Origin: Exiguobacterium aurantiacum
GTDB lineage: Bacteria > Bacillota > Bacilli > Exiguobacteriales > Exiguobacteriaceae
DNA: 64,000 bases
Assembly (NCBI RefSeq): GCF_024362205.1
Contig: NZ_CP101462.1
Location: forward strand, 2,762,001-2,826,000
Direction: 5' to 3'
Shown here: one piece after another, positions 1 to 64,000 of the stretch
How the letters are laid out: each line of letters begins with the position of its first letter
Position numbering within the stretch: the first letter of the stretch is position 1
The notes under the pieces: model-generated
The model's input: only the letters and a program-made list of their open reading frames with translations
The model's database searches: none
Told to the model about the DNA's origin: nothing
Program-made: the position numbers and the translations under genes

Positions 1-180
1 TCACAATGCATGCCCGCCCATCTCTATTTCCAGCTTGAAGAACTGCTACATTGGTCCCTCGATCAAGAAGTTGTGAATCAATTGTACGCATTATTAAAAA
101 AATACGACGTGTTAACCGATATAGAGCGTGAAGAACGAAATATCAGCATTCAACTGCTGATTGACGAAAACGGCGCTTAA
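1..180 (+). CDS. 3' end of an unrecognised protein (59 residues visible)
   Basis: An open frame enters the window at base 1 and stops with TAA at 178-180. The visible C-terminus is hydrophilic and rich in Leu, Glu and Asp, and looks helical (for example the stretch LYALLKKYDVLTDIE). I do not recognise a family. In Bacillus, ccpA can precede a motPS stator pair, but this tail does not look like CcpA. It is followed directly by a terminator, so it ends its own transcription unit ahead of motAB. Most of the gene lies outside the window. Confidence 0.6.
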   Translation, partial: SQCMPAHLYFQLEELLHWSLDQEVVNQLYALLKKYDVLTDIEREERNISIQLLIDENGA

Positions 181-197
181 CCATCGGGAACGCATTT

Positions 198-229
198 GCG
201 GGAGACGAGTTAAGTCTCTCGCTTTTTTT
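198..229 (+). terminator. Intrinsic terminator after the partial gene
   Basis: Stem GCGGGAGAC / GTCTCTCGC (9 bp with one G-U pair), 7-nt loop, followed by seven T. It separates the partial upstream gene from motA. Confidence 0.8.
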
Positions 230-266
230 GTCTCCCGATCTCTTTAGAAAGGTGGAAAACATAGAC

Positions 267-1049
267 ATGGATGTCGTCACTTTAATAGGACTTTTACTCG
301 GTTTCTTCACGCTTATAGGTGGAATGATTTTGAAAGGAGCGGGGGTCGCCCCGCTCATCAACCCGGCAGCACTCGTCATTATTTTCGTCGGGACAGCTGC
401 AGCGGTCAGTATCGCCGTCTCGAAAGAACAGTTACAAACGGTGCCCCAACTCTTTAAAATCTTATTCAAGAAGCAAGAGCTACCAAGTAAATCGGGCCTA
501 TTGACACAATTCGTCGATTTGTCGACGCAAGCACGTAAAGAAGGATTACTATCGTTAGAAACCGCACTCGAACAAGTCGAAGAACCGTTTTTGAAGCAAG
601 GCATGATGATGGTCATCGACGGCCAACCGTCGGAGTACATCGCCGAAGTCATGTCTCGTGATATCGAGAACATGGAAATACGCCATAAGGCGAACGCCGA
701 TGTGTTCACGCAAGCGGGGACATACGCCCCGACACTCGGTGTACTCGGGGCCGTTATCGGACTCGTCGCCGCATTAAAAGATTTATCGGATATCGACAAA
801 CTCGGATACGCCATCTCAGCTGCCTTTGTCGCGACGTTGTTCGGGATTTTCAGTGGTTATGTCTTGTGGTTCCCGTTCGCCAACAAGTTGAAGCAGTATT
901 CGAAGAGCGAAGTCGTCGTCAAAGAAATGATGATCGAAGGGATTTTATCCATTCAAGGCGGAGAATCGCCAAAGACGCTAGAAGATAAGTTAGCCGTGTA
1001 TTTGTCTCCAAAGGAGCGAGCGAACTATGAAGCGCAAAAAGAAGCATGA
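267..1049 (+). CDS. motA: Flagellar motor stator protein MotA
   Basis: MotA forms, with MotB, the proton-conducting stator that drives flagellar rotation in the cytoplasmic membrane. The 260-residue product has the MotA/TolQ/ExbB layout: two N-terminal membrane segments, a cytoplasmic domain, then two more segments around the stretch GTYAPTLGVLGAVIGL and GYAISAAFVATLFGIF. These match Bacillus MotA better than MotP, so proton coupling is inferred. The start ATG at 267 is chosen because AAAGGTGG lies just upstream; the frame stays open further back, to 228, but without a ribosome site. Its 3' end overlaps motB by 23 bp, indicating coupled translation. Confidence 0.93.
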   Translation: MDVVTLIGLLLGFFTLIGGMILKGAGVAPLINPAALVIIFVGTAAAVSIAVSKEQLQTVPQLFKILFKKQELPSKSGLLTQFVDLSTQARKEGLLSLETALEQVEEPFLKQGMMMVIDGQPSEYIAEVMSRDIENMEIRHKANADVFTQAGTYAPTLGVLGAVIGLVAALKDLSDIDKLGYAISAAFVATLFGIFSGYVLWFPFANKLKQYSKSEVVVKEMMIEGILSIQGGESPKTLEDKLAVYLSPKERANYEAQKEA

Positions 1050-1803
1050 TCATGAAGAACATATCCCTGAAGGCTGGCTCATTCCTTATGCCGATCTCCT
1101 GACGCTTCTGCTCGCTTTGTTCATCGTCTTGTTCGCCTCGAGTAACGTCGATCAGACGAAGCTCGAAAAGATGTCCCAATCCTTTAATCAAGTGTTTTCA
1201 GGCGGGACGAGCGTGTTTCAAGCCTCGACCGCCTCGAACAGTGACATCAGCCGCACGGACAAAACAGATACGACGGCGAATCCTCGGACATACGAGCTCG
1301 CCAAACTCGATGAGTTGAAAGAAGAGGTCAATCAATACATCAAAAAAAATGGCCTCGAGGATGAAATCGAAGCGACCATCAATTCGAGTGGTCTCGTCTT
1401 AACGATTCAAGACCGGGCTTTGTTCAGTATGGGAGAAGCGACGCTTGACGCTGATGCCAGGACGGTCGCCCGTTCCATCAGTGGTATTCTCGAACAGGCC
1501 GGCAATCGTGAAATCGTCGTTTCAGGTCACACGGACAATATTCCAATCAACACGGCTCGCTTCCCATCGAACTGGGAACTCAGCTCGGCCCGGGCCACGG
1601 CTTTCATGCGCGGCTTGTTGACGAACGACGCCTTGAACCCTGGCCAATTCACACTGGCGAGCTACGGAGAATATAAACCGATTGCGACGAACGACACGGA
1701 AGCCGGACGTTCCAAAAACCGCCGCGTCGAAGTGTTGATCAAACCGCTCGTCGACTTGTCAGAAGGATCACCTAAAATGATTGAGACGATCGTCTTGCCA
1801 TGA
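1027..1803 (+). CDS. motB: Flagellar motor stator protein MotB
   Basis: MotB anchors the stator to peptidoglycan and carries the proton-accepting aspartate. In the 258-residue product a charged N-terminus (MKRKKKHDHEE) precedes one membrane segment, with Asp23 in the motif PYAD, equivalent to the essential aspartate of Bacillus MotB. The C-terminal half (from about residue 110) is an OmpA-like peptidoglycan-binding domain with SGHTDNIPI and SKNRRVEV. The start lies inside the end of motA. The operon ends at the terminator hairpin that was later duplicated by IS copy 1. Confidence 0.95.
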   Translation: MKRKKKHDHEEHIPEGWLIPYADLLTLLLALFIVLFASSNVDQTKLEKMSQSFNQVFSGGTSVFQASTASNSDISRTDKTDTTANPRTYELAKLDELKEEVNQYIKKNGLEDEIEATINSSGLVLTIQDRALFSMGEATLDADARTVARSISGILEQAGNREIVVSGHTDNIPINTARFPSNWELSSARATAFMRGLLTNDALNPGQFTLASYGEYKPIATNDTEAGRSKNRRVEVLIKPLVDLSEGSPKMIETIVLP

Positions 1804-1804
1804 A

Positions 1805-1834
1805 AAAATCCCACTCTGGATAGAGTGGGATTTT
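1805..1834 (+). repeat. Left 30-bp direct repeat of IS copy 1 (duplicated terminator hairpin)
   Basis: The 30 bases are identical to 3532-3561 on the other side of the IS. They form a perfect hairpin: 13-bp arms AAAATCCCACTCT / AGAGTGGGATTTT around loop GGAT. This is the intrinsic terminator of motAB. The repeat cannot be extended on either side, because 1804/3531 and 1835/3562 differ. After insertion the T tract on this side is cut to four T before the IS begins. Confidence 0.95.
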
Positions 1835-1843
1835 CAGATTGTA

Positions 1844-1884
1844 GACAAAGTCACGTTTCAGGCGAACTGAAACGTGATTTTGTC
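1844..1884. other. Left-end hairpin of IS copy 1
   Basis: An 18-bp stem starting GACAAAGTCACGTTTCAG with loop GCGAA and one G-U pair lies immediately inside the left inverted repeat, then GTTTTC follows. It could end transcription entering from motAB and, read the other way, closes the transposase transcript. In copy 2 the same stem is perfect. Confidence 0.7.
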
Positions 1885-1921
1885 GTTTTCGGGCCTTTAG
1901 GCGCTCTGCCCGATCCCCTTT

Positions 1922-3289
1922 TCAGGCGGGCTGGGCGTTCTTCCATGCCCAGCCCGCCATCTTCTTGAGATTGAGGGCAGCAAAAGTAAGCATCGCCTGC
2001 ATTGAAACTTTTTCAAGTCCCCGATAACGGGTCCAACGCATGCCATGCTTCTCTTTTGCGTCCGCGAACACGCGCTCGACCGTCTGTTTACGACGGTCAT
2101 AGATGTTGCGGTTCAATTCCGTGTGGCGGAGGTCTTCGACCTCGTCCATATAGGGTTGCCAGAGGTGTCGCTCGATTATCCGCTGGTGCTTCTGGCTCTT
2201 CGTGCACTGCTCGAGCAGCGGGCAGTTCACACAAACCGCGGGATTCGAGACGTACTTGCGTTTCCCCTCGCGCATCGTCGTGCTGTACGTTAATAACTCG
2301 TTGTTTGGGCAGATGTAGACGTCATGGTGCTCGTCGTAGATGAAATCCTTGGTCTTGAAGGCGCCCTTCTTACCCTTCGGGCGGGTGTATGGGAAGACCG
2401 GCAGGATCCCACGGTCAATCAGCAGCTTGGCAATGGCCGGATTTTTATAGGCGGAGTCGGCGGCGACGGCGAACGGTTGAATCAGGCGGTCGGAGACCTT
2501 GTCGAGCAGATTGGGGAACGCTACACTATCGTGCACGTTACCCGGTGTGACGATAGCACCGAGCACGAACCCATGGGCGTCGCTCGCCGCATGGACCGAG
2601 TAAGCGAACTGCTTCTCACGCTCACCTTTTACGTAATATCCACTCTCAGGGTCTGTCGTGCTGACCTTGATTTCCTTCGTCTCCTCCGCCTGATTCTTTT
2701 TTGGCCCTAAGGGCTTCTTTCCACTTTCTTCGCGGTCTCGCTCGACCTCGGCATCGAGTTGTTCCTGATAGTGCTTCACCTCTTGCCGGACGGTCTTCTT
2801 GACGAGCTTCCGCTTGTTTGCGTTCGCTTTGACGTGTGTCGAGTCGACGAATAGGACGGCGCGATCGATGAACCCTGCGTCCGCAGCCTGTTCAAGGATA
2901 TGATAGAAGATGTCGTCGAACAAGCTCGTGTACTGGAACCGACGCACATAGTTCTTCCCGAACGTCGAGAAATGTGGCACCTTGTCCGTGAATCCGAACC
3001 CGAGAAACCAACGGTATGCGACGTTCGTCTCGATCTCACGAATTGTCTGTCGCATGGATCGGATACCGAACAGGTACTGAAGAAAGGCCATCTTGATCAG
3101 GACGACAGGGTCGACGCTTGGCCGGCCACGATCCTCAGAATATAAGTCCTCCACGAGCGGATAGATGAACTCAAAGTCGATCACCGCCTCGATTTTTCGG
3201 ACCAGATGGTCCGCTGGCACAAGCTCGTCGAGCGTGACCATCTCCAGTTGTGTCCGATTGGTTTCCGATTCTGTTGATTTCCTGATCAT
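1922..3289 (-). CDS. IS1182-family DDE transposase, copy 1
   Basis: This 455-residue protein catalyses cut and strand transfer of the IS. The layout is an N-terminal DUF772-like DNA-binding domain (GRPSVDPVVLIKMAFLQYLFG), then DDE segments with candidate acidic residues in LFVDSTHVKAN, AVAADSAYKN and VERVFADAKEKHGM, plus a cysteine cluster (CVNCPLLEQC) typical of DDE_Tnp_1_6. The start at 3289 is preferred: GGAGG lies 8 nt upstream. The earlier in-frame ATG at 3325 overlaps the TATAAT of the transposase promoter and cannot be used. The gene is intact and differs from copy 2 by one residue (Asn instead of Asp in the stretch SVAFPN). Confidence 0.92.
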   Translation of the reverse strand: MIRKSTESETNRTQLEMVTLDELVPADHLVRKIEAVIDFEFIYPLVEDLYSEDRGRPSVDPVVLIKMAFLQYLFGIRSMRQTIREIETNVAYRWFLGFGFTDKVPHFSTFGKNYVRRFQYTSLFDDIFYHILEQAADAGFIDRAVLFVDSTHVKANANKRKLVKKTVRQEVKHYQEQLDAEVERDREESGKKPLGPKKNQAEETKEIKVSTTDPESGYYVKGEREKQFAYSVHAASDAHGFVLGAIVTPGNVHDSVAFPNLLDKVSDRLIQPFAVAADSAYKNPAIAKLLIDRGILPVFPYTRPKGKKGAFKTKDFIYDEHHDVYICPNNELLTYSTTMREGKRKYVSNPAVCVNCPLLEQCTKSQKHQRIIERHLWQPYMDEVEDLRHTELNRNIYDRRKQTVERVFADAKEKHGMRWTRYRGLEKVSMQAMLTFAALNLKKMAGWAWKNAQPA

Positions 3290-3323
3290 CCGATTCGCCT
3301 CCATAACTGTTTCTATATCTCTC

Positions 3324-3352
3324 ATTATAAAAAAGCGACGACGGTACGAAAA
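3324..3352 (-). promoter_or_regulatory. Transposase promoter, copy 1
   Basis: On the reverse strand a perfect TATAAT (3324-3329) lies 35 bp upstream of the chosen start. The -35 region is poor (TTTTCG at about 17 bp spacing), which fits a weak transposase promoter. The TATAAT overlaps an upstream in-frame ATG, which rules that ATG out. Confidence 0.55.
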
Positions 3353-3397
3353 GAGGGATTGATGCGTGGGCCGACTGCGGGCACGGCGAGACTTCCA

Positions 3398-3463
3398 GGG
3401 GATTAGCAAGCAAAGGGAGACCCAGCAGCGACAAAGTCGCGATGCGGCTCCCTGCTTGCCCCC
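3398..3463. other. Long interrupted hairpin near the right end of IS copy 1
   Basis: A 66-base inverted structure made of matching blocks in order: GGGG/CCCC, GCAAGC/GCTTGC, GGGAG/CTCCC, GC/GC, GCGAC/GTCGC. It lies between the transposase promoter and the right inverted repeat and encodes no protein I can support. It is conserved in copy 2 at 54228-54293. It could be a transposase-binding structure, a small RNA, or a guard against read-through. Confidence 0.55.
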
Positions 3464-3493
3464 AGAAAAGCGAGCTGTGCCCGGTCGGGCAAA

Positions 3494-3529
3494 TAAAAAA
3501 AGACTGCAGACAATGTTTTGTCTACAGTC
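3494..3529 (-). terminator. Built-in terminator at the right end of IS copy 1
   Basis: On the reverse strand the right inverted repeat is part of a 12-bp stem, GACTGTAGACAA / TTGTCTGCAGTC with one G-U pair and a 4-nt loop, followed directly by a run of T. It would stop transcription arriving from the right before it reaches the transposase promoter. Confidence 0.75.
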
Positions 3530-3531
3530 TG

Positions 3532-3561
3532 AAAATCCCACTCTGGATAGAGTGGGATTTT
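3532..3561 (-). repeat. Right 30-bp direct repeat of IS copy 1 (duplicated terminator hairpin)
   Basis: Identical to 1805-1834. Read on the reverse strand it is the terminator of the flavoenzyme gene whose stop codon is at 3565-3567. Before insertion one hairpin served both motAB and this convergent gene. Confidence 0.95.
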
Positions 3562-3564
3562 TCG

Positions 3565-4989
3565 TTATCTGGTCCATTCGAAATATTTACGGGCGAGCTC
3601 GGTGAGCGGGCTGTTGAACAAACGTTTCCGCCAGTACATGTCGGCTGCCTTCTTGACCGCTTCGCTACGCGATGGGTACGGGTAAATCATCCGGGACAGT
3701 TTGCCAATCTTATCGCCCCGCTGCATCGCATAGACGACGATTTGCATCCAATCCCCGGCCGTCATCCCGACGGCGTGCCCGCCGATGATTTTGCCATTCT
3801 TACGTGTGATGATTTTGACAAACCCCGTCTCTTGACGGTCGGCGACGAAGCGGTCGACCTCGGACAGTTTCGCTTCAAAAATCTCGACGTCATCGCCGTG
3901 ACGTTCACGCGCCTCGGCCTCGGTCATACCGACGTGGAACACTTCTGGGTCCGTGAACGTGATCCACGGCATCTTCGTATAGTCGACCTTGTTCCACAGC
4001 CCGAATAAGGCGTTCGCCACGACGGCTTTCCCTTCTTCTCCGGCCGCATGGGTGAACGGTAACGTCTTGATTGTGTCGCCAATCGCGAAAATGTGGGGCT
4101 GGGACGTCCGGTAGGTCGAAGACACGTCGACGAAACCGTCTTTCACGTCCACGTGGGCCCGGTCGAGACGTAGTTCATCGATTCTCGGTTTACGGCCCGT
4201 CGCCATGAGCAGCTTGTCGGCCTCATACGTGACGGTCTCGCCGTCGACTTCGGTCGTGACGTGAATACGTCCGCCCTCTTCCGCAATCTGCTTCACGTTC
4301 ACCCCGATTTTGAGGCGCATCGCCATCTCGAGCTGTGAGCGGAGCAGCTTGCTGACCGACTCATCTTCTTTCGGCAAGAATGTGTCCTGTGCTTCGAGCA
4401 CGGTCACTTGGCTACCGAGACGAGCGAACGATTGGGCAAGTTCGAGCCCGACCGTACCGGCACCGATGACGATGATGCTTTCCGGCAGTGTCTCTTCTTC
4501 AAATACTTGTTCGTTCGTTAAGTACGGCACATTATCCAATCCGTCAATCGGCGGGACGGTCGGTTTCGATCCGGTCGCGATGACGAATTTTTTCCCAATC
4601 AATAAGTCATCACCGACTTTAAGCTCGTAAGGGCTTTGGAACGATGCCTCGCCGATATACACGTCGACTCCTAACTTTTCGAAACGCTCCGTCCCATCAA
4701 GATCTTGGATGATGGCGCGAGCGCGGTCGACACGCGCTTTCGTCGTCTGGTAATGGTCGCGGCCATCAAACTCGGCTCCGAGTACACGCGCCGCCTGCAT
4801 CATGCTACTCGCTTCTTTCGAGGCGGCAATCAATGCTTTCGACGGGATACACCCGACGTGTAGACAATCCCCGCCGAGATGTTTTTTCTTTTCGACCAAG
4901 GCGACTTTGGCGCCTAAGTTTGCGGCACCGGCTGCGACCGTCATGCCTGCCGCGCCGCCACCGATGACAATCAACTGATAATCCTTCAT
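3565..4989 (-). CDS. Lipoamide-dehydrogenase-like FAD/NAD(P) disulfide oxidoreductase
   Basis: A 474-residue flavoprotein of the pyridine nucleotide-disulfide oxidoreductase family. It has an N-terminal FAD motif (GGGAAGMTVAAGAA), the redox-active pair in GGDCLHVGCIPSK, a second nucleotide motif (GAGTVGLELA) and the late FAD motif (IFAIGDT). The C-terminal stretch where lipoamide dehydrogenases carry HPHPTLSE reads YPYPSRSEA, so the usual catalytic His is Tyr and the His-Glu pair is broken. The substrate is therefore unlikely to be lipoamide; it resembles the mercuric-reductase-like group of unknown substrate. It overlaps the DUF1499 gene by 4 bp (ATGA), forming a two-gene operon. Confidence 0.85.
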   Translation of the reverse strand: MKDYQLIVIGGGAAGMTVAAGAANLGAKVALVEKKKHLGGDCLHVGCIPSKALIAASKEASSMMQAARVLGAEFDGRDHYQTTKARVDRARAIIQDLDGTERFEKLGVDVYIGEASFQSPYELKVGDDLLIGKKFVIATGSKPTVPPIDGLDNVPYLTNEQVFEEETLPESIIVIGAGTVGLELAQSFARLGSQVTVLEAQDTFLPKEDESVSKLLRSQLEMAMRLKIGVNVKQIAEEGGRIHVTTEVDGETVTYEADKLLMATGRKPRIDELRLDRAHVDVKDGFVDVSSTYRTSQPHIFAIGDTIKTLPFTHAAGEEGKAVVANALFGLWNKVDYTKMPWITFTDPEVFHVGMTEAEARERHGDDVEIFEAKLSEVDRFVADRQETGFVKIITRKNGKIIGGHAVGMTAGDWMQIVVYAMQRGDKIGKLSRMIYPYPSRSEAVKKAADMYWRKRLFNSPLTELARKYFEWTR

Positions 4990-5351
4990 CTCATCAACCT
5001 CCGATATCGTTCACTCACGTCTTGCATCCGCTTCCGGTTCACGCCGAAGTCATAATGACCGAGTCGTGACGCCGAGCGGAATTCGATTTGTCTCGTCTCA
5101 TCGTCGAATCGGAATTCGACGTCATCTTTAAATCGCATCACTTTCGACGATACGACGTAATGAAACGTGTCATCCGTCTCCTCGACGAGTTCGGTCCGAG
5201 GCAGTTGCCCCATCACCATCTTGATGGTCTCCATGCTCTCAGTGCGGTCACGCCCGTACGAGAGCGGATCCATGCGTAGCGCTTCGATTGCTGTTTCGGT
5301 CGAGACAGCGTTCGGACTTCCTGACAATGGTTTCAACGGTTTCGTTGCCAC
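4986..5351 (-). CDS. DUF1499 family protein
   Basis: A 121-residue protein whose C-terminal half carries the DUF1499 signature SRLGHYDFGVNRKRMQ. Function of the family is not known to me. The start codon is GTG (5349-5351) with GGGAGG and seven T before it. Its last bases overlap the flavoenzyme start, so the two are co-translated. The ribosome site is the 3' arm of a 9-bp hairpin (see 5356-5407). Confidence 0.8.
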   Translation of the reverse strand: MATKPLKPLSGSPNAVSTETAIEALRMDPLSYGRDRTESMETIKMVMGQLPRTELVEETDDTFHYVVSSKVMRFKDDVEFRFDDETRQIEFRSASRLGHYDFGVNRKRMQDVSERYRRLMR

Positions 5352-5355
5352 AAAA

Positions 5356-5407
5356 AAACCTCCCTCATTCTACATACAATTACATGTATCCTGAATTCGG
5401 GAGGTTT
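5356..5407 (-). promoter_or_regulatory. Hairpin containing the ribosome site of the DUF1499 gene
   Basis: Read on the reverse strand: AAACCTCCC, a 34-nt loop, GGGAGGTTT, then further T and the GTG start. It may act as the terminator of the kinase gene that stops at 5415, as a lid over the DUF1499 ribosome site, or both. The loop contains the near-palindrome ATACATGTAATTGTAT. Confidence 0.5.
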
Positions 5408-5414
5408 AACCCTT

Positions 5415-6794
5415 TTAATGCAGTTCGCTCGGGTCGAGCGGTAACAAAACGGTCACCGTCGTGCCATGACCGACCTCACTTTCGATGACGAGCTTCCCTT
5501 CATGCGCCTCGATCAACTCTTTGGCGATGGCGAGACCGAGACCACTGCTGCCTTTCGTCACTTGCGCCTGATAGAACATTTCCGTGATGCGCTGCAGGTG
5601 ATCCCGTGAGATACCAGGTCCCTCGTCGATGATCGAGATGAACGCGACCCGTTCCGACTGAACGAACCGTACCGTCAACGTCCCTCCTTCCGGCGAGAAG
5701 CGAATGGCGTTCTCGAGCAAGTTTAGGAATACTTGCTTCAACCGGTTCTCATCGAACAGCCCAATCGACTTTTGCGGGTACCGTTCGATGAGCGTGATTT
5801 GTTTGTCCTCGAGCGATTGTTTCAATTGAACCGTCACTTTCCGTAGCAGCGACACGAGATCGAGCTCTTGTCGATACAAGACGAGCCGACTCTCTTCGAT
5901 TTTCGTGTAATCGAGCAACTGCTCGACGAGGCCGATCATCCGTTCTGTCTCCGAATGGATGATGCTCAGGCCGAGCTCGGTTTCGTCCGACACTTTCTCG
6001 TCCCCGCCCCGAATCGTTTCGGTCCACCCTTTAATCGAGGTGAGCGGTGTCCGTAACTCGTGTGACACGTTCGATAGAAACTCATTTCGCGTCGACTGGT
6101 GCTGCTGCACTTTCGCACCTAAATACGTGAGCGTCCGGGCCAGTGCCCCGAGCTCATGTTTTTCATTGGAATAGACTTCGACGTCAAAATCACCTTGTGC
6201 CATCTCATCGGCTGTCTCGATGATGTCACGGATCGGTCGGACGAAGCGGTCTGCGATGCGAATGACGGCATAGAGTGCGACTAACCAAATCAAGACGCCG
6301 ATCATGACGACGGCCATCCAAATCTCGCGGATTAACGTGTCGAGGTCCGCAAGCGGCCGGGTGAAGCTGATGGCGAATTCACTCGTGCCGTCCGTGATGA
6401 TTGGACTCGTCACCGACAAATAGTGGTTCCCTTCCGCATCGTAGTCTTGAACGACAGACTCACCGCGGGCGAGATCTTGCAATTGTTCCGTTGTGAAGGC
6501 CGACTGTTGGGTCCGCTGTCCCGTCGTTTTAATGATTTGACCGGTCCGGTCGACAATCGTCAAATCAGTGCCGGGATACCCGAACGTCCGGACGAGGACC
6601 GAAAACGCGCTCGGCGTCTCAAAACCGACCTGTGCCTGCGGATAGAGATAAGCACTCGTCGTCGCATGGCTAAGTAAGGCTTCTGATTCATATTCATAGT
6701 AGTAGCGGTACGTTCCGTATGACAAGACGCTCACGAGCAAGACGAGCACGAACGTCATGACGATCATAATCCGGATGACGAGCTGTTGCTTCAT
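5415..6794 (-). CDS. Membrane sensor histidine kinase
   Basis: A 459-residue two-component sensor. One membrane segment (about 9-28), an extracellular sensing region of about 130 residues, a second membrane segment (about 160-182), a HAMP linker, the dimerisation/phosphoacceptor motif SHELRTPLTS (His near 243) and a HATPase domain with NLLENAIRFSPEGG, DEGPGIS and GSSGLGLAIAKEL. The stimulus cannot be read from sequence. It follows the response regulator with a 4-bp overlap and presumably phosphorylates it. Confidence 0.92.
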   Translation of the reverse strand: MKQQLVIRIMIVMTFVLVLLVSVLSYGTYRYYYEYESEALLSHATTSAYLYPQAQVGFETPSAFSVLVRTFGYPGTDLTIVDRTGQIIKTTGQRTQQSAFTTEQLQDLARGESVVQDYDAEGNHYLSVTSPIITDGTSEFAISFTRPLADLDTLIREIWMAVVMIGVLIWLVALYAVIRIADRFVRPIRDIIETADEMAQGDFDVEVYSNEKHELGALARTLTYLGAKVQQHQSTRNEFLSNVSHELRTPLTSIKGWTETIRGGDEKVSDETELGLSIIHSETERMIGLVEQLLDYTKIEESRLVLYRQELDLVSLLRKVTVQLKQSLEDKQITLIERYPQKSIGLFDENRLKQVFLNLLENAIRFSPEGGTLTVRFVQSERVAFISIIDEGPGISRDHLQRITEMFYQAQVTKGSSGLGLAIAKELIEAHEGKLVIESEVGHGTTVTVLLPLDPSELH

Positions 6795-7483
6795 CCGTCA
6801 TGTCTCCGCCATTTGTACCCGTGCCCCCAAAGCGTCTCGATATAAGCTGGATGGCTCGGGTCGTCTTCAATTTTTTGACGGAGACGACGAATGTTGACGT
6901 CGACCGTCTTTCTGTCGCCAAAGTAATTGATGCCCCAGACGGCGTCTAATAGCGCGTCACGCGATAAGACGACTTCCTCGTTTTGGACGAGGTGACAAAT
7001 CAAATCATATTCGGTCGGGGTCAAATCGATGGACTGCCCATATTTCGTCACTTGCTTCGCTGCCAAGTCGATGGCGAACGGTCCTGACTTCAACCGTTTC
7101 TTCTCTTTTCGTTTCACTTTCTCGACGCGGCGGAGCAGTGCTTGAATCCGCGCCACAAGTTCGCCCGGACTGAACGGCTTGGCGATATAGTCGTCCGCCC
7201 CTCTGCCGAGCCCTTCAATCTTATCTTCTTCGAGTGTGCGTGCCGTCAGCATGATGATGCCGACGTTCTCATCTAAGTCACGGATGGCTGCACATGCCTC
7301 GAACCCATCCATCTCGGGCATCATCACATCCAATAACACGACATCGAACGGTTCACGGTCGAACGCCGTGACCGCCTCGCGTCCGTTCGTCGCCTCGAAG
7401 ACGTCGAATCCGGCCCGCTTTAAATTAACGATGATAAAGCTGCGAATCGCATGCTCATCTTCGGCCACTAATATTCGATTCAT
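6791..7483 (-). CDS. OmpR/PhoB-family response regulator
   Basis: A 230-residue regulator: receiver domain with acidic pocket (AEDE) and phosphoacceptor in LLDVMMPEMDGFEA, then a winged-helix DNA-binding domain ending RKTVDVNIRRLRQKIE. The start at 7483 is chosen for GAGGTGG just upstream; an ATG 24 bp earlier lacks a ribosome site. First gene of a two-gene unit with the kinase. Targets unknown. Confidence 0.93.
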   Translation of the reverse strand: MNRILVAEDEHAIRSFIIVNLKRAGFDVFEATNGREAVTAFDREPFDVVLLDVMMPEMDGFEACAAIRDLDENVGIIMLTARTLEEDKIEGLGRGADDYIAKPFSPGELVARIQALLRRVEKVKRKEKKRLKSGPFAIDLAAKQVTKYGQSIDLTPTEYDLICHLVQNEEVVLSRDALLDAVWGINYFGDRKTVDVNIRRLRQKIEDDPSHPAYIETLWGHGYKWRRHDG

Positions 7484-7604
7484 TATTCCACCTCTTCTGA
7501 AATTCACTACTCTAATAGTTACGTTTTTGCGACAAGGTTGTCAATTGACCTCAAATCGTATTAGGATGGAGTCATTAGATTCTGAAGGAGGACTCCTTAC
7601 CATT

Positions 7605-8426
7605 ATGAGTTACAAAATGATTGTTTTAGATATGGACGATACGCTTCTCACGAGCGATCACACGATTTCCGCCAAGACGAAAGCGGCATTGCTGGATGTA
7701 CAAGAACGCGGACATAAAGTCGTGCTCGCGAGCGGACGTCCAACGTACGCGATGTGGGATGCCGCCCGAGAACTCGAGCTCGCCAAATACGGTAGCTATA
7801 TTCTCTCATTTAACGGTGCCTCAATCATCAACTGTGAGACAAATGAAGAAATCTTCTCGAGTACATTGCTTCCAGAAACGGTCGCCCATCTCCATGATAT
7901 CAGTGTCCGGGAAGAAATCGCGATTCATACGTACATCGGTAACGAAATCGTAACCGATCAACCGAACCCGTATACCGATATCGAAGGTGAATTGACAGGG
8001 ATGCCAGTCATCCATGTCGCCGACTTCAAAGAAACGGTCACGACGCCTGTCGTTAAGTGTCTTATGCTCGGTGACGGCGATACGCTTGCTCCGATTGAAA
8101 CGAAACTTCAAGTCGAGCTCGAAGGCAAACTCGCTGTCGCACGTTCGAAACCGTTCTTCCTTGAATTTACGGAAGCGGGTGTAACAAAAGGGACGAGCCT
8201 CGCCTTCCTCGCCGAACACGTCGGCATCGAGCAAGCCCACGTCATCGCTTGCGGGGACGGGAACAATGACTTGACGATGATCGAATGGGCCGGCCTCGGT
8301 GTCGCCATGGGCAATGCCAACACGACGGTCAAAGGCAAAGCCGACTTCATCACGAAATCAAACAATGAAGACGGGATCGCGCACGTGATTGAAACGTTCA
8401 TGGGAACGGTCCTCGTCGATCGGTAA
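7605..8426 (+). CDS. Cof-type HAD-superfamily sugar phosphatase
   Basis: A 273-residue hydrolase of the Cof/YidA subfamily. Motif I DMDDT supplies the nucleophile (Asp9) and acid/base (Asp11), motif II is in LASGRP, motif III a Lys near residue 190, and motif IV GDGNNDLTM binds Mg2+. The large cap domain lies between motifs II and III. A phosphosugar or flavin/pyridoxal phosphate substrate is typical; the exact one is not readable. The ribosome site AAGGAGG is part of a small inverted repeat (7585-7598, AAGGAGGACTCCTT) and lies unusually far (about 13 nt) from the ATG. Confidence 0.88.
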   Translation: MSYKMIVLDMDDTLLTSDHTISAKTKAALLDVQERGHKVVLASGRPTYAMWDAARELELAKYGSYILSFNGASIINCETNEEIFSSTLLPETVAHLHDISVREEIAIHTYIGNEIVTDQPNPYTDIEGELTGMPVIHVADFKETVTTPVVKCLMLGDGDTLAPIETKLQVELEGKLAVARSKPFFLEFTEAGVTKGTSLAFLAEHVGIEQAHVIACGDGNNDLTMIEWAGLGVAMGNANTTVKGKADFITKSNNEDGIAHVIETFMGTVLVDR

Positions 8427-8462
8427 ATGGACAACCCAGGTTGAACTTAAGGAGGAATTACG

Positions 8463-9452
8463 ATGAATAAAGGATTGAAACGAGCAGGACTTGGACTGGT
8501 CGGTACGGCCGTCGCCGGTGCCGCTTATGTATTCTTGTCCCCGAAACCGACCTCACGCCTCGTCAAAACCTCATTTTCCGGCGGGAACGAAGTCGCCATC
8601 AAAGGATTCGAGGAAGTCGTACAAAAAACGTCGGTCCGTAAAGACATCGACTACCATTCGGCTTACGAGAACGGAACGTTCGACTTGATTCGCTACGAAG
8701 GTGAGAAGCAGATCGTCCCAACCATCTTTTGGGTGCACGGCGGTTCGTTCGTCGGTGGCGATAAGGCCGACGTCTTCAAGTATGCGACGTCGATCGCAAG
8801 CAACGGCTACAACGTCGTCAGCGTCAATTATGCGCTCGCCCCTGACGTCACGTACCCGGTGCCGCTCCAACAGCTTGAAGAGGCATACACGTATATCGCT
8901 GAAAACAACGATCGCTTCCGGCTCGACCTCGACCGCGTCTTCTTTGCGGGGGATTCGAACGGTGCCCAACTCGTCGCTCAGTTCGTCGGTATTCAATTGA
9001 ACGACGACTACGCACCATCGGCCGAAGTGAATCAAGTCGTCCCGAAATCGTCCATCCTTGGCACGATTCTCATGTCGGGGCCGTACGATTTGAAACGGAG
9101 TATCGTTGAGTCTTCGAAGGCCGTCAATCGTTTCTTGTTCAAACGAATCGGGTGGGCCTACTTCGGAACGTACAACTGGGAGAACTTGCCGGTCGTCGCT
9201 GAAGCGTCACCGCTCGTGAATATCCCGGCCACGTTCGTCCCGACGTTCATCACTGACGGCAACACCGGGTCGTTCGAGACGCAAGCGAAAGAATTTGCGA
9301 CGATCCTCTCAGGTCGTGCGGACGTCACGAGCGTCTTTTATGACCGAAACGAGCACACACTCGGCCACGACTACCATTTTGAGATGGATAAGCCGGCAGC
9401 CAGTGCCACGTATCGCCGTTTGATCACGTTCTTGCGTGAGACGACGCGCTGA
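8463..9452 (+). CDS. Alpha/beta hydrolase, HSL-like esterase
   Basis: A 329-residue esterase/lipase-type protein. An N-terminal hydrophobic segment (GLGLVGTAVAGAAYVFL, about 10-27) may anchor it to the membrane. The oxyanion motif HGGSF lies near 93 and the nucleophile elbow GDSNGA near 163; a late His (GHDYHF) near 303 completes a triad. AAGGAGG precedes the ATG. It follows the HAD gene by 36 bp and may be co-transcribed. The substrate is unknown. Confidence 0.85.
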   Translation: MNKGLKRAGLGLVGTAVAGAAYVFLSPKPTSRLVKTSFSGGNEVAIKGFEEVVQKTSVRKDIDYHSAYENGTFDLIRYEGEKQIVPTIFWVHGGSFVGGDKADVFKYATSIASNGYNVVSVNYALAPDVTYPVPLQQLEEAYTYIAENNDRFRLDLDRVFFAGDSNGAQLVAQFVGIQLNDDYAPSAEVNQVVPKSSILGTILMSGPYDLKRSIVESSKAVNRFLFKRIGWAYFGTYNWENLPVVAEASPLVNIPATFVPTFITDGNTGSFETQAKEFATILSGRADVTSVFYDRNEHTLGHDYHFEMDKPAASATYRRLITFLRETTR

Positions 9453-9454
9453 CA

Positions 9455-9486
9455 AATAATCCCCGCCCATTAGGGCGGGGATTATT
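9455..9486. terminator. Bidirectional terminator between convergent genes
   Basis: A perfect hairpin with 14-bp arms (AATAATCCCCGCCC and complement) and loop ATTA. It is shared by the hydrolase (+) and the aromatic amino acid hydroxylase (-). It has the same architecture as the two hairpins targeted by the IS and is an example of an unoccupied site. Confidence 0.9.
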
Positions 9487-9490
9487 TTTG

Positions 9491-11053
9491 TCAATTGAGC
9501 AAGCGAAGCGCGCGGCCAATCAACTCATGACGCGATGGCGACGTCTCACGCAACGCGTGAAGTCGTTCTGTCAACACCTGTCGAAGTTCAGCGGACTCAA
9601 CGAGTTCCAAACATTCAATGTGAAGCAGCCAGGCATCCGGATGATCCGCAAGAATCGTCGGTACGAGCTCATCAATCGACTCGCCTTGCTCCCGCATATT
9701 GCGAATTCGATTGAACATCGGGTCATCGTTCGTCCAAACACGGGCGTCACGTTCGATGCGGACCGGCTTCTCCAAGATGATGAGCTCTTCAATCTCGGTG
9801 CCTGGGAAGATCGATGGGAGCGTGTCTTGTCTCACTTCAAGTGTCGTGAGATGGATTTGTCGGTCTTCAATCGTGACGATGACGTCTTCGAACTGTAACG
9901 CTTCCGTCGTCTCGCTGACGAGGCGTCCGTCCAGTCGAATCCCTGCCGTCGCCAATACTTCTTGAAGCGGTCCATCGAGAACGAGTACGCCATGGTTCTG
10001 TAAGTTCGTCAATTGACCGTGATTGACGTTCACACAGTCGTCCCACTGGACGAGCGCATGGGCCCCAGAGCGTGTCACGTGACGAATCACACCGACACGA
10101 TCCGTCCCGTCTTCCAGACGGACGGTCGATTGACTGCCCGACGCGAGCGCTTTCTCGAGCGAGGCGATTCCACCTTGGTTGACCGCCATCCGTGACTCGA
10201 GTTCTTCTAGCGCGTCCTTCAACGCTTCAAAGTCCGGGATGACGAACAACTCGCGTTGCATATTCGTCACGTCTTGTTTCGTTTCAAGTGCGTGCTCTAA
10301 ATTGAACGGATATTTCGTGACGGCGTCAGTCAAACAATGACGGCTCTCCCCGACCGATGATAACAGTCCTGCCCCGTAGATGAGCGGGTTGTCCACCTCA
10401 CCGATGAGACCGAACTCGACCGTCCACCAAAAAATGCGGGCGACTTGTTGCGCTTCAGAGAAGCCGGTTACTTGGGCTTTGGCCGCATGAACCGCCGCTT
10501 CGGCCGCTGCGATGTCCTCGTCCGTCGAGTTCGCATTCTCCTTCACGACGGTCAATCGTTTCAGTGCTGCAAACGAGGCGTGTTCTTCACGATTCATGAA
10601 CGCTTTCGCTCCAAGCTGTCCGAACCGCTTCACGATTTGGGAGAACTCCGGATCCATCAACATCGGTGCATGACCGGCCGCCTCGTGGATGATATCTGGT
10701 GCCGGGCTGTACAAAATATTCTCGACTTTACGAATATCGGTCGCGACCGGCAACATGCCGTTGCCTTGGAAGTCAAAGAAAGCGACGCCTGGGATGAGTC
10801 CATCGACCGCGACCGTCGACCAACCGGCCGCTCGCATCTCTTCGGTCATCTTTTCAACGTCAGGGAGACGCTCTGGCCCCATGCCCGTCTTTTTCAACCC
10901 TTCGATGTAGAACGGGTGTGCCTTCCCTTCAAGCGTGTGCAAGTTCAGTCGCAAGACGAAGCGCCAGACAGCATGATCCGTCGGCGTGTAGTCGTCGTAG
11001 AACTGTGGCGAAATATGTGGGGCCAAATGGCGTGGAATGATTTGTGTGAGCAT
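9491..11053 (-). CDS. phhA: Aromatic amino acid hydroxylase (phenylalanine 4-monooxygenase type)
   Basis: This iron- and pterin-dependent enzyme converts phenylalanine to tyrosine. The catalytic domain (about 1-290) carries the iron ligands His123 and His128 in IIHEAAGHAPM and Glu213 in WWTVEFGL. The 520-residue protein is much longer than the proteobacterial enzymes (about 260-300); the C-terminal 200 residues have no function I recognise, as in the long Bacillus cereus-type proteins. It is preceded by AAAGGAGG and by a T-box leader whose specifier reads as a tyrosine codon, which fits induction when charged tRNA-Tyr is scarce. Confidence 0.9.
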   Translation of the reverse strand: MLTQIIPRHLAPHISPQFYDDYTPTDHAVWRFVLRLNLHTLEGKAHPFYIEGLKKTGMGPERLPDVEKMTEEMRAAGWSTVAVDGLIPGVAFFDFQGNGMLPVATDIRKVENILYSPAPDIIHEAAGHAPMLMDPEFSQIVKRFGQLGAKAFMNREEHASFAALKRLTVVKENANSTDEDIAAAEAAVHAAKAQVTGFSEAQQVARIFWWTVEFGLIGEVDNPLIYGAGLLSSVGESRHCLTDAVTKYPFNLEHALETKQDVTNMQRELFVIPDFEALKDALEELESRMAVNQGGIASLEKALASGSQSTVRLEDGTDRVGVIRHVTRSGAHALVQWDDCVNVNHGQLTNLQNHGVLVLDGPLQEVLATAGIRLDGRLVSETTEALQFEDVIVTIEDRQIHLTTLEVRQDTLPSIFPGTEIEELIILEKPVRIERDARVWTNDDPMFNRIRNMREQGESIDELVPTILADHPDAWLLHIECLELVESAELRQVLTERLHALRETSPSRHELIGRALRLLN

Positions 11054-11082
11054 GATGTTTCCTCCTTTGATTGACTGAACGT

Positions 11083-11345
11083 AAAAAAATCCCTATCGAT
11101 TCACTCGATAGGGACGACTTCGGCCGCGGTACCACCCTGATTACTAGACGGACGTCTAGTCACTCTACTCCGATAACGGGGGACCGCTCAACAACTGAGA
11201 GCTCGCAAACTGTAATTCGATTCATCTTTTGGGCGTGTTCGCAGCACCACACGCTCTCTGGGCCAGGGAAGATGTCTCTACTTCGGTTCGGTCATCGCTT
11301 TTATACTGTTATACAGTTATGCTTCTATGCACATTCGCTTTTAAG
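11083..11345 (-). promoter_or_regulatory. T-box riboswitch leader, probably tyrosine-responsive
   Basis: On the reverse strand the leader contains the T-box core AGGGTGGTACCGCG (11125-11138) and a terminator TCCCTATCGA / TCGATAGGGA followed by seven T (11083-11114). Upstream is a Stem I: helix CATCTT/AAGATG, lower helix CGAAC/GTTTG, and the AGTA of the specifier loop. The codon just before the lower helix, followed by a purine, is UAC (11212-11214), read as Tyr. The discriminator position (TGGT) pairs with an ACCA tRNA end. The boundary on the promoter side is approximate. Confidence 0.93.
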
Positions 11346-11399
11346 CGCTAAAGCATCTTGTTGCTAGTAACAATAACAGACGATTCGGACGCCGTCAAC

Positions 11400-11427
11400 A
11401 AAAAAACAGTCTGCATGTGCAGACTGT
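11400..11427 (-). terminator. Terminator of the uracil-DNA glycosylase gene
   Basis: Perfect palindrome ACAGTCTGCA / TGCAGACTGT with a 2-nt centre; the reverse strand continues in seven T. The stem touches the stop codon. Confidence 0.85.
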
Positions 11428-12104
11428 CATAAACACCAATCGATTTCAGATTGTCCCCACTCGCTCAACTTCGCATTCACTTGCGAGAACGGCTTCGACC
11501 CGAAAAAGCCGCGGTGGGACGACAGCGGGCTCGGGTGGACCGAGGTCAAGACGGCGTGTTGCGGGCCAATCCATTTCTGTTTCTTCTTCGCATCGTTCCC
11601 CCATAGGATGAACACAAGCGGCTCTTCCCGCTGCCCGAGTCGCTCGATGATGGAATCAGTGAACTGCTCCCATCCCTTCCCGCGATGTGACCCGGCCTTG
11701 CCTGCTTCGACCGTGAGCGCGGTGTTGAGCAACAGTACGCCTTGTCGGGCCCATTTTTCCAAATTCCCGCTAGTCGGGATTGGACAACCGATATCGTCCT
11801 GCAATTCTTTAAAAATGTTACGGAGTGACGGCGGGAAGCGGACGCCGTCTTGAACCGAGAAACTGAGTCCATGCGCTTGGTTCGGCCCATGGTATGGATC
11901 TTGTCCGAGAATGACGCATTTGACGTCCTTGAACTTCGTGTAGACGAACGCATTCCATATATCTTCTCGGACCGGATAGACGGTCGATGTCGCATACGCC
12001 TCATCGACGAACGCTTTCAAGTCAGTAAAATAAGGCTCGGCCATCTCGGCTTCGATGACGTCGCTCCAATCCCCGAGCAGGCGGTCTGATAACTGTTCTC
12101 CCAT
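11427..12104 (-). CDS. ung: Uracil-DNA glycosylase
   Basis: Removes uracil from DNA at the first step of base excision repair. The 225-residue product has the family-1 signatures: water-activating loop GQDPYHG (67-73, catalytic Asp69), and the DNA-intercalation motif HPSPLSSHRG near the C-terminus. Start chosen at 12104, with GGGGAG 7 nt upstream; a longer in-frame reading (to 12152) adds 16 residues atypical for the family. Confidence 0.96.
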   Translation of the reverse strand: MGEQLSDRLLGDWSDVIEAEMAEPYFTDLKAFVDEAYATSTVYPVREDIWNAFVYTKFKDVKCVILGQDPYHGPNQAHGLSFSVQDGVRFPPSLRNIFKELQDDIGCPIPTSGNLEKWARQGVLLLNTALTVEAGKAGSHRGKGWEQFTDSIIERLGQREEPLVFILWGNDAKKKQKWIGPQHAVLTSVHPSPLSSHRGFFGSKPFSQVNAKLSEWGQSEIDWCL

Positions 12105-12150
12105 GTTGCTCTCCCCTTTCCGTCTTATCATACCCGAATCGACGGCACAC

Positions 12151-12179
12151 AAAAAGGCGAGCCCGATTGGACTCGCCTT
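12151..12179 (-). terminator. Terminator of the azoreductase gene
   Basis: Stem AAGGCGAG / CTCGCCTT with a 10-nt loop; on the reverse strand T residues follow. Confidence 0.8.
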
Positions 12180-12184
12180 GACGA

Positions 12185-12820
12185 TTATACTGTGACCGCG
12201 CCTGCGACTTCTTTCGCAAGTGCTTCAGCTTTTGCTTTTGCGTCAGCAACGATTTCTTCGATTTTGTCTGGGAATTGGTTCATGCCTTCAACCGGAAGTG
12301 TCGTCACTTCTGTCACGCCGACGAACGCAAGTGCTTGACGAAGGTAAGCGTCTGCGAAGTTGAGGTCGGTACCCGTGTAGATACCACCAGTGCCTTGGAT
12401 GTGGATCGCTTGTTTGTTCTCGAGAAGACCGACTGGGCCTTGCTCTGTGTAACGGAACGTTTTACCAGCAGTCAAGACGCTATCGAGGAACATCTTCATA
12501 CGGGCTGGGAAGAAGAAGTTCCACATTGGTGTCGCGAACACATACATGTCAGCTTCCATGAACTTCTCGAGCATCCCGTTCATCGTTGCGACTTTGGCCG
12601 CTTCGACGTCTGTGAGTGCTTCGCCTGATGCGAATTTGCCCCATGCGCTGAGGACGTCGCCGTCGATCTCTTGGACATCGACATCGTAAAGTTCAATCGC
12701 CTCAACTTCGAGTGACGCATTCTCGTTCGTGAGTGTCGTCATGAATGTTTCAGCGACTTGTTTGCTGTATGACAATTCTGTCGGTTTCGGGTTAGCAGAT
12801 ACGTATAATACCTTTTTCAT
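12185..12820 (-). CDS. azoR: FMN-dependent NADH azoreductase/quinone reductase
   Basis: A 211-residue flavodoxin-fold enzyme that reduces azo dyes and quinones by two electrons, protecting against electrophilic quinones. Family signatures are SANPKPTELSYSK (phosphate-binding loop), ATPMWNFFFPARMKMFLD (flavin contact) and the substrate-side loop QGTGGIY. Start at 12820 with GGAGG 8 nt upstream. It has a near-consensus promoter (TTGACT, 17 bp, TATAGT). A MarR-family gene lies directly upstream in the same direction, as in Bacillus azoreductase loci controlled by quinone-sensing regulators. Confidence 0.92.
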   Translation of the reverse strand: MKKVLYVSANPKPTELSYSKQVAETFMTTLTNENASLEVEAIELYDVDVQEIDGDVLSAWGKFASGEALTDVEAAKVATMNGMLEKFMEADMYVFATPMWNFFFPARMKMFLDSVLTAGKTFRYTEQGPVGLLENKQAIHIQGTGGIYTGTDLNFADAYLRQALAFVGVTEVTTLPVEGMNQFPDKIEEIVADAKAKAEALAKEVAGAVTV

Positions 12821-12867
12821 AATGGGTTCCTCCATAAAAGTAATCTCTATTTGTAACAACAGTTTGA

Positions 12868-12896
12868 ACTATATCATCTGTATATCTCACAGTCAA
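12868..12896 (-). promoter_or_regulatory. azoR promoter
   Basis: Reverse strand: -35 TTGACT (12891-12896), 17-bp spacer, -10 TATAGT (12868-12873). The -35 is overlapped by the arm of an inverted repeat (12893-12920). Confidence 0.8.
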
Positions 12897-12920
12897 TTAT
12901 TTTAACTTCAAGATAATTGA
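12893..12920. promoter_or_regulatory. Candidate repressor operator upstream of azoR
   Basis: Perfect 8-bp inverted repeat TCAATTAT ... ATAATTGA with a 12-bp spacer, covering the -35 of azoR. The neighbouring MarR protein is the obvious candidate binder; this is inference. Confidence 0.5.
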
Positions 12921-12922
12921 GT

Positions 12923-12954
12923 AAAAAAAAACAGGCAGGCGTCATTTGCCTGCC
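12923..12954 (-). terminator. Terminator of the marR-type gene
   Basis: Stem GGCAGGC / GCCTGCC with a 7-nt loop, and a run of T on the reverse strand. It isolates azoR from the regulator. Confidence 0.8.
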
Positions 12955-13373
12955 GCGTTATAACCGACTCGTTTTAATAAGTCGATCAGCATTTCCGTCT
13001 CCTCTTCACTGAGTGGGCCGTAAATGTCTTTAAAGATTTCGATATGCTCGGGATAGACGACGTCCATCAAGCGCTTGCCTTCTTCGGTCAACGAAGCATA
13101 CGTGACGCGTCGGTCAGATGGACAAGCCACACGTTCAATCAAGCCACGTTTTTCAAGCTTATCAATCACGTATGTGACACTGCCGCTCGTAATCAAAATT
13201 TGATCTCCGATTTGCTGGAGCGGGGTATCCCCTCGTTTATACAATACGGATAAAACACCGAACTCTGTTGAATTCAATTGGTGGCGTCTCAAATCGTCCT
13301 TTACACGGTCACTGATCGCGTCCATTGTCCGCGCCAAAACGATCCACGCCTTCAATTCGAGTGATTCAATCAT
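12942..13373 (-). CDS. MarR-family transcriptional regulator
   Basis: A 143-residue winged-helix repressor. Recognition region ITSGSVTYVIDKLEKRGLIERV and wing CPSDRRVTYASLTEEGK are clear. It contains one cysteine (in ACPSDRR), so thiol sensing through disulfides would need another partner. The position upstream of azoR suggests control of quinone or dye reduction, as with MhqR-like regulators. The stop region overlaps its terminator hairpin. Confidence 0.9.
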   Translation of the reverse strand: MIESLELKAWIVLARTMDAISDRVKDDLRRHQLNSTEFGVLSVLYKRGDTPLQQIGDQILITSGSVTYVIDKLEKRGLIERVACPSDRRVTYASLTEEGKRLMDVVYPEHIEIFKDIYGPLSEEETEMLIDLLKRVGYNAAGK

Positions 13374-13532
13374 GTCGGTTTCACCTCAATTCGTTCATCA
13401 TTTACCTTTAGTATAGCAGGACATGAGCAGTATACGGTGGGAAAAACGCTTCGTCAAGAAACTTCTTCATTGTCGCCCCTGTCTGAAACGTATAGAATGG
13501 AATTATTGCGATTTTTAGAAAGGGTGGACGGT

Positions 13533-13907
13533 ATGCGTGAGTATTACGAGATTTCATTGACGATTAAACAAGCCTATTTGAGTACGGTCATCGAGTTATT
13601 GAACCGGGAAGGGATCGCCCCAGACTATGCGCTTGAAAAAGAAGGCGCGGTCTTTTTACTATTCAACCACTTGCCATGGCCGAACGTCACGCGCGAACCC
13701 CATGCGGTCGAGCGCTTTTTGTTGACGTTGGCGCGTGAGGACTATTTGTTCGTCAAAACGAAACGTAAGTCCCCCGTCCCGGACCATGAACCGGTCGCCT
13801 GCATGGGCGCGTTCGACTCACCGTTCCATGAGCATTTGAAGATTGAACTCGCCGTCGACGAATCAGATGCGAGCCACCTCGATATGTCGGCGTTCCGGCA
13901 CTACTGA
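13533..13907 (+). CDS. Protein of unknown function
   Basis: A 124-residue soluble protein beginning MREYYEISLTIKQAY, with AGGGTGG 5 nt before the ATG. The frame stays open upstream (to 13437) but without a ribosome site. Sequence is mixed charged and aromatic, has no membrane segment, and the C-terminus is acidic. I do not recognise a family. It has its own terminator and is followed by the lipid kinase gene. Confidence 0.7.
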   Translation: MREYYEISLTIKQAYLSTVIELLNREGIAPDYALEKEGAVFLLFNHLPWPNVTREPHAVERFLLTLAREDYLFVKTKRKSPVPDHEPVACMGAFDSPFHEHLKIELAVDESDASHLDMSAFRHY

Positions 13908-13931
13908 ACAACACATCTGTGTTGTTTTTTT
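13907..13931 (+). terminator. Terminator after the unknown gene
   Basis: Perfect stem AACAACACA / TGTGTTGTT with a 2-nt centre, followed by T residues. The stem includes the last base of the gene. Confidence 0.8.
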
Positions 13932-13999
13932 ATGACTAGCCTCGCCGCAGGAAGGGAATAGATGACAATATCTGAATGTGAAAAGGGGAATGTTCTTAG

Positions 14000-14887
14000 A
14001 TGGATACAGTCATGTTAATCGTCAACCCGTCGTCCGGGAAAGAGTTAGGAAACGAACACGCCGCGGCAGCGGAGGAAGTCTTACGTGAGCGTTACGGCAA
14101 CGTCGATGTCCGATTCACGGAGAAGGCTGACGATGCCACACATTTCGCGAAAGAGGCGGCATCAAAACAATATAAAGCCGTCATCGCGATGGGCGGCGAC
14201 GGGACACTGAACGAAGCCGTCACCGGTCTCGCCGAAGCCGACCACCGTCCCGACTTTGGCATCATCCCGCTCGGTACCGTCAACGATCTCGCCCGCGCCC
14301 TCGGTGTGCCAAGTGATCCTGAAGATGCGATTGCGGCGCTCAAAACCGCACAACCGACACCGATGGACATTGGAAAATATGAGAATGGTTACTTTATGAA
14401 TGTCATCGCCATCGGTCTCATCGCCGAAGCCGTCGATGAGGTCAGTGTCGAGGAGAAAACGAAATGGGGACCGTTCGCCTACTTGATTGAAGGCATCAAA
14501 GCGTTCCGCGAACATAGTCCGTACGCGCTGTCGGTCCAAGCTGAAGAGCACACGTTCGACGGAGACGCCTATTTGGTCGTCATCGCCCTCACCAACTCGG
14601 TCGGCGGGTTTGAGAACTTCGAACCGGACGCCAAGTTGAACGATGGTTTGCTTCACGTCTACTTATTTGAAAACCTCGGCTTCAAAGATGCGATCCAACT
14701 TGCCCCAGCCCTGTTCACCGGCAAGTTGAAAGAGACGGACAGCGTCACATCGTTCACGACGAAACGAGCCCATGTTGACTCGCCAGAATCACTCCCGGTC
14801 AACGCCGACGGGGATACGGGCGGCAAACTCCCGCTCACGTTCGAAGTGCTTCCGAGCCATCTCAACGTCTTGAAACCAGTCGAGTGA
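14000..14887 (+). CDS. Diacylglycerol/lipid kinase, YegS/BmrU type
   Basis: A 295-residue ATP-dependent lipid kinase of the DAGK catalytic-domain family. The ATP-binding motif GGDGTLNE is at about 63-70, preceded by the phosphate-contact stretch NPSSGK near the N-terminus, and followed by GTVNDLARALG. Such enzymes recycle diacylglycerol into phospholipid or phosphorylate related lipids. Size is normal for the family. It stands alone between a terminator and an acetyltransferase gene. Confidence 0.9.
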   Translation: MDTVMLIVNPSSGKELGNEHAAAAEEVLRERYGNVDVRFTEKADDATHFAKEAASKQYKAVIAMGGDGTLNEAVTGLAEADHRPDFGIIPLGTVNDLARALGVPSDPEDAIAALKTAQPTPMDIGKYENGYFMNVIAIGLIAEAVDEVSVEEKTKWGPFAYLIEGIKAFREHSPYALSVQAEEHTFDGDAYLVVIALTNSVGGFENFEPDAKLNDGLLHVYLFENLGFKDAIQLAPALFTGKLKETDSVTSFTTKRAHVDSPESLPVNADGDTGGKLPLTFEVLPSHLNVLKPVE

Positions 14888-14942
14888 GACAGGGACTTCT
14901 CCCCTTAAACGCGAAAGAGTATGACGGAAAGGAGGGGAAACG

Positions 14943-15467
14943 ATGTCCATCTCACTCGTCCCATTGCGGGAAGCGTCCGACACCATCGTCGCGGTGTTCA
15001 ACCGTTGGAACAACGACCCGACAATCGTCCATTTGATTCGTCCGGCCCGGTCGGAGGAAGAACTCGTCGCCGAACATCACATGACGGTCGCAGATTTGAC
15101 AGAACGACTGGACACGCACGATATTTTCTTGATATACGACGATGACCGACTCGTCGGCGAGGTGAACGTCATCTATGACGCCCCTCACTTGTACGACAAC
15201 GAACGTGGCAGCGCCTGGCTCGGTCTCGTCATCGGAGAGCCTTCCGGCCGCGGGAGAGGTGTCGGTACCACGGCCCTCACCCTGTTAGAAGAACGACTGC
15301 GAGCGCAAGGTGTGCCGCGCATCGAGCTCGGTGTGTTCGGATTCAACGAAGCAGCACATCGCCTTTATCGAAAGATTGGATACACCGAGATTGCCCGCAT
15401 CGAGGCATTCACCTATTGGAACGGCCGATTTTGGCCGGATATCCGGATGGAAAAACGATTGGACTGA
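14943..15467 (+). CDS. GNAT-family N-acetyltransferase (RimJ/RimL-like)
   Basis: A 174-residue acetyltransferase. The acetyl-CoA pyrophosphate loop is RGRGVGTTAL (about 98-107), followed by the typical NEAAHRLYRKIGYTE motif. AAGGAGG precedes the ATG. The substrate is unknown; the layout resembles the amino-group acetyltransferases RimJ/RimL. It ends at a terminator shared with the convergent CBS gene. Confidence 0.88.
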   Translation: MSISLVPLREASDTIVAVFNRWNNDPTIVHLIRPARSEEELVAEHHMTVADLTERLDTHDIFLIYDDDRLVGEVNVIYDAPHLYDNERGSAWLGLVIGEPSGRGRGVGTTALTLLEERLRAQGVPRIELGVFGFNEAAHRLYRKIGYTEIARIEAFTYWNGRFWPDIRMEKRLD

Positions 15468-15500
15468 AAAGACCTTCCTCAAGAGCGAGGAAGGTCTTTT
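15467..15500. terminator. Bidirectional terminator, perfect hairpin
   Basis: Arms of 14 bp (AAAAGACCTTCCTC and complement) around a 6-nt loop, between convergent genes that stop at 15467 and 15502. Confidence 0.9.
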
Positions 15501-15501
15501 G

Positions 15502-16137
15502 TCAGTTATTCAAATTCTCGACTTCGACGACGCGGAACCCTTTTTGTTCGAGTTTGGCGACAATTTTGTCTTTCTTCGGCTCGTCACAATCTGGTGGCAA
15601 CGTGATCAATACCCGGCGCAAGACTTTACTCTTGGCGTCGAGCGTCATCAGACTGGCGATTGATGAGTATTTGCTGATGATTTTCGTGATTTTCTCAAGC
15701 GCCCCCGCTTGCTCACTGAGTGCGATCGTGACGACATAACTCCCCGTGTCACGGCTCCATGCCTCTTCGAGCATGCCGAGCATCTTCCCGTGCGGTAAAA
15801 TTCCGTAAAATTCATTGCTCTCATCTTTCAAGACTGCGATATACGGTAATTCTTTGATCGAGAAGAACACTTTGAAGAAACCGTCCGACTCATGGACGTA
15901 CTTTTGCGTGTTCTTGATGAGCTCCATGACGTTATCGTCTAGGCTCGCCCCACTCATCCCATGGCGATAAATGTGCATTTTATAGATATTACCGCGGAAA
16001 AACGTTCCCGTCTCATCGAGCACAGGGACACAACGGTATCCTGTCTTTTCAAGCGTGTCGAGCGCCTCGCGCAATGTCGCCTTTTCACTGATTGTGACGA
16101 CATCTTTCTTCGGAATGCATAAGCTATGCACTAACAT
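15502..16137 (-). CDS. cbpA: CBS-pair/ACT domain protein, CbpA-like
   Basis: A 211-residue protein with a CBS pair in the first 140 residues (TLREALDTLEKTGYRCVPVLDETG and ELPYIAVLKDESNEFYGIL) and an ACT-like domain at the end (GSYVVTIALSEQAGALEKITKII). This order matches the cyclic di-AMP-binding protein CbpA described in Listeria, so nucleotide sensing is likely; the cellular role is not established. It is transcribed alone, convergent with the acetyltransferase. Confidence 0.75.
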   Translation of the reverse strand: MLVHSLCIPKKDVVTISEKATLREALDTLEKTGYRCVPVLDETGTFFRGNIYKMHIYRHGMSGASLDDNVMELIKNTQKYVHESDGFFKVFFSIKELPYIAVLKDESNEFYGILPHGKMLGMLEEAWSRDTGSYVVTIALSEQAGALEKITKIISKYSSIASLMTLDAKSKVLRRVLITLPPDCDEPKKDKIVAKLEQKGFRVVEVENLNN

Positions 16138-16259
16138 GCGGTTTTCCTCCTAGCCAATTGAAAGTGGTCTACACCCTATTCATTACTATTCCCCAAATGT
16201 GATTGAAATCCTGCCATCAATTTTTGAAAGTTATTCCGACCCGGACGCGACCCCGGGAT

Positions 16260-16288
16260 TTGTCGTATCGTCAAAAAGTCGTTATAGT
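16260..16288 (+). promoter_or_regulatory. pdxK promoter
   Basis: -35 TTGTCG (16260-16265), 17-bp spacer, -10 TATAGT (16283-16288), about 35 bp before the start codon. Confidence 0.7.
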
Positions 16289-16324
16289 GAAACTATCCAA
16301 ACAGACAAAGGGGATTGAACGACT

Positions 16325-17149
16325 ATGACAATGAAAAAAGCGTTAACGATCGCTGGCTCGGATACGAGCGGTGGTGCAGGAATCCAGGCTGATTTGAAGA
16401 CGATGGAAGAACTCGGTGTTTACGGCATGACCGCACTCACGGTCATCGTGGCTCAAGACCCGCATAACGCGTGGCACCACGAAGTCTTCCCAATCGATAC
16501 GACGTTGATTGAGAAGCAGATTGATACGGTCCTCGCCGGAATCGGTGTCGATGCCGTCAAGACAGGCATGCTCCCGACTCCAGAGATCATCGAACTCGCC
16601 GCTCGTAAAATTAAAGAGTACGGCATCCAAAACGCCGTCGTCGATCCAGTTATGGCCTGTAAAGGGGCTGATGAGATTCTTAACCCGGATGTCGCGGTCG
16701 CAATGCGCAAGCATCTCGTGCCGGTCGCTAAAATCATCACACCGAACTTGTTCGAGGCGCGTATGCTCGCTGGCCTCGATAAGACACCTTCAACGATGGA
16801 AGAAATCAAAGAGGCTGCTCGCTTGATCCATGAGCTCGGCGCAGAGATCGTCATCGTCAAAGTCGGCGGCAAGCTCGGCTTCGATACAGCGTTCGACGTG
16901 CTTTACGACGGCAACGAGTATCGCCTCCTCGAGAGCGAGAAAATCGACCCGGCCTTCACACATGGCGGCGGTTGCACGTTCTCGTCAGCCATCGCGGCCT
17001 CACTCGCGAACGGTCACTCGGTCGACGAGGCCATCGAAATCGGAAAAGAGTTCATCACAGAAGCGGTCCGTCACTCGTTCCGCCTCAACCAATATGTTGG
17101 GCCAACGAACCATACCGGTTACCGCAAAAAACTAGCAACACAATCATAA
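16325..17149 (+). CDS. pdxK: Pyridoxine/pyridoxal/pyridoxamine kinase
   Basis: A 274-residue ribokinase-fold kinase that phosphorylates B6 vitamers for pyridoxal phosphate salvage. Signatures are AGSDTSGGAGIQADLKT (substrate end), DPVMACKG, and GGGCTFSSAIAASLANG, where the Cys variant of the anion hole separates PdxK-type from HMP kinases such as ThiD. The second in-frame start (MKK) could also be used. A near-consensus promoter lies just upstream. Confidence 0.9.
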   Translation: MTMKKALTIAGSDTSGGAGIQADLKTMEELGVYGMTALTVIVAQDPHNAWHHEVFPIDTTLIEKQIDTVLAGIGVDAVKTGMLPTPEIIELAARKIKEYGIQNAVVDPVMACKGADEILNPDVAVAMRKHLVPVAKIITPNLFEARMLAGLDKTPSTMEEIKEAARLIHELGAEIVIVKVGGKLGFDTAFDVLYDGNEYRLLESEKIDPAFTHGGGCTFSSAIAASLANGHSVDEAIEIGKEFITEAVRHSFRLNQYVGPTNHTGYRKKLATQS

Positions 17150-17202
17150 CGGGTGGCCCGGGACGCATGTCTCGGGTCATCGTTTCCATTGGAGGGAACC
17201 AC

Positions 17203-17574
17203 GTGAAATCGATTCAACCTACAACCATCCAGACTTATTTGGACGCGCATGTATCCATGCCGCTCTACGTCCATGTCGAGACGACGAACGGGGCGTATGC
17301 GACGCATAACGACCCTGACTTCCATAACGCCGGTATGTTCATCCGCAATGTCGTCATCGAATACAGCATCGGCCAAATCAAAGGCAACGGCCCATACCGC
17401 GTCGGCTTGAAACTCGACCACGGTTGGCTTTACGTCGAAGGCTTGACCGACTATGAATTGCACGGAGAGCAACTCTTGCTCGCCGGTCATGACCGGCTCG
17501 GACGACTCGCCTGCGCCTTACATCTAGACATCAAACCGCTCCCGCAAGGAGCCTCGGAGGTGGAAAGCCAATGA
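17203..17574 (+). CDS. yojF: YojF family protein (partner of BshB2)
   Basis: A 123-residue protein matching the YojF/DUF1806 family (conserved stretch VHVETTNGAYATHND and IRNVVIEY). It starts with GTG at 17203, chosen because GGAGGG lies 6 nt upstream and the family begins there. It overlaps bshB2 by 4 bp (ATGA). This yojF-bshB2 pairing is usual in Bacillales, and the protein is thought to assist the deacetylase, though its role is not well established. Confidence 0.87.
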   Translation: MKSIQPTTIQTYLDAHVSMPLYVHVETTNGAYATHNDPDFHNAGMFIRNVVIEYSIGQIKGNGPYRVGLKLDHGWLYVEGLTDYELHGEQLLLAGHDRLGRLACALHLDIKPLPQGASEVESQ

Positions 17575-18224
17575 ATGGACCGTTACTCGTCATTTTTCCG
17601 CATCCCGATGATGAAGCGTTCAGCTCGGCCGGAACAATCATCCAGCATCAAAAAAACGGCTTCCCGGTCACGTACGTCTGCTTGACGCTCGGTGAGATGG
17701 GCCGCAACATGGGCTCGCCGATTTTCACGACCCGTGAAGAGTTGCCAAAGATTCGCAAGCATGAGCTCGAGGAAGCGTGTGCCGTCATGGGCATCGACGA
17801 CCTCCGTATGTGGGGACTCCGTGATAAGACCGTCGAATTTGAAGACGAAGCTGAACTCGCCGGACGGTTCAGTGCCTTGATTGAGGAAATACAGCCGGCC
17901 CGCGTCATTTCCTTCTACCCGGGTTACGCCGTCCACCCTGACCACGAGGCGACGGCACGGGCGGTCGTCCGGGCGTTGCAAGACATCGACGTCTCGAAGC
18001 GTCCTGAATTTTTAGGAGTCGCGTTCGACCATCGCACCGAAGCAGAACTCGGAAAACCGCACGTCATCATCGAAGTCGGCGACGAGAGCGCCGCGAAACG
18101 CGAAGCGTTGCTCGCCCACCGCTCCCAGACGGAAGGATTGTTGCGTGCCATCGACAACGCAGAAAACGCCCACGTCATGGAGTTACTCCAACGTGAGCGC
18201 TTCTATCACTATCCGTTCTCATGA
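17571..18224 (+). CDS. bshB2: Bacillithiol biosynthesis deacetylase BshB2
   Basis: A 217-residue zinc-dependent LmbE-fold deacetylase that removes acetyl from GlcNAc-malate during bacillithiol synthesis (or deacetylates bacillithiol conjugates). Zinc motif PHPDDEAFSSAGT lies at 10-22, with the later His in YAVHPDHEATARAV. Its presence indicates bacillithiol as the low-molecular-weight thiol. The 3' end overlaps a 30-codon gene on the other strand. Confidence 0.92.
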   Translation: MNGPLLVIFPHPDDEAFSSAGTIIQHQKNGFPVTYVCLTLGEMGRNMGSPIFTTREELPKIRKHELEEACAVMGIDDLRMWGLRDKTVEFEDEAELAGRFSALIEEIQPARVISFYPGYAVHPDHEATARAVVRALQDIDVSKRPEFLGVAFDHRTEAELGKPHVIIEVGDESAAKREALLAHRSQTEGLLRAIDNAENAHVMELLQRERFYHYPFS

Positions 18225-18311
18225 TTCGTAGGCGAGACGTGTCATGTACAATAGTGCACCGACAGCCCCGAGGCCGATCAACGTTCCCAATACGACAACG
18301 ATATGTTCCAT
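18219..18311 (-). CDS. Small single-pass membrane peptide (30 residues)
   Basis: A short frame with a good ribosome site (AGAGGTG, 6 nt before ATG). The product is one hydrophobic helix (MEHIVVVLGTLIGLGAVGAL) ending in LYMTRLAYES, so it should be a one-segment membrane peptide. It overlaps the end of bshB2 by 6 bp in the opposite direction. I do not recognise a family, and no dedicated promoter was identified. Confidence 0.6.
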   Translation of the reverse strand: MEHIVVVLGTLIGLGAVGALLYMTRLAYES

Positions 18312-18358
18312 GTTCTCACCTCTACTTGGTTATACGAACTTGATGGATCATTGGTTTC

Positions 18359-18387
18359 AAAGCGCATGTGCTGACATGCGCTTTTTT
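18359..18387 (+). terminator. Terminator downstream of bshB2
   Basis: Stem AAAGCGCATGT / ACATGCGCTTT with a 4-nt loop and a run of T on the plus strand. Transcripts from bshB2 would run antisense through the 30-codon gene before stopping here. Confidence 0.8.
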
Positions 18388-18389
18388 TC

Positions 18390-19223
18390 TTAGAAGTACA
18401 AGAAGTAAATCGCAGCTGCCAACGCGATGCGATATATGGCGAACGGCGTCAATTTGACTTTATTGATCAGCTTCAAGAAGAACTTGATCGACAACAGCGC
18501 GAATAAGAACGCGCTAATGAATCCGACGACGAAGACCGGGAGGGTCGCCATCGTGAAGTACTCCCATTTGCTGTAGAGCGAGAGCGCACTAGCACCGAAC
18601 ATAATCGGTACGGCCATGATGAACGTGAAGTCCGCCGCGGCCCGGTGACTCATCCCTAAGAGGACACCGCCCGATATGGTCGAGCCTGAGCGTGAAAAGC
18701 CCGGCCAGAGCGAGAAACATTGAATCAAGCCGACACCGAGCGCCTGCTTATACGAAATCTCATCGAGCGTTGCTGTCGTCTGACGCTTCACGCCTGACAA
18801 ATCGGCGGCGATCATGAAGAACGCGCCGATGACGAGCCCAATCAAGACCGTCTTAATTGAAAACAAGTGTGTGTCGATATAATCCTCGAACATCAACCCG
18901 AGCACAGCGGCCGGGAGCAGCCCAATCAAAATATGTAACACATTCAATTTGTTCGTCGGCCCGCTGTTACGAATCGCCAGCAATTCTTTCGGGTTCAGTA
19001 ACTCCTTGAACCGACTTTGAAACACGACGATGACCGCTAAAATCGAACCGAGCTGAATCACGATTTTAAACGTGTTCGCGACCTCTTGACCGAGGAAGCT
19101 GCTCGAATTGAGCCATAGGTCGTCCACAAGAATCATGTGCCCCGTCGACGAGACCGGGGCGAACTCTGTCATCCCTTCGACGACCCCTAACAAAAATCCA
19201 ATCAGTAACTCATACCATTCCAT
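18390..19223 (-). CDS. uppP: Undecaprenyl-diphosphatase UppP (BacA type)
   Basis: An integral membrane phosphatase of 277 residues that regenerates undecaprenyl phosphate for cell-wall synthesis and can raise bacitracin resistance. The two family motifs are present: GMTEFAPVSSTGH near 18-30 and PGFSRSGSTI near 165-174, with about eight membrane segments. The start at 19223 has AGGAGA upstream; 13 more codons are open but lack support. Confidence 0.95.
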   Translation of the reverse strand: MEWYELLIGFLLGVVEGMTEFAPVSSTGHMILVDDLWLNSSSFLGQEVANTFKIVIQLGSILAVIVVFQSRFKELLNPKELLAIRNSGPTNKLNVLHILIGLLPAAVLGLMFEDYIDTHLFSIKTVLIGLVIGAFFMIAADLSGVKRQTTATLDEISYKQALGVGLIQCFSLWPGFSRSGSTISGGVLLGMSHRAAADFTFIMAVPIMFGASALSLYSKWEYFTMATLPVFVVGFISAFLFALLSIKFFLKLINKVKLTPFAIYRIALAAAIYFLYF

Positions 19224-19296
19224 CGTCTGTCTCCTACTCCAGTATTGTTTCTTATCATACACGGTTGCTTCTCCGCCCGCCTCGGTCTTGAGGCGT

Positions 19297-19328
19297 AAAA
19301 AAAGGATGCTCGCTTAAGCATCCTTTTT
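19297..19328 (-). terminator. Terminator overlapping the exporter stop codon
   Basis: Stem GGATGC / GCATCC with an 8-nt loop; seven T follow on the reverse strand. The stop codon (19314-19316) lies inside the loop region. Confidence 0.85.
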
Positions 19329-20453
19329 CCAAGTAACGAATATGATGAGCAATTGATGCATACAAACGACGATCCCAATCCATAAAAAGGCAACGAAGAG
19401 CGTCATACCGGCCCCGATCACAAACACTAGTCCGATGAGGATGATACTAACGTGCAGCAACATCGAGACGGATGACTCGGTCGTCGCCCGGATGACAGAC
19501 GGGACACGGTGATGTAATGCCCCGAGATAGAGCGGTTCGACGATGCCGATAAGAAACGCCATGCCTGCCATCCAGACGAGTCCGACTTGTCCTGGGAAAA
19601 AGCCGAGAATGACAAAACCGAGACCGATGCCCCAACCGATTCCGTGCAACCAACGATCGACCGTCGTGATGTGTAACAGGACCGGGGCGAGCAGTTGCCC
19701 TGGTATTTGAATGAGCAACAGGACAGTCGAAATCATTCCGAACCAATAGATGGGAACTTCGACGTCACGGGCGTACAACTGCCAAAACTCATCGATGAAG
19801 TTGAACGCACCGATTGTCACGATGAACACCGACGACAAGGCAAGTAGCTGGCGGTCGTGCCACACGAAGCGAAAACCTGCCCCGATATCCGCCCATGTCA
19901 TTCGTTCCTCTGTCACGACTCGTCTCGGCTCGACAAGGCCGAGGCTACATGCTGTCGCGATAAACAAACTGACAATCGACAGCACATAGTTCAGTTCAAA
20001 CGGGAAGCGTGTGGCCAGCAAGGCGCCGCTGATCGCCGCGAGAACGGCTGCAACGATTCCGATGACATTCAATCGGCCGACCCAGCGCTCGAACGTCTCC
20101 GTCTTCCCATCCTGTTCAAGCGTCTCATAGAGCAGTGCATTCTCCGCCCCGCTCCGGAGCGCCGCCCCAATGCCTGACAAGGCGATGGCTAAGGCGAAAC
20201 CGCCGAACGAAAAGGACACAAGTAACACGACAAAGGAACTCCACTCGAGTGCAGTCCCGATTTGCAACAGACGTCGCCGTTCCAAGCGATCGGCTAACAC
20301 CCCGGTCGGCACTTCGAGGATGACGACGAGGATGGCATAGAGCATTTCGAGATAGACGACTTCTTGCATCGTGATCGTCCGCGACTCCCAAAACAGACGC
20401 TCAATCGTGTAGGCCGGGACGAGCGCCTCGAACCAACGCATCCATCCAAGCAA
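19314..20453 (-). CDS. MFS exporter with an interrupted 5' end
   Basis: A 379-residue major facilitator protein with about 12 membrane segments and the loop-2/3 motif GVLADRLERRR. Substrate unknown. The best ribosome site (GGAGGAG) and ATG lie upstream at 20498, but that frame reads MKRARSPS and then a TAA stop. The same frame reopens and reaches a TTG at 20453 and an ATG at 20441, neither with a good ribosome site. Either a nonsense mutation has damaged the gene, or the eight-codon frame is a leader with re-initiation. The protein is otherwise intact to its C-terminus. Confidence 0.75.
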   Translation of the reverse strand: MLGWMRWFEALVPAYTIERLFWESRTITMQEVVYLEMLYAILVVILEVPTGVLADRLERRRLLQIGTALEWSSFVVLLVSFSFGGFALAIALSGIGAALRSGAENALLYETLEQDGKTETFERWVGRLNVIGIVAAVLAAISGALLATRFPFELNYVLSIVSLFIATACSLGLVEPRRVVTEERMTWADIGAGFRFVWHDRQLLALSSVFIVTIGAFNFIDEFWQLYARDVEVPIYWFGMISTVLLLIQIPGQLLAPVLLHITTVDRWLHGIGWGIGLGFVILGFFPGQVGLVWMAGMAFLIGIVEPLYLGALHHRVPSVIRATTESSVSMLLHVSIILIGLVFVIGAGMTLFVAFLWIGIVVCMHQLLIIFVTWKKDA

Positions 20454-20473
20454 CGTAACGTTTCGACCGACTT

Positions 20474-20498
20474 AGCTAGGTGAACGTGCTCGTTTCAT
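20474..20498 (-). other. Eight-codon upstream frame of the MFS gene
   Basis: ATG with GGAGGAG 7 nt before it reads MKRARSPS and stops with TAA (20474-20476 on the plus strand), in frame with the exporter that resumes 20 bases further on. It is either a leader peptide or the stranded start of a broken gene. Confidence 0.55.
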
Positions 20499-20535
20499 CT
20501 AAATCTCCTCCTTATTCACCTATTCCCGATTGCAC

Positions 20536-20562
20536 AAAAAAAGCCACGGGAAATTCCGTGGC
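20536..20562 (-). terminator. Terminator of the PfpI-type gene
   Basis: Stem GCCACGG / CCGTGGC with a 6-nt loop; seven T follow on the reverse strand. Confidence 0.85.
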
Positions 20563-20569
20563 CAGACGA

Positions 20570-21082
20570 TTATTTGAGCAGATTAAGGATTTCGCGATTG
20601 AACGCCGGGATGTCGTCCGGTTGACGGCTTGTCACCAGCTGTTCTTGGCAGACGACGACTTCTTTGTCCGCATACTTCGCACCGGCATACTCCATGTCGA
20701 CTTTAATCGATTTATAACCGGTTGCATCGCGGCCTTCGAGCGTCTTCGCCGTAATCAACAGTTGTGGGCCGTGACAGATAGCGAACACAGGTTTCTTCGC
20801 GTCCATGAACGCTTTCGCGAATTGAACGAATCGCTCGTCTTCACGTAACAAGTCGGGTGAGAACCCACCTGGTAACAGCAACGCGTCGAAGTCTTCCGGC
20901 GACACGTCATCGATCGCTTTGTCGATCGTGACTTTCGACTCGCCTTGTTTGCCTTCAACCGTGTTACCGGCTTTCTTTTCAATCGTGACAACTTCGTGCC
21001 CCGCTTCCACCAATGCGTCGCGTGGACCCGTGAACTCTACGTCTTCAAACATATCTGTGATTAGCGTTGCTACTTTTGCCAT
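20570..21082 (-). CDS. DJ-1/PfpI-family protein (general-stress YfkM-like)
   Basis: A 170-residue class I glutamine-amidotransferase-fold protein. The nucleophile elbow is AICHGPQLL (Cys near 104) with the family Glu in the N-terminal part (MFEDVEFTG). Members act as protein deglycases, hydratases or proteases; the exact activity here is open. Size and sequence resemble Bacillus YfkM (general stress protein 18). The ribosome site GGGAG is the 3' arm of an 8-bp hairpin. Confidence 0.88.
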   Translation of the reverse strand: MAKVATLITDMFEDVEFTGPRDALVEAGHEVVTIEKKAGNTVEGKQGESKVTIDKAIDDVSPEDFDALLLPGGFSPDLLREDERFVQFAKAFMDAKKPVFAICHGPQLLITAKTLEGRDATGYKSIKVDMEYAGAKYADKEVVVCQEQLVTSRQPDDIPAFNREILNLLK

Positions 21083-21088
21083 ATTGAA

Positions 21089-21126
21089 AACACTCCCTCA
21101 TTATTTTTATGCACATAAGGAGTGTT
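21089..21126 (-). promoter_or_regulatory. Hairpin covering the ribosome site of the PfpI-type gene
   Basis: Reverse strand: AACACTCC, 22-nt loop, GGAGTGTT, then TTCAAT and the ATG. The 3' arm contains the ribosome site. It could also act as a weak terminator for the upstream glycosylase gene. The arrangement parallels 5356-5407. Confidence 0.45.
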
Positions 21127-21151
21127 CCACATCTAACCGGCCCATAAACAT

Positions 21152-21736
21152 TCAACGGAACTTCGAGACGTACGGATTGGTTCGTTCGAAGAAGCGGAAC
21201 GGGTAATCGCGTGCTTCGCCCGTATTCGGGATCCCTACGCGCGGACCGGCCTCGATTTCCGGGATGGCGCTCCCTTCAACGATATAAAGAGGCTCATGTT
21301 GGAGCGAATGTCCGTATAGGTCCATCGTGATGCCAAGCGCTTTCGTCAGTTTTCCGGGTCCGTTCGTCTGGTCGAATCGCTTGATACCGGGACGATTCGC
21401 CTCAATGATGCCCTCTCCTTCAATCGGCTCGATGGCCCGAATGAGGACGGCTTCCGGCGTGCCGACCGGACCGCTCACGACATTGAGCAGCGTGTGTGTA
21501 TGCATCTGATACGTATAGACGTGTCCAGGTAACCCGAACATCACCTCGGTCCGATTCGTCCGTCTGCCGCCGAAACTGTGGGCCGCCCGGTCGATGGCGC
21601 CGAGATAAGCTTCCGTCTCGACGATCTTTCCGACGATTTGACCGTCGAGATGATCATGGACGAGATAGTGACCAAGTAACGAACGGGCCAATTCGAGCGT
21701 CGGTTGCTCATAAAATGATGGATCAAGTCGTTTCAT
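21152..21736 (-). CDS. mpg: 3-methyladenine DNA glycosylase (Mpg/AAG family)
   Basis: A 194-residue base-excision enzyme for alkylated purines. The signature is IVGKIVETEAYLGAIDRAAHSFGGRR, containing the catalytic Glu, with later NGPGKLTKALGIT. ATG at 21736 has GGAGGG 6 nt upstream; the ATG two codons earlier is too close to that site. It stands between nhaC and the PfpI-type gene in the same direction. Confidence 0.93.
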   Translation of the reverse strand: MKRLDPSFYEQPTLELARSLLGHYLVHDHLDGQIVGKIVETEAYLGAIDRAAHSFGGRRTNRTEVMFGLPGHVYTYQMHTHTLLNVVSGPVGTPEAVLIRAIEPIEGEGIIEANRPGIKRFDQTNGPGKLTKALGITMDLYGHSLQHEPLYIVEGSAIPEIEAGPRVGIPNTGEARDYPFRFFERTNPYVSKFR

Positions 21737-21783
21737 CGTCATCCCTCCTCGGTCTCATTTTCTCAAATGAAGGCGGGAAGACA

Positions 21784-21816
21784 CAAAAAAGATGCCCTGA
21801 ACGATTCAGGACATCT
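21784..21816 (-). terminator. Terminator of nhaC
   Basis: Stem AGATGTCCTGAA / TTCAGGGCATCT on the reverse strand (one G-U pair) with a 3-nt loop, followed by six T. Confidence 0.85.
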
Positions 21817-21822
21817 GTTAAA

Positions 21823-23199
21823 TTAGGATGCGATCCGCATCGCCTCACGTTGCTTTCCCAACTTCACGTATCCGAGAATGATCGAGAAGATCGGGCTGAG
21901 CCAGAGGAAGAAGGCGAACGGTGCGTATTCAAGTACCGGTACCCCGAGCGTGGCCGCGAAGAATGCACCCGACACGCCCCATGGGATGAGCGGGTTGATC
22001 ACCGTCCCGCCGTCTTCAAGAGCACGTGACAAGTAACGGGGATCGATGCCGCGATCGATGAACCCTTGCTTGAACGCCTGACCAGGAAGCAAGATCGACA
22101 AGTACTGCTCTCCAGCGAGCAAGTTGACACCAATCGAGCTGAGCACGACCGACAACACCGAGCTGCCTGGCGACTTCAACCGTTCGAGCAATGCGTCGAC
22201 GATTGCTTGGAACACGCCGAGTTCACGGAGCAAGCCACCGAACGCGAGCGCGATCAAGACGAGGCTGACCGACCAGAGCATCGATTCGAGACCGCCACGG
22301 TCGAGTACGGCCGCAATCGTCTCATTCTCAACGCCTGACTTGAAGCCGGCCTGCATGACGCCGAACCAGTTCGTGACGTTCCAGTTGCCTTGGACAAATC
22401 CAGCCGTCAACACACCGGCGAACATGCCGACGAGCATCGTCGGCAAGACCGGCATGCGACGGAAGGCGAGAACGGCAACGAGGATTGGCGCGAGCAGTGT
22501 CAGCCATGATAAGTTGAACCGGCTTGCAAGCGCCGCCTGCGCTTCCGCAATTTGCGTCGTGTCCGCCGCTTGTCCGCTCCGACCGAGAATCGTGAACAAG
22601 ATGAGCGTGATGAGGAAGGCCGGGACGGTCGTCCCCATCATGAAACGGATATGATCGAACAGTTTGACACCGGCCACGGCTGGCGCGAAGTTCGTCGTAT
22701 CCGATAGCGGACTCATTTTATCGCCGAACAATGCACCCGAGACGATCGCTCCGGCGGCGAGCGCCGGAGAAATTCCGAGCGCCATCCCGATCCCGAACAA
22801 GGCGACCCCGACTGTACCGACCGTCGTGAAGGCGCTGCCCGTGAATGACGAGACGATCATCGTGATGAGCAAGACGCTCGGCAAGAACCATTGCGCTGAG
22901 ATTGTATCTAAACCGATGGAGAGGATCGTCGCCACCGTACCAGACATCTGCCATACACCAATCAACATCCCGATCAACAGTAAAATCAGGACCGGCATGA
23001 TGGCTTCACGAATCCCGCTGATCATCGCGGCTTCGATTCGTTTAAAATCACGCGTCCGATAATACGCGTAACCCCCTATTAATACCATTGTGCCAAAGAT
23101 CGCCATGTGTGGCGTCGCTTTGGCCAAAAACATCAGTGCGAGCAGGGAAATCCCGCTCATCAGCACGACGAATACAGCCTCTTTTCCTTTCATCTGCAT
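21823..23199 (-). CDS. nhaC: Na+/H+ antiporter, NhaC family
   Basis: A 458-residue membrane protein with 11-12 hydrophobic segments and NhaC-family stretches such as FGDKMSPLSDTTNFAPAVAG and NLLAGEQYLSILLPGQAF. It exchanges sodium (or, in some members, malate/lactate-type substrates) for protons and supports pH and salt balance. ATG at 23199 has GGAGGGG 6 nt upstream. It is a single-gene unit. Confidence 0.9.
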   Translation of the reverse strand: MQMKGKEAVFVVLMSGISLLALMFLAKATPHMAIFGTMVLIGGYAYYRTRDFKRIEAAMISGIREAIMPVLILLLIGMLIGVWQMSGTVATILSIGLDTISAQWFLPSVLLITMIVSSFTGSAFTTVGTVGVALFGIGMALGISPALAAGAIVSGALFGDKMSPLSDTTNFAPAVAGVKLFDHIRFMMGTTVPAFLITLILFTILGRSGQAADTTQIAEAQAALASRFNLSWLTLLAPILVAVLAFRRMPVLPTMLVGMFAGVLTAGFVQGNWNVTNWFGVMQAGFKSGVENETIAAVLDRGGLESMLWSVSLVLIALAFGGLLRELGVFQAIVDALLERLKSPGSSVLSVVLSSIGVNLLAGEQYLSILLPGQAFKQGFIDRGIDPRYLSRALEDGGTVINPLIPWGVSGAFFAATLGVPVLEYAPFAFFLWLSPIFSIILGYVKLGKQREAMRIAS

Positions 23200-23350
23200 C
23201 GACGTCCCCTCCTTTCAGTTCCATTATTTTCTACCTAACCGCTTAAACGCTTTTATGCGCGAAAGTGTTTCAGTGATGTTCTTTACTATACCTGCTTCTG
23301 TTTTCCCTGTCAAACGTCTTTTTATGGTAAAGTAAACGCTCGAGGGTGAC

Positions 23351-23388
23351 CTCCGGAGTTCGTAACCTCCTCCGACATCAAAACTAGC
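23351..23388 (+). promoter_or_regulatory. preQ1 class I riboswitch
   Basis: A compact aptamer: P1 stem GGAG / CTCC closing the loop TTCGTAAC, then a linker and the A-rich tail CAAAACTAG. These are the conserved elements of the preQ1-I type. The ribosome site AAAAAGGAAG of queC follows within a few bases, so control of translation is more likely than transcription termination; no terminator stem with T tract is seen between aptamer and start. Confidence 0.85.
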
Positions 23389-23407
23389 GAAAAAGGAAGT
23401 GTGCACG

Positions 23408-24052
23408 TTGCAACACGAAAAAGCATTGGTCGTCTTTAGCGGCGGTCAAGATTCAACCACCTGCCTATTTTGGGCAAAACAACAATTCTCTCATGTGGAA
23501 GCAGTGACGTTCGCCTACGGGCAACGCCACGACGCGGAAATCGAGGTCGCGAAAGAGATTGCGGCCGAACTCGATGTCCCGCACCACATCCTCGACTTGT
23601 CCTTACTCGGACAACTCACCTCTAACGCGTTGACGAGACATGATCTCGACATCGACAATGCGGACGTCCCAAACACGTTCGTCGATGGACGCAATCACTT
23701 ATTCTTATCTTTTGCGGCCGTCATGGCCAAACAGCTCGGTATGCATCACATCGTCACCGGCGTATGTGAGACCGACTTCTCAGGTTATCCGGATTGCCGG
23801 GACCAGTTCGTCAAATCCTTGAACGTGACGCTCAACTTGGCGATGGACTATCCGTTCGTCATCGACACACCGCTCATGTGGCTCGACAAAAAGCAGACGT
23901 GGGAACTCGCGGATCAGCTCGGTGCGTTCGATTACGTCAAAGAACGGACGCTCACGTGCTATAACGGCATCATCGGATCAGGTTGTGGCGAATGCCCGGC
24001 TTGCGTACTCCGTCAAAACGGCCTCGCCGCGTATGAGGAGGTCCGCGTATGA
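23408..24052 (+). CDS. queC: 7-cyano-7-deazaguanine synthase QueC
   Basis: Converts 7-carboxy-7-deazaguanine to preQ0 with ATP and ammonia. The 214-residue product has the PP-loop [10 protein letters not shown] near the N-terminus and the zinc cysteines in [16 protein letters not shown] near the C-terminus. The start is TTG at 23408, 8 nt after GGAAG, which aligns with the family N-terminus; a GTG at 23399 overlaps the ribosome site. First gene of queCDEF, overlapping queD by 4 bp. Confidence 0.95.
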
Positions 24053-24504
24053 AATACGCCCCATTCCTCGCCCCGACGAGTGTCGAAGCCAAGCAAGACG
24101 GCTCGCTCATCTATTGTCCGCACCGCGTCCAAATCGTCAAAGAAGTGACGTTCGACGCCGCGCATCACTTGTTCGATTACGATGGCAAGTGCCGCGCGCT
24201 GCACGGACATACGTATAAATTGCAAATGGGCATCAGCGGTTTTCTCGACAACCGTGGCATGACGCTCGACTTTGGCGACTTGAAAGCCATCTTTAAAGAA
24301 GAACTCGAACCATACCTCGACCATCGTTATTTGAATGAGTCGTTACCTTATATGAACACGACTGCCGAAAACATGTGCTACTGGATTTTCGAGCAGCTCG
24401 CCAAGCACTTGCCTGACGAGCGCGACGTTCGTGTCGAATTTGTCAAACTGTACGAGACACCGACGTCATACGCCGAGTTCCGCCGCGAATGGTTGGTGGA
24501 CTGA
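24049..24504 (+). CDS. queD: 6-carboxytetrahydropterin synthase QueD
   Basis: Forms 6-carboxytetrahydropterin from dihydroneopterin triphosphate, the first committed step to queuosine. Zinc histidines are in [10 protein letters not shown] and LHGHTYKLQ; the catalytic Cys is in GKCRALHGH. At 151 residues it has a longer N-terminus (about 25 residues before [15 protein letters not shown]) than some homologues. Overlaps queC (ATGA) and queE (TGATG). Confidence 0.94.
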
Positions 24505-25199
24505 TGAAAATCCCTGTCCTCGAAGTGTTCGGCCCGACGTTTCAAGGGGAAGGCCGCGCCATCGGACAAAAGACGATGTTCGTCCGGACCGCCGGTTGCG
24601 ATTATCGCTGTTCGTGGTGTGACTCCGCCTTCACTTGGGACGGCTCGGAGAAACCCGACATGCTCACAGCCGACGAAATCATCGAACGGCTCGACGCGCT
24701 CGGTGTGTACGACTACGTCACCATTTCAGGAGGCAACCCGCTCCTCATCGCCGCGATGAAAGATCTCGTAGCGAAATTGAAGGCGCGTGACGTCAAGCTT
24801 GCCGTCGAGACACAAGGCAGTCGCTATCAGGACTGGCTGTCTGACATCGATGACGTGACGCTCAGCCCAAAACCACCTTCTTCTGGCATGACGACCGACT
24901 GGGAGAAACTCGACGCCATCGTCGAACGACTGCGCCCCGAACAGATGACGTTCAAAGTCGCCGTCTTCGATGAGCTCGACCTCGCCTATGCGAAATCGGT
25001 TCAGACGCGCTACACGCCGGACGTCATGTATTTATCGGCCGGCAATCCCGAGCCCGGTGCGGACGGTGACATCACCGACGCCCAGCTCCGTCGCTTGAAA
25101 GAACTATGGGAGGACGTCGCTCGTGACCCATCATGGCAAAGTGTCCGCGTCCTGCCACAACTGCACACATTACTGTACGCCAACGAACGTGGCGTCTAA
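24504..25199 (+). CDS. queE: 7-carboxy-7-deazaguanine synthase QueE
   Basis: A radical SAM enzyme that rearranges carboxytetrahydropterin to carboxy-deazaguanine. The 231-residue product carries the cluster motif [10 protein letters not shown] near 31-40 and the GGNP motif (SGGNPLL). The start overlaps the queD stop as TGATG. The longer in-frame reading from 24489 is not needed. Confidence 0.94.
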
Positions 25200-25210
25200 G
25201 GAGAATATTT

Positions 25211-25699
25211 ATGAGACCAGAAGACTTACAAGACTTGTCGCTCCTCGGACAGAAGAGTGTCCCTTATATTTTTGAATACGCACCGGACGTCCTCGAGGCG
25301 TTCCCGAACCGTCACCCGGAGAACGACTACTTCGTGAAGTTCAACGCACCGGAATTCACGTCGCTCTGCCCGATCACGAACCAACCGGACTTCGCGACGA
25401 TTTACATCTCATACATCCCGGACGAGAAGCTCGTCGAATCGAAATCGCTCAAGCTGTATTTGTTCAGCTTCCGCAACCACGGGGACTTCCATGAGAACTG
25501 CATCAACGTCATCGGGAAAGATCTCGTCAAGTTGATGGAACCACGCTACCTCGAAGTGTGGGGCAAGTTCACGCCACGTGGCGGCATCTCGATCGACCCG
25601 TACTATAACTACGGTAAGCCGGGCACGAAATACGAAAGAATGGCGGAACATCGTTTGTTCAACCACGACTTGTATCCTGAGACGGTCGACAACCGTTAA
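25211..25699 (+). CDS. queF: NADPH-dependent preQ0 reductase QueF
   Basis: Reduces the nitrile preQ0 to preQ1, the last step encoded here. The 162-residue unimodular form has the nucleophile Cys53 and Asp60 in [10 protein letters not shown] and the NADPH region [16 protein letters not shown], followed by FHENC. AAGGAGA precedes the ATG. The last two codons and stop (AAC CGT TAA) form part of a 54-bp palindrome shared with the convergent gene. Confidence 0.96.
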
Positions 25700-25744
25700 A
25701 TCAAAAGTAGGCGCTCATCGGCGCCTACTTTTGATTTAACGGTT
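25691..25744. terminator. 54-bp perfect palindromic terminator overlapping both convergent stop codons
   Basis: Arms of 24 bp match perfectly (first bases AACCGTTAAATCAAAAG) around a 6-nt loop. The outer part of each arm encodes Asn-Arg-stop of queF on one strand and of the VTT protein on the other. T-rich outer stems make it a bidirectional terminator. Confidence 0.92.
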
Positions 25745-26380
25745 AAGTTGTCGTTTGATCGGTTCACGGAACACGGTCGCGACGAGCGTCAGGACGACTA
25801 AGACGACGAGGGCGAGGATGATTAGCTTAAAGTCTCCGCTCGCGATGCTGCTGCCGAGGAAATTGTTGGCGAACGCTCCAGGGATCATCCCGACCGTGGT
25901 CGCGAAGACATAACCGGGGAGTCTAACTTTCGCGAGCCCGGAGGCGTAGCTGACCAAGTCAAAGTTGACGAGCGGGATCAGGCGTAAAATCAACACATAG
26001 AAAAATCCGTCCTCTTCAATCTTATGCTGCACCTTCTCATAGCTGCTCGTCTCGAAATGATGGAGAAAGCGGTCACCGAAGCGAATCGCGATATAATAGG
26101 CGACGAGCGCGCTGAGCGTGGCCCCGATGACCGTATAGATGACACCGGGCAGCGTCCCGAACGCCAAGCCACCGGCGACGGACAACACGGACGTCGGGAA
26201 GAGGATGAGCGGACGGAGCGTGAACAAAATGATATAGACGAACGGGGCGAGCCAACCGAATTGAACAATATAATCCCGAATCTCTCCTGGCCGCAAGTCG
26301 ATCCATTGATAGAGGAACATCGCCGTCCCGAACACGAGCAAGACGATGGCAATCATCCACTGCGTTTTCCACTTGTTCAT
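25736..26380 (-). CDS. TVP38/TMEM64 (VTT domain) membrane protein
   Basis: A 214-residue membrane protein with about six hydrophobic segments and VTT-domain features: FTLRPLILFPTSVLSVAGGLAFG and the loop RLIPLVNFDLVSYASGL. Relatives (DedA/VTT) affect membrane lipid flipping and cell envelope homeostasis; the precise role is unknown. ATG at 26380 with GGAGGG 6 nt upstream. Ends LNR-stop inside the palindrome shared with queF. Confidence 0.88.
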   Translation of the reverse strand: MNKWKTQWMIAIVLLVFGTAMFLYQWIDLRPGEIRDYIVQFGWLAPFVYIILFTLRPLILFPTSVLSVAGGLAFGTLPGVIYTVIGATLSALVAYYIAIRFGDRFLHHFETSSYEKVQHKIEEDGFFYVLILRLIPLVNFDLVSYASGLAKVRLPGYVFATTVGMIPGAFANNFLGSSIASGDFKLIILALVVLVVLTLVATVFREPIKRQLNR

Positions 26381-26495
26381 CGGTCGCCCTCCTCTCTTTC
26401 TTTCATCATATCGCCTTGTCTCAAAAAAGTAACGCCTTCCTTTTTTTAGGAGTCGCAGTATGGTACGGTTAGAAAAAGCAGAAGGAGGAATCCCT

Positions 26496-27005
26496 ATGTA
26501 CTTGGCAGATGCCATCAAGTTGAAACACCTGCTTCTGAAGCAGATTGATAAGTTGCTCGAAGAAGTCGAACGTGTCGCGTTCATCGAACTCGAGAAAGAT
26601 GAGCCGCTCCCGACGATTCAATCCCGCTCGCTCGAGGATATCGAAGTTGAGCTCGAGGCGATTCGTTGTGACATGCGCCGCCTCGATCGTCTCGTCTGTG
26701 AGGCGAACCTGCATACCGTCATCGAGACGAATGATGGACCGCTCCCACTCGTCGAAGCGATGGAGTTCGCCGTTCAATTACGGGCCCAAGCCCGGATGTA
26801 TCAAGATTTGGCCGAGCGGCCGAAACGCGAGTTCCAAACCGGGTACGGGGAAGGGTCGAGCGTCATCAAGCATGCGCTCTATGACCCGGAACTGTATCGG
26901 TTGAAAGCACGCGACGTCGAGAAACGGGCCAACCGCATCGCCAGCGCCATCGAGGCGGCCAATCATCGGACCGAAATCGAGTTTGACGCAAGTCGTTATA
27001 TGTAA
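26496..27005 (+). CDS. DIP1984-like helical protein of unknown function
   Basis: A 169-residue protein, mostly amphipathic helix and likely coiled coil (KLLEEVERVAFIELEKDE; VEKRANRIASAIEAAN). The pattern ADAIKLKHLLLKQIDKL with a later ANLHTVIETND resembles the DIP1984/septicolysin-type family, whose function is not established. AAGGAGG precedes the ATG at 26496. Single gene ending at a bidirectional terminator. Confidence 0.75.
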   Translation: MYLADAIKLKHLLLKQIDKLLEEVERVAFIELEKDEPLPTIQSRSLEDIEVELEAIRCDMRRLDRLVCEANLHTVIETNDGPLPLVEAMEFAVQLRAQARMYQDLAERPKREFQTGYGEGSSVIKHALYDPELYRLKARDVEKRANRIASAIEAANHRTEIEFDASRYM

Positions 27006-27007
27006 CA

Positions 27008-27039
27008 AAAAACGCGTCGGGATGTTCCGACGCGTTTTT
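27008..27039. terminator. Bidirectional terminator, perfect hairpin
   Basis: Arms of 13 bp (AAAAACGCGTCGG and complement), 6-nt loop, between convergent genes. The stop codon of the minus-strand gene begins inside the arm. Confidence 0.9.
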
Positions 27040-27526
27040 ACATGTGATGGTTATGGTGGTCATGATGGTGCGAGCTCGAACGGCGTCGCGGTGCCGGCTC
27101 GTCGGCGAACTTCTCCCCGTCCAATATGCCGAGCCGTTTATATTGACGGTCAATCCGCTCTTTCGTCTCGTCTTGCACGTGTGGCGACTCCATCACCAAA
27201 TGATAGCTGCCGAGCGCGACCCGGAACGGTTCCATCTGTGTCCGTTCGACCGGGAACGACGTCACGTCACGTAAGTAGTCAGCGAGCCGGTTGGCCGATT
27301 CGTCACTCGGATGGTCGGCCAAGTCTGAAGCGAACTGTTGCATGTCTTTCAATAGACTGTTCGTCTTCACTTGATTGCGGATGCCTGCCATCACGGCGAA
27401 CACGATAATACCGATAATCAAGAAAAAGAAAATTGGAAAGATGGTTGGTACCCCACTAAAAAATGAATCTCCCATCCCCGTCGAGTCGATGTATATCTCT
27501 TCTCCAAATGCAAACGTATGGACCAT
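27038..27526 (-). CDS. Membrane protein with a histidine-rich C-terminus
   Basis: A 162-residue protein with one strong membrane segment (about 32-51, FPIFFFLIIGIIVFAVMAGI), a helical cytoplasmic domain, and the tail RRRSSSHHHDHHNHHM, which has eight His in its last eleven residues. The tail suggests binding of Zn2+, Ni2+ or another transition metal, but no metal gene is adjacent. No family recognised. Start at 27526 with GGGGGAGA upstream. Confidence 0.75.
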   Translation of the reverse strand: MVHTFAFGEEIYIDSTGMGDSFFSGVPTIFPIFFFLIIGIIVFAVMAGIRNQVKTNSLLKDMQQFASDLADHPSDESANRLADYLRDVTSFPVERTQMEPFRVALGSYHLVMESPHVQDETKERIDRQYKRLGILDGEKFADEPAPRRRSSSHHHDHHNHHM

Positions 27527-27591
27527 AATGTCTCCCCCTTTTTTTCTATAATACGGATCCGTCCCCATTTGGTTTCATCTACACGAAAAAA

Positions 27592-27609
27592 CCGTGGCAT
27601 GCGCCACGG
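27592..27609 (-). terminator. Terminator of the acetyltransferase gene
   Basis: Stem CCGTGGC / GCCACGG with a 4-nt loop; T residues follow on the reverse strand. Confidence 0.75.
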
Positions 27610-27617
27610 CTTTGCGG

Positions 27618-28073
27618 TCAGTTCAATTGTTTCTCCATCATGATGCGAGGCTCGTTATCCTCTGTGTACGCCCCCATGATGTCGTAGCCACACAACAGGT
27701 TCAAGATGATGACCCCTTTGTTCGTGTTGCGCGCTTTCGTTCGAATCGAGTGGAACCCTTGCGCCTTCACCCATTCGAGTTGCGTGTCCATCAGCTTGCG
27801 GCCGATGCCATGCTTTTGAAACTCAGGGTGGACGCCGCCGGCCCAGCTATAGAAGCGATATGGCTCGGCCTCATAACCGATTTTGAAGCCGACGAGACGC
27901 TCATCTGAAAACGCGAGCAGCACGAGCGGGTTCGCATGGCGATACAGCCGTTCTTTAAAACGCAGTTGATCGATGTCCCCGTATAACGTCCGATATAGGT
28001 TAAAGAATTCCTCTTCATAGTCTTTGAAATTCGTCGTCACATCTTTCACGATAAATGAACTGGTCGTACTCAT
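27618..28073 (-). CDS. GNAT-family N-acetyltransferase
   Basis: A 151-residue acetyltransferase. The acetyl-CoA loop is EFQKHGIGRKLMD (about 84-96) after the strand GGVHP, followed by KARNTNKGVIILNLLCGYDIMG. The substrate is unknown. Start at 28073, with the purine-rich AAAGGGGATGG upstream; a longer open frame before it lacks a ribosome site. Confidence 0.87.
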   Translation of the reverse strand: MSTTSSFIVKDVTTNFKDYEEEFFNLYRTLYGDIDQLRFKERLYRHANPLVLLAFSDERLVGFKIGYEAEPYRFYSWAGGVHPEFQKHGIGRKLMDTQLEWVKAQGFHSIRTKARNTNKGVIILNLLCGYDIMGAYTEDNEPRIMMEKQLN

Positions 28074-28131
28074 CTTTCCATCCCCTTTCAGTATATGGAC
28101 AAGTTGCTCGTACGCCTGTACCTTTCGCCGT

Positions 28132-28896
28132 TTACTCCGTTTTTCCTGTCTCACGGGCAAAAGCGGTCAAACCTTTTTGCTTATACACCCCGAGCGACCG
28201 CTTCGGAAGGCTCTTCACCATCCAATTTTTTAAGATGCGCTGCTTGTCTTCTGCCTTCAGTCCATAGCCGTCCGTCACGACGTGGCGCGCCCGCGTCGTC
28301 ACATCGTAAAGCGAGATCGCGGCAGCGACCGAGATGTTCAAGCTTTGGACGTAGCCCTGCATCGGAATCAAATAATTGCCGTCCGCTTTGGCGAGCGCCC
28401 GTTCCGATACGCCGTGATGTTCATTCCCGAATAAGAGCACGGTCGGTTTCGACACGTCGACGTCCTCGAGCGGGACCGCCTCTTCACTAAGTGCCGTCGC
28501 GAGCACTTGATAACCGTCGGCCTTCAACCAATCGATTGCGTCCTCGATGGAAGGGTGTTCGACCACGTCGACCCAACGATCGGCGCTCTTGGCGATAATC
28601 GAGTTCGGTTTGAACTTGGCTCGTCCTTCGACGACGTGCAATGTCTGGACACCGAACGCGTCCGCCGAACGAAGCACGGCCGACTGATTGTGTGGGTCAT
28701 CGACCCCTTCCGTCAAAATCGTGATATGGTTCGTCCGTAAATCCAACACTTCCTGCATCCGTTTGACACGGTCTGGCATCAACATGCTATATAGCAGTCG
28801 GTCTTCTTCTAATAACAGGCCTGACTGCAACAACTCCTCAAGCATGGCCGCCTGCTCTTCTTTTGATAATGCCGATGTCGTCTGTCTCCATCCCAT
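28132..28896 (-). CDS. trmH: tRNA (guanosine-18-2'-O)-methyltransferase, TrmH type
   Basis: A 254-residue SPOUT-fold methyltransferase. The three SpoU motifs are visible: DPHNQSAVLRSADAFGV, LFGNEHHGVSERAL and IPMQGYVQSLNISVAAAISLYD. The N-terminal and C-terminal extensions match TrmH, which methylates G18 in tRNA D-loops, better than the rRNA enzyme RlmB. Start at 28896 with AGGGGCGAG upstream. Confidence 0.85.
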   Translation of the reverse strand: MGWRQTTSALSKEEQAAMLEELLQSGLLLEEDRLLYSMLMPDRVKRMQEVLDLRTNHITILTEGVDDPHNQSAVLRSADAFGVQTLHVVEGRAKFKPNSIIAKSADRWVDVVEHPSIEDAIDWLKADGYQVLATALSEEAVPLEDVDVSKPTVLLFGNEHHGVSERALAKADGNYLIPMQGYVQSLNISVAAAISLYDVTTRARHVVTDGYGLKAEDKQRILKNWMVKSLPKRSLGVYKQKGLTAFARETGKTE

Positions 28897-29014
28897 CGTT
28901 CTCGCCCCTTTCAACCTCTAGTATTGTAGCGAGATTCGTTCCGACTGACAAGCTAATGGAGAAACGAGTCAAATTGGGTTCGATTATGAAAATCTATGAA
29001 AATTAGGAAAACGG

Positions 29015-29043
29015 TTGCACAAAGTTATGCAATCGATTACAAT
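29015..29043 (+). promoter_or_regulatory. Promoter of the PTS gene
   Basis: -35 TTGCAC (29015-29020), 17-bp spacer, -10 TACAAT (29038-29043). An operator-like palindrome covers the -10. Confidence 0.8.
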
Positions 29044-29063
29044 CATCTATGCAAGCGATTGCA
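29028..29063. promoter_or_regulatory. Tandem LacI/MalR-type operators
   Basis: Two palindromic sites 22 bp apart: TGCAATCGATTACA (29028-29041, over the -10) and TGCAAGCGATTGCA (29050-29063, near the expected transcription start). They match the TGCAA-N-CG-N-TTGCA pattern of MalR-like LacI-family repressors and resemble cre. Which protein binds is inference. Confidence 0.7.
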
Positions 29064-29117
29064 TTAACAGTCGCCATAGACAGATAAAAAGTTCCGCATA
29101 GGAAGGAAGCGTATCAC

Positions 29118-30746
29118 ATGAAACAACTCATCTCGTTCGACTTTTGGCAGAAACTCGGCAAGGCCTTAATGGTCGTCATCGCCGTCATGCCGGCCGCGGG
29201 TCTCATGATCTCGATCGGTAAATTGATTGGCATGTCAGCCGGAGACGTCAGCATCTTGCTCACGACGGCTCGCATTATTGAAGACCTCGGTTGGGGAATC
29301 ATCGTCAACTTACATATCTTGTTCGCGGTCGCCATCGGTGGCTCGTGGGCGAAAGACAAGGCCGGCGGTGCCTTCGCTGCACTCATCGCCTTCATCTTGA
29401 TTAACCGTGTCACAGGCGCCATCTTCGCCGTCAACGGAACGATGCTCCAAGACCCGGAAGCGACAGTCCAGTCTCTCTTCGGGGCTGACCTTGTCGTCGC
29501 TGACTACTTCACATCTGTACTCGGTTCACCTGCCCTCAACATGGGTGTGTTCGTCGGGATTATCGCCGGTTTCCTCGGTGGTGCCCTCTATAACAAGTTC
29601 TACAACTTCAACAAATTGCCGAACGCCCTCTCGTTCTTCAACGGAAAGCGCTTCGTACCATTCGTCGTCATCCTCGGTTCGGTCGTTGCCGCGATTGCAT
29701 TGTCAATCATTTGGCCGACGATTCAAGGCGCGCTCAACAGCTTCGGTGAATGGATTGCCACGTCACGCAACACGGCGCCAGTTCTCGCGCCGTTCATCTA
29801 CGGTGCACTCGAGCGTCTCCTCTTGCCGTTCGGTTTGCATCACATGCTCACTGTGCCGATGAACTACACGGAGCTCGGTGGTACGTACACGATTTTGACA
29901 GGTGCGACAGCTGGTTCGGTCGTTGCGGGTCAAGATCCGCTCTGGTTGGCTTGGGTCACTGACCTCGTTAACCTTCGCGCCGCTGGTGACACGGCCGCTT
30001 ACAACGCCTTGCTCGCTGACGTCGTACCGGCCCGCTTCAAAGTCGGTCAAGTCATCTTGTCATTCGCTGCCTTGATCGGTGCCGCATATGCGATGTACCG
30101 TAACGTCGACGAAGACAAGAAAGCACAATACAAGCCGATGTTCTTGTCGGCTGGTCTCGCTGTCTTCTTGACAGGTGTCACAGAACCAATCGAATTCATG
30201 TTCATGTTCGTTGCGCCAGTCCTTTACGTCGTCTACGCGCTCATGGCCGGTGCCGCCTTCGCTTTAGCGGATGTCATCGACCTTCGTGTCCACGCGTTCG
30301 GTGCGATTGAATTGCTCACACGCATCCCGATGATTGTCAAAGCGGGACTGTTACAAGACTTGATTAACTTCTTCCTCGTCTCGGCTGCCTTCTTCTTCTT
30401 GAACTTCGGTGTGTTCAACTTCTTCATCAAGAAGATGAACCTTCCGACGCCAGGTCGTAACGGGAACTATATGGAAGAAGTGACAGAGAAATCGAACGTG
30501 ACAGGCAACGAACAGGTCATGGGGATTATCGCTCTACTCGGTGGGGAAGAGAACATCGAGGACGTCGATGCCTGCATGACGCGTCTACGTGTCACAGTCA
30601 AAGACATGTCGCTCGTCTCAGAAGAGAGCGAATGGAAAAAGAACGGCGCCATGGGTCTCATCTTGAAAGACCGCGGTGTCCAAGCAATCTACGGCCCGAA
30701 AGCCGACGTATTGAAGTCTGATATTCAAGACGTCATCGGTGCATAA
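29118..30746 (+). CDS. PTS EIICB transporter, maltose/glucose type
   Basis: A 542-residue phosphotransferase permease: EIIC domain with about ten membrane segments (start motif GKALMVVIAVMPAAGLM, central FGLHHMLTVPMNYTELGGTY, TGVTEPIEFMFMF) and a C-terminal EIIB domain with phosphorylation site Cys near 485 in DACMTRLRV. No EIIA domain is attached, so a shared glucose-type EIIA must donate phosphate. The EIIC resembles maltose-specific MalT-type carriers; the MalR-like operators agree. GGAAGG precedes the ATG. Confidence 0.87.
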   Translation: MKQLISFDFWQKLGKALMVVIAVMPAAGLMISIGKLIGMSAGDVSILLTTARIIEDLGWGIIVNLHILFAVAIGGSWAKDKAGGAFAALIAFILINRVTGAIFAVNGTMLQDPEATVQSLFGADLVVADYFTSVLGSPALNMGVFVGIIAGFLGGALYNKFYNFNKLPNALSFFNGKRFVPFVVILGSVVAAIALSIIWPTIQGALNSFGEWIATSRNTAPVLAPFIYGALERLLLPFGLHHMLTVPMNYTELGGTYTILTGATAGSVVAGQDPLWLAWVTDLVNLRAAGDTAAYNALLADVVPARFKVGQVILSFAALIGAAYAMYRNVDEDKKAQYKPMFLSAGLAVFLTGVTEPIEFMFMFVAPVLYVVYALMAGAAFALADVIDLRVHAFGAIELLTRIPMIVKAGLLQDLINFFLVSAAFFFLNFGVFNFFIKKMNLPTPGRNGNYMEEVTEKSNVTGNEQVMGIIALLGGEENIEDVDACMTRLRVTVKDMSLVSEESEWKKNGAMGLILKDRGVQAIYGPKADVLKSDIQDVIGA

Positions 30747-30749
30747 TCA

Positions 30750-30782
30750 ACAGGCCAGCTCGTACGAGTTGGCCTGTTTTTT
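30750..30782 (+). terminator. Terminator between the PTS gene and the phosphatase-fold gene
   Basis: Stem ACAGGCCAGCTC / GAGTTGGCCTGT (one G-U pair), loop GTAC, followed by six T. It would reduce but may not abolish read-through into the next gene, 17 bp downstream. Confidence 0.8.
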
Positions 30783-30798
30783 CTAAAGGAGGACTATC

Positions 30799-31590
30799 GT
30801 GAATATTTTAACGCTGAATTGTCACGCCTGGTTAGAGGACCATCAACAAGAGAAAATCGACTCGATCGTCGAACGGATCGCGAGCGAGGAATACGACATC
30901 ATCGCACTCCAAGAAGTGAATCAACATAAAGAGGCCCCGCTCATCGACGGCTTGATTCGAGAGAACAACTTCGCCTATGTGCTCGTCGAGCGTTTGAAAG
31001 AGCAAGGCGTCGATTACTACATGACGTGGGACTTCGCCCATTATGGCTATGACATCTACGAGGAAGGCGTCGCGATTTTGTCGCGCACTCCGTTCGTGTC
31101 GACCGAATCGTTCTTCGTCTCCCAGACGACCGATCCGAACGATTACAAGTCTCGGAAAATCGTCAAGGCGGTCGTGGACGGCATGGACGCGCCGACGGCG
31201 ATTTACTCCTGTCACCTCGGTTGGTGGCATGACGCCGACGAACCGGTGCGCCATCAGCTCGATGAACTGTTGCGCCGCGTCGAGGACGACGACCGTGCCT
31301 TGCTGCTCGGTGACTTCAATAACGACGCGTTCATCCGTGGCGAAGGTTACGACTACTTGATTGAGCACGGTCTTCAAGACTTGTTCCATTTAGCGACCGA
31401 GCGTGAAGGCGATGCGACCGTCCAAGGCAAGATTGCCGGTTGGGACGAGAACAAGCAGGCGCTTCGCATCGACTTGATGCTGACGAACGCCCCGATTCAC
31501 GTCTCGCGTCACGCCGTCGTCTTTGACGGCGAGAACGGTCCCATCGTCTCGGACCATGCCGGTGTCGAAGCGACCGCGTTCTGGCGTTAA
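30799..31590 (+). CDS. Endonuclease/exonuclease/phosphatase-fold protein
   Basis: A 263-residue metal-dependent hydrolase. Family residues are in NILTLNCHAW, IIALQEVNQ (metal Glu), LLLGDFNND (Asp/Asn) and the terminal SDHAGVEA (catalytic His). Start codon is GTG with AAAGGAGG upstream. This gene type commonly follows maltose/glucose PTS genes in firmicutes, so action on a sugar phosphate or phosphodiester is possible; the substrate is unknown. Confidence 0.85.
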   Translation: MNILTLNCHAWLEDHQQEKIDSIVERIASEEYDIIALQEVNQHKEAPLIDGLIRENNFAYVLVERLKEQGVDYYMTWDFAHYGYDIYEEGVAILSRTPFVSTESFFVSQTTDPNDYKSRKIVKAVVDGMDAPTAIYSCHLGWWHDADEPVRHQLDELLRRVEDDDRALLLGDFNNDAFIRGEGYDYLIEHGLQDLFHLATEREGDATVQGKIAGWDENKQALRIDLMLTNAPIHVSRHAVVFDGENGPIVSDHAGVEATAFWR

Positions 31591-31594
31591 CCTG

Positions 31595-31630
31595 ACCCTT
31601 TTCTTTCACAATGTGAGAGAAAAGGGTTTT
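31595..31630 (+). terminator. Terminator after the phosphatase-fold gene
   Basis: Long stem ACCCTTTTCT ... AGAAAAGGGT with inner pairs TCAC / GTGA, followed by TTTT. Confidence 0.8.
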
Positions 31631-31705
31631 GCTTTTGGCGAAAATTCGGTATGGTTGGAAACGACTGATGTCTAATGACTATATTTCTGAAAGTAGTGAT
31701 TCATT

Positions 31706-32887
31706 TTGACGACTACCCCATCGCTCAGTCGGACCGACTGGACGCTTATCTTATCGCTCGCATTGCTCACGTTCGTGCTCGGCACGAGTGAATTTGTCAT
31801 CGTCGGGATTTTACCCGATATCGCCGATGGCCTATCGATTTCGATTGCCACGGCCGGAACGCTCGTCTCGGCGTTCGCCATCACCTTCGCCATCGGGACC
31901 CCGCTGACGATGTCACTGACGAGCCATTTGCCGAAACGAAAATTGATGCTCACGCTCACCGCTGGGTTCATCGTCTTCAACTTGTTCAGCAGCTTCGCTC
32001 CGACGTACGGGATATTGCTCGTGCTCCGGATGATGACCGCCGTCGTGACCGGCGTGCTCATCTCGCTCGCCATGCTCGTCGCCAGTGAATCGGTGCCAAC
32101 CGGGAAGCGCGGCATCGCTGTCTCATTCATTTTCGGCGGTTTCACGATGGCGAACGTATTCGGCGTCCCGCTCGGTACGTTCATCGGCCAACGCGCCGGA
32201 TGGGAAACAACATTCCTGTTGACGACCGCTTTAGGCGTCGTCGCATTTCTCGCCGTCTACCGTGTCGTGCCGAGCCATTTAACGAGCGTCAAAACGTCGA
32301 TTGCCGATCAATTGCGCCTATTGACGAACCCTCGTATCCTAATCGCGTTCTTCATCCCCGCGTTCGGCTTCGGCGCGACGTACGTCGTCTATACGTACCT
32401 CGTCCCGATTTTAAAAGGTGTGCTCGGCGTCCCTGTCGCTTGGATCAGCCCGATTCTGTTCGCTTACGGGTTCATCTCCATTTTCAGCAATATGGCGGCC
32501 GGGAAAATCGCCAGCCATAATCCGATTGGACGGCTCCGGTTCGTCTTTCTCATCCAAGCGCTCGTCTTGGCTGCCTTGTACGTGACGACATCGAACGTGA
32601 CACTCGGTCTGATCAATATCGCGCTCATGTCGTTCATGGCAATTCTGCTGACGACCTCGACGCAAATCTATTTGATCGACTTGGCCGAGAAGTTCAATCC
32701 GGACGCCAAAGGCCTGGCTTCATCGCTCATGCCGGTCGCAAGCAACGTCGGCATCGGGATGGGCTCGGCCCTCGGTGGTTTGGTCTATGCGAACGCACCC
32801 GTCATGACGCTCGCCCTCGTCGGCGGCGCCGTCGCGCTCGTGACAGCCTTGCTGACAGCGGTAAGTCACCAGCTCGATCAACGTTAA
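31706..32887 (+). CDS. MFS drug/sugar exporter (DHA1 type)
   Basis: A 393-residue transporter with 12 predicted membrane segments; the first is followed by the typical TSEFVIVGILPDIADGLSIS of the AraJ/YdhP-like exporters. Start codon TTG at 31706 with a weak ribosome site (GAAAGTAGTGA), which predicts low expression. Substrate unknown. It ends at a terminator shared with the convergent hydrolase. Confidence 0.85.
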   Translation: MTTTPSLSRTDWTLILSLALLTFVLGTSEFVIVGILPDIADGLSISIATAGTLVSAFAITFAIGTPLTMSLTSHLPKRKLMLTLTAGFIVFNLFSSFAPTYGILLVLRMMTAVVTGVLISLAMLVASESVPTGKRGIAVSFIFGGFTMANVFGVPLGTFIGQRAGWETTFLLTTALGVVAFLAVYRVVPSHLTSVKTSIADQLRLLTNPRILIAFFIPAFGFGATYVVYTYLVPILKGVLGVPVAWISPILFAYGFISIFSNMAAGKIASHNPIGRLRFVFLIQALVLAALYVTTSNVTLGLINIALMSFMAILLTTSTQIYLIDLAEKFNPDAKGLASSLMPVASNVGIGMGSALGGLVYANAPVMTLALVGGAVALVTALLTAVSHQLDQR

Positions 32888-32918
32888 AACAGCGTGCCCG
32901 ACGTGGGCACGCTGTTTT
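32886..32918. terminator. Bidirectional terminator, perfect hairpin
   Basis: Arms of 14 bp (AAAACAGCGTGCCC and complement) and a 5-nt loop between convergent genes. Confidence 0.9.
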
Positions 32919-33622
32919 TATAACCAATCGATGATTTGGTCGATCGTCTCGTCGAGTTGCTCTTTCGCGCTGAGCGGACTGTCGTTATCTCCGTCCTGCG
33001 GGCCGTACATCCCGAAATTGGCGTGATTGCCGGCTTTGATTTGATGGAAAACGGTGGCATCCGGGACGTTGTCACGGCTCGCCTCGATATCGCTCTCGTT
33101 CGCGAGACCGTCGATTTCCCCAGAGACGGACAAGACACGCAAATCGCTGTCCGCCATCGTACTGATCGGATACGACGCGAGGAAGATGACCCCGTCAACT
33201 TGCTCCTCGTGTTCGAGCGCGTAACCGGACGCCGCCGAACCGCCGAGTGAATGCCCCCCGACGACCCATCGTTCAATGTCTGGATGGGCGGCGATGATGT
33301 CTTCTGCTGCATCGATATCTGCTATCCCGAGATTTAAGCGCAACGATGGGATGGCGACGAAGATTCCTTCTTCCGCTAACCTTGCCCCATAGTAGGCGTA
33401 CGCCTCTTTCTCAACTTTCGCTCCCGGATACAGGATGAAACCAGTCTCGCTCGACGGGTCGCCGAACTCGAGACGATTGTCCACTTCCGTCGCCTCGGCC
33501 GCGTAGCTGAGCGCTTCCTCCGTCGGTCCGTACGTCAGTTGCGTCCAAACAAAGAAGCCGATGATGGCGATCAAAACGACTCCTAATAGGCCAAGGCCAA
33601 TCCATTTCAGTTTTTTCTTCAT
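32918..33622 (-). CDS. Membrane-anchored alpha/beta hydrolase
   Basis: A 234-residue protein with an N-terminal signal anchor (KKKLKWIGLGLLGVVLIAII) and an extracytoplasmic alpha/beta-hydrolase domain. The nucleophile elbow is GGHSLGGSAA, Asp is in SGEIDGLAN, and His in AGNHANFGMYG. It matches the Abhydrolase_5-type family, with unknown substrate. Start at 33622 with GGAGG upstream. Divergent from the permease gene at 33699. Confidence 0.83.
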   Translation of the reverse strand: MKKKLKWIGLGLLGVVLIAIIGFFVWTQLTYGPTEEALSYAAEATEVDNRLEFGDPSSETGFILYPGAKVEKEAYAYYGARLAEEGIFVAIPSLRLNLGIADIDAAEDIIAAHPDIERWVVGGHSLGGSAASGYALEHEEQVDGVIFLASYPISTMADSDLRVLSVSGEIDGLANESDIEASRDNVPDATVFHQIKAGNHANFGMYGPQDGDNDSPLSAKEQLDETIDQIIDWL

Positions 33623-33698
33623 TATATTACCTCCATTTGCATCCACTTCCCCGTCACGGTACACTAATAATAAAAAAGGGAAATACCAGGGGGACACC

Positions 33699-34964
33699 AT
33701 GACCAAAAGTTCTGTAACCACGACGATTCAGTGGTTTATTTTTATTTTAGCTACAAATATTGTACCACCGCTCTCGATCGCTGCCTTATTTGAACTGTCG
33801 CCGGCCGAGACGATGACGTTCATCTCACGCTCGCTGTTCGTCTTCGCACTGTTCAGCATCATCCAGACACTGCTCGGCCACCGTCTGCCGATTTTAGAAG
33901 GACCGGCCGGGATTTGGTGGGGCGTCTTCACGCTCTATGCCTCGATTGGTCCGGCGCTTTACGGTAGCGGACAAGAGACGCTCCAGGCGCTCGGTTTCAT
34001 GTTGTTTTTGAGCGGTGTGCTCGGTGTGGTCATGACCGTCACCGGCCTGTTGCGACGGATGCTGTCGTTGTTCACCCCGCAAGTGCTCGGGGTCTATATG
34101 ATTCTGCTCGTCCTGCAACTGTCGGGTGCCGTCATTAAAGGCGGCTTCGGCGTGACCGAGGACGGCATTAACATCGTTCAAGCCGTCGCGACGGCCGGTC
34201 TCGTTTTGTTCGCGCTCACGCTCGAGCGCAGCCGGTTCAAGCAGTATGGACTCGTCATGACGCTCATCGCCGGATTTTGGTTGTTCAACATGCTCGGTCT
34301 CGGCAACCCGATCGTCCGTTCCGAGTCATTCTTCCTCGTGCCTGAGCTGTTCCCGTTCGGAACGTGGGTGTGGGATTGGAACTTGCTCCCGACCGCTTTC
34401 GTCATCACGCTCCTGCTCATGACGAATGTCCTTGCGAATATCAAATTGATTGAACGCATCGTCAGTTCGCGTGAGAAGCGTCAAATCGAAGGCAACGTCC
34501 CGGCGTCCGGTGTCGTCAGTGGGATCAGTCAAATGGTGGCGGGCATGTTCGGGACACCGGGACCGGTCGCCATCTCTGGAACGGCTGGTTTCTTATCCTC
34601 GACGGAGAGCGTCCATCGCTCACCCCATCTCGTGGCCCACGCTGTGATGATGGTGCTCGCCCTTATCGGTCCGTTCGTCTCGCTCATCGCGAGCATCCCG
34701 GCCGCCGTCGGATACGCCATCGTCACCCCGCTGATCGCGACGATGATTATCATCGGGATTAACGAGGCGGCGTTCGAATTGAACCAAAAGACAGCCTCGC
34801 TCACGGTCGGTCTTCCGCTCGTCATCGGAGCCGGTGCGATGTTGCTCCCGCCTGGGGCGATGAATGATTTGCCACCGCTTCTGGCGACCGTGTTCTCGAA
34901 CGGTCTCGTCCTCGGAACGATCGTCGCCTTGACGACGGCTATTCTCAGCCGCATCAAAGACTAA
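33699..34964 (+). CDS. NCS2-family uracil/xanthine permease (YwdJ-like)
   Basis: A 421-residue nucleobase transporter with about 12-14 membrane segments. Family features include EGPAGIWWGVF in place of the usual QH motif, and ISGTAGFLSSTESVHRSPH where substrate-contact residues lie. The nucleobase is not certain; resemblance is to Bacillus YwdJ. Start at 33699 with AGGGGGA upstream; an extension to 33561 would cross the divergent promoter. Confidence 0.82.
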   Translation: MTKSSVTTTIQWFIFILATNIVPPLSIAALFELSPAETMTFISRSLFVFALFSIIQTLLGHRLPILEGPAGIWWGVFTLYASIGPALYGSGQETLQALGFMLFLSGVLGVVMTVTGLLRRMLSLFTPQVLGVYMILLVLQLSGAVIKGGFGVTEDGINIVQAVATAGLVLFALTLERSRFKQYGLVMTLIAGFWLFNMLGLGNPIVRSESFFLVPELFPFGTWVWDWNLLPTAFVITLLLMTNVLANIKLIERIVSSREKRQIEGNVPASGVVSGISQMVAGMFGTPGPVAISGTAGFLSSTESVHRSPHLVAHAVMMVLALIGPFVSLIASIPAAVGYAIVTPLIATMIIIGINEAAFELNQKTASLTVGLPLVIGAGAMLLPPGAMNDLPPLLATVFSNGLVLGTIVALTTAILSRIKD

Positions 34965-34994
34965 AAAAACTGACCTCGAGAGGTCAGTTTTTTT
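34963..34994. terminator. Bidirectional terminator, perfect palindrome
   Basis: Arms AAAAAAACTGACCTC and complement (15 bp) with a 2-nt centre. The stop codon of the minus-strand RDD gene lies in the right arm. Confidence 0.9.
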
Positions 34995-35376
34995 CGGTTA
35001 CGTGCATATGGAACGCTGCGTCGTGCGGCAAGACGGCACCATCTTCGGACTCGAAGTGTGCCCGGTCCTTGACGTAGGCGGCAATCGAAATCGTGTCGCG
35101 GTGAAGCGCCCGTTTGAACGCTTGCTCGGCCGTGACCGGGGTCCCGTCGTCATTCTTCAACTCGAGTCCCATCAGCTTATAGCCGAGCGTCTGTCCGCCG
35201 CGGCGCATCTGACATGCCTCAAGTGCGTAGGAGACGAGCGTCGGGGTGATGACGGCATGGACGAACTCGCTCTTCACTTTCTTTCGGACGAGCTGTTCGA
35301 CACCGTAACTGACCAATCCCGCAATGACGCCGTCGATCAAGACGGCTTTGGTGCGTTTCTTCGTCAATGGATTCAT
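34984..35376 (-). CDS. RDD-family membrane protein
   Basis: A 130-residue protein with the RDD signature (KRTKAVLIDGVIAGLV) and the second conserved part RRGGQTLGYKLMGLEL. Two or three weak membrane segments. Function unknown, and RDD proteins are often linked to transport or stress. Overlaps the upstream NAD(P)-binding gene by 4 bp (ATGA). Confidence 0.8.
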   Translation of the reverse strand: MNPLTKKRTKAVLIDGVIAGLVSYGVEQLVRKKVKSEFVHAVITPTLVSYALEACQMRRGGQTLGYKLMGLELKNDDGTPVTAEQAFKRALHRDTISIAAYVKDRAHFESEDGAVLPHDAAFHMHVTEKN

Positions 35377-36020
35377 TGGCTCATCCTCTGCATCATGCCA
35401 GACGTCAACACTTCGATGCCCTGCCCTTCTTCCGCGGCCATGATCAAGGCACGCGCCACGTGGAGCGCTTGAATCGGTGCGGCATCCGGTAGTTTATCGA
35501 GTAACAACGGTTGGAGCGGACGGCTGACGACTTCGGCCGCTTTCTCGCCGAGGCGGAACTCTTCCCGATCTCCGAGCAGGAGCGACGGACGGGCGATAAT
35601 CAAGTGTTCGAAGCCGAACACTTTGAGCCCGTTCTCGAGCTCCCCTTTTACCCGGTTGTAGAAGAAAGGTGACCGAAGTGACGCGCCTTGTGCCGAGACG
35701 ACGGCATAACGTGCCGCACCGTGCTGCTTCGCGACGCGCGCCACTTCAAGCGGCAACTCGAGATCGACATATTTGAACGCCTGACGTGAACCGGCGACGG
35801 CAATCGTCGTCCCGAGCGCACAGTAGACGTCATCGATATGCGGCAACGCCTCGTCCATTCCTTCGAACCCGACGACCTCATGAAGTTTCGGGTGACTCCA
35901 ACGCTTTGAGCGACGGACGACAATCCAGACTTGATCATATCGTTCTTGTTCGAGCAACTGTTCGACGAGTTCGCGGCCAATCAATCCGGTGGCGCCAACG
36001 ACTAATGCAGTTTTCCCCAT
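35373..36020 (-). CDS. NAD(P)H-binding Rossmann protein
   Basis: A 215-residue atypical short-chain dehydrogenase: nucleotide motif GATGLIGRELVEQLL at the N-terminus, then YCALGTTIAVAGSRQAF and a Tyr/Lys region (FFYNRVKGELE). It resembles the oxidoreductases related to HTATIP2/YwnB-like proteins. Substrate unknown. Forms an operon with the RDD gene; GGGGGAA precedes the ATG. Confidence 0.83.
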   Translation of the reverse strand: MGKTALVVGATGLIGRELVEQLLEQERYDQVWIVVRRSKRWSHPKLHEVVGFEGMDEALPHIDDVYCALGTTIAVAGSRQAFKYVDLELPLEVARVAKQHGAARYAVVSAQGASLRSPFFYNRVKGELENGLKVFGFEHLIIARPSLLLGDREEFRLGEKAAEVVSRPLQPLLLDKLPDAAPIQALHVARALIMAAEEGQGIEVLTSGMMQRMSQ

Positions 36021-36054
36021 GCTTGTTCCCCCTAGTTACGTAGTTCCTTTCAGT

Positions 36055-38027
<1,973 letters not shown>

Positions 38028-38028
38028 T

Positions 38029-38100
38029 CACCCGTAGTCGAACCATTTACGGTGGTTCGGTAGAGACTTGCGGGCCATATTCCCGCTGATATACGAGTGC
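38029..38100 (-). promoter_or_regulatory. Guanine (purine) riboswitch aptamer
   Basis: Reverse strand begins CACTCGTATATCAG and carries the conserved loop parts ATATGGCC, TCTCTACC, CCGTAAA and closes with GACTACGGGTG. The C in GACTACG marks guanine/hypoxanthine rather than adenine specificity. It lies upstream of the xpt terminator, so excess purine should shut off xpt-pbuX. Confidence 0.93.
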
Positions 38101-38246
38101 GAATCTTTTATTTATATAAGATAGGACTTATTCTAGACGATATTTCATAAAATGCAACCTGTTTTGGAAAAGACGGCTAAAAGTTCGATTTTTCTGAAAC
38201 TGCTGTATACTGAAGATACTGGAAAAACGAGAGGAGCCACATCCAT

Positions 38247-38855
38247 ATGAAGCTATTCGTATTAGGGGCCACCGGCCGGACCGGTCATCAGTTTGTCGAC
38301 CAGGCCATCGAGCATGGCCACCACGTGACCGCCTTCGTGCGGGAACAGAAAAAACTCATCCGGACCCCGCAACTTGAAATCATCGAAGGCGACGTCACAG
38401 ACAGCACCGCACTGACGGACGCACTCGCTGGTCATGATGCCGTCATCAGCTGTCTCGGGACCGACTTGAGTGATTCGGACTTCTTGGCCCGCGTCACCGA
38501 TGCGCTCGTCCCAGCACTGAAAGCGAACGCCATCAATCGGGTCGTCTATCTCGCATCGGCTGGAATCGATAAAGAGATTCCAGGCATCGCCGGCACGGTC
38601 GTCACGTTCATGCTTCGGAAACCACTCCGTGATCACCGAGCCGCGGTCGATTTATGGCGCAACTCGTCGTTCGATTACACGATTGTGCGGCCGATGCAAT
38701 TGACGGATGGTCCCCGGACATCGGTGTATCGCACGTCCGTCGACAGCATCCCAGACAACGGCAAACAAATCTCGCGAGCCGATGTCGCCCAGTTCATGTT
38801 GAACGCCGTCGAAGACCAGCTCTTCATCCGCCAATCGGTCGGACTGGCGTACTAA
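38247..38855 (+). CDS. NAD(P)H-binding (SDR-like) protein
   Basis: A 202-residue Rossmann protein: VLGATGRTGHQFVDQA at the N-terminus, CLGTDLSD in the middle, and the later SFDYTIVRPMQLTDGP typical of NmrA/YwnB-like proteins. It may reduce flavins/quinones or act as a sensor; no substrate evidence. It precedes the ABC-F gene by 60 bp. Confidence 0.83.
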   Translation: MKLFVLGATGRTGHQFVDQAIEHGHHVTAFVREQKKLIRTPQLEIIEGDVTDSTALTDALAGHDAVISCLGTDLSDSDFLARVTDALVPALKANAINRVVYLASAGIDKEIPGIAGTVVTFMLRKPLRDHRAAVDLWRNSSFDYTIVRPMQLTDGPRTSVYRTSVDSIPDNGKQISRADVAQFMLNAVEDQLFIRQSVGLAY

Positions 38856-38915
38856 TTTTTTTGAATCCATGCTACAATATCGGATAGTCAACTTTGAAGG
38901 GAACGAATAAGAAAT

Positions 38916-40469
38916 ATGAGTATATTAACAGTACAAAACTTGAGCCACGGTTTCGGTGATCGCGCCATTTTAAATGACGTGTCTTTCCGTCTATTGAAAG
39001 GCGAACACATCGGCCTCATCGGAGCGAACGGTGAAGGAAAATCTACGTTCATGAACATCATCACGCGTAAGCTCCAGCCTGACGAAGGCAAAATTGAATG
39101 GGCGAAAAACGTCCGTGTCGGTTACCTCGACCAACACGCTGTCCTCGAGCGTGGGATGACGATTCGGGACGTGTTAAAGAGCGCGTTCCAATACTTGATT
39201 GACACCGAAACACGAATCGGTGAGCTCTACATGGAAATGGGCGATGCGACACCTGAACAGATGGATGACATGCTCGCCGAAGTCGGCGAACTGCAGGAGA
39301 TGCTCGATTCGAACGACTTCTATATCATCGATGCGAAAGTCGAGGAAGTTGCACGCGGTCTCGGTATTTTAGATGTCGGACTCGACCGTGACGTCACGGA
39401 CCTCTCAGGTGGTCAGCGGACGAAAGTATTGCTCGCGAAATTGCTTCTCGAGAAGCCGGACATCCTCCTCCTCGATGAGCCGACCAACTATTTGGACGAG
39501 GCCCACATCGAGTGGTTGAAGCGTTATCTCCAGAACTACGACAACGCCTTCATCTTGATTTCGCACGATATCCCGTTCTTAAACAGCGTCATCAACTTGG
39601 TCTACCATATGGAGAACCAAGACTTGTCACGCTATGTCGGCGACTATGACAAGTTCATGGAAGTGTACGAGATGAAGCGCTCGCAGCTCGAATCGGCTTA
39701 TAAACGCCAGCAGGCTGAAATCGCCGACTTGAAAGACTTCGTCGCCCGCAACAAGGCACGCGTCTCGACACGGAACATGGCGATGTCGCGTCAGAAGAAG
39801 CTCGATAAGATGGACGTCATCGAACTGAGTGCGGAACGTCCGAAACCAGAGTTCCGCTTCCTTCAGGCTCGTACGTCAGGCCGTCTCATCTTTGACGCCA
39901 AAAATCTCGTCATCGGTTATGACGAGCCGCTCTCACGCCCGCTCGACCTCCAAATGGAGCGCGGTCAAAAAATCGCCCTCGTCGGTGCGAACGGGATCGG
40001 GAAGACGACGCTGTTGAAGAGTCTTCTTGGCATGATCAACCCGCTTGAAGGAACCGTCGAACGCGGTGAGTTCTTGGAGATCGGGTACTTCGAACAAGAA
40101 GCGGCTGTCAGCAACAACACGTGTATCGAAGAGATTTGGAGCGAATTCCCGTCCCTCAACCAGCAACAAGTCCGCGCCATGCTCGCGAAATGCGGTCTCA
40201 TGACGAAGCATATCGAGAGTAAAATCGCGGTCCTCAGTGGTGGAGAGAAGGCGAAGGTCCGTCTCTGTAAGCTCCAAAACAACGAATCGAACTTGCTCCT
40301 CCTCGATGAGCCGACGAACCACTTGGACGTCGACGCGAAGGAAGAGTTGAAGCGCGCGTTGAAGGAATATAAAGGCAGTATCCTACTCATCAGTCACGAA
40401 CCGGAGTTCTATCAAGACATTGTCACCGACGTCTGGAACTGTGAATCGTGGACGACAAAAGTATTCTAA
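38916..40469 (+). CDS. ABC-F family ATPase
   Basis: A 517-residue soluble protein with two ABC ATPase domains and no membrane segments. Walker A motifs are GANGEGKST (first) and GANGIGKTT (second); signatures LSGGQ and LSGGE; Walker B LLLLDEPTN in both. The linker between domains (about 240-310) is charged and helical, as expected for ribosome-binding ABC-F proteins. It resembles Bacillus YfmM/YkpA-type members; a specific role in translation or antibiotic protection is not readable. Confidence 0.92.
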   Translation: MSILTVQNLSHGFGDRAILNDVSFRLLKGEHIGLIGANGEGKSTFMNIITRKLQPDEGKIEWAKNVRVGYLDQHAVLERGMTIRDVLKSAFQYLIDTETRIGELYMEMGDATPEQMDDMLAEVGELQEMLDSNDFYIIDAKVEEVARGLGILDVGLDRDVTDLSGGQRTKVLLAKLLLEKPDILLLDEPTNYLDEAHIEWLKRYLQNYDNAFILISHDIPFLNSVINLVYHMENQDLSRYVGDYDKFMEVYEMKRSQLESAYKRQQAEIADLKDFVARNKARVSTRNMAMSRQKKLDKMDVIELSAERPKPEFRFLQARTSGRLIFDAKNLVIGYDEPLSRPLDLQMERGQKIALVGANGIGKTTLLKSLLGMINPLEGTVERGEFLEIGYFEQEAAVSNNTCIEEIWSEFPSLNQQQVRAMLAKCGLMTKHIESKIAVLSGGEKAKVRLCKLQNNESNLLLLDEPTNHLDVDAKEELKRALKEYKGSILLISHEPEFYQDIVTDVWNCESWTTKVF

Positions 40470-40490
40470 TCCGTGTAGAGGAAGTGGCGT

Positions 40491-41615
40491 ATGGCTGGCC
40501 CGATTCAAGTAAACGAACGCATCGTTCTGTATGACATCATTCGAGGGTTTGCCCTGTGCGGCATCTTCCTCGTCAATATCCCCACGATGCTCGGAAGCGA
40601 CTGGATTTTCGGTCGCACCGATTATGCGGGGAGCGATTTACTCGTCCGGACGCTATTCGATTTGTTCGTCCAGACGAAGTTTTATACGATTTTCTCGCTC
40701 TTGTTCGGAATCGGCTTCTCGATTTTCCTCGAACGTTCGTATGCGCGTGGGGACTCGGTCGGCCGCTACATCCGGCGCATCGCCATCTTGTTCCTATTCG
40801 GACTTGCTCACCTGGCCATTTGGTCGGGTGATATCTTACATACGTATGCGATGTGGGGCTTGTTGCTCCCGCTGTTTTATGGATTGAGCAATCGCGCGAT
40901 TTTGACATGGGCATGGGGCTTGTTGCTCACGAGCTTTGTATTGTTCTACGGCTCCTCAATCTATCTGGAATGGGCGCTAGGATATACATCTATTGGAGGC
41001 CCATTCCCGTCCGCATTCAATTCCGGGTTCGGACCATGGTTCGACTATCGCTTGGAAAATGAAATTATTGATATGTTCCAAAACTCGTTGTTCGCCGGCT
41101 TTGAAATCTTCAGCCTGTTCTTGTTCGGACTTTATATCGGACGGGAACGGAAACTCCTCACGTGGAGCATCCGAGGATTGACGCGGACGGCCATCATCTG
41201 CGCGGCAGCTGCCCTGCCTTTCTTCGCAGTCATCCTTTGGCATCACTACGGAGATGGCGCGGCATACGGTTCGACGAACTCAGCCGCCGTCCTCGTCTCG
41301 GGCAAACTGCTTGCGACGGTGTACGTCTGTCTGTTCACGATCGCCGTCCGCAACGGACGCGCATTCCGTCCGCTTCAGGCGCTCGGCCGTATGGCGCTGA
41401 CGAACTATTTGACGCACACGCTCGTCGTCGTCATCCCGGTCATCACCCTCGGCTACTACGGTCGCCTGTCGTTGACGGAAGGATTGTTCTTAAGCATCGC
41501 GATCTTGATTGCCCAGGCATTCTTCTCGATGTGGTGGCTCAAATCGCATCGATACGGCCCATTCGAGAAATTGTGGCGCATTGGAACGTATGGACGACAA
41601 AAACAAGCATCTTAA
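40491..41615 (+). CDS. DUF418 (YeiB-like) membrane protein
   Basis: A 374-residue protein with about ten membrane segments. The N-terminus YDIIRGFALCGIFLVNI is the DUF418 family start, and the C-terminal half contains LGRMALTNYLTHTLV. Function unknown. It begins 21 bp after the ABC-F gene with GAGGAAG upstream, so the two are probably co-transcribed. Confidence 0.87.
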   Translation: MAGPIQVNERIVLYDIIRGFALCGIFLVNIPTMLGSDWIFGRTDYAGSDLLVRTLFDLFVQTKFYTIFSLLFGIGFSIFLERSYARGDSVGRYIRRIAILFLFGLAHLAIWSGDILHTYAMWGLLLPLFYGLSNRAILTWAWGLLLTSFVLFYGSSIYLEWALGYTSIGGPFPSAFNSGFGPWFDYRLENEIIDMFQNSLFAGFEIFSLFLFGLYIGRERKLLTWSIRGLTRTAIICAAAALPFFAVILWHHYGDGAAYGSTNSAAVLVSGKLLATVYVCLFTIAVRNGRAFRPLQALGRMALTNYLTHTLVVVIPVITLGYYGRLSLTEGLFLSIAILIAQAFFSMWWLKSHRYGPFEKLWRIGTYGRQKQAS

Positions 41616-41622
41616 CCGCAAA

Positions 41623-41658
41623 AAAGGCTCGAAGCAGATCAATCTGCTTCGAGCCTTT
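41623..41658. terminator. Bidirectional terminator, perfect 16-bp stem
   Basis: Arms AAAGGCTCGAAGCAGA and complement with loop TCAA, between convergent DUF418 and ppaC. Confidence 0.92.
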
Positions 41659-41666
41659 CTCGTTTC

Positions 41667-42596
41667 TTAGTTCGTCGCCGCTGCTGTGAGCACCGGTACG
41701 ATTTGTTTTTTGCGTGAGACGACGCCAGGAAGTGTCGCCAGACCATCGACCAATTTGACGTTGAACGCCTGTTCGAATAGATCAGTCTTCTTACCGACAA
41801 CAAGTGCCTCCGAGTCGTTCGTCAAGATGTTCGTGATGGCGAAGACGAACAAATCGAGCTCTTTGTCTAACATCTTCACGGCAATTGCCGCTTCGACTTC
41901 AGCTTTCCGACTCAACACGTCGTTCGCGTCGACCGTGTTCACTTGAGCGATCTCAATGCGGTAGTCGCCCATCGCAAACTCTTTCGCGTCGAGCGAGATG
42001 AGTTCTGGAATCGTCTTTTGGCTAAGGTCCGCTCCAGCTTTCAACATCTCTAGACCGTATGTCTCGATGTCTGTGCCTGAGATGGCTGCGAGTTCTTTTG
42101 CCGCTTTGATATCCTCGTCCGTGCACGTCGGTGACTTGAACAAGAGCGAGTCCGAGATGATCGCCGATAGCATCAATCCTGCCATGTCAGGCGCGATTTC
42201 GACGCCGTGCTCTTTATAGAGCTTGAGCAAGATCGTCGCCGTACAACCGACCGGCTCGGCCCGATAGTAGAGAGCATCCGCTGTTTGGAAGTTGGCGATG
42301 CGGTGATGGTCGACGACTTCGAGAATGCGCACGTCTGCGATGTCTTCCGCGCTTTGCTGGAACTCGTTATGGTCGACCAGGATGACCGAGTTCGCTTCGT
42401 CTGACACGCGTTCCACGAGGCGTGGTGCCTTGACGCGGAAGTGGTCGAGCGCATATTGCGTCTCCCCGTTCACTTCGCCGAGACGGACCGCCTCAGCGTC
42501 CATGCCTAACTTTTTCTTCAGCTCCGCGTAAGCGAGCGCCGAGCAAATCGTATCCGTGTCTGGATTTTTATGTCCGAAAACTAGTACTGTACTCAT
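41667..42596 (-). CDS. ppaC: Manganese-dependent inorganic pyrophosphatase
   Basis: A 309-residue family II pyrophosphatase that pulls biosynthetic reactions by hydrolysing PPi. Metal motifs are GHKNPDTDT at the N-terminus, VDHNEF, and DHHRIANF; the C-terminal DHHA2 domain carries the substrate-binding SRKKQ near the end. Normal length, single-gene unit. Confidence 0.96.
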
Positions 42597-42672
42597 GATG
42601 CATTCTCCTCACTATGATAGTTTTCCCTTATCCATTATACCGTCTATCCTCATTCTTTCAATTCCCAAACAA

Positions 42673-42695
42673 AAAGAGCCACCAGGGGCTCTTTA
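42673..42695 (-). terminator. Terminator of the small acidic protein gene
   Basis: Stem AAAGAGCC / GGCTCTTT with a 6-nt loop; T residues follow on the reverse strand. Confidence 0.7.
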
Positions 42696-42830
42696 CGCTT
42701 GTTCGTCTTCGTCCGTCTCTTCAAGGTCCGAATGATCCCCTTTTGAATCTTCTTCGTGCGAAATATCCGGTTGATCTCGTTTCAACTTCTCTTGTTCTTC
42801 TTGTTCACGTTTTTTATCTTGTTCTGACAT
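42693..42830 (-). CDS. Small, highly charged protein (45 residues)
   Basis: The product (MSEQDKKREQEEQEKLKRDQ ... DEDEQA) is almost entirely charged and probably unstructured or helical. The ribosome site AAAGGATGAG precedes the ATG at 42830, and a terminator follows, which supports it as a real gene. It has no recognised domain. Low-complexity composition makes homology searches unreliable. Confidence 0.65.
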   Translation of the reverse strand: MSEQDKKREQEEQEKLKRDQPDISHEEDSKGDHSDLEETDEDEQA

Positions 42831-42924
42831 CTGTCTCATCCTTTCGGTTTTGTCATGTCGTAGACTGTTCCCCGAGCTGGATGGCTTCAAACGGATGTAT
42901 TCTTTCTGTTAACAAACTGTGATA

Positions 42925-43206
42925 TCACGCTTGAACGAACACGACCTCGTCGCCTCGGATCTCGACGTTGACGTCTTGCCCTTGGAACAACCACTCATCC
43001 TGTTCAGCCACGACGAAGCGAATCCCGTCCGCTTCCGTTTCGACGGCCGCGTTGTCGATGTCTTCTGTGATGACGCCCACTGAGAAGCCGTGCGTCAAAT
43101 CGGTCGAACCCCCATATTTGGCGAATAGGCGCACCGTCTGGCCTGCCTCGACTTCCATCTCATCTTTGAAAAATTGGAGTGCTTCTTCTGTCACGTTAAT
43201 CTTCAT
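42925..43206 (-). CDS. HesB/IscA-like protein (YneR type)
   Basis: A 93-residue protein of the HesB-like fold. It aligns with Bacillus YneR (start of domain EALQFFKDEMEVEAGQTVRL, FAKYGG, FSVGV). The three cysteines that bind Fe-S in true IscA are absent, so direct cluster scaffolding is unlikely. Function unknown. GGAGG precedes the ATG. Confidence 0.82.
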   Translation of the reverse strand: MKINVTEEALQFFKDEMEVEAGQTVRLFAKYGGSTDLTHGFSVGVITEDIDNAAVETEADGIRFVVAEQDEWLFQGQDVNVEIRGDEVVFVQA

Positions 43207-43273
43207 CTGTCATCCTCCTCTCGACTTCTGTCTCCATTCTAATCGTTTCAGAAAAACCGAGCGAGGAAGTTGC

Positions 43274-44233
43274 CTAGAGGGTCGTACCGGGCAAATACGT
43301 GACCGTTAAACTGTTTGTGACCGAAGCCGCGCCTTTCATCTCCTCGAACGTCACATCGAACAACGTCCGGCCGATGTCTTCGTTCGGGGAGTGCATCGTC
43401 GACAGCCCGAACGCCTGACCGATCGGATGACCATCGAAGCCAAGGATGGCGACTTCATCGGGGATGCTGACGCCGCGACGGCGCAGCTCTCCTAAAAAAC
43501 CGAGCGCCACATAATCCGACGAGAAAAAGAGCGCTCGAGGACGCTCTTGTTGACGCAGAAACGCATCGGCCAATCCGATCCCGTCCTCGCTCGTCAAGTA
43601 ACCGGTCCAGACCCACCGCTCACGCGCAAGTTCGACTTCATCGAAGTACGCCTGCTGACGCGCAATCGAGCTTGGACTGTCTTGTCGTGACAACACGATG
43701 CCGATTTCGGCATATCCGGCTTGCGCCAACACGCGCAACCCGGCGACGAACGCGGTGTAATGATCGACGTGAACCGAAGAAATCGTCTGCGGCGCTCCGA
43801 CGGTCGCAACCGCAATCGGACCAAATTGTCGATACGTTTCCATCTCATCGAATGACATCGTATGGGATAACAGAATCGCCCCATCGACTTCACGGTGCTT
43901 CAATAAATCAAGCGCTTGCCGTTCTTGGTCGAGTTGATACTCTGTCTGCCACATGACGAGTCGGTAATCTCTTTGGAGGGCGGCTTTCGCGAGCCCGTTA
44001 ACGAACAGTCCATAATACGGATGATCCAAATACGGCAACACGACGACGAAACGCTGCGTGCGACCGGTCGACAACGTCAGCGCCTGCTGATTCCGTAAAT
44101 AGCCAAGCTCGGCCATCGCCCGTCGCACCCGTTCACGCTTCTCTTTCGACACATACGGGTGCTCATTGAGCACGCGCGACACCGTCGTCACAGATACGTC
44201 CGCATATTTCGCGATATCTCGGATGTTCGCCAT
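43274..44233 (-). CDS. LacI-family transcriptional regulator
   Basis: A 319-residue repressor: N-terminal helix-turn-helix and hinge (MANIRDIAKYADVSVTTVSRVLN) followed by a periplasmic-binding-protein-like effector domain. The effector is unknown, and no sugar gene is adjacent. It is the second gene after a 77-codon gene (11-bp gap). A perfect 16-bp LacI-type palindrome upstream of that gene suggests autoregulation. Confidence 0.92.
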   Translation of the reverse strand: MANIRDIAKYADVSVTTVSRVLNEHPYVSKEKRERVRRAMAELGYLRNQQALTLSTGRTQRFVVVLPYLDHPYYGLFVNGLAKAALQRDYRLVMWQTEYQLDQERQALDLLKHREVDGAILLSHTMSFDEMETYRQFGPIAVATVGAPQTISSVHVDHYTAFVAGLRVLAQAGYAEIGIVLSRQDSPSSIARQQAYFDEVELARERWVWTGYLTSEDGIGLADAFLRQQERPRALFFSSDYVALGFLGELRRRGVSIPDEVAILGFDGHPIGQAFGLSTMHSPNEDIGRTLFDVTFEEMKGAASVTNSLTVTYLPGTTL

Positions 44234-44244
44234 TCCGCTTCACC

Positions 44245-44478
44245 TCAATCTGTCAGTCTTTGGATATAGTGTACCCACTCTGACTCCTGACTGTCACCTT
44301 TCGCAATCACTTGCTTTCGGATGGCTTGGACGAGGCGGAACCGTTCTTCAACGGGTAAATGAAGAAACTCGTCTTGAAAACGGGCGCACAACATTCTTCC
44401 GAACGGCGTATACAACTGATTGATGACAAGTTCGTAAACGATCCCACTACACCAGGTTTTCCACGTTGTCGGATTCAT
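44245..44478 (-). CDS. Small protein of unknown function (77 residues)
   Basis: The product begins MNPTTWKTWCSGIVYELVIN and is mostly helical, with FLHLPVEERFRLVQAIRKQV. No family recognised. GGAGGG precedes the ATG at 44478; the frame continues upstream into the promoter region without a start signal. It sits in one operon with the LacI-type regulator and shares its operator. Confidence 0.7.
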   Translation of the reverse strand: MNPTTWKTWCSGIVYELVINQLYTPFGRMLCARFQDEFLHLPVEERFRLVQAIRKQVIAKGDSQESEWVHYIQRLTD

Positions 44479-44510
44479 GAGCAATCCCTCCTTTGACTTA
44501 ACCGTACAGT

Positions 44511-44526
44511 CTGAAACGCGTTTCAG
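44511..44526. promoter_or_regulatory. LacI-type operator, perfect 16-bp palindrome
   Basis: CTGAAACGCGTTTCAG lies 32 bp upstream of the 77-codon gene and would sit between a TTGCTC-like -35 and a weak -10. It is typical of LacI-family sites and probably autoregulatory. Confidence 0.75.
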
Positions 44527-44551
44527 AGCAAGTACTATTTTTATTTTGTCT

Positions 44552-44565
44552 ATTTCCGAACATTC
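44552..44565 (+). promoter_or_regulatory. PurR-type box (upstream)
   Basis: ATTTCCGAACATTC matches the Bacillus PurBox pattern (AWWWCCGAACWWT). It lies about 45 bp upstream of the purine permease -35. Confidence 0.65.
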
Positions 44566-44608
44566 AACATCGATATAAGAAATTTTTAGGTTTTTTCGCT
44601 TGAAATCA

Positions 44609-44637
44609 TTGACGCCCGCCGACTCTTTTTGTATAGT
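44609..44637 (+). promoter_or_regulatory. Promoter of the purine permease
   Basis: -35 TTGACG (44609-44614), 17-bp spacer, -10 TATAGT (44632-44637). The leader of about 70 nt has no purine riboswitch features. Confidence 0.8.
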
Positions 44638-44674
44638 CATCAAGTTGATAACGTTTGTTTGAAGGTTAAAGAAC

Positions 44675-44690
44675 AATAATGTTCGGAAAT
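44675..44690 (-). promoter_or_regulatory. PurR-type box (downstream, inverted)
   Basis: AATAATGTTCGGAAAT is the reverse complement of ATTTCCGAACATTATT. It lies in the transcribed leader, 24 bp before the ATG, in opposite orientation to the upstream box. Confidence 0.65.
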
Positions 44691-44714
44691 TAAAGAGATT
44701 AGGGAGTTTTATAC

Positions 44715-46004
44715 ATGAACTTTTTTCAATTGAAACAACATGGCACGAACGTTAAACAAGAAGTGATGGCAGGTATCACAACGTTCGTGACGATGGCATA
44801 CATCTCCGTCGTCAACCCGGCGATTCTGTCAGATGCAGGCATCCCGTTCGCCCAAGCGTTCACGGCGACGATTATCGCCATCTTGATCGGGACGGGATTG
44901 ATGGCGTTCTACGCCAACCTCCCGATCGCCGTCGCACCAGGGATGGGACTGAACGCATTCTTTGCGTATACGCTCGTCGCCCAGCAACAGATCACGCCGT
45001 CGGCCGCACTTGGTGTCGTCTTCGTCTCGTCGGTCTTCTTCTTGATTTTGTCGCTGTCACCGATTCGGACGAAACTGATTCAAGCCATTCCGGCCTCGCT
45101 CAAGCACGCCATTACGACCGGGATCGGTTTGTTCATCGCCTCGCTCGGATTGAAGTTGTCAGGACTCATCGTCGCCGATGAAGCGAACCTCGTTCGCCTC
45201 GGTGACTTGTCGTCGCCAAGCGTCCTGCTCGTCCTCGGTGGCTTGATCGTCTCGGCCCTCTTGTTCTCACGGAACGTGCCGGGCTCGCTCCTCATCGGGA
45301 TGGTGCTCACAGGCATCGCGGCCACCTTCATGGGTCTCTTGAAGATTGAAGGCGTGACGGCGATGCCGACATTGCCGGAAGGGCTCATGGTCAATCCGCT
45401 CACGGCGTTCTCAGACGTCATCCAATACGGTTTGTTCGGTGCCGTCTTGTCATTCTTCCTCGTCACGTTGTTCGATACGACGGGAACGCTCGTCGGTGTC
45501 GGAAAACAAGCCAACCTGTTAAAAGAGGATGGGACGATCGAGAACGGGCACCGCGCCTTATTCGCGGATTCACTCGCGACGATGGGCGGCTCGCTCGTCG
45601 GGACGAGCCCGTCGACGGCCTACATTGAATCAGCTGCCGGTGTCGCTCAAGGTGGACGGACCGGTCTCACGACAGCGGTCGTTGCCGGTTTGTTCGGACT
45701 GACGTTGTTCTTCAGCCCGCTCATTGGTGCCATCTCTGGCGTTGCCGCCATCACGGCACCGGCCTTGATCATCGTCGGCGCACTCATGTTGACGAACGTC
45801 CGCTATATCGACTGGACAGACTTCAGCGAATACTTCCCGGCGTTCATGACGATTCTGATCATGCCGCTCTCAGGCAGCATCGAACGCGGAATCGCCTTCG
45901 GTTTCATCCTGTATCCAATCTTCAAAGCGATGAACAAAGAGACGGTCCACCCTCTCATCTACTTGTTCGGAGCGTTATTCATTTTGGAAATGTTCTTCTT
46001 ATAA
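44715..46004 (+). CDS. pbuG: Guanine/hypoxanthine (AzgA-type) permease
   Basis: A 429-residue NCS2 transporter of the AzgA/PbuG group with about 12-14 membrane segments. Signatures are ITTFVTMAYISVVNPAIL, APGMGLNAFFAYTLV and TSPSTAYIESAAGVAQGGRTG. Substrate is hypoxanthine, guanine or adenine; PbuG versus PbuO cannot be separated from sequence alone. In Bacillus pbuG is under a guanine riboswitch and PurR; here only PurR-type boxes are seen. Confidence 0.85.
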   Translation: MNFFQLKQHGTNVKQEVMAGITTFVTMAYISVVNPAILSDAGIPFAQAFTATIIAILIGTGLMAFYANLPIAVAPGMGLNAFFAYTLVAQQQITPSAALGVVFVSSVFFLILSLSPIRTKLIQAIPASLKHAITTGIGLFIASLGLKLSGLIVADEANLVRLGDLSSPSVLLVLGGLIVSALLFSRNVPGSLLIGMVLTGIAATFMGLLKIEGVTAMPTLPEGLMVNPLTAFSDVIQYGLFGAVLSFFLVTLFDTTGTLVGVGKQANLLKEDGTIENGHRALFADSLATMGGSLVGTSPSTAYIESAAGVAQGGRTGLTTAVVAGLFGLTLFFSPLIGAISGVAAITAPALIIVGALMLTNVRYIDWTDFSEYFPAFMTILIMPLSGSIERGIAFGFILYPIFKAMNKETVHPLIYLFGALFILEMFFL

Positions 46005-46016
46005 GTTAGATTCGAG

Positions 46017-46041
46017 CCCTCGTCGACCGACGAGGGTTTTT
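46017..46041 (+). terminator. Terminator of the purine permease
   Basis: Stem CCCTCGTCG / CGACGAGGG with a 2-nt centre, followed by five T. Confidence 0.88.
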
Positions 46042-46177
46042 CTGTTATTCAGCACGGGAACACTGTCGTATATCAGTTCTAGCCTGAATCTTGATTCATT
46101 ATCATTTAGTTCTCAATTAGGTAGGATTTGACAATTTTTTGAGAGAATCGTTCCATTTTTCTGTCTTACGCGTGTTA

Positions 46178-46209
46178 GTTATGGAATAATAACCGTGAAA
46201 CCGTTTACG
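46178..46209. promoter_or_regulatory. Operator-like repeat and cre-like site upstream of lutABC
   Basis: GTTAT-N6-ATAAC (46178-46193) is an inverted repeat of GntR/FadR-operator style, a fit for LutR-type control. TGAAACCGTTTACG (46196-46209) matches the cre consensus except for the last base, which predicts CcpA repression. Both lie between the likely promoter region and the lutA start. Confidence 0.55.
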
Positions 46210-46242
46210 AATTACACTATGAACAGGAAAGAAGGAATGGAC

Positions 46243-46980
46243 ATGCCTAAAGTGGCACTGTTCGTCACTTGTCTCTCCGATACGTTGTTCCCATCGGTAG
46301 GACAAGCGACGGTCGAACTATTAGAACATCTCGGTTGTGACGTCAGTTTCCCGTTTGAGCAGACGTGTTGCGGGCAACCCGCCTACAATAGCGGCTACCA
46401 TGAAGAGACGAAGAAAATTGCGAAGCATATGATCGAGACGTTCGAGAAGGCCGATGCCGATTATATCGTCGGTCCATCCGGCTCTTGTGTCATGATGATG
46501 CGCGACTATCCGCATTTGTTCAAAGATGATCCCGCTTGGAAGATGCGGGCCGAGGCCCATGCGGCGAAGACGTTCGAATTGACGCAGTTCATCGTCGACG
46601 TGCTCGAAGTGACAGACGTCGGGGCCAAATTCCCGGCCAAGGCGACGTATCACGCCTCGTGCCATATGACGCGTCTCCTCGGAATCGAGGCGGCACCGGG
46701 TCAGCTGCTCAAAAATGTCGACGGATTGACGATGCTCCCGCTCGAGAACGTCCATAACTGTTGCGGCTTCGGGGGGACGTTCTCTGTCAAAATGCCGGAT
46801 GTCTCAGTGCAAATGGTCGACGAGAAAGTCGAATCGATTTTAAGCTCGGGGGCCGAGGTGTTGATCGGGGCGGACGCTTCGTGTCTGATGAACATCGGGG
46901 GGCGCCTGCATAAACAAGGGCATCCAATCAAAGTGATGCATATCGCGGAAGTATTGAACGAAGGGGTGAAACAAGCATGA
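46243..46980 (+). CDS. lutA: L-lactate utilization protein LutA (cysteine-rich Fe-S subunit)
   Basis: Part of the LutABC complex that oxidises L-lactate to pyruvate. The 245-residue product has the two CCG-domain motifs, [11 protein letters not shown] and [12 protein letters not shown], which bind heterodisulfide-reductase-type clusters. The start at 46243 has AGAAGGA 6 nt upstream; the ATG two codons earlier is too close to that site. It overlaps lutB by 4 bp (ATGA). Confidence 0.95.
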
Positions 46981-48386
46981 GTATGGGGATTCGGTTAGAT
47001 GAGAAGTTTCAGGAACGGCGCAAGGACGGAATCGACAACCCGTTCATGCGCCAGGCCGTCAGCTCGGCGCAAAACCGTCTGCGTGACGGACGTTTAAACG
47101 CGGCAGGGGAACTCGGGGATTGGGAAGCGTTCCGGGACCATTCGGAAGAGATTCGTCAGCACGTGCTCGAACATCTCGACTACTACTTATATCAATTGAG
47201 CGAGAATATCTCGAAACGGGGCGGAAACGTCTTCTTCGCCGAGACACCGGAAGAAGCGAACCGCTATATCCGGGAAGTCGTGCGCGCTAAGAATGCCAAG
47301 CACGTCGTCAAATCAAAGTCGATGGTGACAGAAGAGATCGGCTTGAACGAGGCGCTCCATGAGGAAGGATGCACGGTCGTCGAGTCCGACCTCGGGGAAT
47401 GGATTCTGCAACTCGATAACGACCCGCCGTCGCATATCGTCGCCCCTGCCTTGCACAAGGACCGGAACGCCGTCCACGAGACGTTCACGGCCCACGGCTA
47501 CGAAGGGACGAACGACCCGACCGAGCTCGGACGCTATGCCCGTCGCGAGCTGCGAAAAGACTTTTTGAAAGCCGAAGTCGGGATCACCGGCTGTAACTTC
47601 GCCATCGCCGAGAGCGGTGCCGTCGGTCTTGTCACGAACGAAGGAAACGGGCGCATGGTGACGTCGCTTCCGGACACCGTCATCTCGGTCATGGGGATGG
47701 AACGAATCGTCCCGTCGTATGAGGAGTTCGAGGTACTCGTCAACATGTTGTGCCGGAGTGCCGTCGGCCAACGACTCACATCGTATATCACGACGTTCGC
47801 CGGTACGAGAGGTTTTGGTGAAGTTGATGGACCAGAAGAGTTCCATCTCGTCATCGTCGACAACAAACGCTCCGGTATCCTCGGCACGCAATTTCAGTCG
47901 GTGCTCCAATGTATCCGCTGTGCGGCCTGTATCAACGTCTGTCCGGTGTATCGTCACATCGGCGGTCATGCCTATGGCTCGATTTATCCGGGTCCGATCG
48001 GTGCCGTGCTCGCCCCGCTCCTCGATGGTTATGAGAACTATAAAGAGTTGCCGTACGCCTCGAGTCTCTGCGGTGCCTGTACGGAAGCCTGCCCGGTCAA
48101 AATCCCGCTTCACGAGTTGCTAATCGAACATCGCCGTGTCATCGTCGAAGAGAGAAAACAGTCACCGTTCGTCGAGCGCATCGCCATGAAAGGCTTCGCG
48201 GTCACGTCGTCGAGCCCGTTCTTGTTCGAAGCGGCCGAACACATCGCGCCGTTCGCGTCGTCCCCGTTCACGAAAGCGGGACAAATCGACAAAGGGTTAC
48301 CGGCGTGGACGGATTCGAAAGACTTGCCACAACCGGCCAAGCAGACGGTACGGGATTGGTTCAAGAAACGGGGGAATGTAGAATGA
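46977..48386 (+). CDS. lutB: L-lactate utilization iron-sulfur protein LutB
   Basis: The 469-residue electron-transfer subunit: a LUD domain in the first 300 residues ([20 protein letters not shown]) and two 4Fe-4S motifs, [12 protein letters not shown] (near 311) and CGACTEACP (near 364). It overlaps lutA and lutC by 4 bp each (ATGA), giving a tightly coupled operon. Confidence 0.96.
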
Positions 48387-49078
48387 ATCCAGGAACGATT
48401 ACCAATCGCGAGGATTTTCTAAAACGGATCGCGGGACAGCTCGGACGTGACGTCGACTTGACGCCGCCGAAACGCGTGTATAAGCACCGCCCGCAAGACG
48501 AGGTGCTGAAAGACGCCTCTGACGAGGAACTGCTCGAGACGTTCCGGATGGTCGCGACACGCATCCATACTGACGTCGTCGAATGCGAGTCGGCTAACCT
48601 CGATGATACACTCCGTCTCTTGATTGAACGGTATGATGGGCAGAGCATCATCGCCGAACGTGACGACCGAATCCAGGCATGGGCGCCCCAGACGAGCGAA
48701 TCGTTCGACTGGTGGGATGCGGAGCGGCCAGAAGACAGCCGTGCCCTCGCCGTGAAGGCCGATATCGGTATCACGATTGCCGACCAGGCCCTCGCCGAGA
48801 GTGCGACGATCGTCCAGTACGCGGCTCCAGGGAAGTCACGCACAATCAGCTTATTGCCGCGCGACCATATTGCCATCATCCCGAAATCGGTGCTCGTGCC
48901 GCGGATGACACAGGCAGCCAAAAAATTAGCCGAACTTGACCGGACCGGTGACCTCGCCTCGCCGAACGGTGTCAACTTCATCTCCGGCCCGTCGAACTCG
49001 GCCGATATCGAGATGAATTTGATTGTCGGCGTCCACGGACCTGTCCGTGTCGCCTACGTGCTCGTCCATGACTTATAA
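48383..49078 (+). CDS. lutC: L-lactate utilization protein LutC
   Basis: The 231-residue LUD-domain subunit. Conserved stretches are [19 protein letters not shown] and [14 protein letters not shown], then [22 protein letters not shown] near the end. The start at 48383 overlaps the lutB stop. Last gene of the operon. Confidence 0.95.
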
Positions 49079-49080
49079 GG

Positions 49081-49128
49081 AAAAAGACTCGCCGCGTGAT
49101 GAAGCCATTCACGTAGCGAGTCTTTTTG
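49081..49128. terminator. Bidirectional terminator between lutC and the DUF4097 gene
   Basis: Outer arms AAAAAGACTCGC and complement are perfect; the loop contains a further CGTGA...TTCACG pairing. Confidence 0.88.
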
Positions 49129-49136
49129 TGTTCAGT

Positions 49137-50162
49137 TTATTCGACCGTGATACTCCCGTTTGAGCTCGTCAGTTTGACTTCAACCGCTCCGTCCCCGAAC
49201 GTCCGCTCGTTCGCCCGGTCTCCGAACAGCTCGACTTTGCCGTTTCTCGTCTTGGCCCGAATGACGGCATCACGCGGATCTTGCTTCAGACGCATATCGA
49301 TGCGGCCATTGTTCGTCTTCAGACGGATTGGATGCTCGATCACATCAATCACACAGTCGATGCGGCCGTTCGAGGTTTTCCCCTCAATCGCTCCTGTCAC
49401 GTCGTTAATATCGAGGCGACCGTTCGACGATTGGATTTCGAGGCGGTCCACGTTCGAGGCGCCCACTTCCACACTCCCGTTCGATGATTGCGCGTCAAGG
49501 ATCTGTCCTGTTATCGACGTCAAACTGACTTTTCCGTTCGAGGAGCGGAATGAGGCACGCTCGGCGCGAACTGTGTGGGCCGTGATGCTCCCATTCTCAC
49601 TCTCGACGTCGACCGACGTGGCGTCAACGTTGCTCATATCGCACGAACCGAGACGGTTTTTGATCATGACCTTCTCATACGCATGGCGCGGCAGCTCGAC
49701 GTGTAACACCGGTGCTTTCGTGACGATCCAGGAGAATAGGTTCGACAGACCGAAACGACGTTCTGACTCAATTCGGATTTCGAGCGTGTCTCCAACGATA
49801 TCCATCGTCACCCCGTGGTCCCGTTCCGTCTCGAGCGTCGCGTAGGCAAAGCCGTCATCAGATGGGACGACTTTGACGTGTGCTTGCAGGACGTTGATCG
49901 AGACGTTGCGAAACGCCACGTTCGGACTTTTCACAATGGCAGGTTCTTTACGCTCTTCTGTGAGTGGCTCGACGGAACCGAGTAACTCATTCGCAAGCGC
50001 ATCCGGCGTTCCGAGTTCCTCAACCATCGCCGCATCACTTTTCCCGTCAATCCGTCCGCTCGCAAAGTACTCTGACACGTCCCGTAAAATATCGACCCGA
50101 TCGATGACGCTCATTCCCATCAATAACCGTTCGAGTTCTAATAAGTACTGTTCTTCTGTCAT
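49137..50162 (-). CDS. DUF4097 beta-helix protein with N-terminal HAAS-like domain
   Basis: A 341-residue protein. The first 70 residues (LLELERLLMGMSVIDRVDILRDVSEYF) are helical and HAAS/DUF1700-like. The rest is a repetitive beta structure with Asn-Gly turns every 14-22 residues (SENGSI, SSNGKV, SSNGSV, SSNGRL, TSNGRI, TNNGRI, TRNGKV, SSNGSI), as in DUF4097 adhesin-like domains. It overlaps the PadR gene by 4 bp. Such pairs act in envelope-stress control; the role here is inferred. Confidence 0.85.
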   Translation of the reverse strand: MTEEQYLLELERLLMGMSVIDRVDILRDVSEYFASGRIDGKSDAAMVEELGTPDALANELLGSVEPLTEERKEPAIVKSPNVAFRNVSINVLQAHVKVVPSDDGFAYATLETERDHGVTMDIVGDTLEIRIESERRFGLSNLFSWIVTKAPVLHVELPRHAYEKVMIKNRLGSCDMSNVDATSVDVESENGSITAHTVRAERASFRSSNGKVSLTSITGQILDAQSSNGSVEVGASNVDRLEIQSSNGRLDINDVTGAIEGKTSNGRIDCVIDVIEHPIRLKTNNGRIDMRLKQDPRDAVIRAKTRNGKVELFGDRANERTFGDGAVEVKLTSSNGSITVE

Positions 50163-50479
50163 TTGCCCGTTCCCCCTTCAATCAATTCGTTGACACCGGT
50201 CGTGAACGCTTCCCACTCCGCGCGTAGTTCCGCCAAATGAGCTTCCCCTTGCTCCGTGATCGCGTAATACTTTCGCGGCGGTCCTTCTGCTGATTCTTTT
50301 AAATACGTTGTGAAATACCCGTCCGACGTGAGCCGTCTCAGAAGTGGATAGACGGCTCCTTCCGAGATGGCGACTTTCGTCGAAATGGCTTGCACGAGCT
50401 CGTAGCCGTAGCGGTCATGCGTCTCGACGAGCGCGAGCACGCACAAGTTGAGCACACCTTTCTTGAACTGAGGATTCAT
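50159..50479 (-). CDS. PadR-family transcriptional regulator
   Basis: A 106-residue winged-helix regulator. Conserved features: LNLCVLALVETHDRYGYELVQAI, SEGAVYPLLRRLTSDGYF and GPPRKYYAITEQGEAHL. GAGGAGG precedes the ATG at 50479. Two-gene operon with the DUF4097 gene; autoregulation is usual for this family. Confidence 0.92.
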   Translation of the reverse strand: MNPQFKKGVLNLCVLALVETHDRYGYELVQAISTKVAISEGAVYPLLRRLTSDGYFTTYLKESAEGPPRKYYAITEQGEAHLAELRAEWEAFTTGVNELIEGGTGK

Positions 50480-50671
50480 TCCCTCGCCTCCTCTACTATA
50501 TATTAAACAATAGCTCATCATTCACTATTATTCAATAGACAATAGTCGGATTTCCGCTTATTTCTTGATTGGTGGAAACAACTGGTTCAAATCTGTACAA
50601 TGAAGGGACGACACTCGCAGGGTATTTGTCACAGTAGGAATGTACGCAGTTCCAGGAAGGAACGGCCTTTT

Positions 50672-52627
50672 ATGAAAACATGGATTGACCAACGGATCGG
50701 AAGACAGTTTTTATTCGTCTTCTATTTATTCATCGGATTGATCCTCCTGACCTCACTCGCCGTGTACATGTATACGGAAAACCGAATCGAACAGACGACG
50801 TCATCGCTCGAGAACATTAGTGAACGTCGCACGAACGCGACCGAGCTATTTGAGACGTGGCAGTCGATGCAATATGAGATGCGTGGTTACGTCATCCTCG
50901 GCGACGAGGCGATGCTCGCTCGTGTCAAAGACAAACAAGACTTGATTGAAACGCAGACCACCTGGTTCGAAACGAACGCGGTCACCGAAAAAGAGAAAAC
51001 GTATGCTAGTGATGCGCGGACGCTCTTCTCGGCCTACCAACAGCGCGTCATGCCGAGCCTTGAGCGTTATGTCGTTGCCAAACGCGAAGGGACGGTCACT
51101 GAACCGTTCTTAAAAATGCCGACGCTCGGTAAAGTGAACCCGCAAGCGGAGCCACCTGCCGATCGCAAATTCAAAATCAACTCGAAAAGTGCGGCTGACA
51201 TGAGCGCTAGCATCGTTGACATGGAGACCGTATTCACAGAGTATCGCAACTCGTTGAATGAGGAAGAGAATCAACTACGTGAACAACTGGCCACACATAC
51301 GAAGTGGGCCCAAGTGTTATGGCTCCTCTCGCTCCTAGCGGTCTTGCTCGTCCTCTTTATCGCTGCCCGCCCTTACGTCCAACGGCTGACCGGTCAACTT
51401 CATGAGCTGATCATCAACAGTGAACGTTTGGCGGACGAGCGGATCATCCCGATTCCAGCGGCCGTGTCGTCACGGAACGAGGTCGGACAGCTGACGAACT
51501 CATTCCGTCAAATGGCCTCTTCGCTCGCGACGCAGCGCTATCAAGTCGAGGAAGAGCGCGAGAAGACGGCGCGACTGTTGCATTCGATTCGTGATGCGGT
51601 CATTTACGTCGAACATACGACACATGAAAAGTTCGCCAACCAGGCCCTCTTTATCATGTTCAACCAAGCCGTCACGAAACGAAACGAGATGGACCTGTAT
51701 CGCTTGGATGTTGATTTAGAAGAACTCGGCCTGCAAGTCGATCAAAAAGACTCGTTCTTTTCATTCATGCGCCGTGCGTTTGACGGTGAGAGCATGGAAG
51801 AAAGCGTAACGTTCTCGATGAATCAAGAAGAACGATTCATCCAGATGTATGCGGAGAAAATCCACTTGCGCGGCACCCGTCATGGCACGATGCTCGTCTT
51901 CCGGGATGTGACGCAAGAGACCGAGGTCGACCGGTTGAAGACAGAACTCGTTTCGACCGTGTCGCACGAACTGCGCACACCGCTTACGAGCATCATCGGC
52001 TTCACCGAACTGCTTCGCTATCGGACGATGCCTGCCGAACGCACCGATCAATATTTAGGGATGATTCACCAAGAGACGCTACGTCTCGAGGACTTGATTT
52101 CAAACTTATTGGACGTGCAACGGATGGAGTCCGGCAAACAGACGTACCATAGCCAACCGGAGAGCCTGCATGCCATTTTGAAAGAGACCATCGCCGTCCA
52201 TCAAGGCGCGAGCGAACATCATCAGCTCGCCCTCGAGTGTGACACGAATCTGTATGTATACGGTGACCGGGATCGGCTCAACCAACTGTTCACGAACTTG
52301 CTCCACAACGCGATCAAATATTCGCCGGACGGCGGAAAAGTCGCCGTCTGCGTCACGAATGATAAATCAGACGTCATTGAGATTTCGATTCAAGACACAG
52401 GCATCGGGATTCCACTGTCGGCGTTGCCGAAACTGTTCGACAAGTTTTATCGGGTCGACAATTCGGCCAGCCGCAAAATCGGCGGCACGGGACTCGGCCT
52501 TGCCATCTGTAAAGAAATTGCTGAAGGCCATGGCGGCTCAATCCGGGTCGATTCGAACGTCGGGCACGGATCGACGTTCACGATCATCTTGCCGAAGTAT
52601 AGTATGGAAGATCAGATGAGCAGCTAA
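50672..52627 (+). CDS. Orphan membrane sensor histidine kinase
   Basis: A 651-residue kinase: membrane segment about 13-35, a 175-residue extracellular helical region with the stretch MRGYVILGDE typical of CHASE3-like sensors, second segment about 211-232, HAMP, a PAS-like domain (about 310-420), phosphoacceptor SHELRTPLTSI near 430 and HATPase motifs NLLHNAIKYSPDGG, DTGIGI and GGTGLGLAICKEI. No response regulator is adjacent. Start at 50672 with GGAAGG upstream. It ends at the terminator duplicated by IS copy 2. Confidence 0.9.
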   Translation: MKTWIDQRIGRQFLFVFYLFIGLILLTSLAVYMYTENRIEQTTSSLENISERRTNATELFETWQSMQYEMRGYVILGDEAMLARVKDKQDLIETQTTWFETNAVTEKEKTYASDARTLFSAYQQRVMPSLERYVVAKREGTVTEPFLKMPTLGKVNPQAEPPADRKFKINSKSAADMSASIVDMETVFTEYRNSLNEEENQLREQLATHTKWAQVLWLLSLLAVLLVLFIAARPYVQRLTGQLHELIINSERLADERIIPIPAAVSSRNEVGQLTNSFRQMASSLATQRYQVEEEREKTARLLHSIRDAVIYVEHTTHEKFANQALFIMFNQAVTKRNEMDLYRLDVDLEELGLQVDQKDSFFSFMRRAFDGESMEESVTFSMNQEERFIQMYAEKIHLRGTRHGTMLVFRDVTQETEVDRLKTELVSTVSHELRTPLTSIIGFTELLRYRTMPAERTDQYLGMIHQETLRLEDLISNLLDVQRMESGKQTYHSQPESLHAILKETIAVHQGASEHHQLALECDTNLYVYGDRDRLNQLFTNLLHNAIKYSPDGGKVAVCVTNDKSDVIEISIQDTGIGIPLSALPKLFDKFYRVDNSASRKIGGTGLGLAICKEIAEGHGGSIRVDSNVGHGSTFTIILPKYSMEDQMSS

Positions 52628-52632
52628 CAAAA

Positions 52633-52665
52633 AAGGGAGGATTCGCGTAAAGCGAATCCTCCCTT
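52633..52665 (+). repeat. Left 33-bp direct repeat of IS copy 2 (duplicated terminator hairpin)
   Basis: Identical to 54361-54393. It is a perfect hairpin with 14-bp arms AAGGGAGGATTCGC / GCGAATCCTCCCTT around loop GTAAA, the terminator of the sensor kinase gene. It cannot be extended on either side (52632/54360 and 52666/54394 differ). Confidence 0.95.
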
Positions 52666-52674
52666 CAGATTGTA

Positions 52675-52715
52675 GACAAAGTCACGTTTCAGGCGAACTG
52701 AAACGTGACTTTGTC
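52675..52715. other. Left-end hairpin of IS copy 2
   Basis: Perfect 18-bp stem starting GACAAAGTCACGTTTCAG with loop GCGAA, followed by GTTTTC. The base that is a G-U pair in copy 1 is a Watson-Crick pair here, showing that pairing is retained. Confidence 0.7.
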
Positions 52716-52752
52716 GTTTTCGGGCCTTGAGGCGCTCTGCCCGAGCCCCTTT

Positions 52753-54120
52753 TCAGGCGGGCTGGGCGTTCTTCCATGCCCAGCCCGCCATCTTCTTAAG
52801 ATTGAGGGCAGCAAAAGTAAGCATCGCCTGCATTGAAACTTTTTCAAGTCCCCGATAACGGGTCCAACGCATGCCATGCTTCTCTTTTGCGTCCGCGAAC
52901 ACGCGCTCGACCGTCTGTTTACGACGGTCATAGATGTTGCGGTTCAATTCCGTGTGGCGGAGGTCTTCGACCTCGTCCATATAGGGTTGCCAGAGGTGCC
53001 GCTCGATGATCCGCTGGTGCTTCTGGCTCTTCGTGCACTGCTCGAGCAGCGGGCAGTTCACACAAACCGCAGGATTCGAGACGTACTTGCGTTTCCCCTC
53101 GCGCATCGTCGTGCTGTACGTTAATAACTCGTTGTTTGGGCAGATGTAGACGTCATGGTGCTCGTCGTAGATGAAATCCTTGGTCTTGAAGGCGCCCTTC
53201 TTACCCTTCGGGCGGGTGTATGGGAAGACCGGCAGGATCCCACGGTCAATCAGCAGCTTGGCAATGGCCGGATTTTTATAGGCGGAGTCGGCGGCGACGG
53301 CGAACGGTTGAATCAGGCGGTCGGAGACCTTGTCGAGCAGATCGGGGAACGCTACACTATCGTGCACGTTACCCGGTGTGACGATAGCACCGAGCACGAA
53401 CCCATGGGCGTCGCTCGCCGCATGGACCGAGTAAGCGAACTGCTTCTCACGCTCACCCTTCACGTAATATCCACTCTCAGGGTCTGTCGTGCTGACCTTG
53501 ATTTCCTTCGTCTCCTCCGCCTGATTCTTTTTTGGCCCTAAGGGCTTCTTTCCACTTTCTTCGCGGTCTCGCTCGACCTCGGCATCGAGTTGTTCTTGAT
53601 AGTGCTTCACCTCTTGCCGGACGGTCTTCTTGACGAGCTTCCGCTTGTTTGCGTTCGCTTTGACGTGTGTCGAGTCGACGAATAGGACGGCACGATCGAT
53701 GAACCCTGCGTCAGCAGCCTGTTCAAGGATATGATAGAAGATGTCGTCGAACAAGCTCGTGTACTGGAACCGACGCACATAGTTCTTCCCGAACGTCGAG
53801 AAATGTGGCACCTTGTCCGTGAACCCGAACCCGAGAAACCAACGGTATGCGACGTTCGTCTCGATCTCACGAATCGTCTGTCGCATGGATCGGATACCGA
53901 ACAGGTACTGAAGGAAGGCCATCTTGATCAGGACGACAGGGTCGACGCTTGGCCGGCCACGGTCCTCAGAATATAAGTCCTCCACGAGCGGATAGATGAA
54001 CTCAAAGTCGATCACCGCCTCGATTTTTCGGACCAGATGGTCCGCTGGCACAAGCTCGTCGAGCGTGACCATTTCCAGTTGTGTCCGATTGGTTTCCGAT
54101 TCTGTTGATTTCCTGATCAT
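52753..54120 (-). CDS. IS1182-family DDE transposase, copy 2
   Basis: An intact 455-residue transposase, one residue different from copy 1 (Asp in SVAFPD). The start at 54120 has GGAGG 8 nt upstream, as in copy 1; the earlier in-frame ATG at 54156 overlaps the TATAAT. Acidic catalytic candidates and the Cys cluster are all present, so both copies appear capable of transposition. Confidence 0.92.
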   Translation of the reverse strand: MIRKSTESETNRTQLEMVTLDELVPADHLVRKIEAVIDFEFIYPLVEDLYSEDRGRPSVDPVVLIKMAFLQYLFGIRSMRQTIREIETNVAYRWFLGFGFTDKVPHFSTFGKNYVRRFQYTSLFDDIFYHILEQAADAGFIDRAVLFVDSTHVKANANKRKLVKKTVRQEVKHYQEQLDAEVERDREESGKKPLGPKKNQAEETKEIKVSTTDPESGYYVKGEREKQFAYSVHAASDAHGFVLGAIVTPGNVHDSVAFPDLLDKVSDRLIQPFAVAADSAYKNPAIAKLLIDRGILPVFPYTRPKGKKGAFKTKDFIYDEHHDVYICPNNELLTYSTTMREGKRKYVSNPAVCVNCPLLEQCTKSQKHQRIIERHLWQPYMDEVEDLRHTELNRNIYDRRKQTVERVFADAKEKHGMRWTRYRGLEKVSMQAMLTFAALNLKKMAGWAWKNAQPA

Positions 54121-54227
54121 CCGATTCGCCTCCATAACTGTTTCTATATCTCCCATTATAAAAAAGCGACGACGTTACGAAAAGAGGGATTGATGCGTGG
54201 GCCGACTGCGGGCACGCGAGACTTCCA

Positions 54228-54293
54228 GGGGATTAGCAAGCAAAGGGAGACCCAGCAGCGACAAAGTCGCGATGCGGCTCCCTGCTTGCCCCC
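54228..54293. other. Long interrupted hairpin near the right end of IS copy 2
   Basis: Same block-by-block stem as 3398-3463 (GGGG, GCAAGC, GGGAG, GC, GCGAC with complements). Conservation is expected between recent copies and is not by itself evidence of function. Confidence 0.5.
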
Positions 54294-54324
54294 AGAAAAG
54301 CGAGCTGTGCCCGGTCGGGCAAAT

Positions 54325-54358
54325 AAAAAAGACTGCAGACAATGTTTTGTCTACAGTC
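54325..54358 (-). terminator. Built-in terminator at the right end of IS copy 2
   Basis: Reverse strand stem GACTGTAGACAA / TTGTCTGCAGTC with a 4-nt loop, followed by six T, as in copy 1. Confidence 0.75.
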
Positions 54359-54360
54359 TG

Positions 54361-54393
54361 AAGGGAGGATTCGCGTAAAGCGAATCCTCCCTT
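54361..54393 (-). repeat. Right 33-bp direct repeat of IS copy 2 (duplicated terminator hairpin)
   Basis: Identical to 52633-52665. On the reverse strand it is the terminator of the dehydrogenase gene whose stop codon is at 54397. Confidence 0.95.
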
Positions 54394-54396
54394 TCG

Positions 54397-55194
54397 TCAT
54401 TGCACTTTATTTTCAGGACCGAAAGCCGGGTAAAGCGATAGACCGCCATCCGCGAAAATCGTCGCGCCTGTGACGTACGACGACTCGTCAGAAGCAAGCC
54501 ATGCAGCCACCGCCGCAATCTGTTCAGGGCGCCCGATTTCATGTGTTGGGATGAGCGCCTCGAGTCCTTTTTTCTCTTCTGGGTCTTGCATCGTCTCTTC
54601 ATTGATTGGAGTATCAATCGCACCCGGTGCGATGCCGTTGACGCGAATCTTGTTCGGTGCGTACTCGAGCGCGACCGACTTCGTGAACATCTTGACGCCG
54701 CCCTTGCTCGCTGCATAATGCGTATAGCCAGGACGCGGAATCACTTCATGCACCGATGACATGTTGATGATGTTCCCTTTGATTTCATGTTCGACAAAGT
54801 ATTTGAGGGCAGCACGTACACCAAGGAACGTTCCGGTCAAGTTCGTGTCGATGATTTTCTTCCAGTTGTCGAGTTCCATCTCATGCGTTTTCGCTTCGAC
54901 TTGTACGCCGGCGTTGTTGACGAAGATGTCCATCTTTCCAAATTCAGACACGGCCGTTTCAATCATCTTTTCGGCGAGTCCTTCTTCCGCCACGTCACCT
55001 TTGACCGCGACTGCCTTGCCGCCAGCCTCTTCGATTCCTTGAATGACTTTCTTCATCTCGTCTTCACTGCTGCGATAGTTCAGGACGACATGGACCCCTT
55101 CTTTTGCGTAACGTTCGGCAATCGCTCGACCGAGTCCTTTCGAACTCCCGGTGATAACCGCGACTTTTCCTTTCAGTTCTGGATAGTTAGCCAT
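54397..55194 (-). CDS. gdh: Glucose 1-dehydrogenase-like SDR
   Basis: A 265-residue classical short-chain dehydrogenase. Cofactor motif GSSKGLGRAIA, NNAG, catalytic Ser in MSSVHEVIP and YxxxK in YAASKGG. The stretch SSVHEVIPRPGYTHYAASKGG is typical of Bacillus glucose dehydrogenase, which oxidises glucose to gluconolactone with NAD(P). Other sugars or polyols remain possible. GGAGG precedes the ATG. Confidence 0.85.
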   Translation of the reverse strand: MANYPELKGKVAVITGSSKGLGRAIAERYAKEGVHVVLNYRSSEDEMKKVIQGIEEAGGKAVAVKGDVAEEGLAEKMIETAVSEFGKMDIFVNNAGVQVEAKTHEMELDNWKKIIDTNLTGTFLGVRAALKYFVEHEIKGNIINMSSVHEVIPRPGYTHYAASKGGVKMFTKSVALEYAPNKIRVNGIAPGAIDTPINEETMQDPEEKKGLEALIPTHEIGRPEQIAAVAAWLASDESSYVTGATIFADGGLSLYPAFGPENKVQ

Positions 55195-55269
55195 ATCAAT
55201 TCCTCCTTCGTCTCTTCTCGATTTGTAGTTCCCTCATTCCCCTCTTCGTGAAACCTTTTAGGCTGTTTT

Positions 55270-55298
55270 TTGAATATTTGTGGCAAATCTACTATACT
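55270..55298 (+). promoter_or_regulatory. Promoter of the CorC-type gene
   Basis: -35 TTGAAT (55270-55275), 17-bp spacer, -10 TATACT (55293-55298). This places the transcript start near 55305 and rules out translation starts upstream of it. Confidence 0.8.
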
Positions 55299-55397
55299 GA
55301 AACAAACTATTCGTTTTCAGGGATTTTCCTGAACGACATAAAACTTACTCTAATGGAGGTGACTCCCCGATTTTTGGGGGAATTTTTGGACAGTCCC

Positions 55398-56708
55398 ATG
55401 TTATTCAGCTTATTGATCGTCGCCCTGCTCATTTTCATGACCGCCTTTTTCGTGGCGGCTGAATTCTCGATTGTCAAAGTGCGCGGCGCCCGGCTTGACC
55501 AACTCGTGCTCGAGGGAAGCAAACGGGCCTCTGTTGCCAAAAAGGTGATTGAAAACCTTGACGACTCGCTGTCGGCTTCACAGTTCGGCATCACGCTCGC
55601 CGCTCTCGGTCTCGGTTGGATTGGCGCGGATCAAATCGAAGGGATGATTCAACCGCTTGTCGACCGTTTGAACGTATCGTCGTCGCTCGCGACCGTCTTG
55701 TCCTTTTTGATCGCCTTTTTACTGATTGCCTTCCTGCACGTCGTCATCGGGGAACTTGTCCCGAAGACACTTGCCGTGCATGAAGCCGAGCGCTTGACAC
55801 TGCTCGTCGCCCGACCGCTCTATTTCTTCACGAAGTTATTGTATCCGTTCATCCACGTGCTGAACGGGACGGCCCGGCTGACACTCCGCTTGTTCGGCGT
55901 ACAGACGACCGCACAAGAGACGGCGCACTCGGAAGAAGAACTCAAAATCATCATGACCGAGAGCTTCCGCAGTGGGGAAATCAACGAAAATGAGCTCGCC
56001 TACGTACAAAATATCTTCTCTTTCGACGAACGTGTCGCCAAAGATGCGATGGTCCCACGGATGAACATGGTGACCATTGACGAAGAAGACTCGATTGAGA
56101 CGATTATCGCTACCGTCCAAGAACACCAATATACACGCTACCCAGTCACACGTGACGGTGACCGCGATGATGTGCTTGGCTTTATTAATGCCAAGCAGTT
56201 ATTCACCGCCCAACTCGTCAAGAGCGATGCCCCGTTCGAATCGTTCATCCATCAACTCCCGCTCGTGACGGAGTTCACTCCGCTCCAAGAGGCGATGGTG
56301 AAAATGCAGAACGCGCGGACGATGATGTGTCTTGTCATCGACGAGTACGGTGGTACGGCAGGACTTCTCACGATTGAAGACATCCTCGAGGAAATCGTCG
56401 GGGAGATTCGCGATGAGTTCGACCGTGACGAACAGGCCGAAATCACGGAAGTCACACCTGGGCATTACCGCCTGTCCGGTCTCGTCTTGACGCAAGAAAT
56501 CGAAGAACGGTTCGGCATCGAGATTGAGGATGACGTCGATACGATTGGCGGTTTCGTCTTATCGCAAAAAGCGAATGCACGGACTGGCGAACGCTTCGTC
56601 TTGCCGGGCGAACATGAATTGATTGTCCGTGAAATCGACAATCACCGCATCGTTTTTGTCGACTTGATTTTGGCTCATAAAGACGAGATTCAACCTGAAC
56701 TCGACTAA
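55398..56708 (+). CDS. Hemolysin-family/CorC-type membrane protein (CNNM and CBS domains)
   Basis: About 436 residues from ATG 55398. An N-terminal CNNM/DUF21 membrane domain (MLFSLLIVALLIFMTAFFVA; ALGLGWIGADQ; HVVIGELVPKTLAVHEAERL), a CBS pair (MVPRMNMVTID ... TMMCLVIDEYGGTAGLLTIEDILEEIVGEI) and a C-terminal CorC_HlyC domain. Relatives take part in Mg2+ or Co2+ transport. The start is uncertain: TTG at 55386 after GGGGGA, or ATG at 55353 where GGAGG overlaps, are also in frame. Confidence 0.87.
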   Translation: MLFSLLIVALLIFMTAFFVAAEFSIVKVRGARLDQLVLEGSKRASVAKKVIENLDDSLSASQFGITLAALGLGWIGADQIEGMIQPLVDRLNVSSSLATVLSFLIAFLLIAFLHVVIGELVPKTLAVHEAERLTLLVARPLYFFTKLLYPFIHVLNGTARLTLRLFGVQTTAQETAHSEEELKIIMTESFRSGEINENELAYVQNIFSFDERVAKDAMVPRMNMVTIDEEDSIETIIATVQEHQYTRYPVTRDGDRDDVLGFINAKQLFTAQLVKSDAPFESFIHQLPLVTEFTPLQEAMVKMQNARTMMCLVIDEYGGTAGLLTIEDILEEIVGEIRDEFDRDEQAEITEVTPGHYRLSGLVLTQEIEERFGIEIEDDVDTIGGFVLSQKANARTGERFVLPGEHELIVREIDNHRIVFVDLILAHKDEIQPELD

Positions 56709-56719
56709 CCGATTGGACC

Positions 56720-56749
56720 GCCCTCCCCGATTTTTCGGGGAGGGCTTTT
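56720..56749 (+). terminator. Terminator of the CorC-type gene
   Basis: Stem GCCCTCCCCGA / TCGGGGAGGGC, loop TTTT, followed by TTTT. Confidence 0.88.
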
Positions 56750-56900
56750 CGTCGGCCGCTCGAACTGTCGCTATATTTTCAAGCCTTGTCGTGATATACT
56801 GCACATATGTTGCTTATTTGAGTGCGTGTCACTCATTGACACAACATCACCGAACAGTTCATCAATGTTCGGTCCAACAACTGCAGAAAGAAGGTTACGC

Positions 56901-57893
56901 ATGGAACGTAAACTATTTTTAATTGACGGAAACTCCATGCTGGCCAGTGCCTACTATGGTGCCGCCGCGAGCCGAACGAAAAAAGGACGCGAGGTATCTA
57001 AAAACGATCGGAGTGCCGTCATCGGTATGACCGGCCTCATCCGGACGATTCTACGCAGACATCGTCCGACTCATTTTGTCGTCGTGTGGGACGTCTCACG
57101 TGAAACATTATGGCGCCGCGAGCTTTACCCAGGCTATAAACGCCGTCGCCGCCAGACACCACCCGAGTTGAAAGCGCAAATGGAACTCATGCGCCAATTG
57201 CTTGAAGATAGCGGAATCCCGCAATATCAAGTCGAAGGCTATGAAGGAGAAGATTTGATCGCTCATATCGCTCGGAAGTTCAGCTGCAGCGCTCCTGTCG
57301 TCATCATGACGAAGGATAAAGACTTGCTTCAGCTCGTGAGCCCACGTATCACTGTCTGGCTTCAGACGCAGGAGCTGCAACAAATGCAGGCTCGTTGCGA
57401 CATCAAAGACAATCGCCCGCTCCCGCTCAAGCGACATCTCGAGATTCGTCCTGAGGAGATTGCGGCATTGTACGAAGGATTGAAGCCAAAACAGCTCTCA
57501 GCAGTCAAAGCATTGACAGGAGACCGTTCAGACGGGATTCCACCTGTGGCCGGATTAGATGAAAGTCAATCGGTCCAGCTGATCAAACGCTTCGGTTCGC
57601 TCGATAAGCTTTATACGGCGCTAAGCGTCAAAGGCGACAAACGACAACTGATCAATGAAACGATCGCGGCACTGACGTCAGAAGAAGTGCCCCGTAACTT
57701 GAGACGCACACGTAAAAAGGCCGAGCGCAACATGGAGCTCGTCCGTCTCGATGTGACGGTGCCAGAACTTGAACATTTGAAACTGGCTCATCTTGAGCTC
57801 AGTATTAATTCAAAACGTGTCGAACAAGCGTATCAAAAACGCGGCATTCGCCTCTCGTTTGATTCAAGTCAAAAGAAAATTTCAGCACGCTAA
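56901..57893 (+). CDS. 5'-3' exonuclease (YpcP-like, PolI N-terminal domain type)
   Basis: A 330-residue flap-type nuclease homologous to the 5' nuclease domain of DNA polymerase I. Metal residues lie in LFLIDGNSM, VVVWDVSRETLWRRELYPGYKRRR, EGYEGEDLIAH and MTKDKDLLQLV, followed by the helix-hairpin-helix part GDRSDGIPPVAGL. It probably helps remove RNA primers. The start at 56901 has AGAAGG 6 nt upstream; 25 further codons are open before it. Confidence 0.88.
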   Translation: MERKLFLIDGNSMLASAYYGAAASRTKKGREVSKNDRSAVIGMTGLIRTILRRHRPTHFVVVWDVSRETLWRRELYPGYKRRRRQTPPELKAQMELMRQLLEDSGIPQYQVEGYEGEDLIAHIARKFSCSAPVVIMTKDKDLLQLVSPRITVWLQTQELQQMQARCDIKDNRPLPLKRHLEIRPEEIAALYEGLKPKQLSAVKALTGDRSDGIPPVAGLDESQSVQLIKRFGSLDKLYTALSVKGDKRQLINETIAALTSEEVPRNLRRTRKKAERNMELVRLDVTVPELEHLKLAHLELSINSKRVEQAYQKRGIRLSFDSSQKKISAR

Positions 57894-57923
57894 AAAAGCG
57901 CGGACAATTAGTCCACGCTTTTT
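57894..57923. terminator. Bidirectional terminator with one mismatch
   Basis: Arms AAAAAGCGCGGAC and GTCCACGCTTTTT (one mismatch), loop AATTA; the minus-strand gene stops inside the right arm. Confidence 0.8.
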
Positions 57924-58708
57924 ATATTGACCGTAATCCCATCTTCGTCGGTGAGCGACCATTCCGATGTTGTCCCGCCGAGTTCACGATTCGTCGTCGC
58001 GTCGACTAAGAGGGTCCACGCCTCCAGACCTGCCTCTTGTCCCATCGGCTCGCTTGGCCGGGCCCAGACGTTCGTCCCGATGTGGTGATGATATCCGTCG
58101 GCCGCTAAAAATAAGGCGCCCGGATACGAATCGGTCGTCACCGTGAAACCGAGACGATTTTGATAGAATAATTTTGCCGCTTCTAGGGAACGTACTTTGA
58201 AGTGGACATGCCCCATCGTCGTCCCGTTCGGTAGACCCGTGAACGGACGGTCGGCCGCCGCCTCGAGCATCGATTCGTATTCCACCGGGTCCGTCGACAT
58301 CTTCACATGACCGTTCGCTTCATACTCCCACTGCTCACGGGGACGGTCGGCGTAGAGCTCGATTCCGTTGCCTTCCGGGTCGCTCAAATAGAACGCCTCG
58401 CTGACCAAATGATCCCCTTGGCCGACTTCAATCCGTTGTTCAATCAAATGACGAAGAATCCGTCCGAGTTCGACACGGTCCGGCAATAAGATGGCCAGAT
58501 GAAACAAGCCGGCTGTTCGTGGATTGGGACGCACGCCGCTCACTTCATGTAAGATGACGAGCGGCATTTCGTTCGTTCCGAGTGTGACGCGATGTTCTGA
58601 CGTCTCGAGTACATCCATTCCGATGACGCGCTCATAATATGTTTTCATCGTTTCTAAATCGTTGACGCGCAATGTGACGGCGCCGAGTTTAATGTTTGTT
58701 AAGTTCAT
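57908..58708 (-). CDS. catE: VOC-family ring-cleavage dioxygenase-like protein (CatE-like)
   Basis: A 266-residue protein with two vicinal-oxygen-chelate modules. Candidate metal ligands: GLFHLAILLP (His) and NGIELYADR (Glu), and in the second module GHVHFKV. The layout resembles Bacillus CatE, a catechol 2,3-dioxygenase of the thiol/quinone stress response. The divergent neighbour is a HxlR/DUF24 regulator, as expected for quinone-response genes. Activity on catechols is inferred. Confidence 0.78.
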   Translation of the reverse strand: MNLTNIKLGAVTLRVNDLETMKTYYERVIGMDVLETSEHRVTLGTNEMPLVILHEVSGVRPNPRTAGLFHLAILLPDRVELGRILRHLIEQRIEVGQGDHLVSEAFYLSDPEGNGIELYADRPREQWEYEANGHVKMSTDPVEYESMLEAAADRPFTGLPNGTTMGHVHFKVRSLEAAKLFYQNRLGFTVTTDSYPGALFLAADGYHHHIGTNVWARPSEPMGQEAGLEAWTLLVDATTNRELGGTTSEWSLTDEDGITVNIKSVD

Positions 58709-58814
58709 CCTTGATCACCTCTTTCTCAGTATACCCGCTAAGTAGAATCGACAGAAGACGGCACAAAAAGGTGGTATAGTTACCTCAAGGATACTGTAGA
58801 GAGGAGTGAGACTG

Positions 58815-59141
58815 ATGCCATTGATTTCAAGTTGCGAAGTCGATACCGCGCTCGAGTTGATCACGGGGAAATGGAAACCGTCGATTTTACTCGCGCTTAT
58901 CAATGAAGACACGTTACGGTTCAGCGAATTGAAACGCTCGCTCCCAAATATCAGTCAAAAGATTTTGACGGCACAGCTTCGCGATTTAGAGGAGCAAGAC
59001 ATCATCATCCGCACCGTCTATCCCGAGGTTCCGCCTCGTGTGGACTATCGCTTGAGCGAGTATGGGAAGACGTTGATTCCGGTGCTCGAGACGATGAACG
59101 CTTGGGGCATCCAACACGCAGAACGGATGCGTCAAAAATAA
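58815..59141 (+). CDS. HxlR/DUF24-family regulator with N-terminal cysteine
   Basis: A 108-residue winged-helix regulator. It starts MPLISSCEVDTALELITGKW; Cys7 corresponds to the redox-sensing cysteine of YodB and CatR, and it is the only Cys. Conserved parts include RFSELKRSLPNISQKILTAQL and VPPRVDYRLSEYG. ATG at 58815 has GAGGAG 8 nt upstream. Divergent from the catE-like gene, it probably represses it until quinones or diamide modify Cys7. Confidence 0.88.
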   Translation: MPLISSCEVDTALELITGKWKPSILLALINEDTLRFSELKRSLPNISQKILTAQLRDLEEQDIIIRTVYPEVPPRVDYRLSEYGKTLIPVLETMNAWGIQHAERMRQK

Positions 59142-59221
59142 TTGTCCACATGTGGATAACCCGTTTCCGCATTCCCATCTATCACTTATCCACAGGAGGC
59201 TCACATGATTCGTTATCCACA
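59142..59221. promoter_or_regulatory. Cluster of four DnaA boxes
   Basis: Three perfect TTATCCACA boxes: 59151-59159 (minus strand), 59186-59194 (plus) and 59213-59221 (plus, inside the first codons of the next gene), with TTGTCCACA (one mismatch, plus) at 59142-59150 abutting the first. The second plus-strand box directly precedes the ribosome site of the S66 peptidase gene. Confidence 0.75.
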
Positions 59222-60212
59222 ATTGACCGGACATCACTTCGGTGTGACGGCCCCTTCGTCTGGCGTTCCCGCTGAATTACATGGACTGCTCCATGAGGCC
59301 GAGGCGACGTTCAGCCGCCACGGGTTTACGCTCCAATTCGAGCCATCGGTTTGGACGCAAGACAGAGCAAAATCGGCACCCGCAAAAGTCAGGGCCGATG
59401 AATTGACGCGGTTGTTCCACGACGACGCCATCGATTTGATTATCCCGCCATGGGGCGGCGTCCTCTTGATTGAGTTGCTAGACGCTATCGAGTGGGACAC
59501 GCTCCCACCGAAATGGGTGCTCGGCTATTCGGACGTCAGCTTATTCCTATTCGTGTATACGCTCAAGACCGGCATCGCCTCGGCTCACGGGACGAACCTC
59601 GTCGACCTGCGCGGCGAAGAATGGGACGCGACGAGCTCGCGTTGGCTCGATGTCGTATCAGCAAAAGAAGGCGAGACGGTCATCCAGCTCGCCTCGGAAC
59701 AGTTCCAAAAAGAGTGGCAGCATGAGAACCCAAGCCCGCACGTCTATCATTTGACCGAACCGACGGAGTGGAAATCACTCGGCGGGACAGAGGCGACCGG
59801 ACGACTGCTTGGCGGCTGTATCGATGTCTTGTTGCATACGATCGGCACACCGTATGGAGATGTCGCTACGTTCCAACAGACCCATTTGGACGGGGAGCCG
59901 ATTCTTTGGTATTTCGAGAACGCCGAGCTCGATGTTACGGCACTCAAACGGACCCTGCTTCAAATGAAGTGGGCCGGTTGGTTTGATCATACGTCTGGCA
60001 TTCTGTTCGGGCGCAGTGCGGCCCAACAGCCCGTCCAAGGCTACACGGCAGAAGACGTGTATGCGGAACTGCAAGAATTGCTCGACGTACCTGTCATTTA
60101 CGATATCGACTGCGGGCACGTCCCGCCGCAAATGACACTCGTCAACGGTGCCCACGCCTCGATTCAAGTCGAGGACGGCAAAGGGACACTCATTCAAACG
60201 TTCAAGGGCTGA
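59205..60212 (+). CDS. S66-family peptidase (LD-carboxypeptidase/MccF-like)
   Basis: A 335-residue serine peptidase. Nucleophile Ser109 in LGYSDVS, Glu in WYFENAELD and His in DCGHVPPQM form the S66 triad. The family cleaves the tetrapeptide L,D-bond in murein recycling, or peptide-nucleotide antibiotics (MccF). Which one applies is open. GGAGG precedes the ATG, and DnaA boxes cover the start region. The last codons AAG GGC TGA form part of a palindrome shared with the convergent gene. Confidence 0.87.
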   Translation: MIRYPQLTGHHFGVTAPSSGVPAELHGLLHEAEATFSRHGFTLQFEPSVWTQDRAKSAPAKVRADELTRLFHDDAIDLIIPPWGGVLLIELLDAIEWDTLPPKWVLGYSDVSLFLFVYTLKTGIASAHGTNLVDLRGEEWDATSSRWLDVVSAKEGETVIQLASEQFQKEWQHENPSPHVYHLTEPTEWKSLGGTEATGRLLGGCIDVLLHTIGTPYGDVATFQQTHLDGEPILWYFENAELDVTALKRTLLQMKWAGWFDHTSGILFGRSAAQQPVQGYTAEDVYAELQELLDVPVIYDIDCGHVPPQMTLVNGAHASIQVEDGKGTLIQTFKG

Positions 60213-60234
60213 CGCGTCAGCCCTTGATTTTTTT
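60202..60234. terminator. 26-bp perfect palindromic terminator overlapping both stop codons
   Basis: TCAAGGGCTGACG and its exact complement abut (60202-60227), with a T run on the plus strand. Both convergent genes end with codons AAG GGC TGA (Lys-Gly-stop) inside the arms, leaving only 4 bp between the two stops. Confidence 0.88.
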
Positions 60235-61407
60235 GATGAGCGACATCAGATGGCTGCGGAAACGTCCTTCCGGGAACAGACCCACTTCTCGTTCAATCAA
60301 CGGGACCCATTCATCCCCACACCCGTGACTCGTTCCAATTAATAACCCTTCGAAATAAATCGCTTGATCGACAAACCCATGCTTCGCCCATTGCTCATGG
60401 TGCTCCAACAGTTTCAAAAACGATTTCCGGGCTGCCTCTGTCTCACCGGTCAAGGCGAAATAGACACCTTTACTCATCTCGAACGCCGCGATGAATTCTG
60501 CATTTCCGTCTAGTAGTTGATTCATGACCACAATCTGTTGATGGAGCAGCTCCGTCTTCCGATATTCAATCGCATAGAGCGCTTCCGTCATCGCCAAGCG
60601 TATTTTCATCGTCACGTCGTCCGTGAAATTCGTGTATTGTTTCGCTTTTTGCAGCGCATCGACAATCGCCGCTTCATCTTTTAAATAGAGGGCACAAATC
60701 GCAATCGTTCGATACACATCGTCGACCCGATAATACATTTTCGTTCGTTTCATATAATCGAGCGTGTCCTCGAGACGACGAATCGCGCCCGGTAAATCGT
60801 CGTCATACAACATATTTCGGAACACCATCAACATGCTGAATTCGACGCGGGTCTTCGTCTTCATGCTTCTCGAATCAATCAATTCAATCGTATCGATCCG
60901 TTCAATCGCCTCATCAAACCGATTCCACATGAGCAGATAAAACGCTTGGCTGATGCGGGCCATAATCAATTCTTCTTTCTCCTCGAGCCGCTCAAACACC
61001 GCGATTGCCCGATCATACCACTCCAACAGTTGTTGTTGATTCCCACTATAAAATACACTGTCCGCGAGTAACGTGTACGCCTTCCCTTGCCATACCGAGT
61101 TCATCTCAACGTCCACGTAAGGGAGGAGCGCCTTCTGAACGGCCTCGTCTTCCCATGAGTGGAGACCTCCTTGCGTATATTCAATCTCCTCGACGATTTT
61201 CTGTAAGTCCTCCTCGCGAGGATCGACGAGCAATGACTGCACCGACACGTCGAGTCGTTTCGCGATTTCACGAAGGCTGCGCATCGACGTCTCTGCTTTG
61301 CCGTTCTCAATCATACTGAGCATCGATTTCGTGATGATGCCTTCAGCGAGCTGGCTTTGCGTCAGTTTTTTTTCTTTGCGTAACGCTTTAATCCGTTGTC
61401 CAATCAT
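60217..61407 (-). CDS. HTH regulator with helical-repeat (TPR-like) domain
   Basis: A 396-residue protein: an XRE-type helix-turn-helix (IGQRIKALRKEKKLTQSQLAEGIITKSMLSMIENGK) followed by about 300 residues of helical hairpins (for example RAIAVFERLEEKEELIMARI). This is the architecture of RRNPP-type regulators that respond to peptides, but no propeptide gene is adjacent, so the ligand is unknown. Divergent from an exporter with two matching operators between them. AGAGGTG precedes the ATG. Confidence 0.87.
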   Translation of the reverse strand: MIGQRIKALRKEKKLTQSQLAEGIITKSMLSMIENGKAETSMRSLREIAKRLDVSVQSLLVDPREEDLQKIVEEIEYTQGGLHSWEDEAVQKALLPYVDVEMNSVWQGKAYTLLADSVFYSGNQQQLLEWYDRAIAVFERLEEKEELIMARISQAFYLLMWNRFDEAIERIDTIELIDSRSMKTKTRVEFSMLMVFRNMLYDDDLPGAIRRLEDTLDYMKRTKMYYRVDDVYRTIAICALYLKDEAAIVDALQKAKQYTNFTDDVTMKIRLAMTEALYAIEYRKTELLHQQIVVMNQLLDGNAEFIAAFEMSKGVYFALTGETEAARKSFLKLLEHHEQWAKHGFVDQAIYFEGLLIGTSHGCGDEWVPLIEREVGLFPEGRFRSHLMSLIKKIKG

Positions 61408-61421
61408 AGAGCACCTCTTAA

Positions 61422-61497
61422 AAGTTAAATTTAATTGAACTTATTGTATACAAATCGAGTGTCATCGTTTACTATAAAGTTAAATCAGATTGAACTT
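61422..61497. promoter_or_regulatory. Twin 21-bp operators between the HTH regulator and the exporter
   Basis: Two sites in the same orientation, AAGTTAAAT-TTA-ATTGAACTT (61422-61442) and AAGTTAAAT-CAG-ATTGAACTT (61477-61497), differ only in the 3-base centre. Each is an imperfect palindrome, and they are 55 bp apart centre to centre. They flank the divergent promoter region. Confidence 0.8.
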
Positions 61498-61517
61498 AAC
61501 TGTAAAGGAGAATCGAT

Positions 61518-62771
61518 ATGACGACCACTTCATCAAACTTGTATGTATTATTGCTCGGAAAATTCATGTCGTTGTTTGCATCCAGTCTCTTCACGTTCGT
61601 CGCGGGACTGACGGTTCTGACGACGTCCGGTTCGGGACTACAGTTCGCACTCGTCTTGCTTGCCGGCACAGTGCCACGTGTCTTATTATCTCCGTTTGCT
61701 GGGGCGTTTGCCGACAAACTGGATCGCAAGCGCGTGATCATTACGATGGAGTCCGTGAACGCCTTATTATTTTTAGCTGCCGGCATCGCGAGTCTCGTCT
61801 GGACGTTCGGCGTTCCTGCTTTCTTGATTATCACATGTCTGCTCTCTGTCGTCTCGACTTTCTTATCCGTCACATTATCGAGTTCGATTCCATTCTTGTT
61901 CGACGAAGACGGACTCCAACGCGCCAATTCCCTCATTCAAAGTACCATCTCCATCTCAAGCATCGGCACGCCGCTGCTCGCCGGGGCACTGTTTACGTTA
62001 CTTCCGGTATCAGCGTTTCTCTTCAGCTCGTCTCTCTTATTGATAATCGCCGCCCTTGTCGCCTCTCGTCTCCACTTTAAAACGTACGACCATGTCCCCA
62101 GCGAGCAATCGACTTGGTCCGAGGTCCGGTCTGGCTTCCGCTACTTGAAACGCCAGCGCGTACTTTGGACGTTGACCCTCTTGGCCGCCTTGCTCAACTT
62201 CTTCTTCGTTGCCGCAGAAGTACTATTCCCGATTGCCGCCCTACAAGACATCGGCGTCAGTCCGCTCCAGTTCGGCTTTTTAGAAAGCATGTTCGCGGTC
62301 GGCTTTTTGATTGCCTCGCTCGTTCATGCATTACCAATCTTTCAAATCAAATATCGTCTGGCGACGACACGTAGCGCGCTTATCGTCGTGAGTTGTCTCT
62401 TTATCGCACCGGCCGTTCCACTCTATTTCGATTTCTCGGTCACGCCGGCCATCGTCTTCTTCGCGGCTTTCGCCTTATTAAGCGGATTCTTCATCATCCG
62501 CGTCAATATCCCCATTCAGCTCTATTTACAGACGAACACGGAACCAAGTTATCTCGGTCGCGTCATCGGTGTTCTCGAATCCCTCGCCATGGGCATCACA
62601 CCGTTCGGATTCATCGTGTTTGGCCTATTGAGCGAATGGATGCCGGTCGCTTCACTCTATACGATTTGCATGCTCTGTCTGCTCACTATCACGTTGTTCG
62701 CGATGTATTGGATCCGTCACGACATAACTGCCGAAAAAGCCGCTGTGTCAGCGCAAGCAGAAAGTGCGTGA
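61518..62771 (+). CDS. MFS efflux transporter (macrolide-exporter-like)
   Basis: A 417-residue transporter with 12 predicted membrane segments; the loop-2/3 motif GAFADKLDRKRVI is clear. Overall pattern resembles the Mef/enterobactin-exporter-type MFS group. AAAGGAG precedes the ATG. Divergent HTH regulator and twin operators suggest inducible export. The substrate is not readable. Confidence 0.87.
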   Translation: MTTTSSNLYVLLLGKFMSLFASSLFTFVAGLTVLTTSGSGLQFALVLLAGTVPRVLLSPFAGAFADKLDRKRVIITMESVNALLFLAAGIASLVWTFGVPAFLIITCLLSVVSTFLSVTLSSSIPFLFDEDGLQRANSLIQSTISISSIGTPLLAGALFTLLPVSAFLFSSSLLLIIAALVASRLHFKTYDHVPSEQSTWSEVRSGFRYLKRQRVLWTLTLLAALLNFFFVAAEVLFPIAALQDIGVSPLQFGFLESMFAVGFLIASLVHALPIFQIKYRLATTRSALIVVSCLFIAPAVPLYFDFSVTPAIVFFAAFALLSGFFIIRVNIPIQLYLQTNTEPSYLGRVIGVLESLAMGITPFGFIVFGLLSEWMPVASLYTICMLCLLTITLFAMYWIRHDITAEKAAVSAQAESA

Positions 62772-62776
62772 ACGCA

Positions 62777-62810
62777 AAAAGACATCGAACGGTTCAGTTC
62801 GATGTCTTTT
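62777..62810. terminator. Bidirectional terminator, perfect 14-bp stem
   Basis: Arms AAAAGACATCGAAC and complement with a 6-nt loop; the minus-strand gene stops within it (62794). Confidence 0.9.
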
Positions 62811-63090
62811 CTGTAGATGGGAGGACTCGTTTCTCTAACAAGAACGGTCCGAACGGGATAACGGATGCCATAACCGCGAGGACCAACACTTTTAAGCCCC
62901 AGTTGAAACGCCATGCCATATAGACGGCTGCCGCCACATAAGCGACGAACAAGAAACCGTGGGCCGCGCCGACGATGCTGACGGCAAGCGGCATACCCGC
63001 CAAGTACTTGAGCGGCATCGCGATGAGCAACAAGAGTAAGAAAGACACTCCTTCTGTGTATCCGAGCCATTTAAAACGTGTCGCGTTCAT
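62794..63090 (-). CDS. DUF3817 membrane protein
   Basis: A 98-residue protein with three membrane segments and the DUF3817 pattern WLGYTEGVSFLLLLLIAMPLKY followed by GAAHGFLFVAYV. Function unknown. AGGAGA precedes the ATG at 63090. Confidence 0.85.
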   Translation of the reverse strand: MNATRFKWLGYTEGVSFLLLLLIAMPLKYLAGMPLAVSIVGAAHGFLFVAYVAAAVYMAWRFNWGLKVLVLAVMASVIPFGPFLLEKRVLPSTEKTSN

Positions 63091-63172
63091 ATTCGTTCTC
63101 CTTTTCAATCGATGCTACGTTCATCGTAGCCGAAAGAGGTGAGGTTTGTCACAGGAGAACGTCATAAAGTCG

Positions 63173-63676
63173 TTACGCTATTTGACGATTTGGTGAACGA
63201 TGCATAACTTTCGTTTCAACGAACTTGCGAAGGAACAATCCATCGACACCGAGTTTACCAGCATTGTATCCAGCGACGAGAATGAGGACCGAGACGATTA
63301 ACATCGTCGGGTTCGTGCTGACCGTTCCTGAGAGCAAGAACGCCATGTTCATAACGAGACCGAAGAAGGCAGCGCTGCGTGTGAGGGCACCAACCAAGAG
63401 GCCGAGACCGACTAGAAACTCCCCGTATGGAATCAACACATCAAATAAGGCCGCGTTCGGGATGGCGAAGTTTTCAAGGAATGCTGCCCACCAACCAGCT
63501 ACAGCTGGGTGGTCGCCCGTGGCGAGGGATGCTGCATTTTGAAGATATCCACCTGATTCGAATCCGCCTGTGATCTTGCCCCAACCTGCTGTGAGCCAGT
63601 GATAGCCGAGCCAGAGACGAAGGACTGTCAAAATACCGGTGGCAATGTTGTGGTTTTGCCAAAATTTTGTGAACAT
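63173..63676 (-). CDS. DoxX-family membrane protein
   Basis: A 167-residue protein with four membrane segments and the DoxX features RLWLGYHWLTAGWGKITGGF and PYGEFLVGLGLLVGALTR. Relatives serve as quinol-oxidase-associated or redox membrane proteins, but the role is unclear. AAAGGAGG precedes the ATG. A CRP/FNR-type palindrome lies upstream. Confidence 0.85.
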   Translation of the reverse strand: MFTKFWQNHNIATGILTVLRLWLGYHWLTAGWGKITGGFESGGYLQNAASLATGDHPAVAGWWAAFLENFAIPNAALFDVLIPYGEFLVGLGLLVGALTRSAAFFGLVMNMAFLLSGTVSTNPTMLIVSVLILVAGYNAGKLGVDGLFLRKFVETKVMHRSPNRQIA

Positions 63677-63714
63677 GATAATTCCTCCTTTGAATGAGTG
63701 AATGATGACTTATA

Positions 63715-63730
63715 TGTGATTACATTCACA
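63715..63730. promoter_or_regulatory. CRP/FNR-type palindrome upstream of the DoxX gene
   Basis: TGTGATTACATTCACA has perfect TGTGA-N6-TCACA arms, 39-54 bp before the start codon, next to a TATAAG-like -10. It suits an Fnr/ArcR-type regulator. The rest of 63677-63838 holds no gene I can support. Confidence 0.55.
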
Positions 63731-63838
63731 ATATACCATCCATGTTCATCTTTTCACATAGGTTAGGACGAGAGTTCACGTTTCGTTCATATGTACGTCA
63801 CAGGTCAGTCACTTTTTGGAAATTGGTCAATTATAAAA

Positions 63839-63857
63839 GACGTCCACGAAGGACGTC
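63839..63857 (-). terminator. Terminator of the partial stress-protein gene
   Basis: Stem GACGTCC / GGACGTC with a 5-nt loop; the reverse strand continues TTTTATAA. Confidence 0.75.
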
Positions 63858-63866
63858 CTTGTTGAT

Positions 63867-64000
63867 TTATAGATTCACTTCTTGAGGTGGTTGACCTTTT
63901 TTATTCATAACGCGCATCGATTGCGGCGCGATTTTTAAGATGACGAGTTTCGGATCATCTGGGCCGTCGAACCAGCCTTCAAGTTTCTCGTTCCATACTT
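63867..64000 (-). CDS. C-terminal end of a pyridoxamine 5'-phosphate oxidase-like (general stress) protein
   Basis: Only the last 44 codons are in the window. The tail WNEKLEGWFDGPDDPKLVIL matches the C-terminal part of small flavin-binding pyridox_ox-like proteins such as Bacillus YdaG (general stress protein 26). The rest, including the flavin-binding region, lies beyond the window. Confidence 0.7.
   Translation of the reverse strand, partial: VWNEKLEGWFDGPDDPKLVILKIAPQSMRVMNKKGQPPQEVNL

Follow-up and report, generated by a model that had tools for sequence, protein, structure and literature searches.

What do four DnaA boxes, packed into 80 bp at the start of an S66 peptidase gene, do at a chromosomal site other than oriC? 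They lie in a 64-kb window, by which we mean the whole stretch of DNA analysed (C1:2762001-2826000, on a chromosome contig of 3,043,125 bp). Our data point to an oriC-proximal chromosomal DnaA-box cluster (DBC) that would serve as a DnaA sink restraining early initiation, a reading to which we give a probability of roughly 0.72. The features concerned, in window coordinates, are the following.

58806..59141, plus strand: HxlR-family regulator gene (PF01638), upstream of the cluster
59142..59150, plus strand: DnaA box 1, TTGTCCACA, one mismatch; left half of a head-to-head pair
59151..59159, minus strand: DnaA box 2, perfect; abuts box 1 head-to-head
59160..59185, no strand: 26-bp spacer between boxes 2 and 3, constant in length and variable in sequence
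59186..59194, plus strand: DnaA box 3, perfect; the GGAGG ribosome-binding site of S66 follows directly
59205..60212, plus strand: S66 peptidase (LD-carboxypeptidase family) gene (PF02016, PF17676)
59213..59221, plus strand: box 4, a perfect match inside S66 codons 3-6 (R-Y-P-Q)

Position and strand of each box confirmed the architecture given in the preliminary description of this DNA, that is, three perfect boxes and one single-mismatch box at 59142-59221, the first two abutting in opposite directions and the last within the first codons of S66. The perfect word is TTATCCACA in boxes 2, 3 and 4. Box 1 begins right after the hxlR stop codon, and box 4 runs from the last base of codon 3 to the second base of codon 6 of the S66 open reading frame. 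We refer to boxes 1-3, a head-to-head abutting pair followed after 26 bp by a third box (-> 0 <- 26 ->), as the module. The identification of the downstream gene as S66 was borne out by matches to both Pfam families, and its protein is 99% identical to the S66 of E. chiriqhucha RW-2, which places the host among Exiguobacterium close to that species; against the NCBIfam muramoyltetrapeptide carboxypeptidase family it scored 54 bits, under the cut-off of 378. Elsewhere in the window, inspection by eye revealed a transposase-like open reading frame of 467 aa on the minus strand (52753-54156), some 5 kb from the cluster, and a stand-alone 5'-3' exonuclease-domain protein without a polymerase part (PF02739, PF01367) is encoded at 56826-57893.

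Such a density of boxes had been judged very unlikely at random, and the counts agree. Outside the cluster, the 64-kb window holds a single further box at no more than one mismatch, at position 21107, whereas about eight are expected from shuffles of the window, so base composition does not account for the cluster. Genome-wide, 32 perfect boxes stand against five occurrences of a control word (the box read backwards), most of the 32 being concentrated in oriC and a few clusters. A perfect-box triplet within 80 bp would be expected about 1e-5 times per genome (32 x (8e-4)^2 / 2), an estimate derived from these genome-wide counts and not from a full-genome simulation. Like DBCs, the window cluster therefore packs several boxes close to the consensus into a small interval, at a density well above that expected by chance.

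The cluster was also described as probably distinct from oriC, and we agree. Neither dnaA nor dnaN was found near the site in the window. The dnaA gene occupies C1:1-1419, with boxes on either side; together, the gene and its flanking boxes (C1 1-1617 and 3042654-3043125) place oriC at the ends of the contig, about 222 kb from the cluster, which thus lies on the left arm. We consequently rejected the cluster as a candidate oriC. The distance between module and oriC is 167-223 kb in seven genomes of the window genus and 93-108 kb in four of the sister genus, and the module is on the left of oriC in every genome measured, these being the genomes with oriC boxes listed. Like DBCs, which are chromosomal, outside oriC and mostly oriC-proximal, the cluster is found at a limited distance from the origin, about 222 kb here and 93-223 kb in the others measured.

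The preliminary description had made its reading depend on the conservation of the boxes in close relatives, and the module is present in all 38 Exiguobacterium genomes, which are all those of the order in the survey; an order-wide search added none beyond the family. In 37 of them there is one copy each with the exact 26-bp spacer (reversed control, 0), and the 38th (G024) differs by one mismatch in box 2. Every one of the 19 window-genus genomes carries S66, with the module upstream of it at identical spacing. Box 1 reads TTGTCCACA in 18 of these 19 genomes and CTATCCACA in the other, while in the sister genus it is a perfect TTATCCACA; box 2 is perfect in 18/19 window-genus genomes and box 3 in 38/38 genomes of the family. 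Pairwise differences within the window genus amount to 0.8% in boxes 1-3, against a mean of 43% and a maximum of 69% in the spacer (31% in the spacer of the sister genus). Nevertheless, the length of this variable spacer did not change once across the genomes compared. As a rough control, the gap between the glyoxalase and hxlR genes ranges from 95 to 101 bp in the same species. In E. qingdaonense, both of these genes are missing and the cluster has been retained.

The conservation of box 4 is weaker and inconsistent, since in several species it reads TTATCCCCA or CTATCCACA through single changes. It may largely be explained by the S66 protein sequence, as a coding effect, and box 4 is likely of lesser importance.

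The species of one genus are related and their conservation is partly non-independent, so that there are fewer independent events than genomes. The strongest single argument is that the module occurs in two genera with different neighbours. In the sister genus, S66 is located elsewhere and the module lies about 70 bp upstream of a gene for an RlmI-like 23S rRNA methyltransferase, a label for which every NCBIfam match was under the cut-off. A search for the RlmI-like gene gave no match in the 19 window-genus genomes, although the same query matched in G024, from the sister genus. Beyond the three boxes, the flanks of the module in the two genera show no clear similarity. Such a box cluster was absent from all 67 non-Exiguobacterium S66 loci that we examined, and a plasmid search for relatives of the locus yielded nothing beyond short matches within HTH genes of Rhizobium. 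The idea of a DnaA-regulated promoter linking cell-wall recycling to replication has fared less well under this comparison, because S66 is the neighbour in the window genus only and the RlmI-like gene takes its place in the sister genus; a specific link of that kind is not supported.

Since the neighbour genes differ between the two halves of the family, the module probably holds DnaA and times replication instead of controlling one gene. The geometry was kept while the genes changed, which favours a role for the bound complex as such. Under the sink reading, DnaA on the head-to-head pair and on box 3 would form one complex, the geometry of which would be under selection. At about 170-220 kb from oriC, the module would be duplicated early in each replication cycle. 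The doubled sites may then take up DnaA and help prevent early re-initiation, by analogy with what is seen for the six clusters of B. subtilis. The earlier suggestion of a DnaA-titrating cluster, as at Bacillus loci, is supported by the conservation in 38/38 genomes, the excess of boxes and the fixed spacing. We infer DnaA binding, titration and timing at the module; in the literature searched, DnaA-binding (ChIP or IDAP) or replication data for Exiguobacterium were not found. Reports on B. subtilis (PMC5295017; PMC13220808) describe early initiation in a strain lacking the six clusters outside oriC, and its partial relief when one cluster is restored. The presence of YabA in the host indicates that its control of initiation resembles that of B. 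subtilis. Most of the regions that DnaA binds strongly in B. subtilis have more boxes than the three or four of the cluster (4-12 sites; PMC4447404), so its titration capacity is modest. Against a sink stands the fact that pure titration by itself needs no fixed geometry.

The alternative that survives best, although we consider it unlikely, is that the module is mainly a DnaA-responsive switch of the adjacent gene (S66, or the RlmI-like gene in the sister genus), in which DnaA bound to the leader would block or gate transcription in step with replication. Box 3 adjoins the S66 ribosome-binding site. In the sister genus, the spacer between boxes 2 and 3 holds a conserved TATGNTATAnT, which by inspection resembles an extended -10 promoter element, so that DnaA would cover the promoter. 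Furthermore, sda is activated by DnaA in B. subtilis, where ywlC, vpr, trmE-noc and other genes seem to be repressed by it (PMC4447404). Nevertheless, the candidate regulated gene is not the same in the two genera, and S66 and RlmI-like are unrelated. No promoter-like element is visible by eye in the spacer of the window genus, where S66 looks co-transcribed with hxlR. In one genome (G005), moreover, the boxes were kept although the S66 frame is broken: at G005:C1:251154-252163 residues 1-275 and 269-335 fall in different frames and the upstream boxes are intact, a split that could be a frameshift or a sequencing error.

A sink and some local effect may coexist, since bound DnaA may also affect transcription nearby. 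The boxes flank the putative RlmI-like promoter in the sister genus, where the promoter-like element of the spacer makes local regulation likely too. In the window genus they sit between hxlR and S66, and as S66 is apparently read from upstream, either a roadblock or no effect is possible.

Rather improbable, in our view, is a DnaA nucleoprotein switch in which the geometry, and not the gene context, has been selected. It would take the form of a head-to-head pair with a third DnaA at a set distance, changing the state of DnaA, for example by nucleotide exchange or hydrolysis, and not merely storing it. If this were true, the switch would play the part of DARS or datA in Firmicutes, with a geometry of its own.

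We see still less reason to regard the module as a DARS-like site that promotes ADP release and so reactivates DnaA. It does have three boxes in fixed geometry including a head-to-head pair, and a pair of this kind is described as typical of E. coli DARS and indispensable to it (PMC10380432). The cores of DARS1 and DARS2 in E. coli MG1655, in our scan of the bioD-uvrB and mutH regions and with an assignment of boxes to cores that is our own, read -> 5 bp <- 3 bp <-, against -> 0 <- 26 -> for the module, with the third box reversed. Membership in DARS was rejected, as the E. coli arrangement of boxes I-III was not found in the module. IHF and Fis are not known from Bacilli. DARS2 depends on both proteins (PMC10380432). 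In addition, the exchange of ADP bound to DnaA is rapid in B. subtilis and S. aureus (PMC6727663), leaving less need for a DARS-like site.

That the repeats belong to another protein, or fold in the RNA into a hairpin of boxes 2 and 3 ahead of the ribosome-binding site, is equally hard to credit: boxes 1 and 2 make up an 18-bp near-perfect palindrome and boxes 2 and 3 are complementary in RNA, but the same 9-mer is concentrated around dnaA in this genome, a transcript started at the sister-genus spacer promoter would exclude box 2, and a leader RNA hairpin was rejected on folding no better than that of shuffles (z -0.45).

Returning to clusters of DnaA boxes, the head-to-head pair is found more widely than the module. 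Its perfect form, TTATCCACATGTGGATAA, was detected in 43 of 398 Bacilli genomes (control, 0). Among 20 non-Exiguobacterium loci that we read, several are immediately upstream of mnmE/trmE and others fall within dnaA regions, and at none of these 20 did we find a third box at the Exiguobacterium distance. In vitro, trmE/jag ranks among the regions of B. subtilis that DnaA binds most strongly (PMC4447404). The pair is thus recurrent in likely DnaA-binding regions.

Additional clusters were observed within Exiguobacterium. In the host, a second one with perfect and near-perfect boxes lies upstream of rlmH (G000:C1:3016250-3016590). It matches the DnaA-binding region of yydA in B. subtilis, a gene that we take to be rlmH, and is apparently common to Bacillus and Exiguobacterium. 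A third host cluster (G000:C1:2989276-2989460), at the 3' end of a histidine-phosphatase-like gene, has four perfect boxes with spacings of 69, 46 and 11; the same spacings occur in G004, G005 and G006, and the group was not among the boxes listed for G001, G002, G003 and G012. In the sister genus, a cluster between genes for a DEAD-box helicase and a DUF3817 protein (G030:C1:2948195-2948315) has the geometry -> 9 bp <- 24 bp ->, related to that of the module and yet different. The window, too, has a DUF3817 gene, which is 3.6 kb away from its cluster. With a further cluster near a conserved helicase-Nudix gene pair, both genera have extra clusters in related neighbourhoods.

DnaA-box clusters outside oriC have already received much study in B. 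subtilis and E. coli. What the module adds is a spacing kept to the base over two genera while the neighbours changed, a natural experiment that sets timing against gene regulation and favours timing. It also offers a small, clearly delimited element with which initiator titration can be tested in a Firmicute that does not sporulate.

Compared with known systems, the module resembles E. coli DARS1 and DARS2 in its three-box core with a head-to-head pair, but the gap within the pair is 0 instead of 5 bp and the third box is 26 bp off and in the opposite direction. With E. coli datA it shares being a non-coding cluster of DnaA boxes away from oriC; datA restrains initiation (PMC5295017), working with IHF and promoting ATP hydrolysis on DnaA (PMC5295017; PMC10380432). 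The DBCs of B. subtilis outside oriC are ywcI/vpr, ywlC, yydA, trmE/jag, gcp/ydiF and sda/yqeG. Unlike these, the module and box 4 comprise only 3-4 boxes, S66 is not a DBC gene in B. subtilis, the geometry is fixed over two genera despite the change of neighbours, and binding is something we infer. Nevertheless, the features in common are several: near-consensus boxes gathered in a short stretch, in or next to gene starts, and for the most part no more than a few hundred kb from oriC. Several of the B. subtilis DBCs adjoin DnaA-regulated genes, and one of them, the rlmH (yydA) cluster, is present both in B. subtilis and in the Exiguobacterium host.
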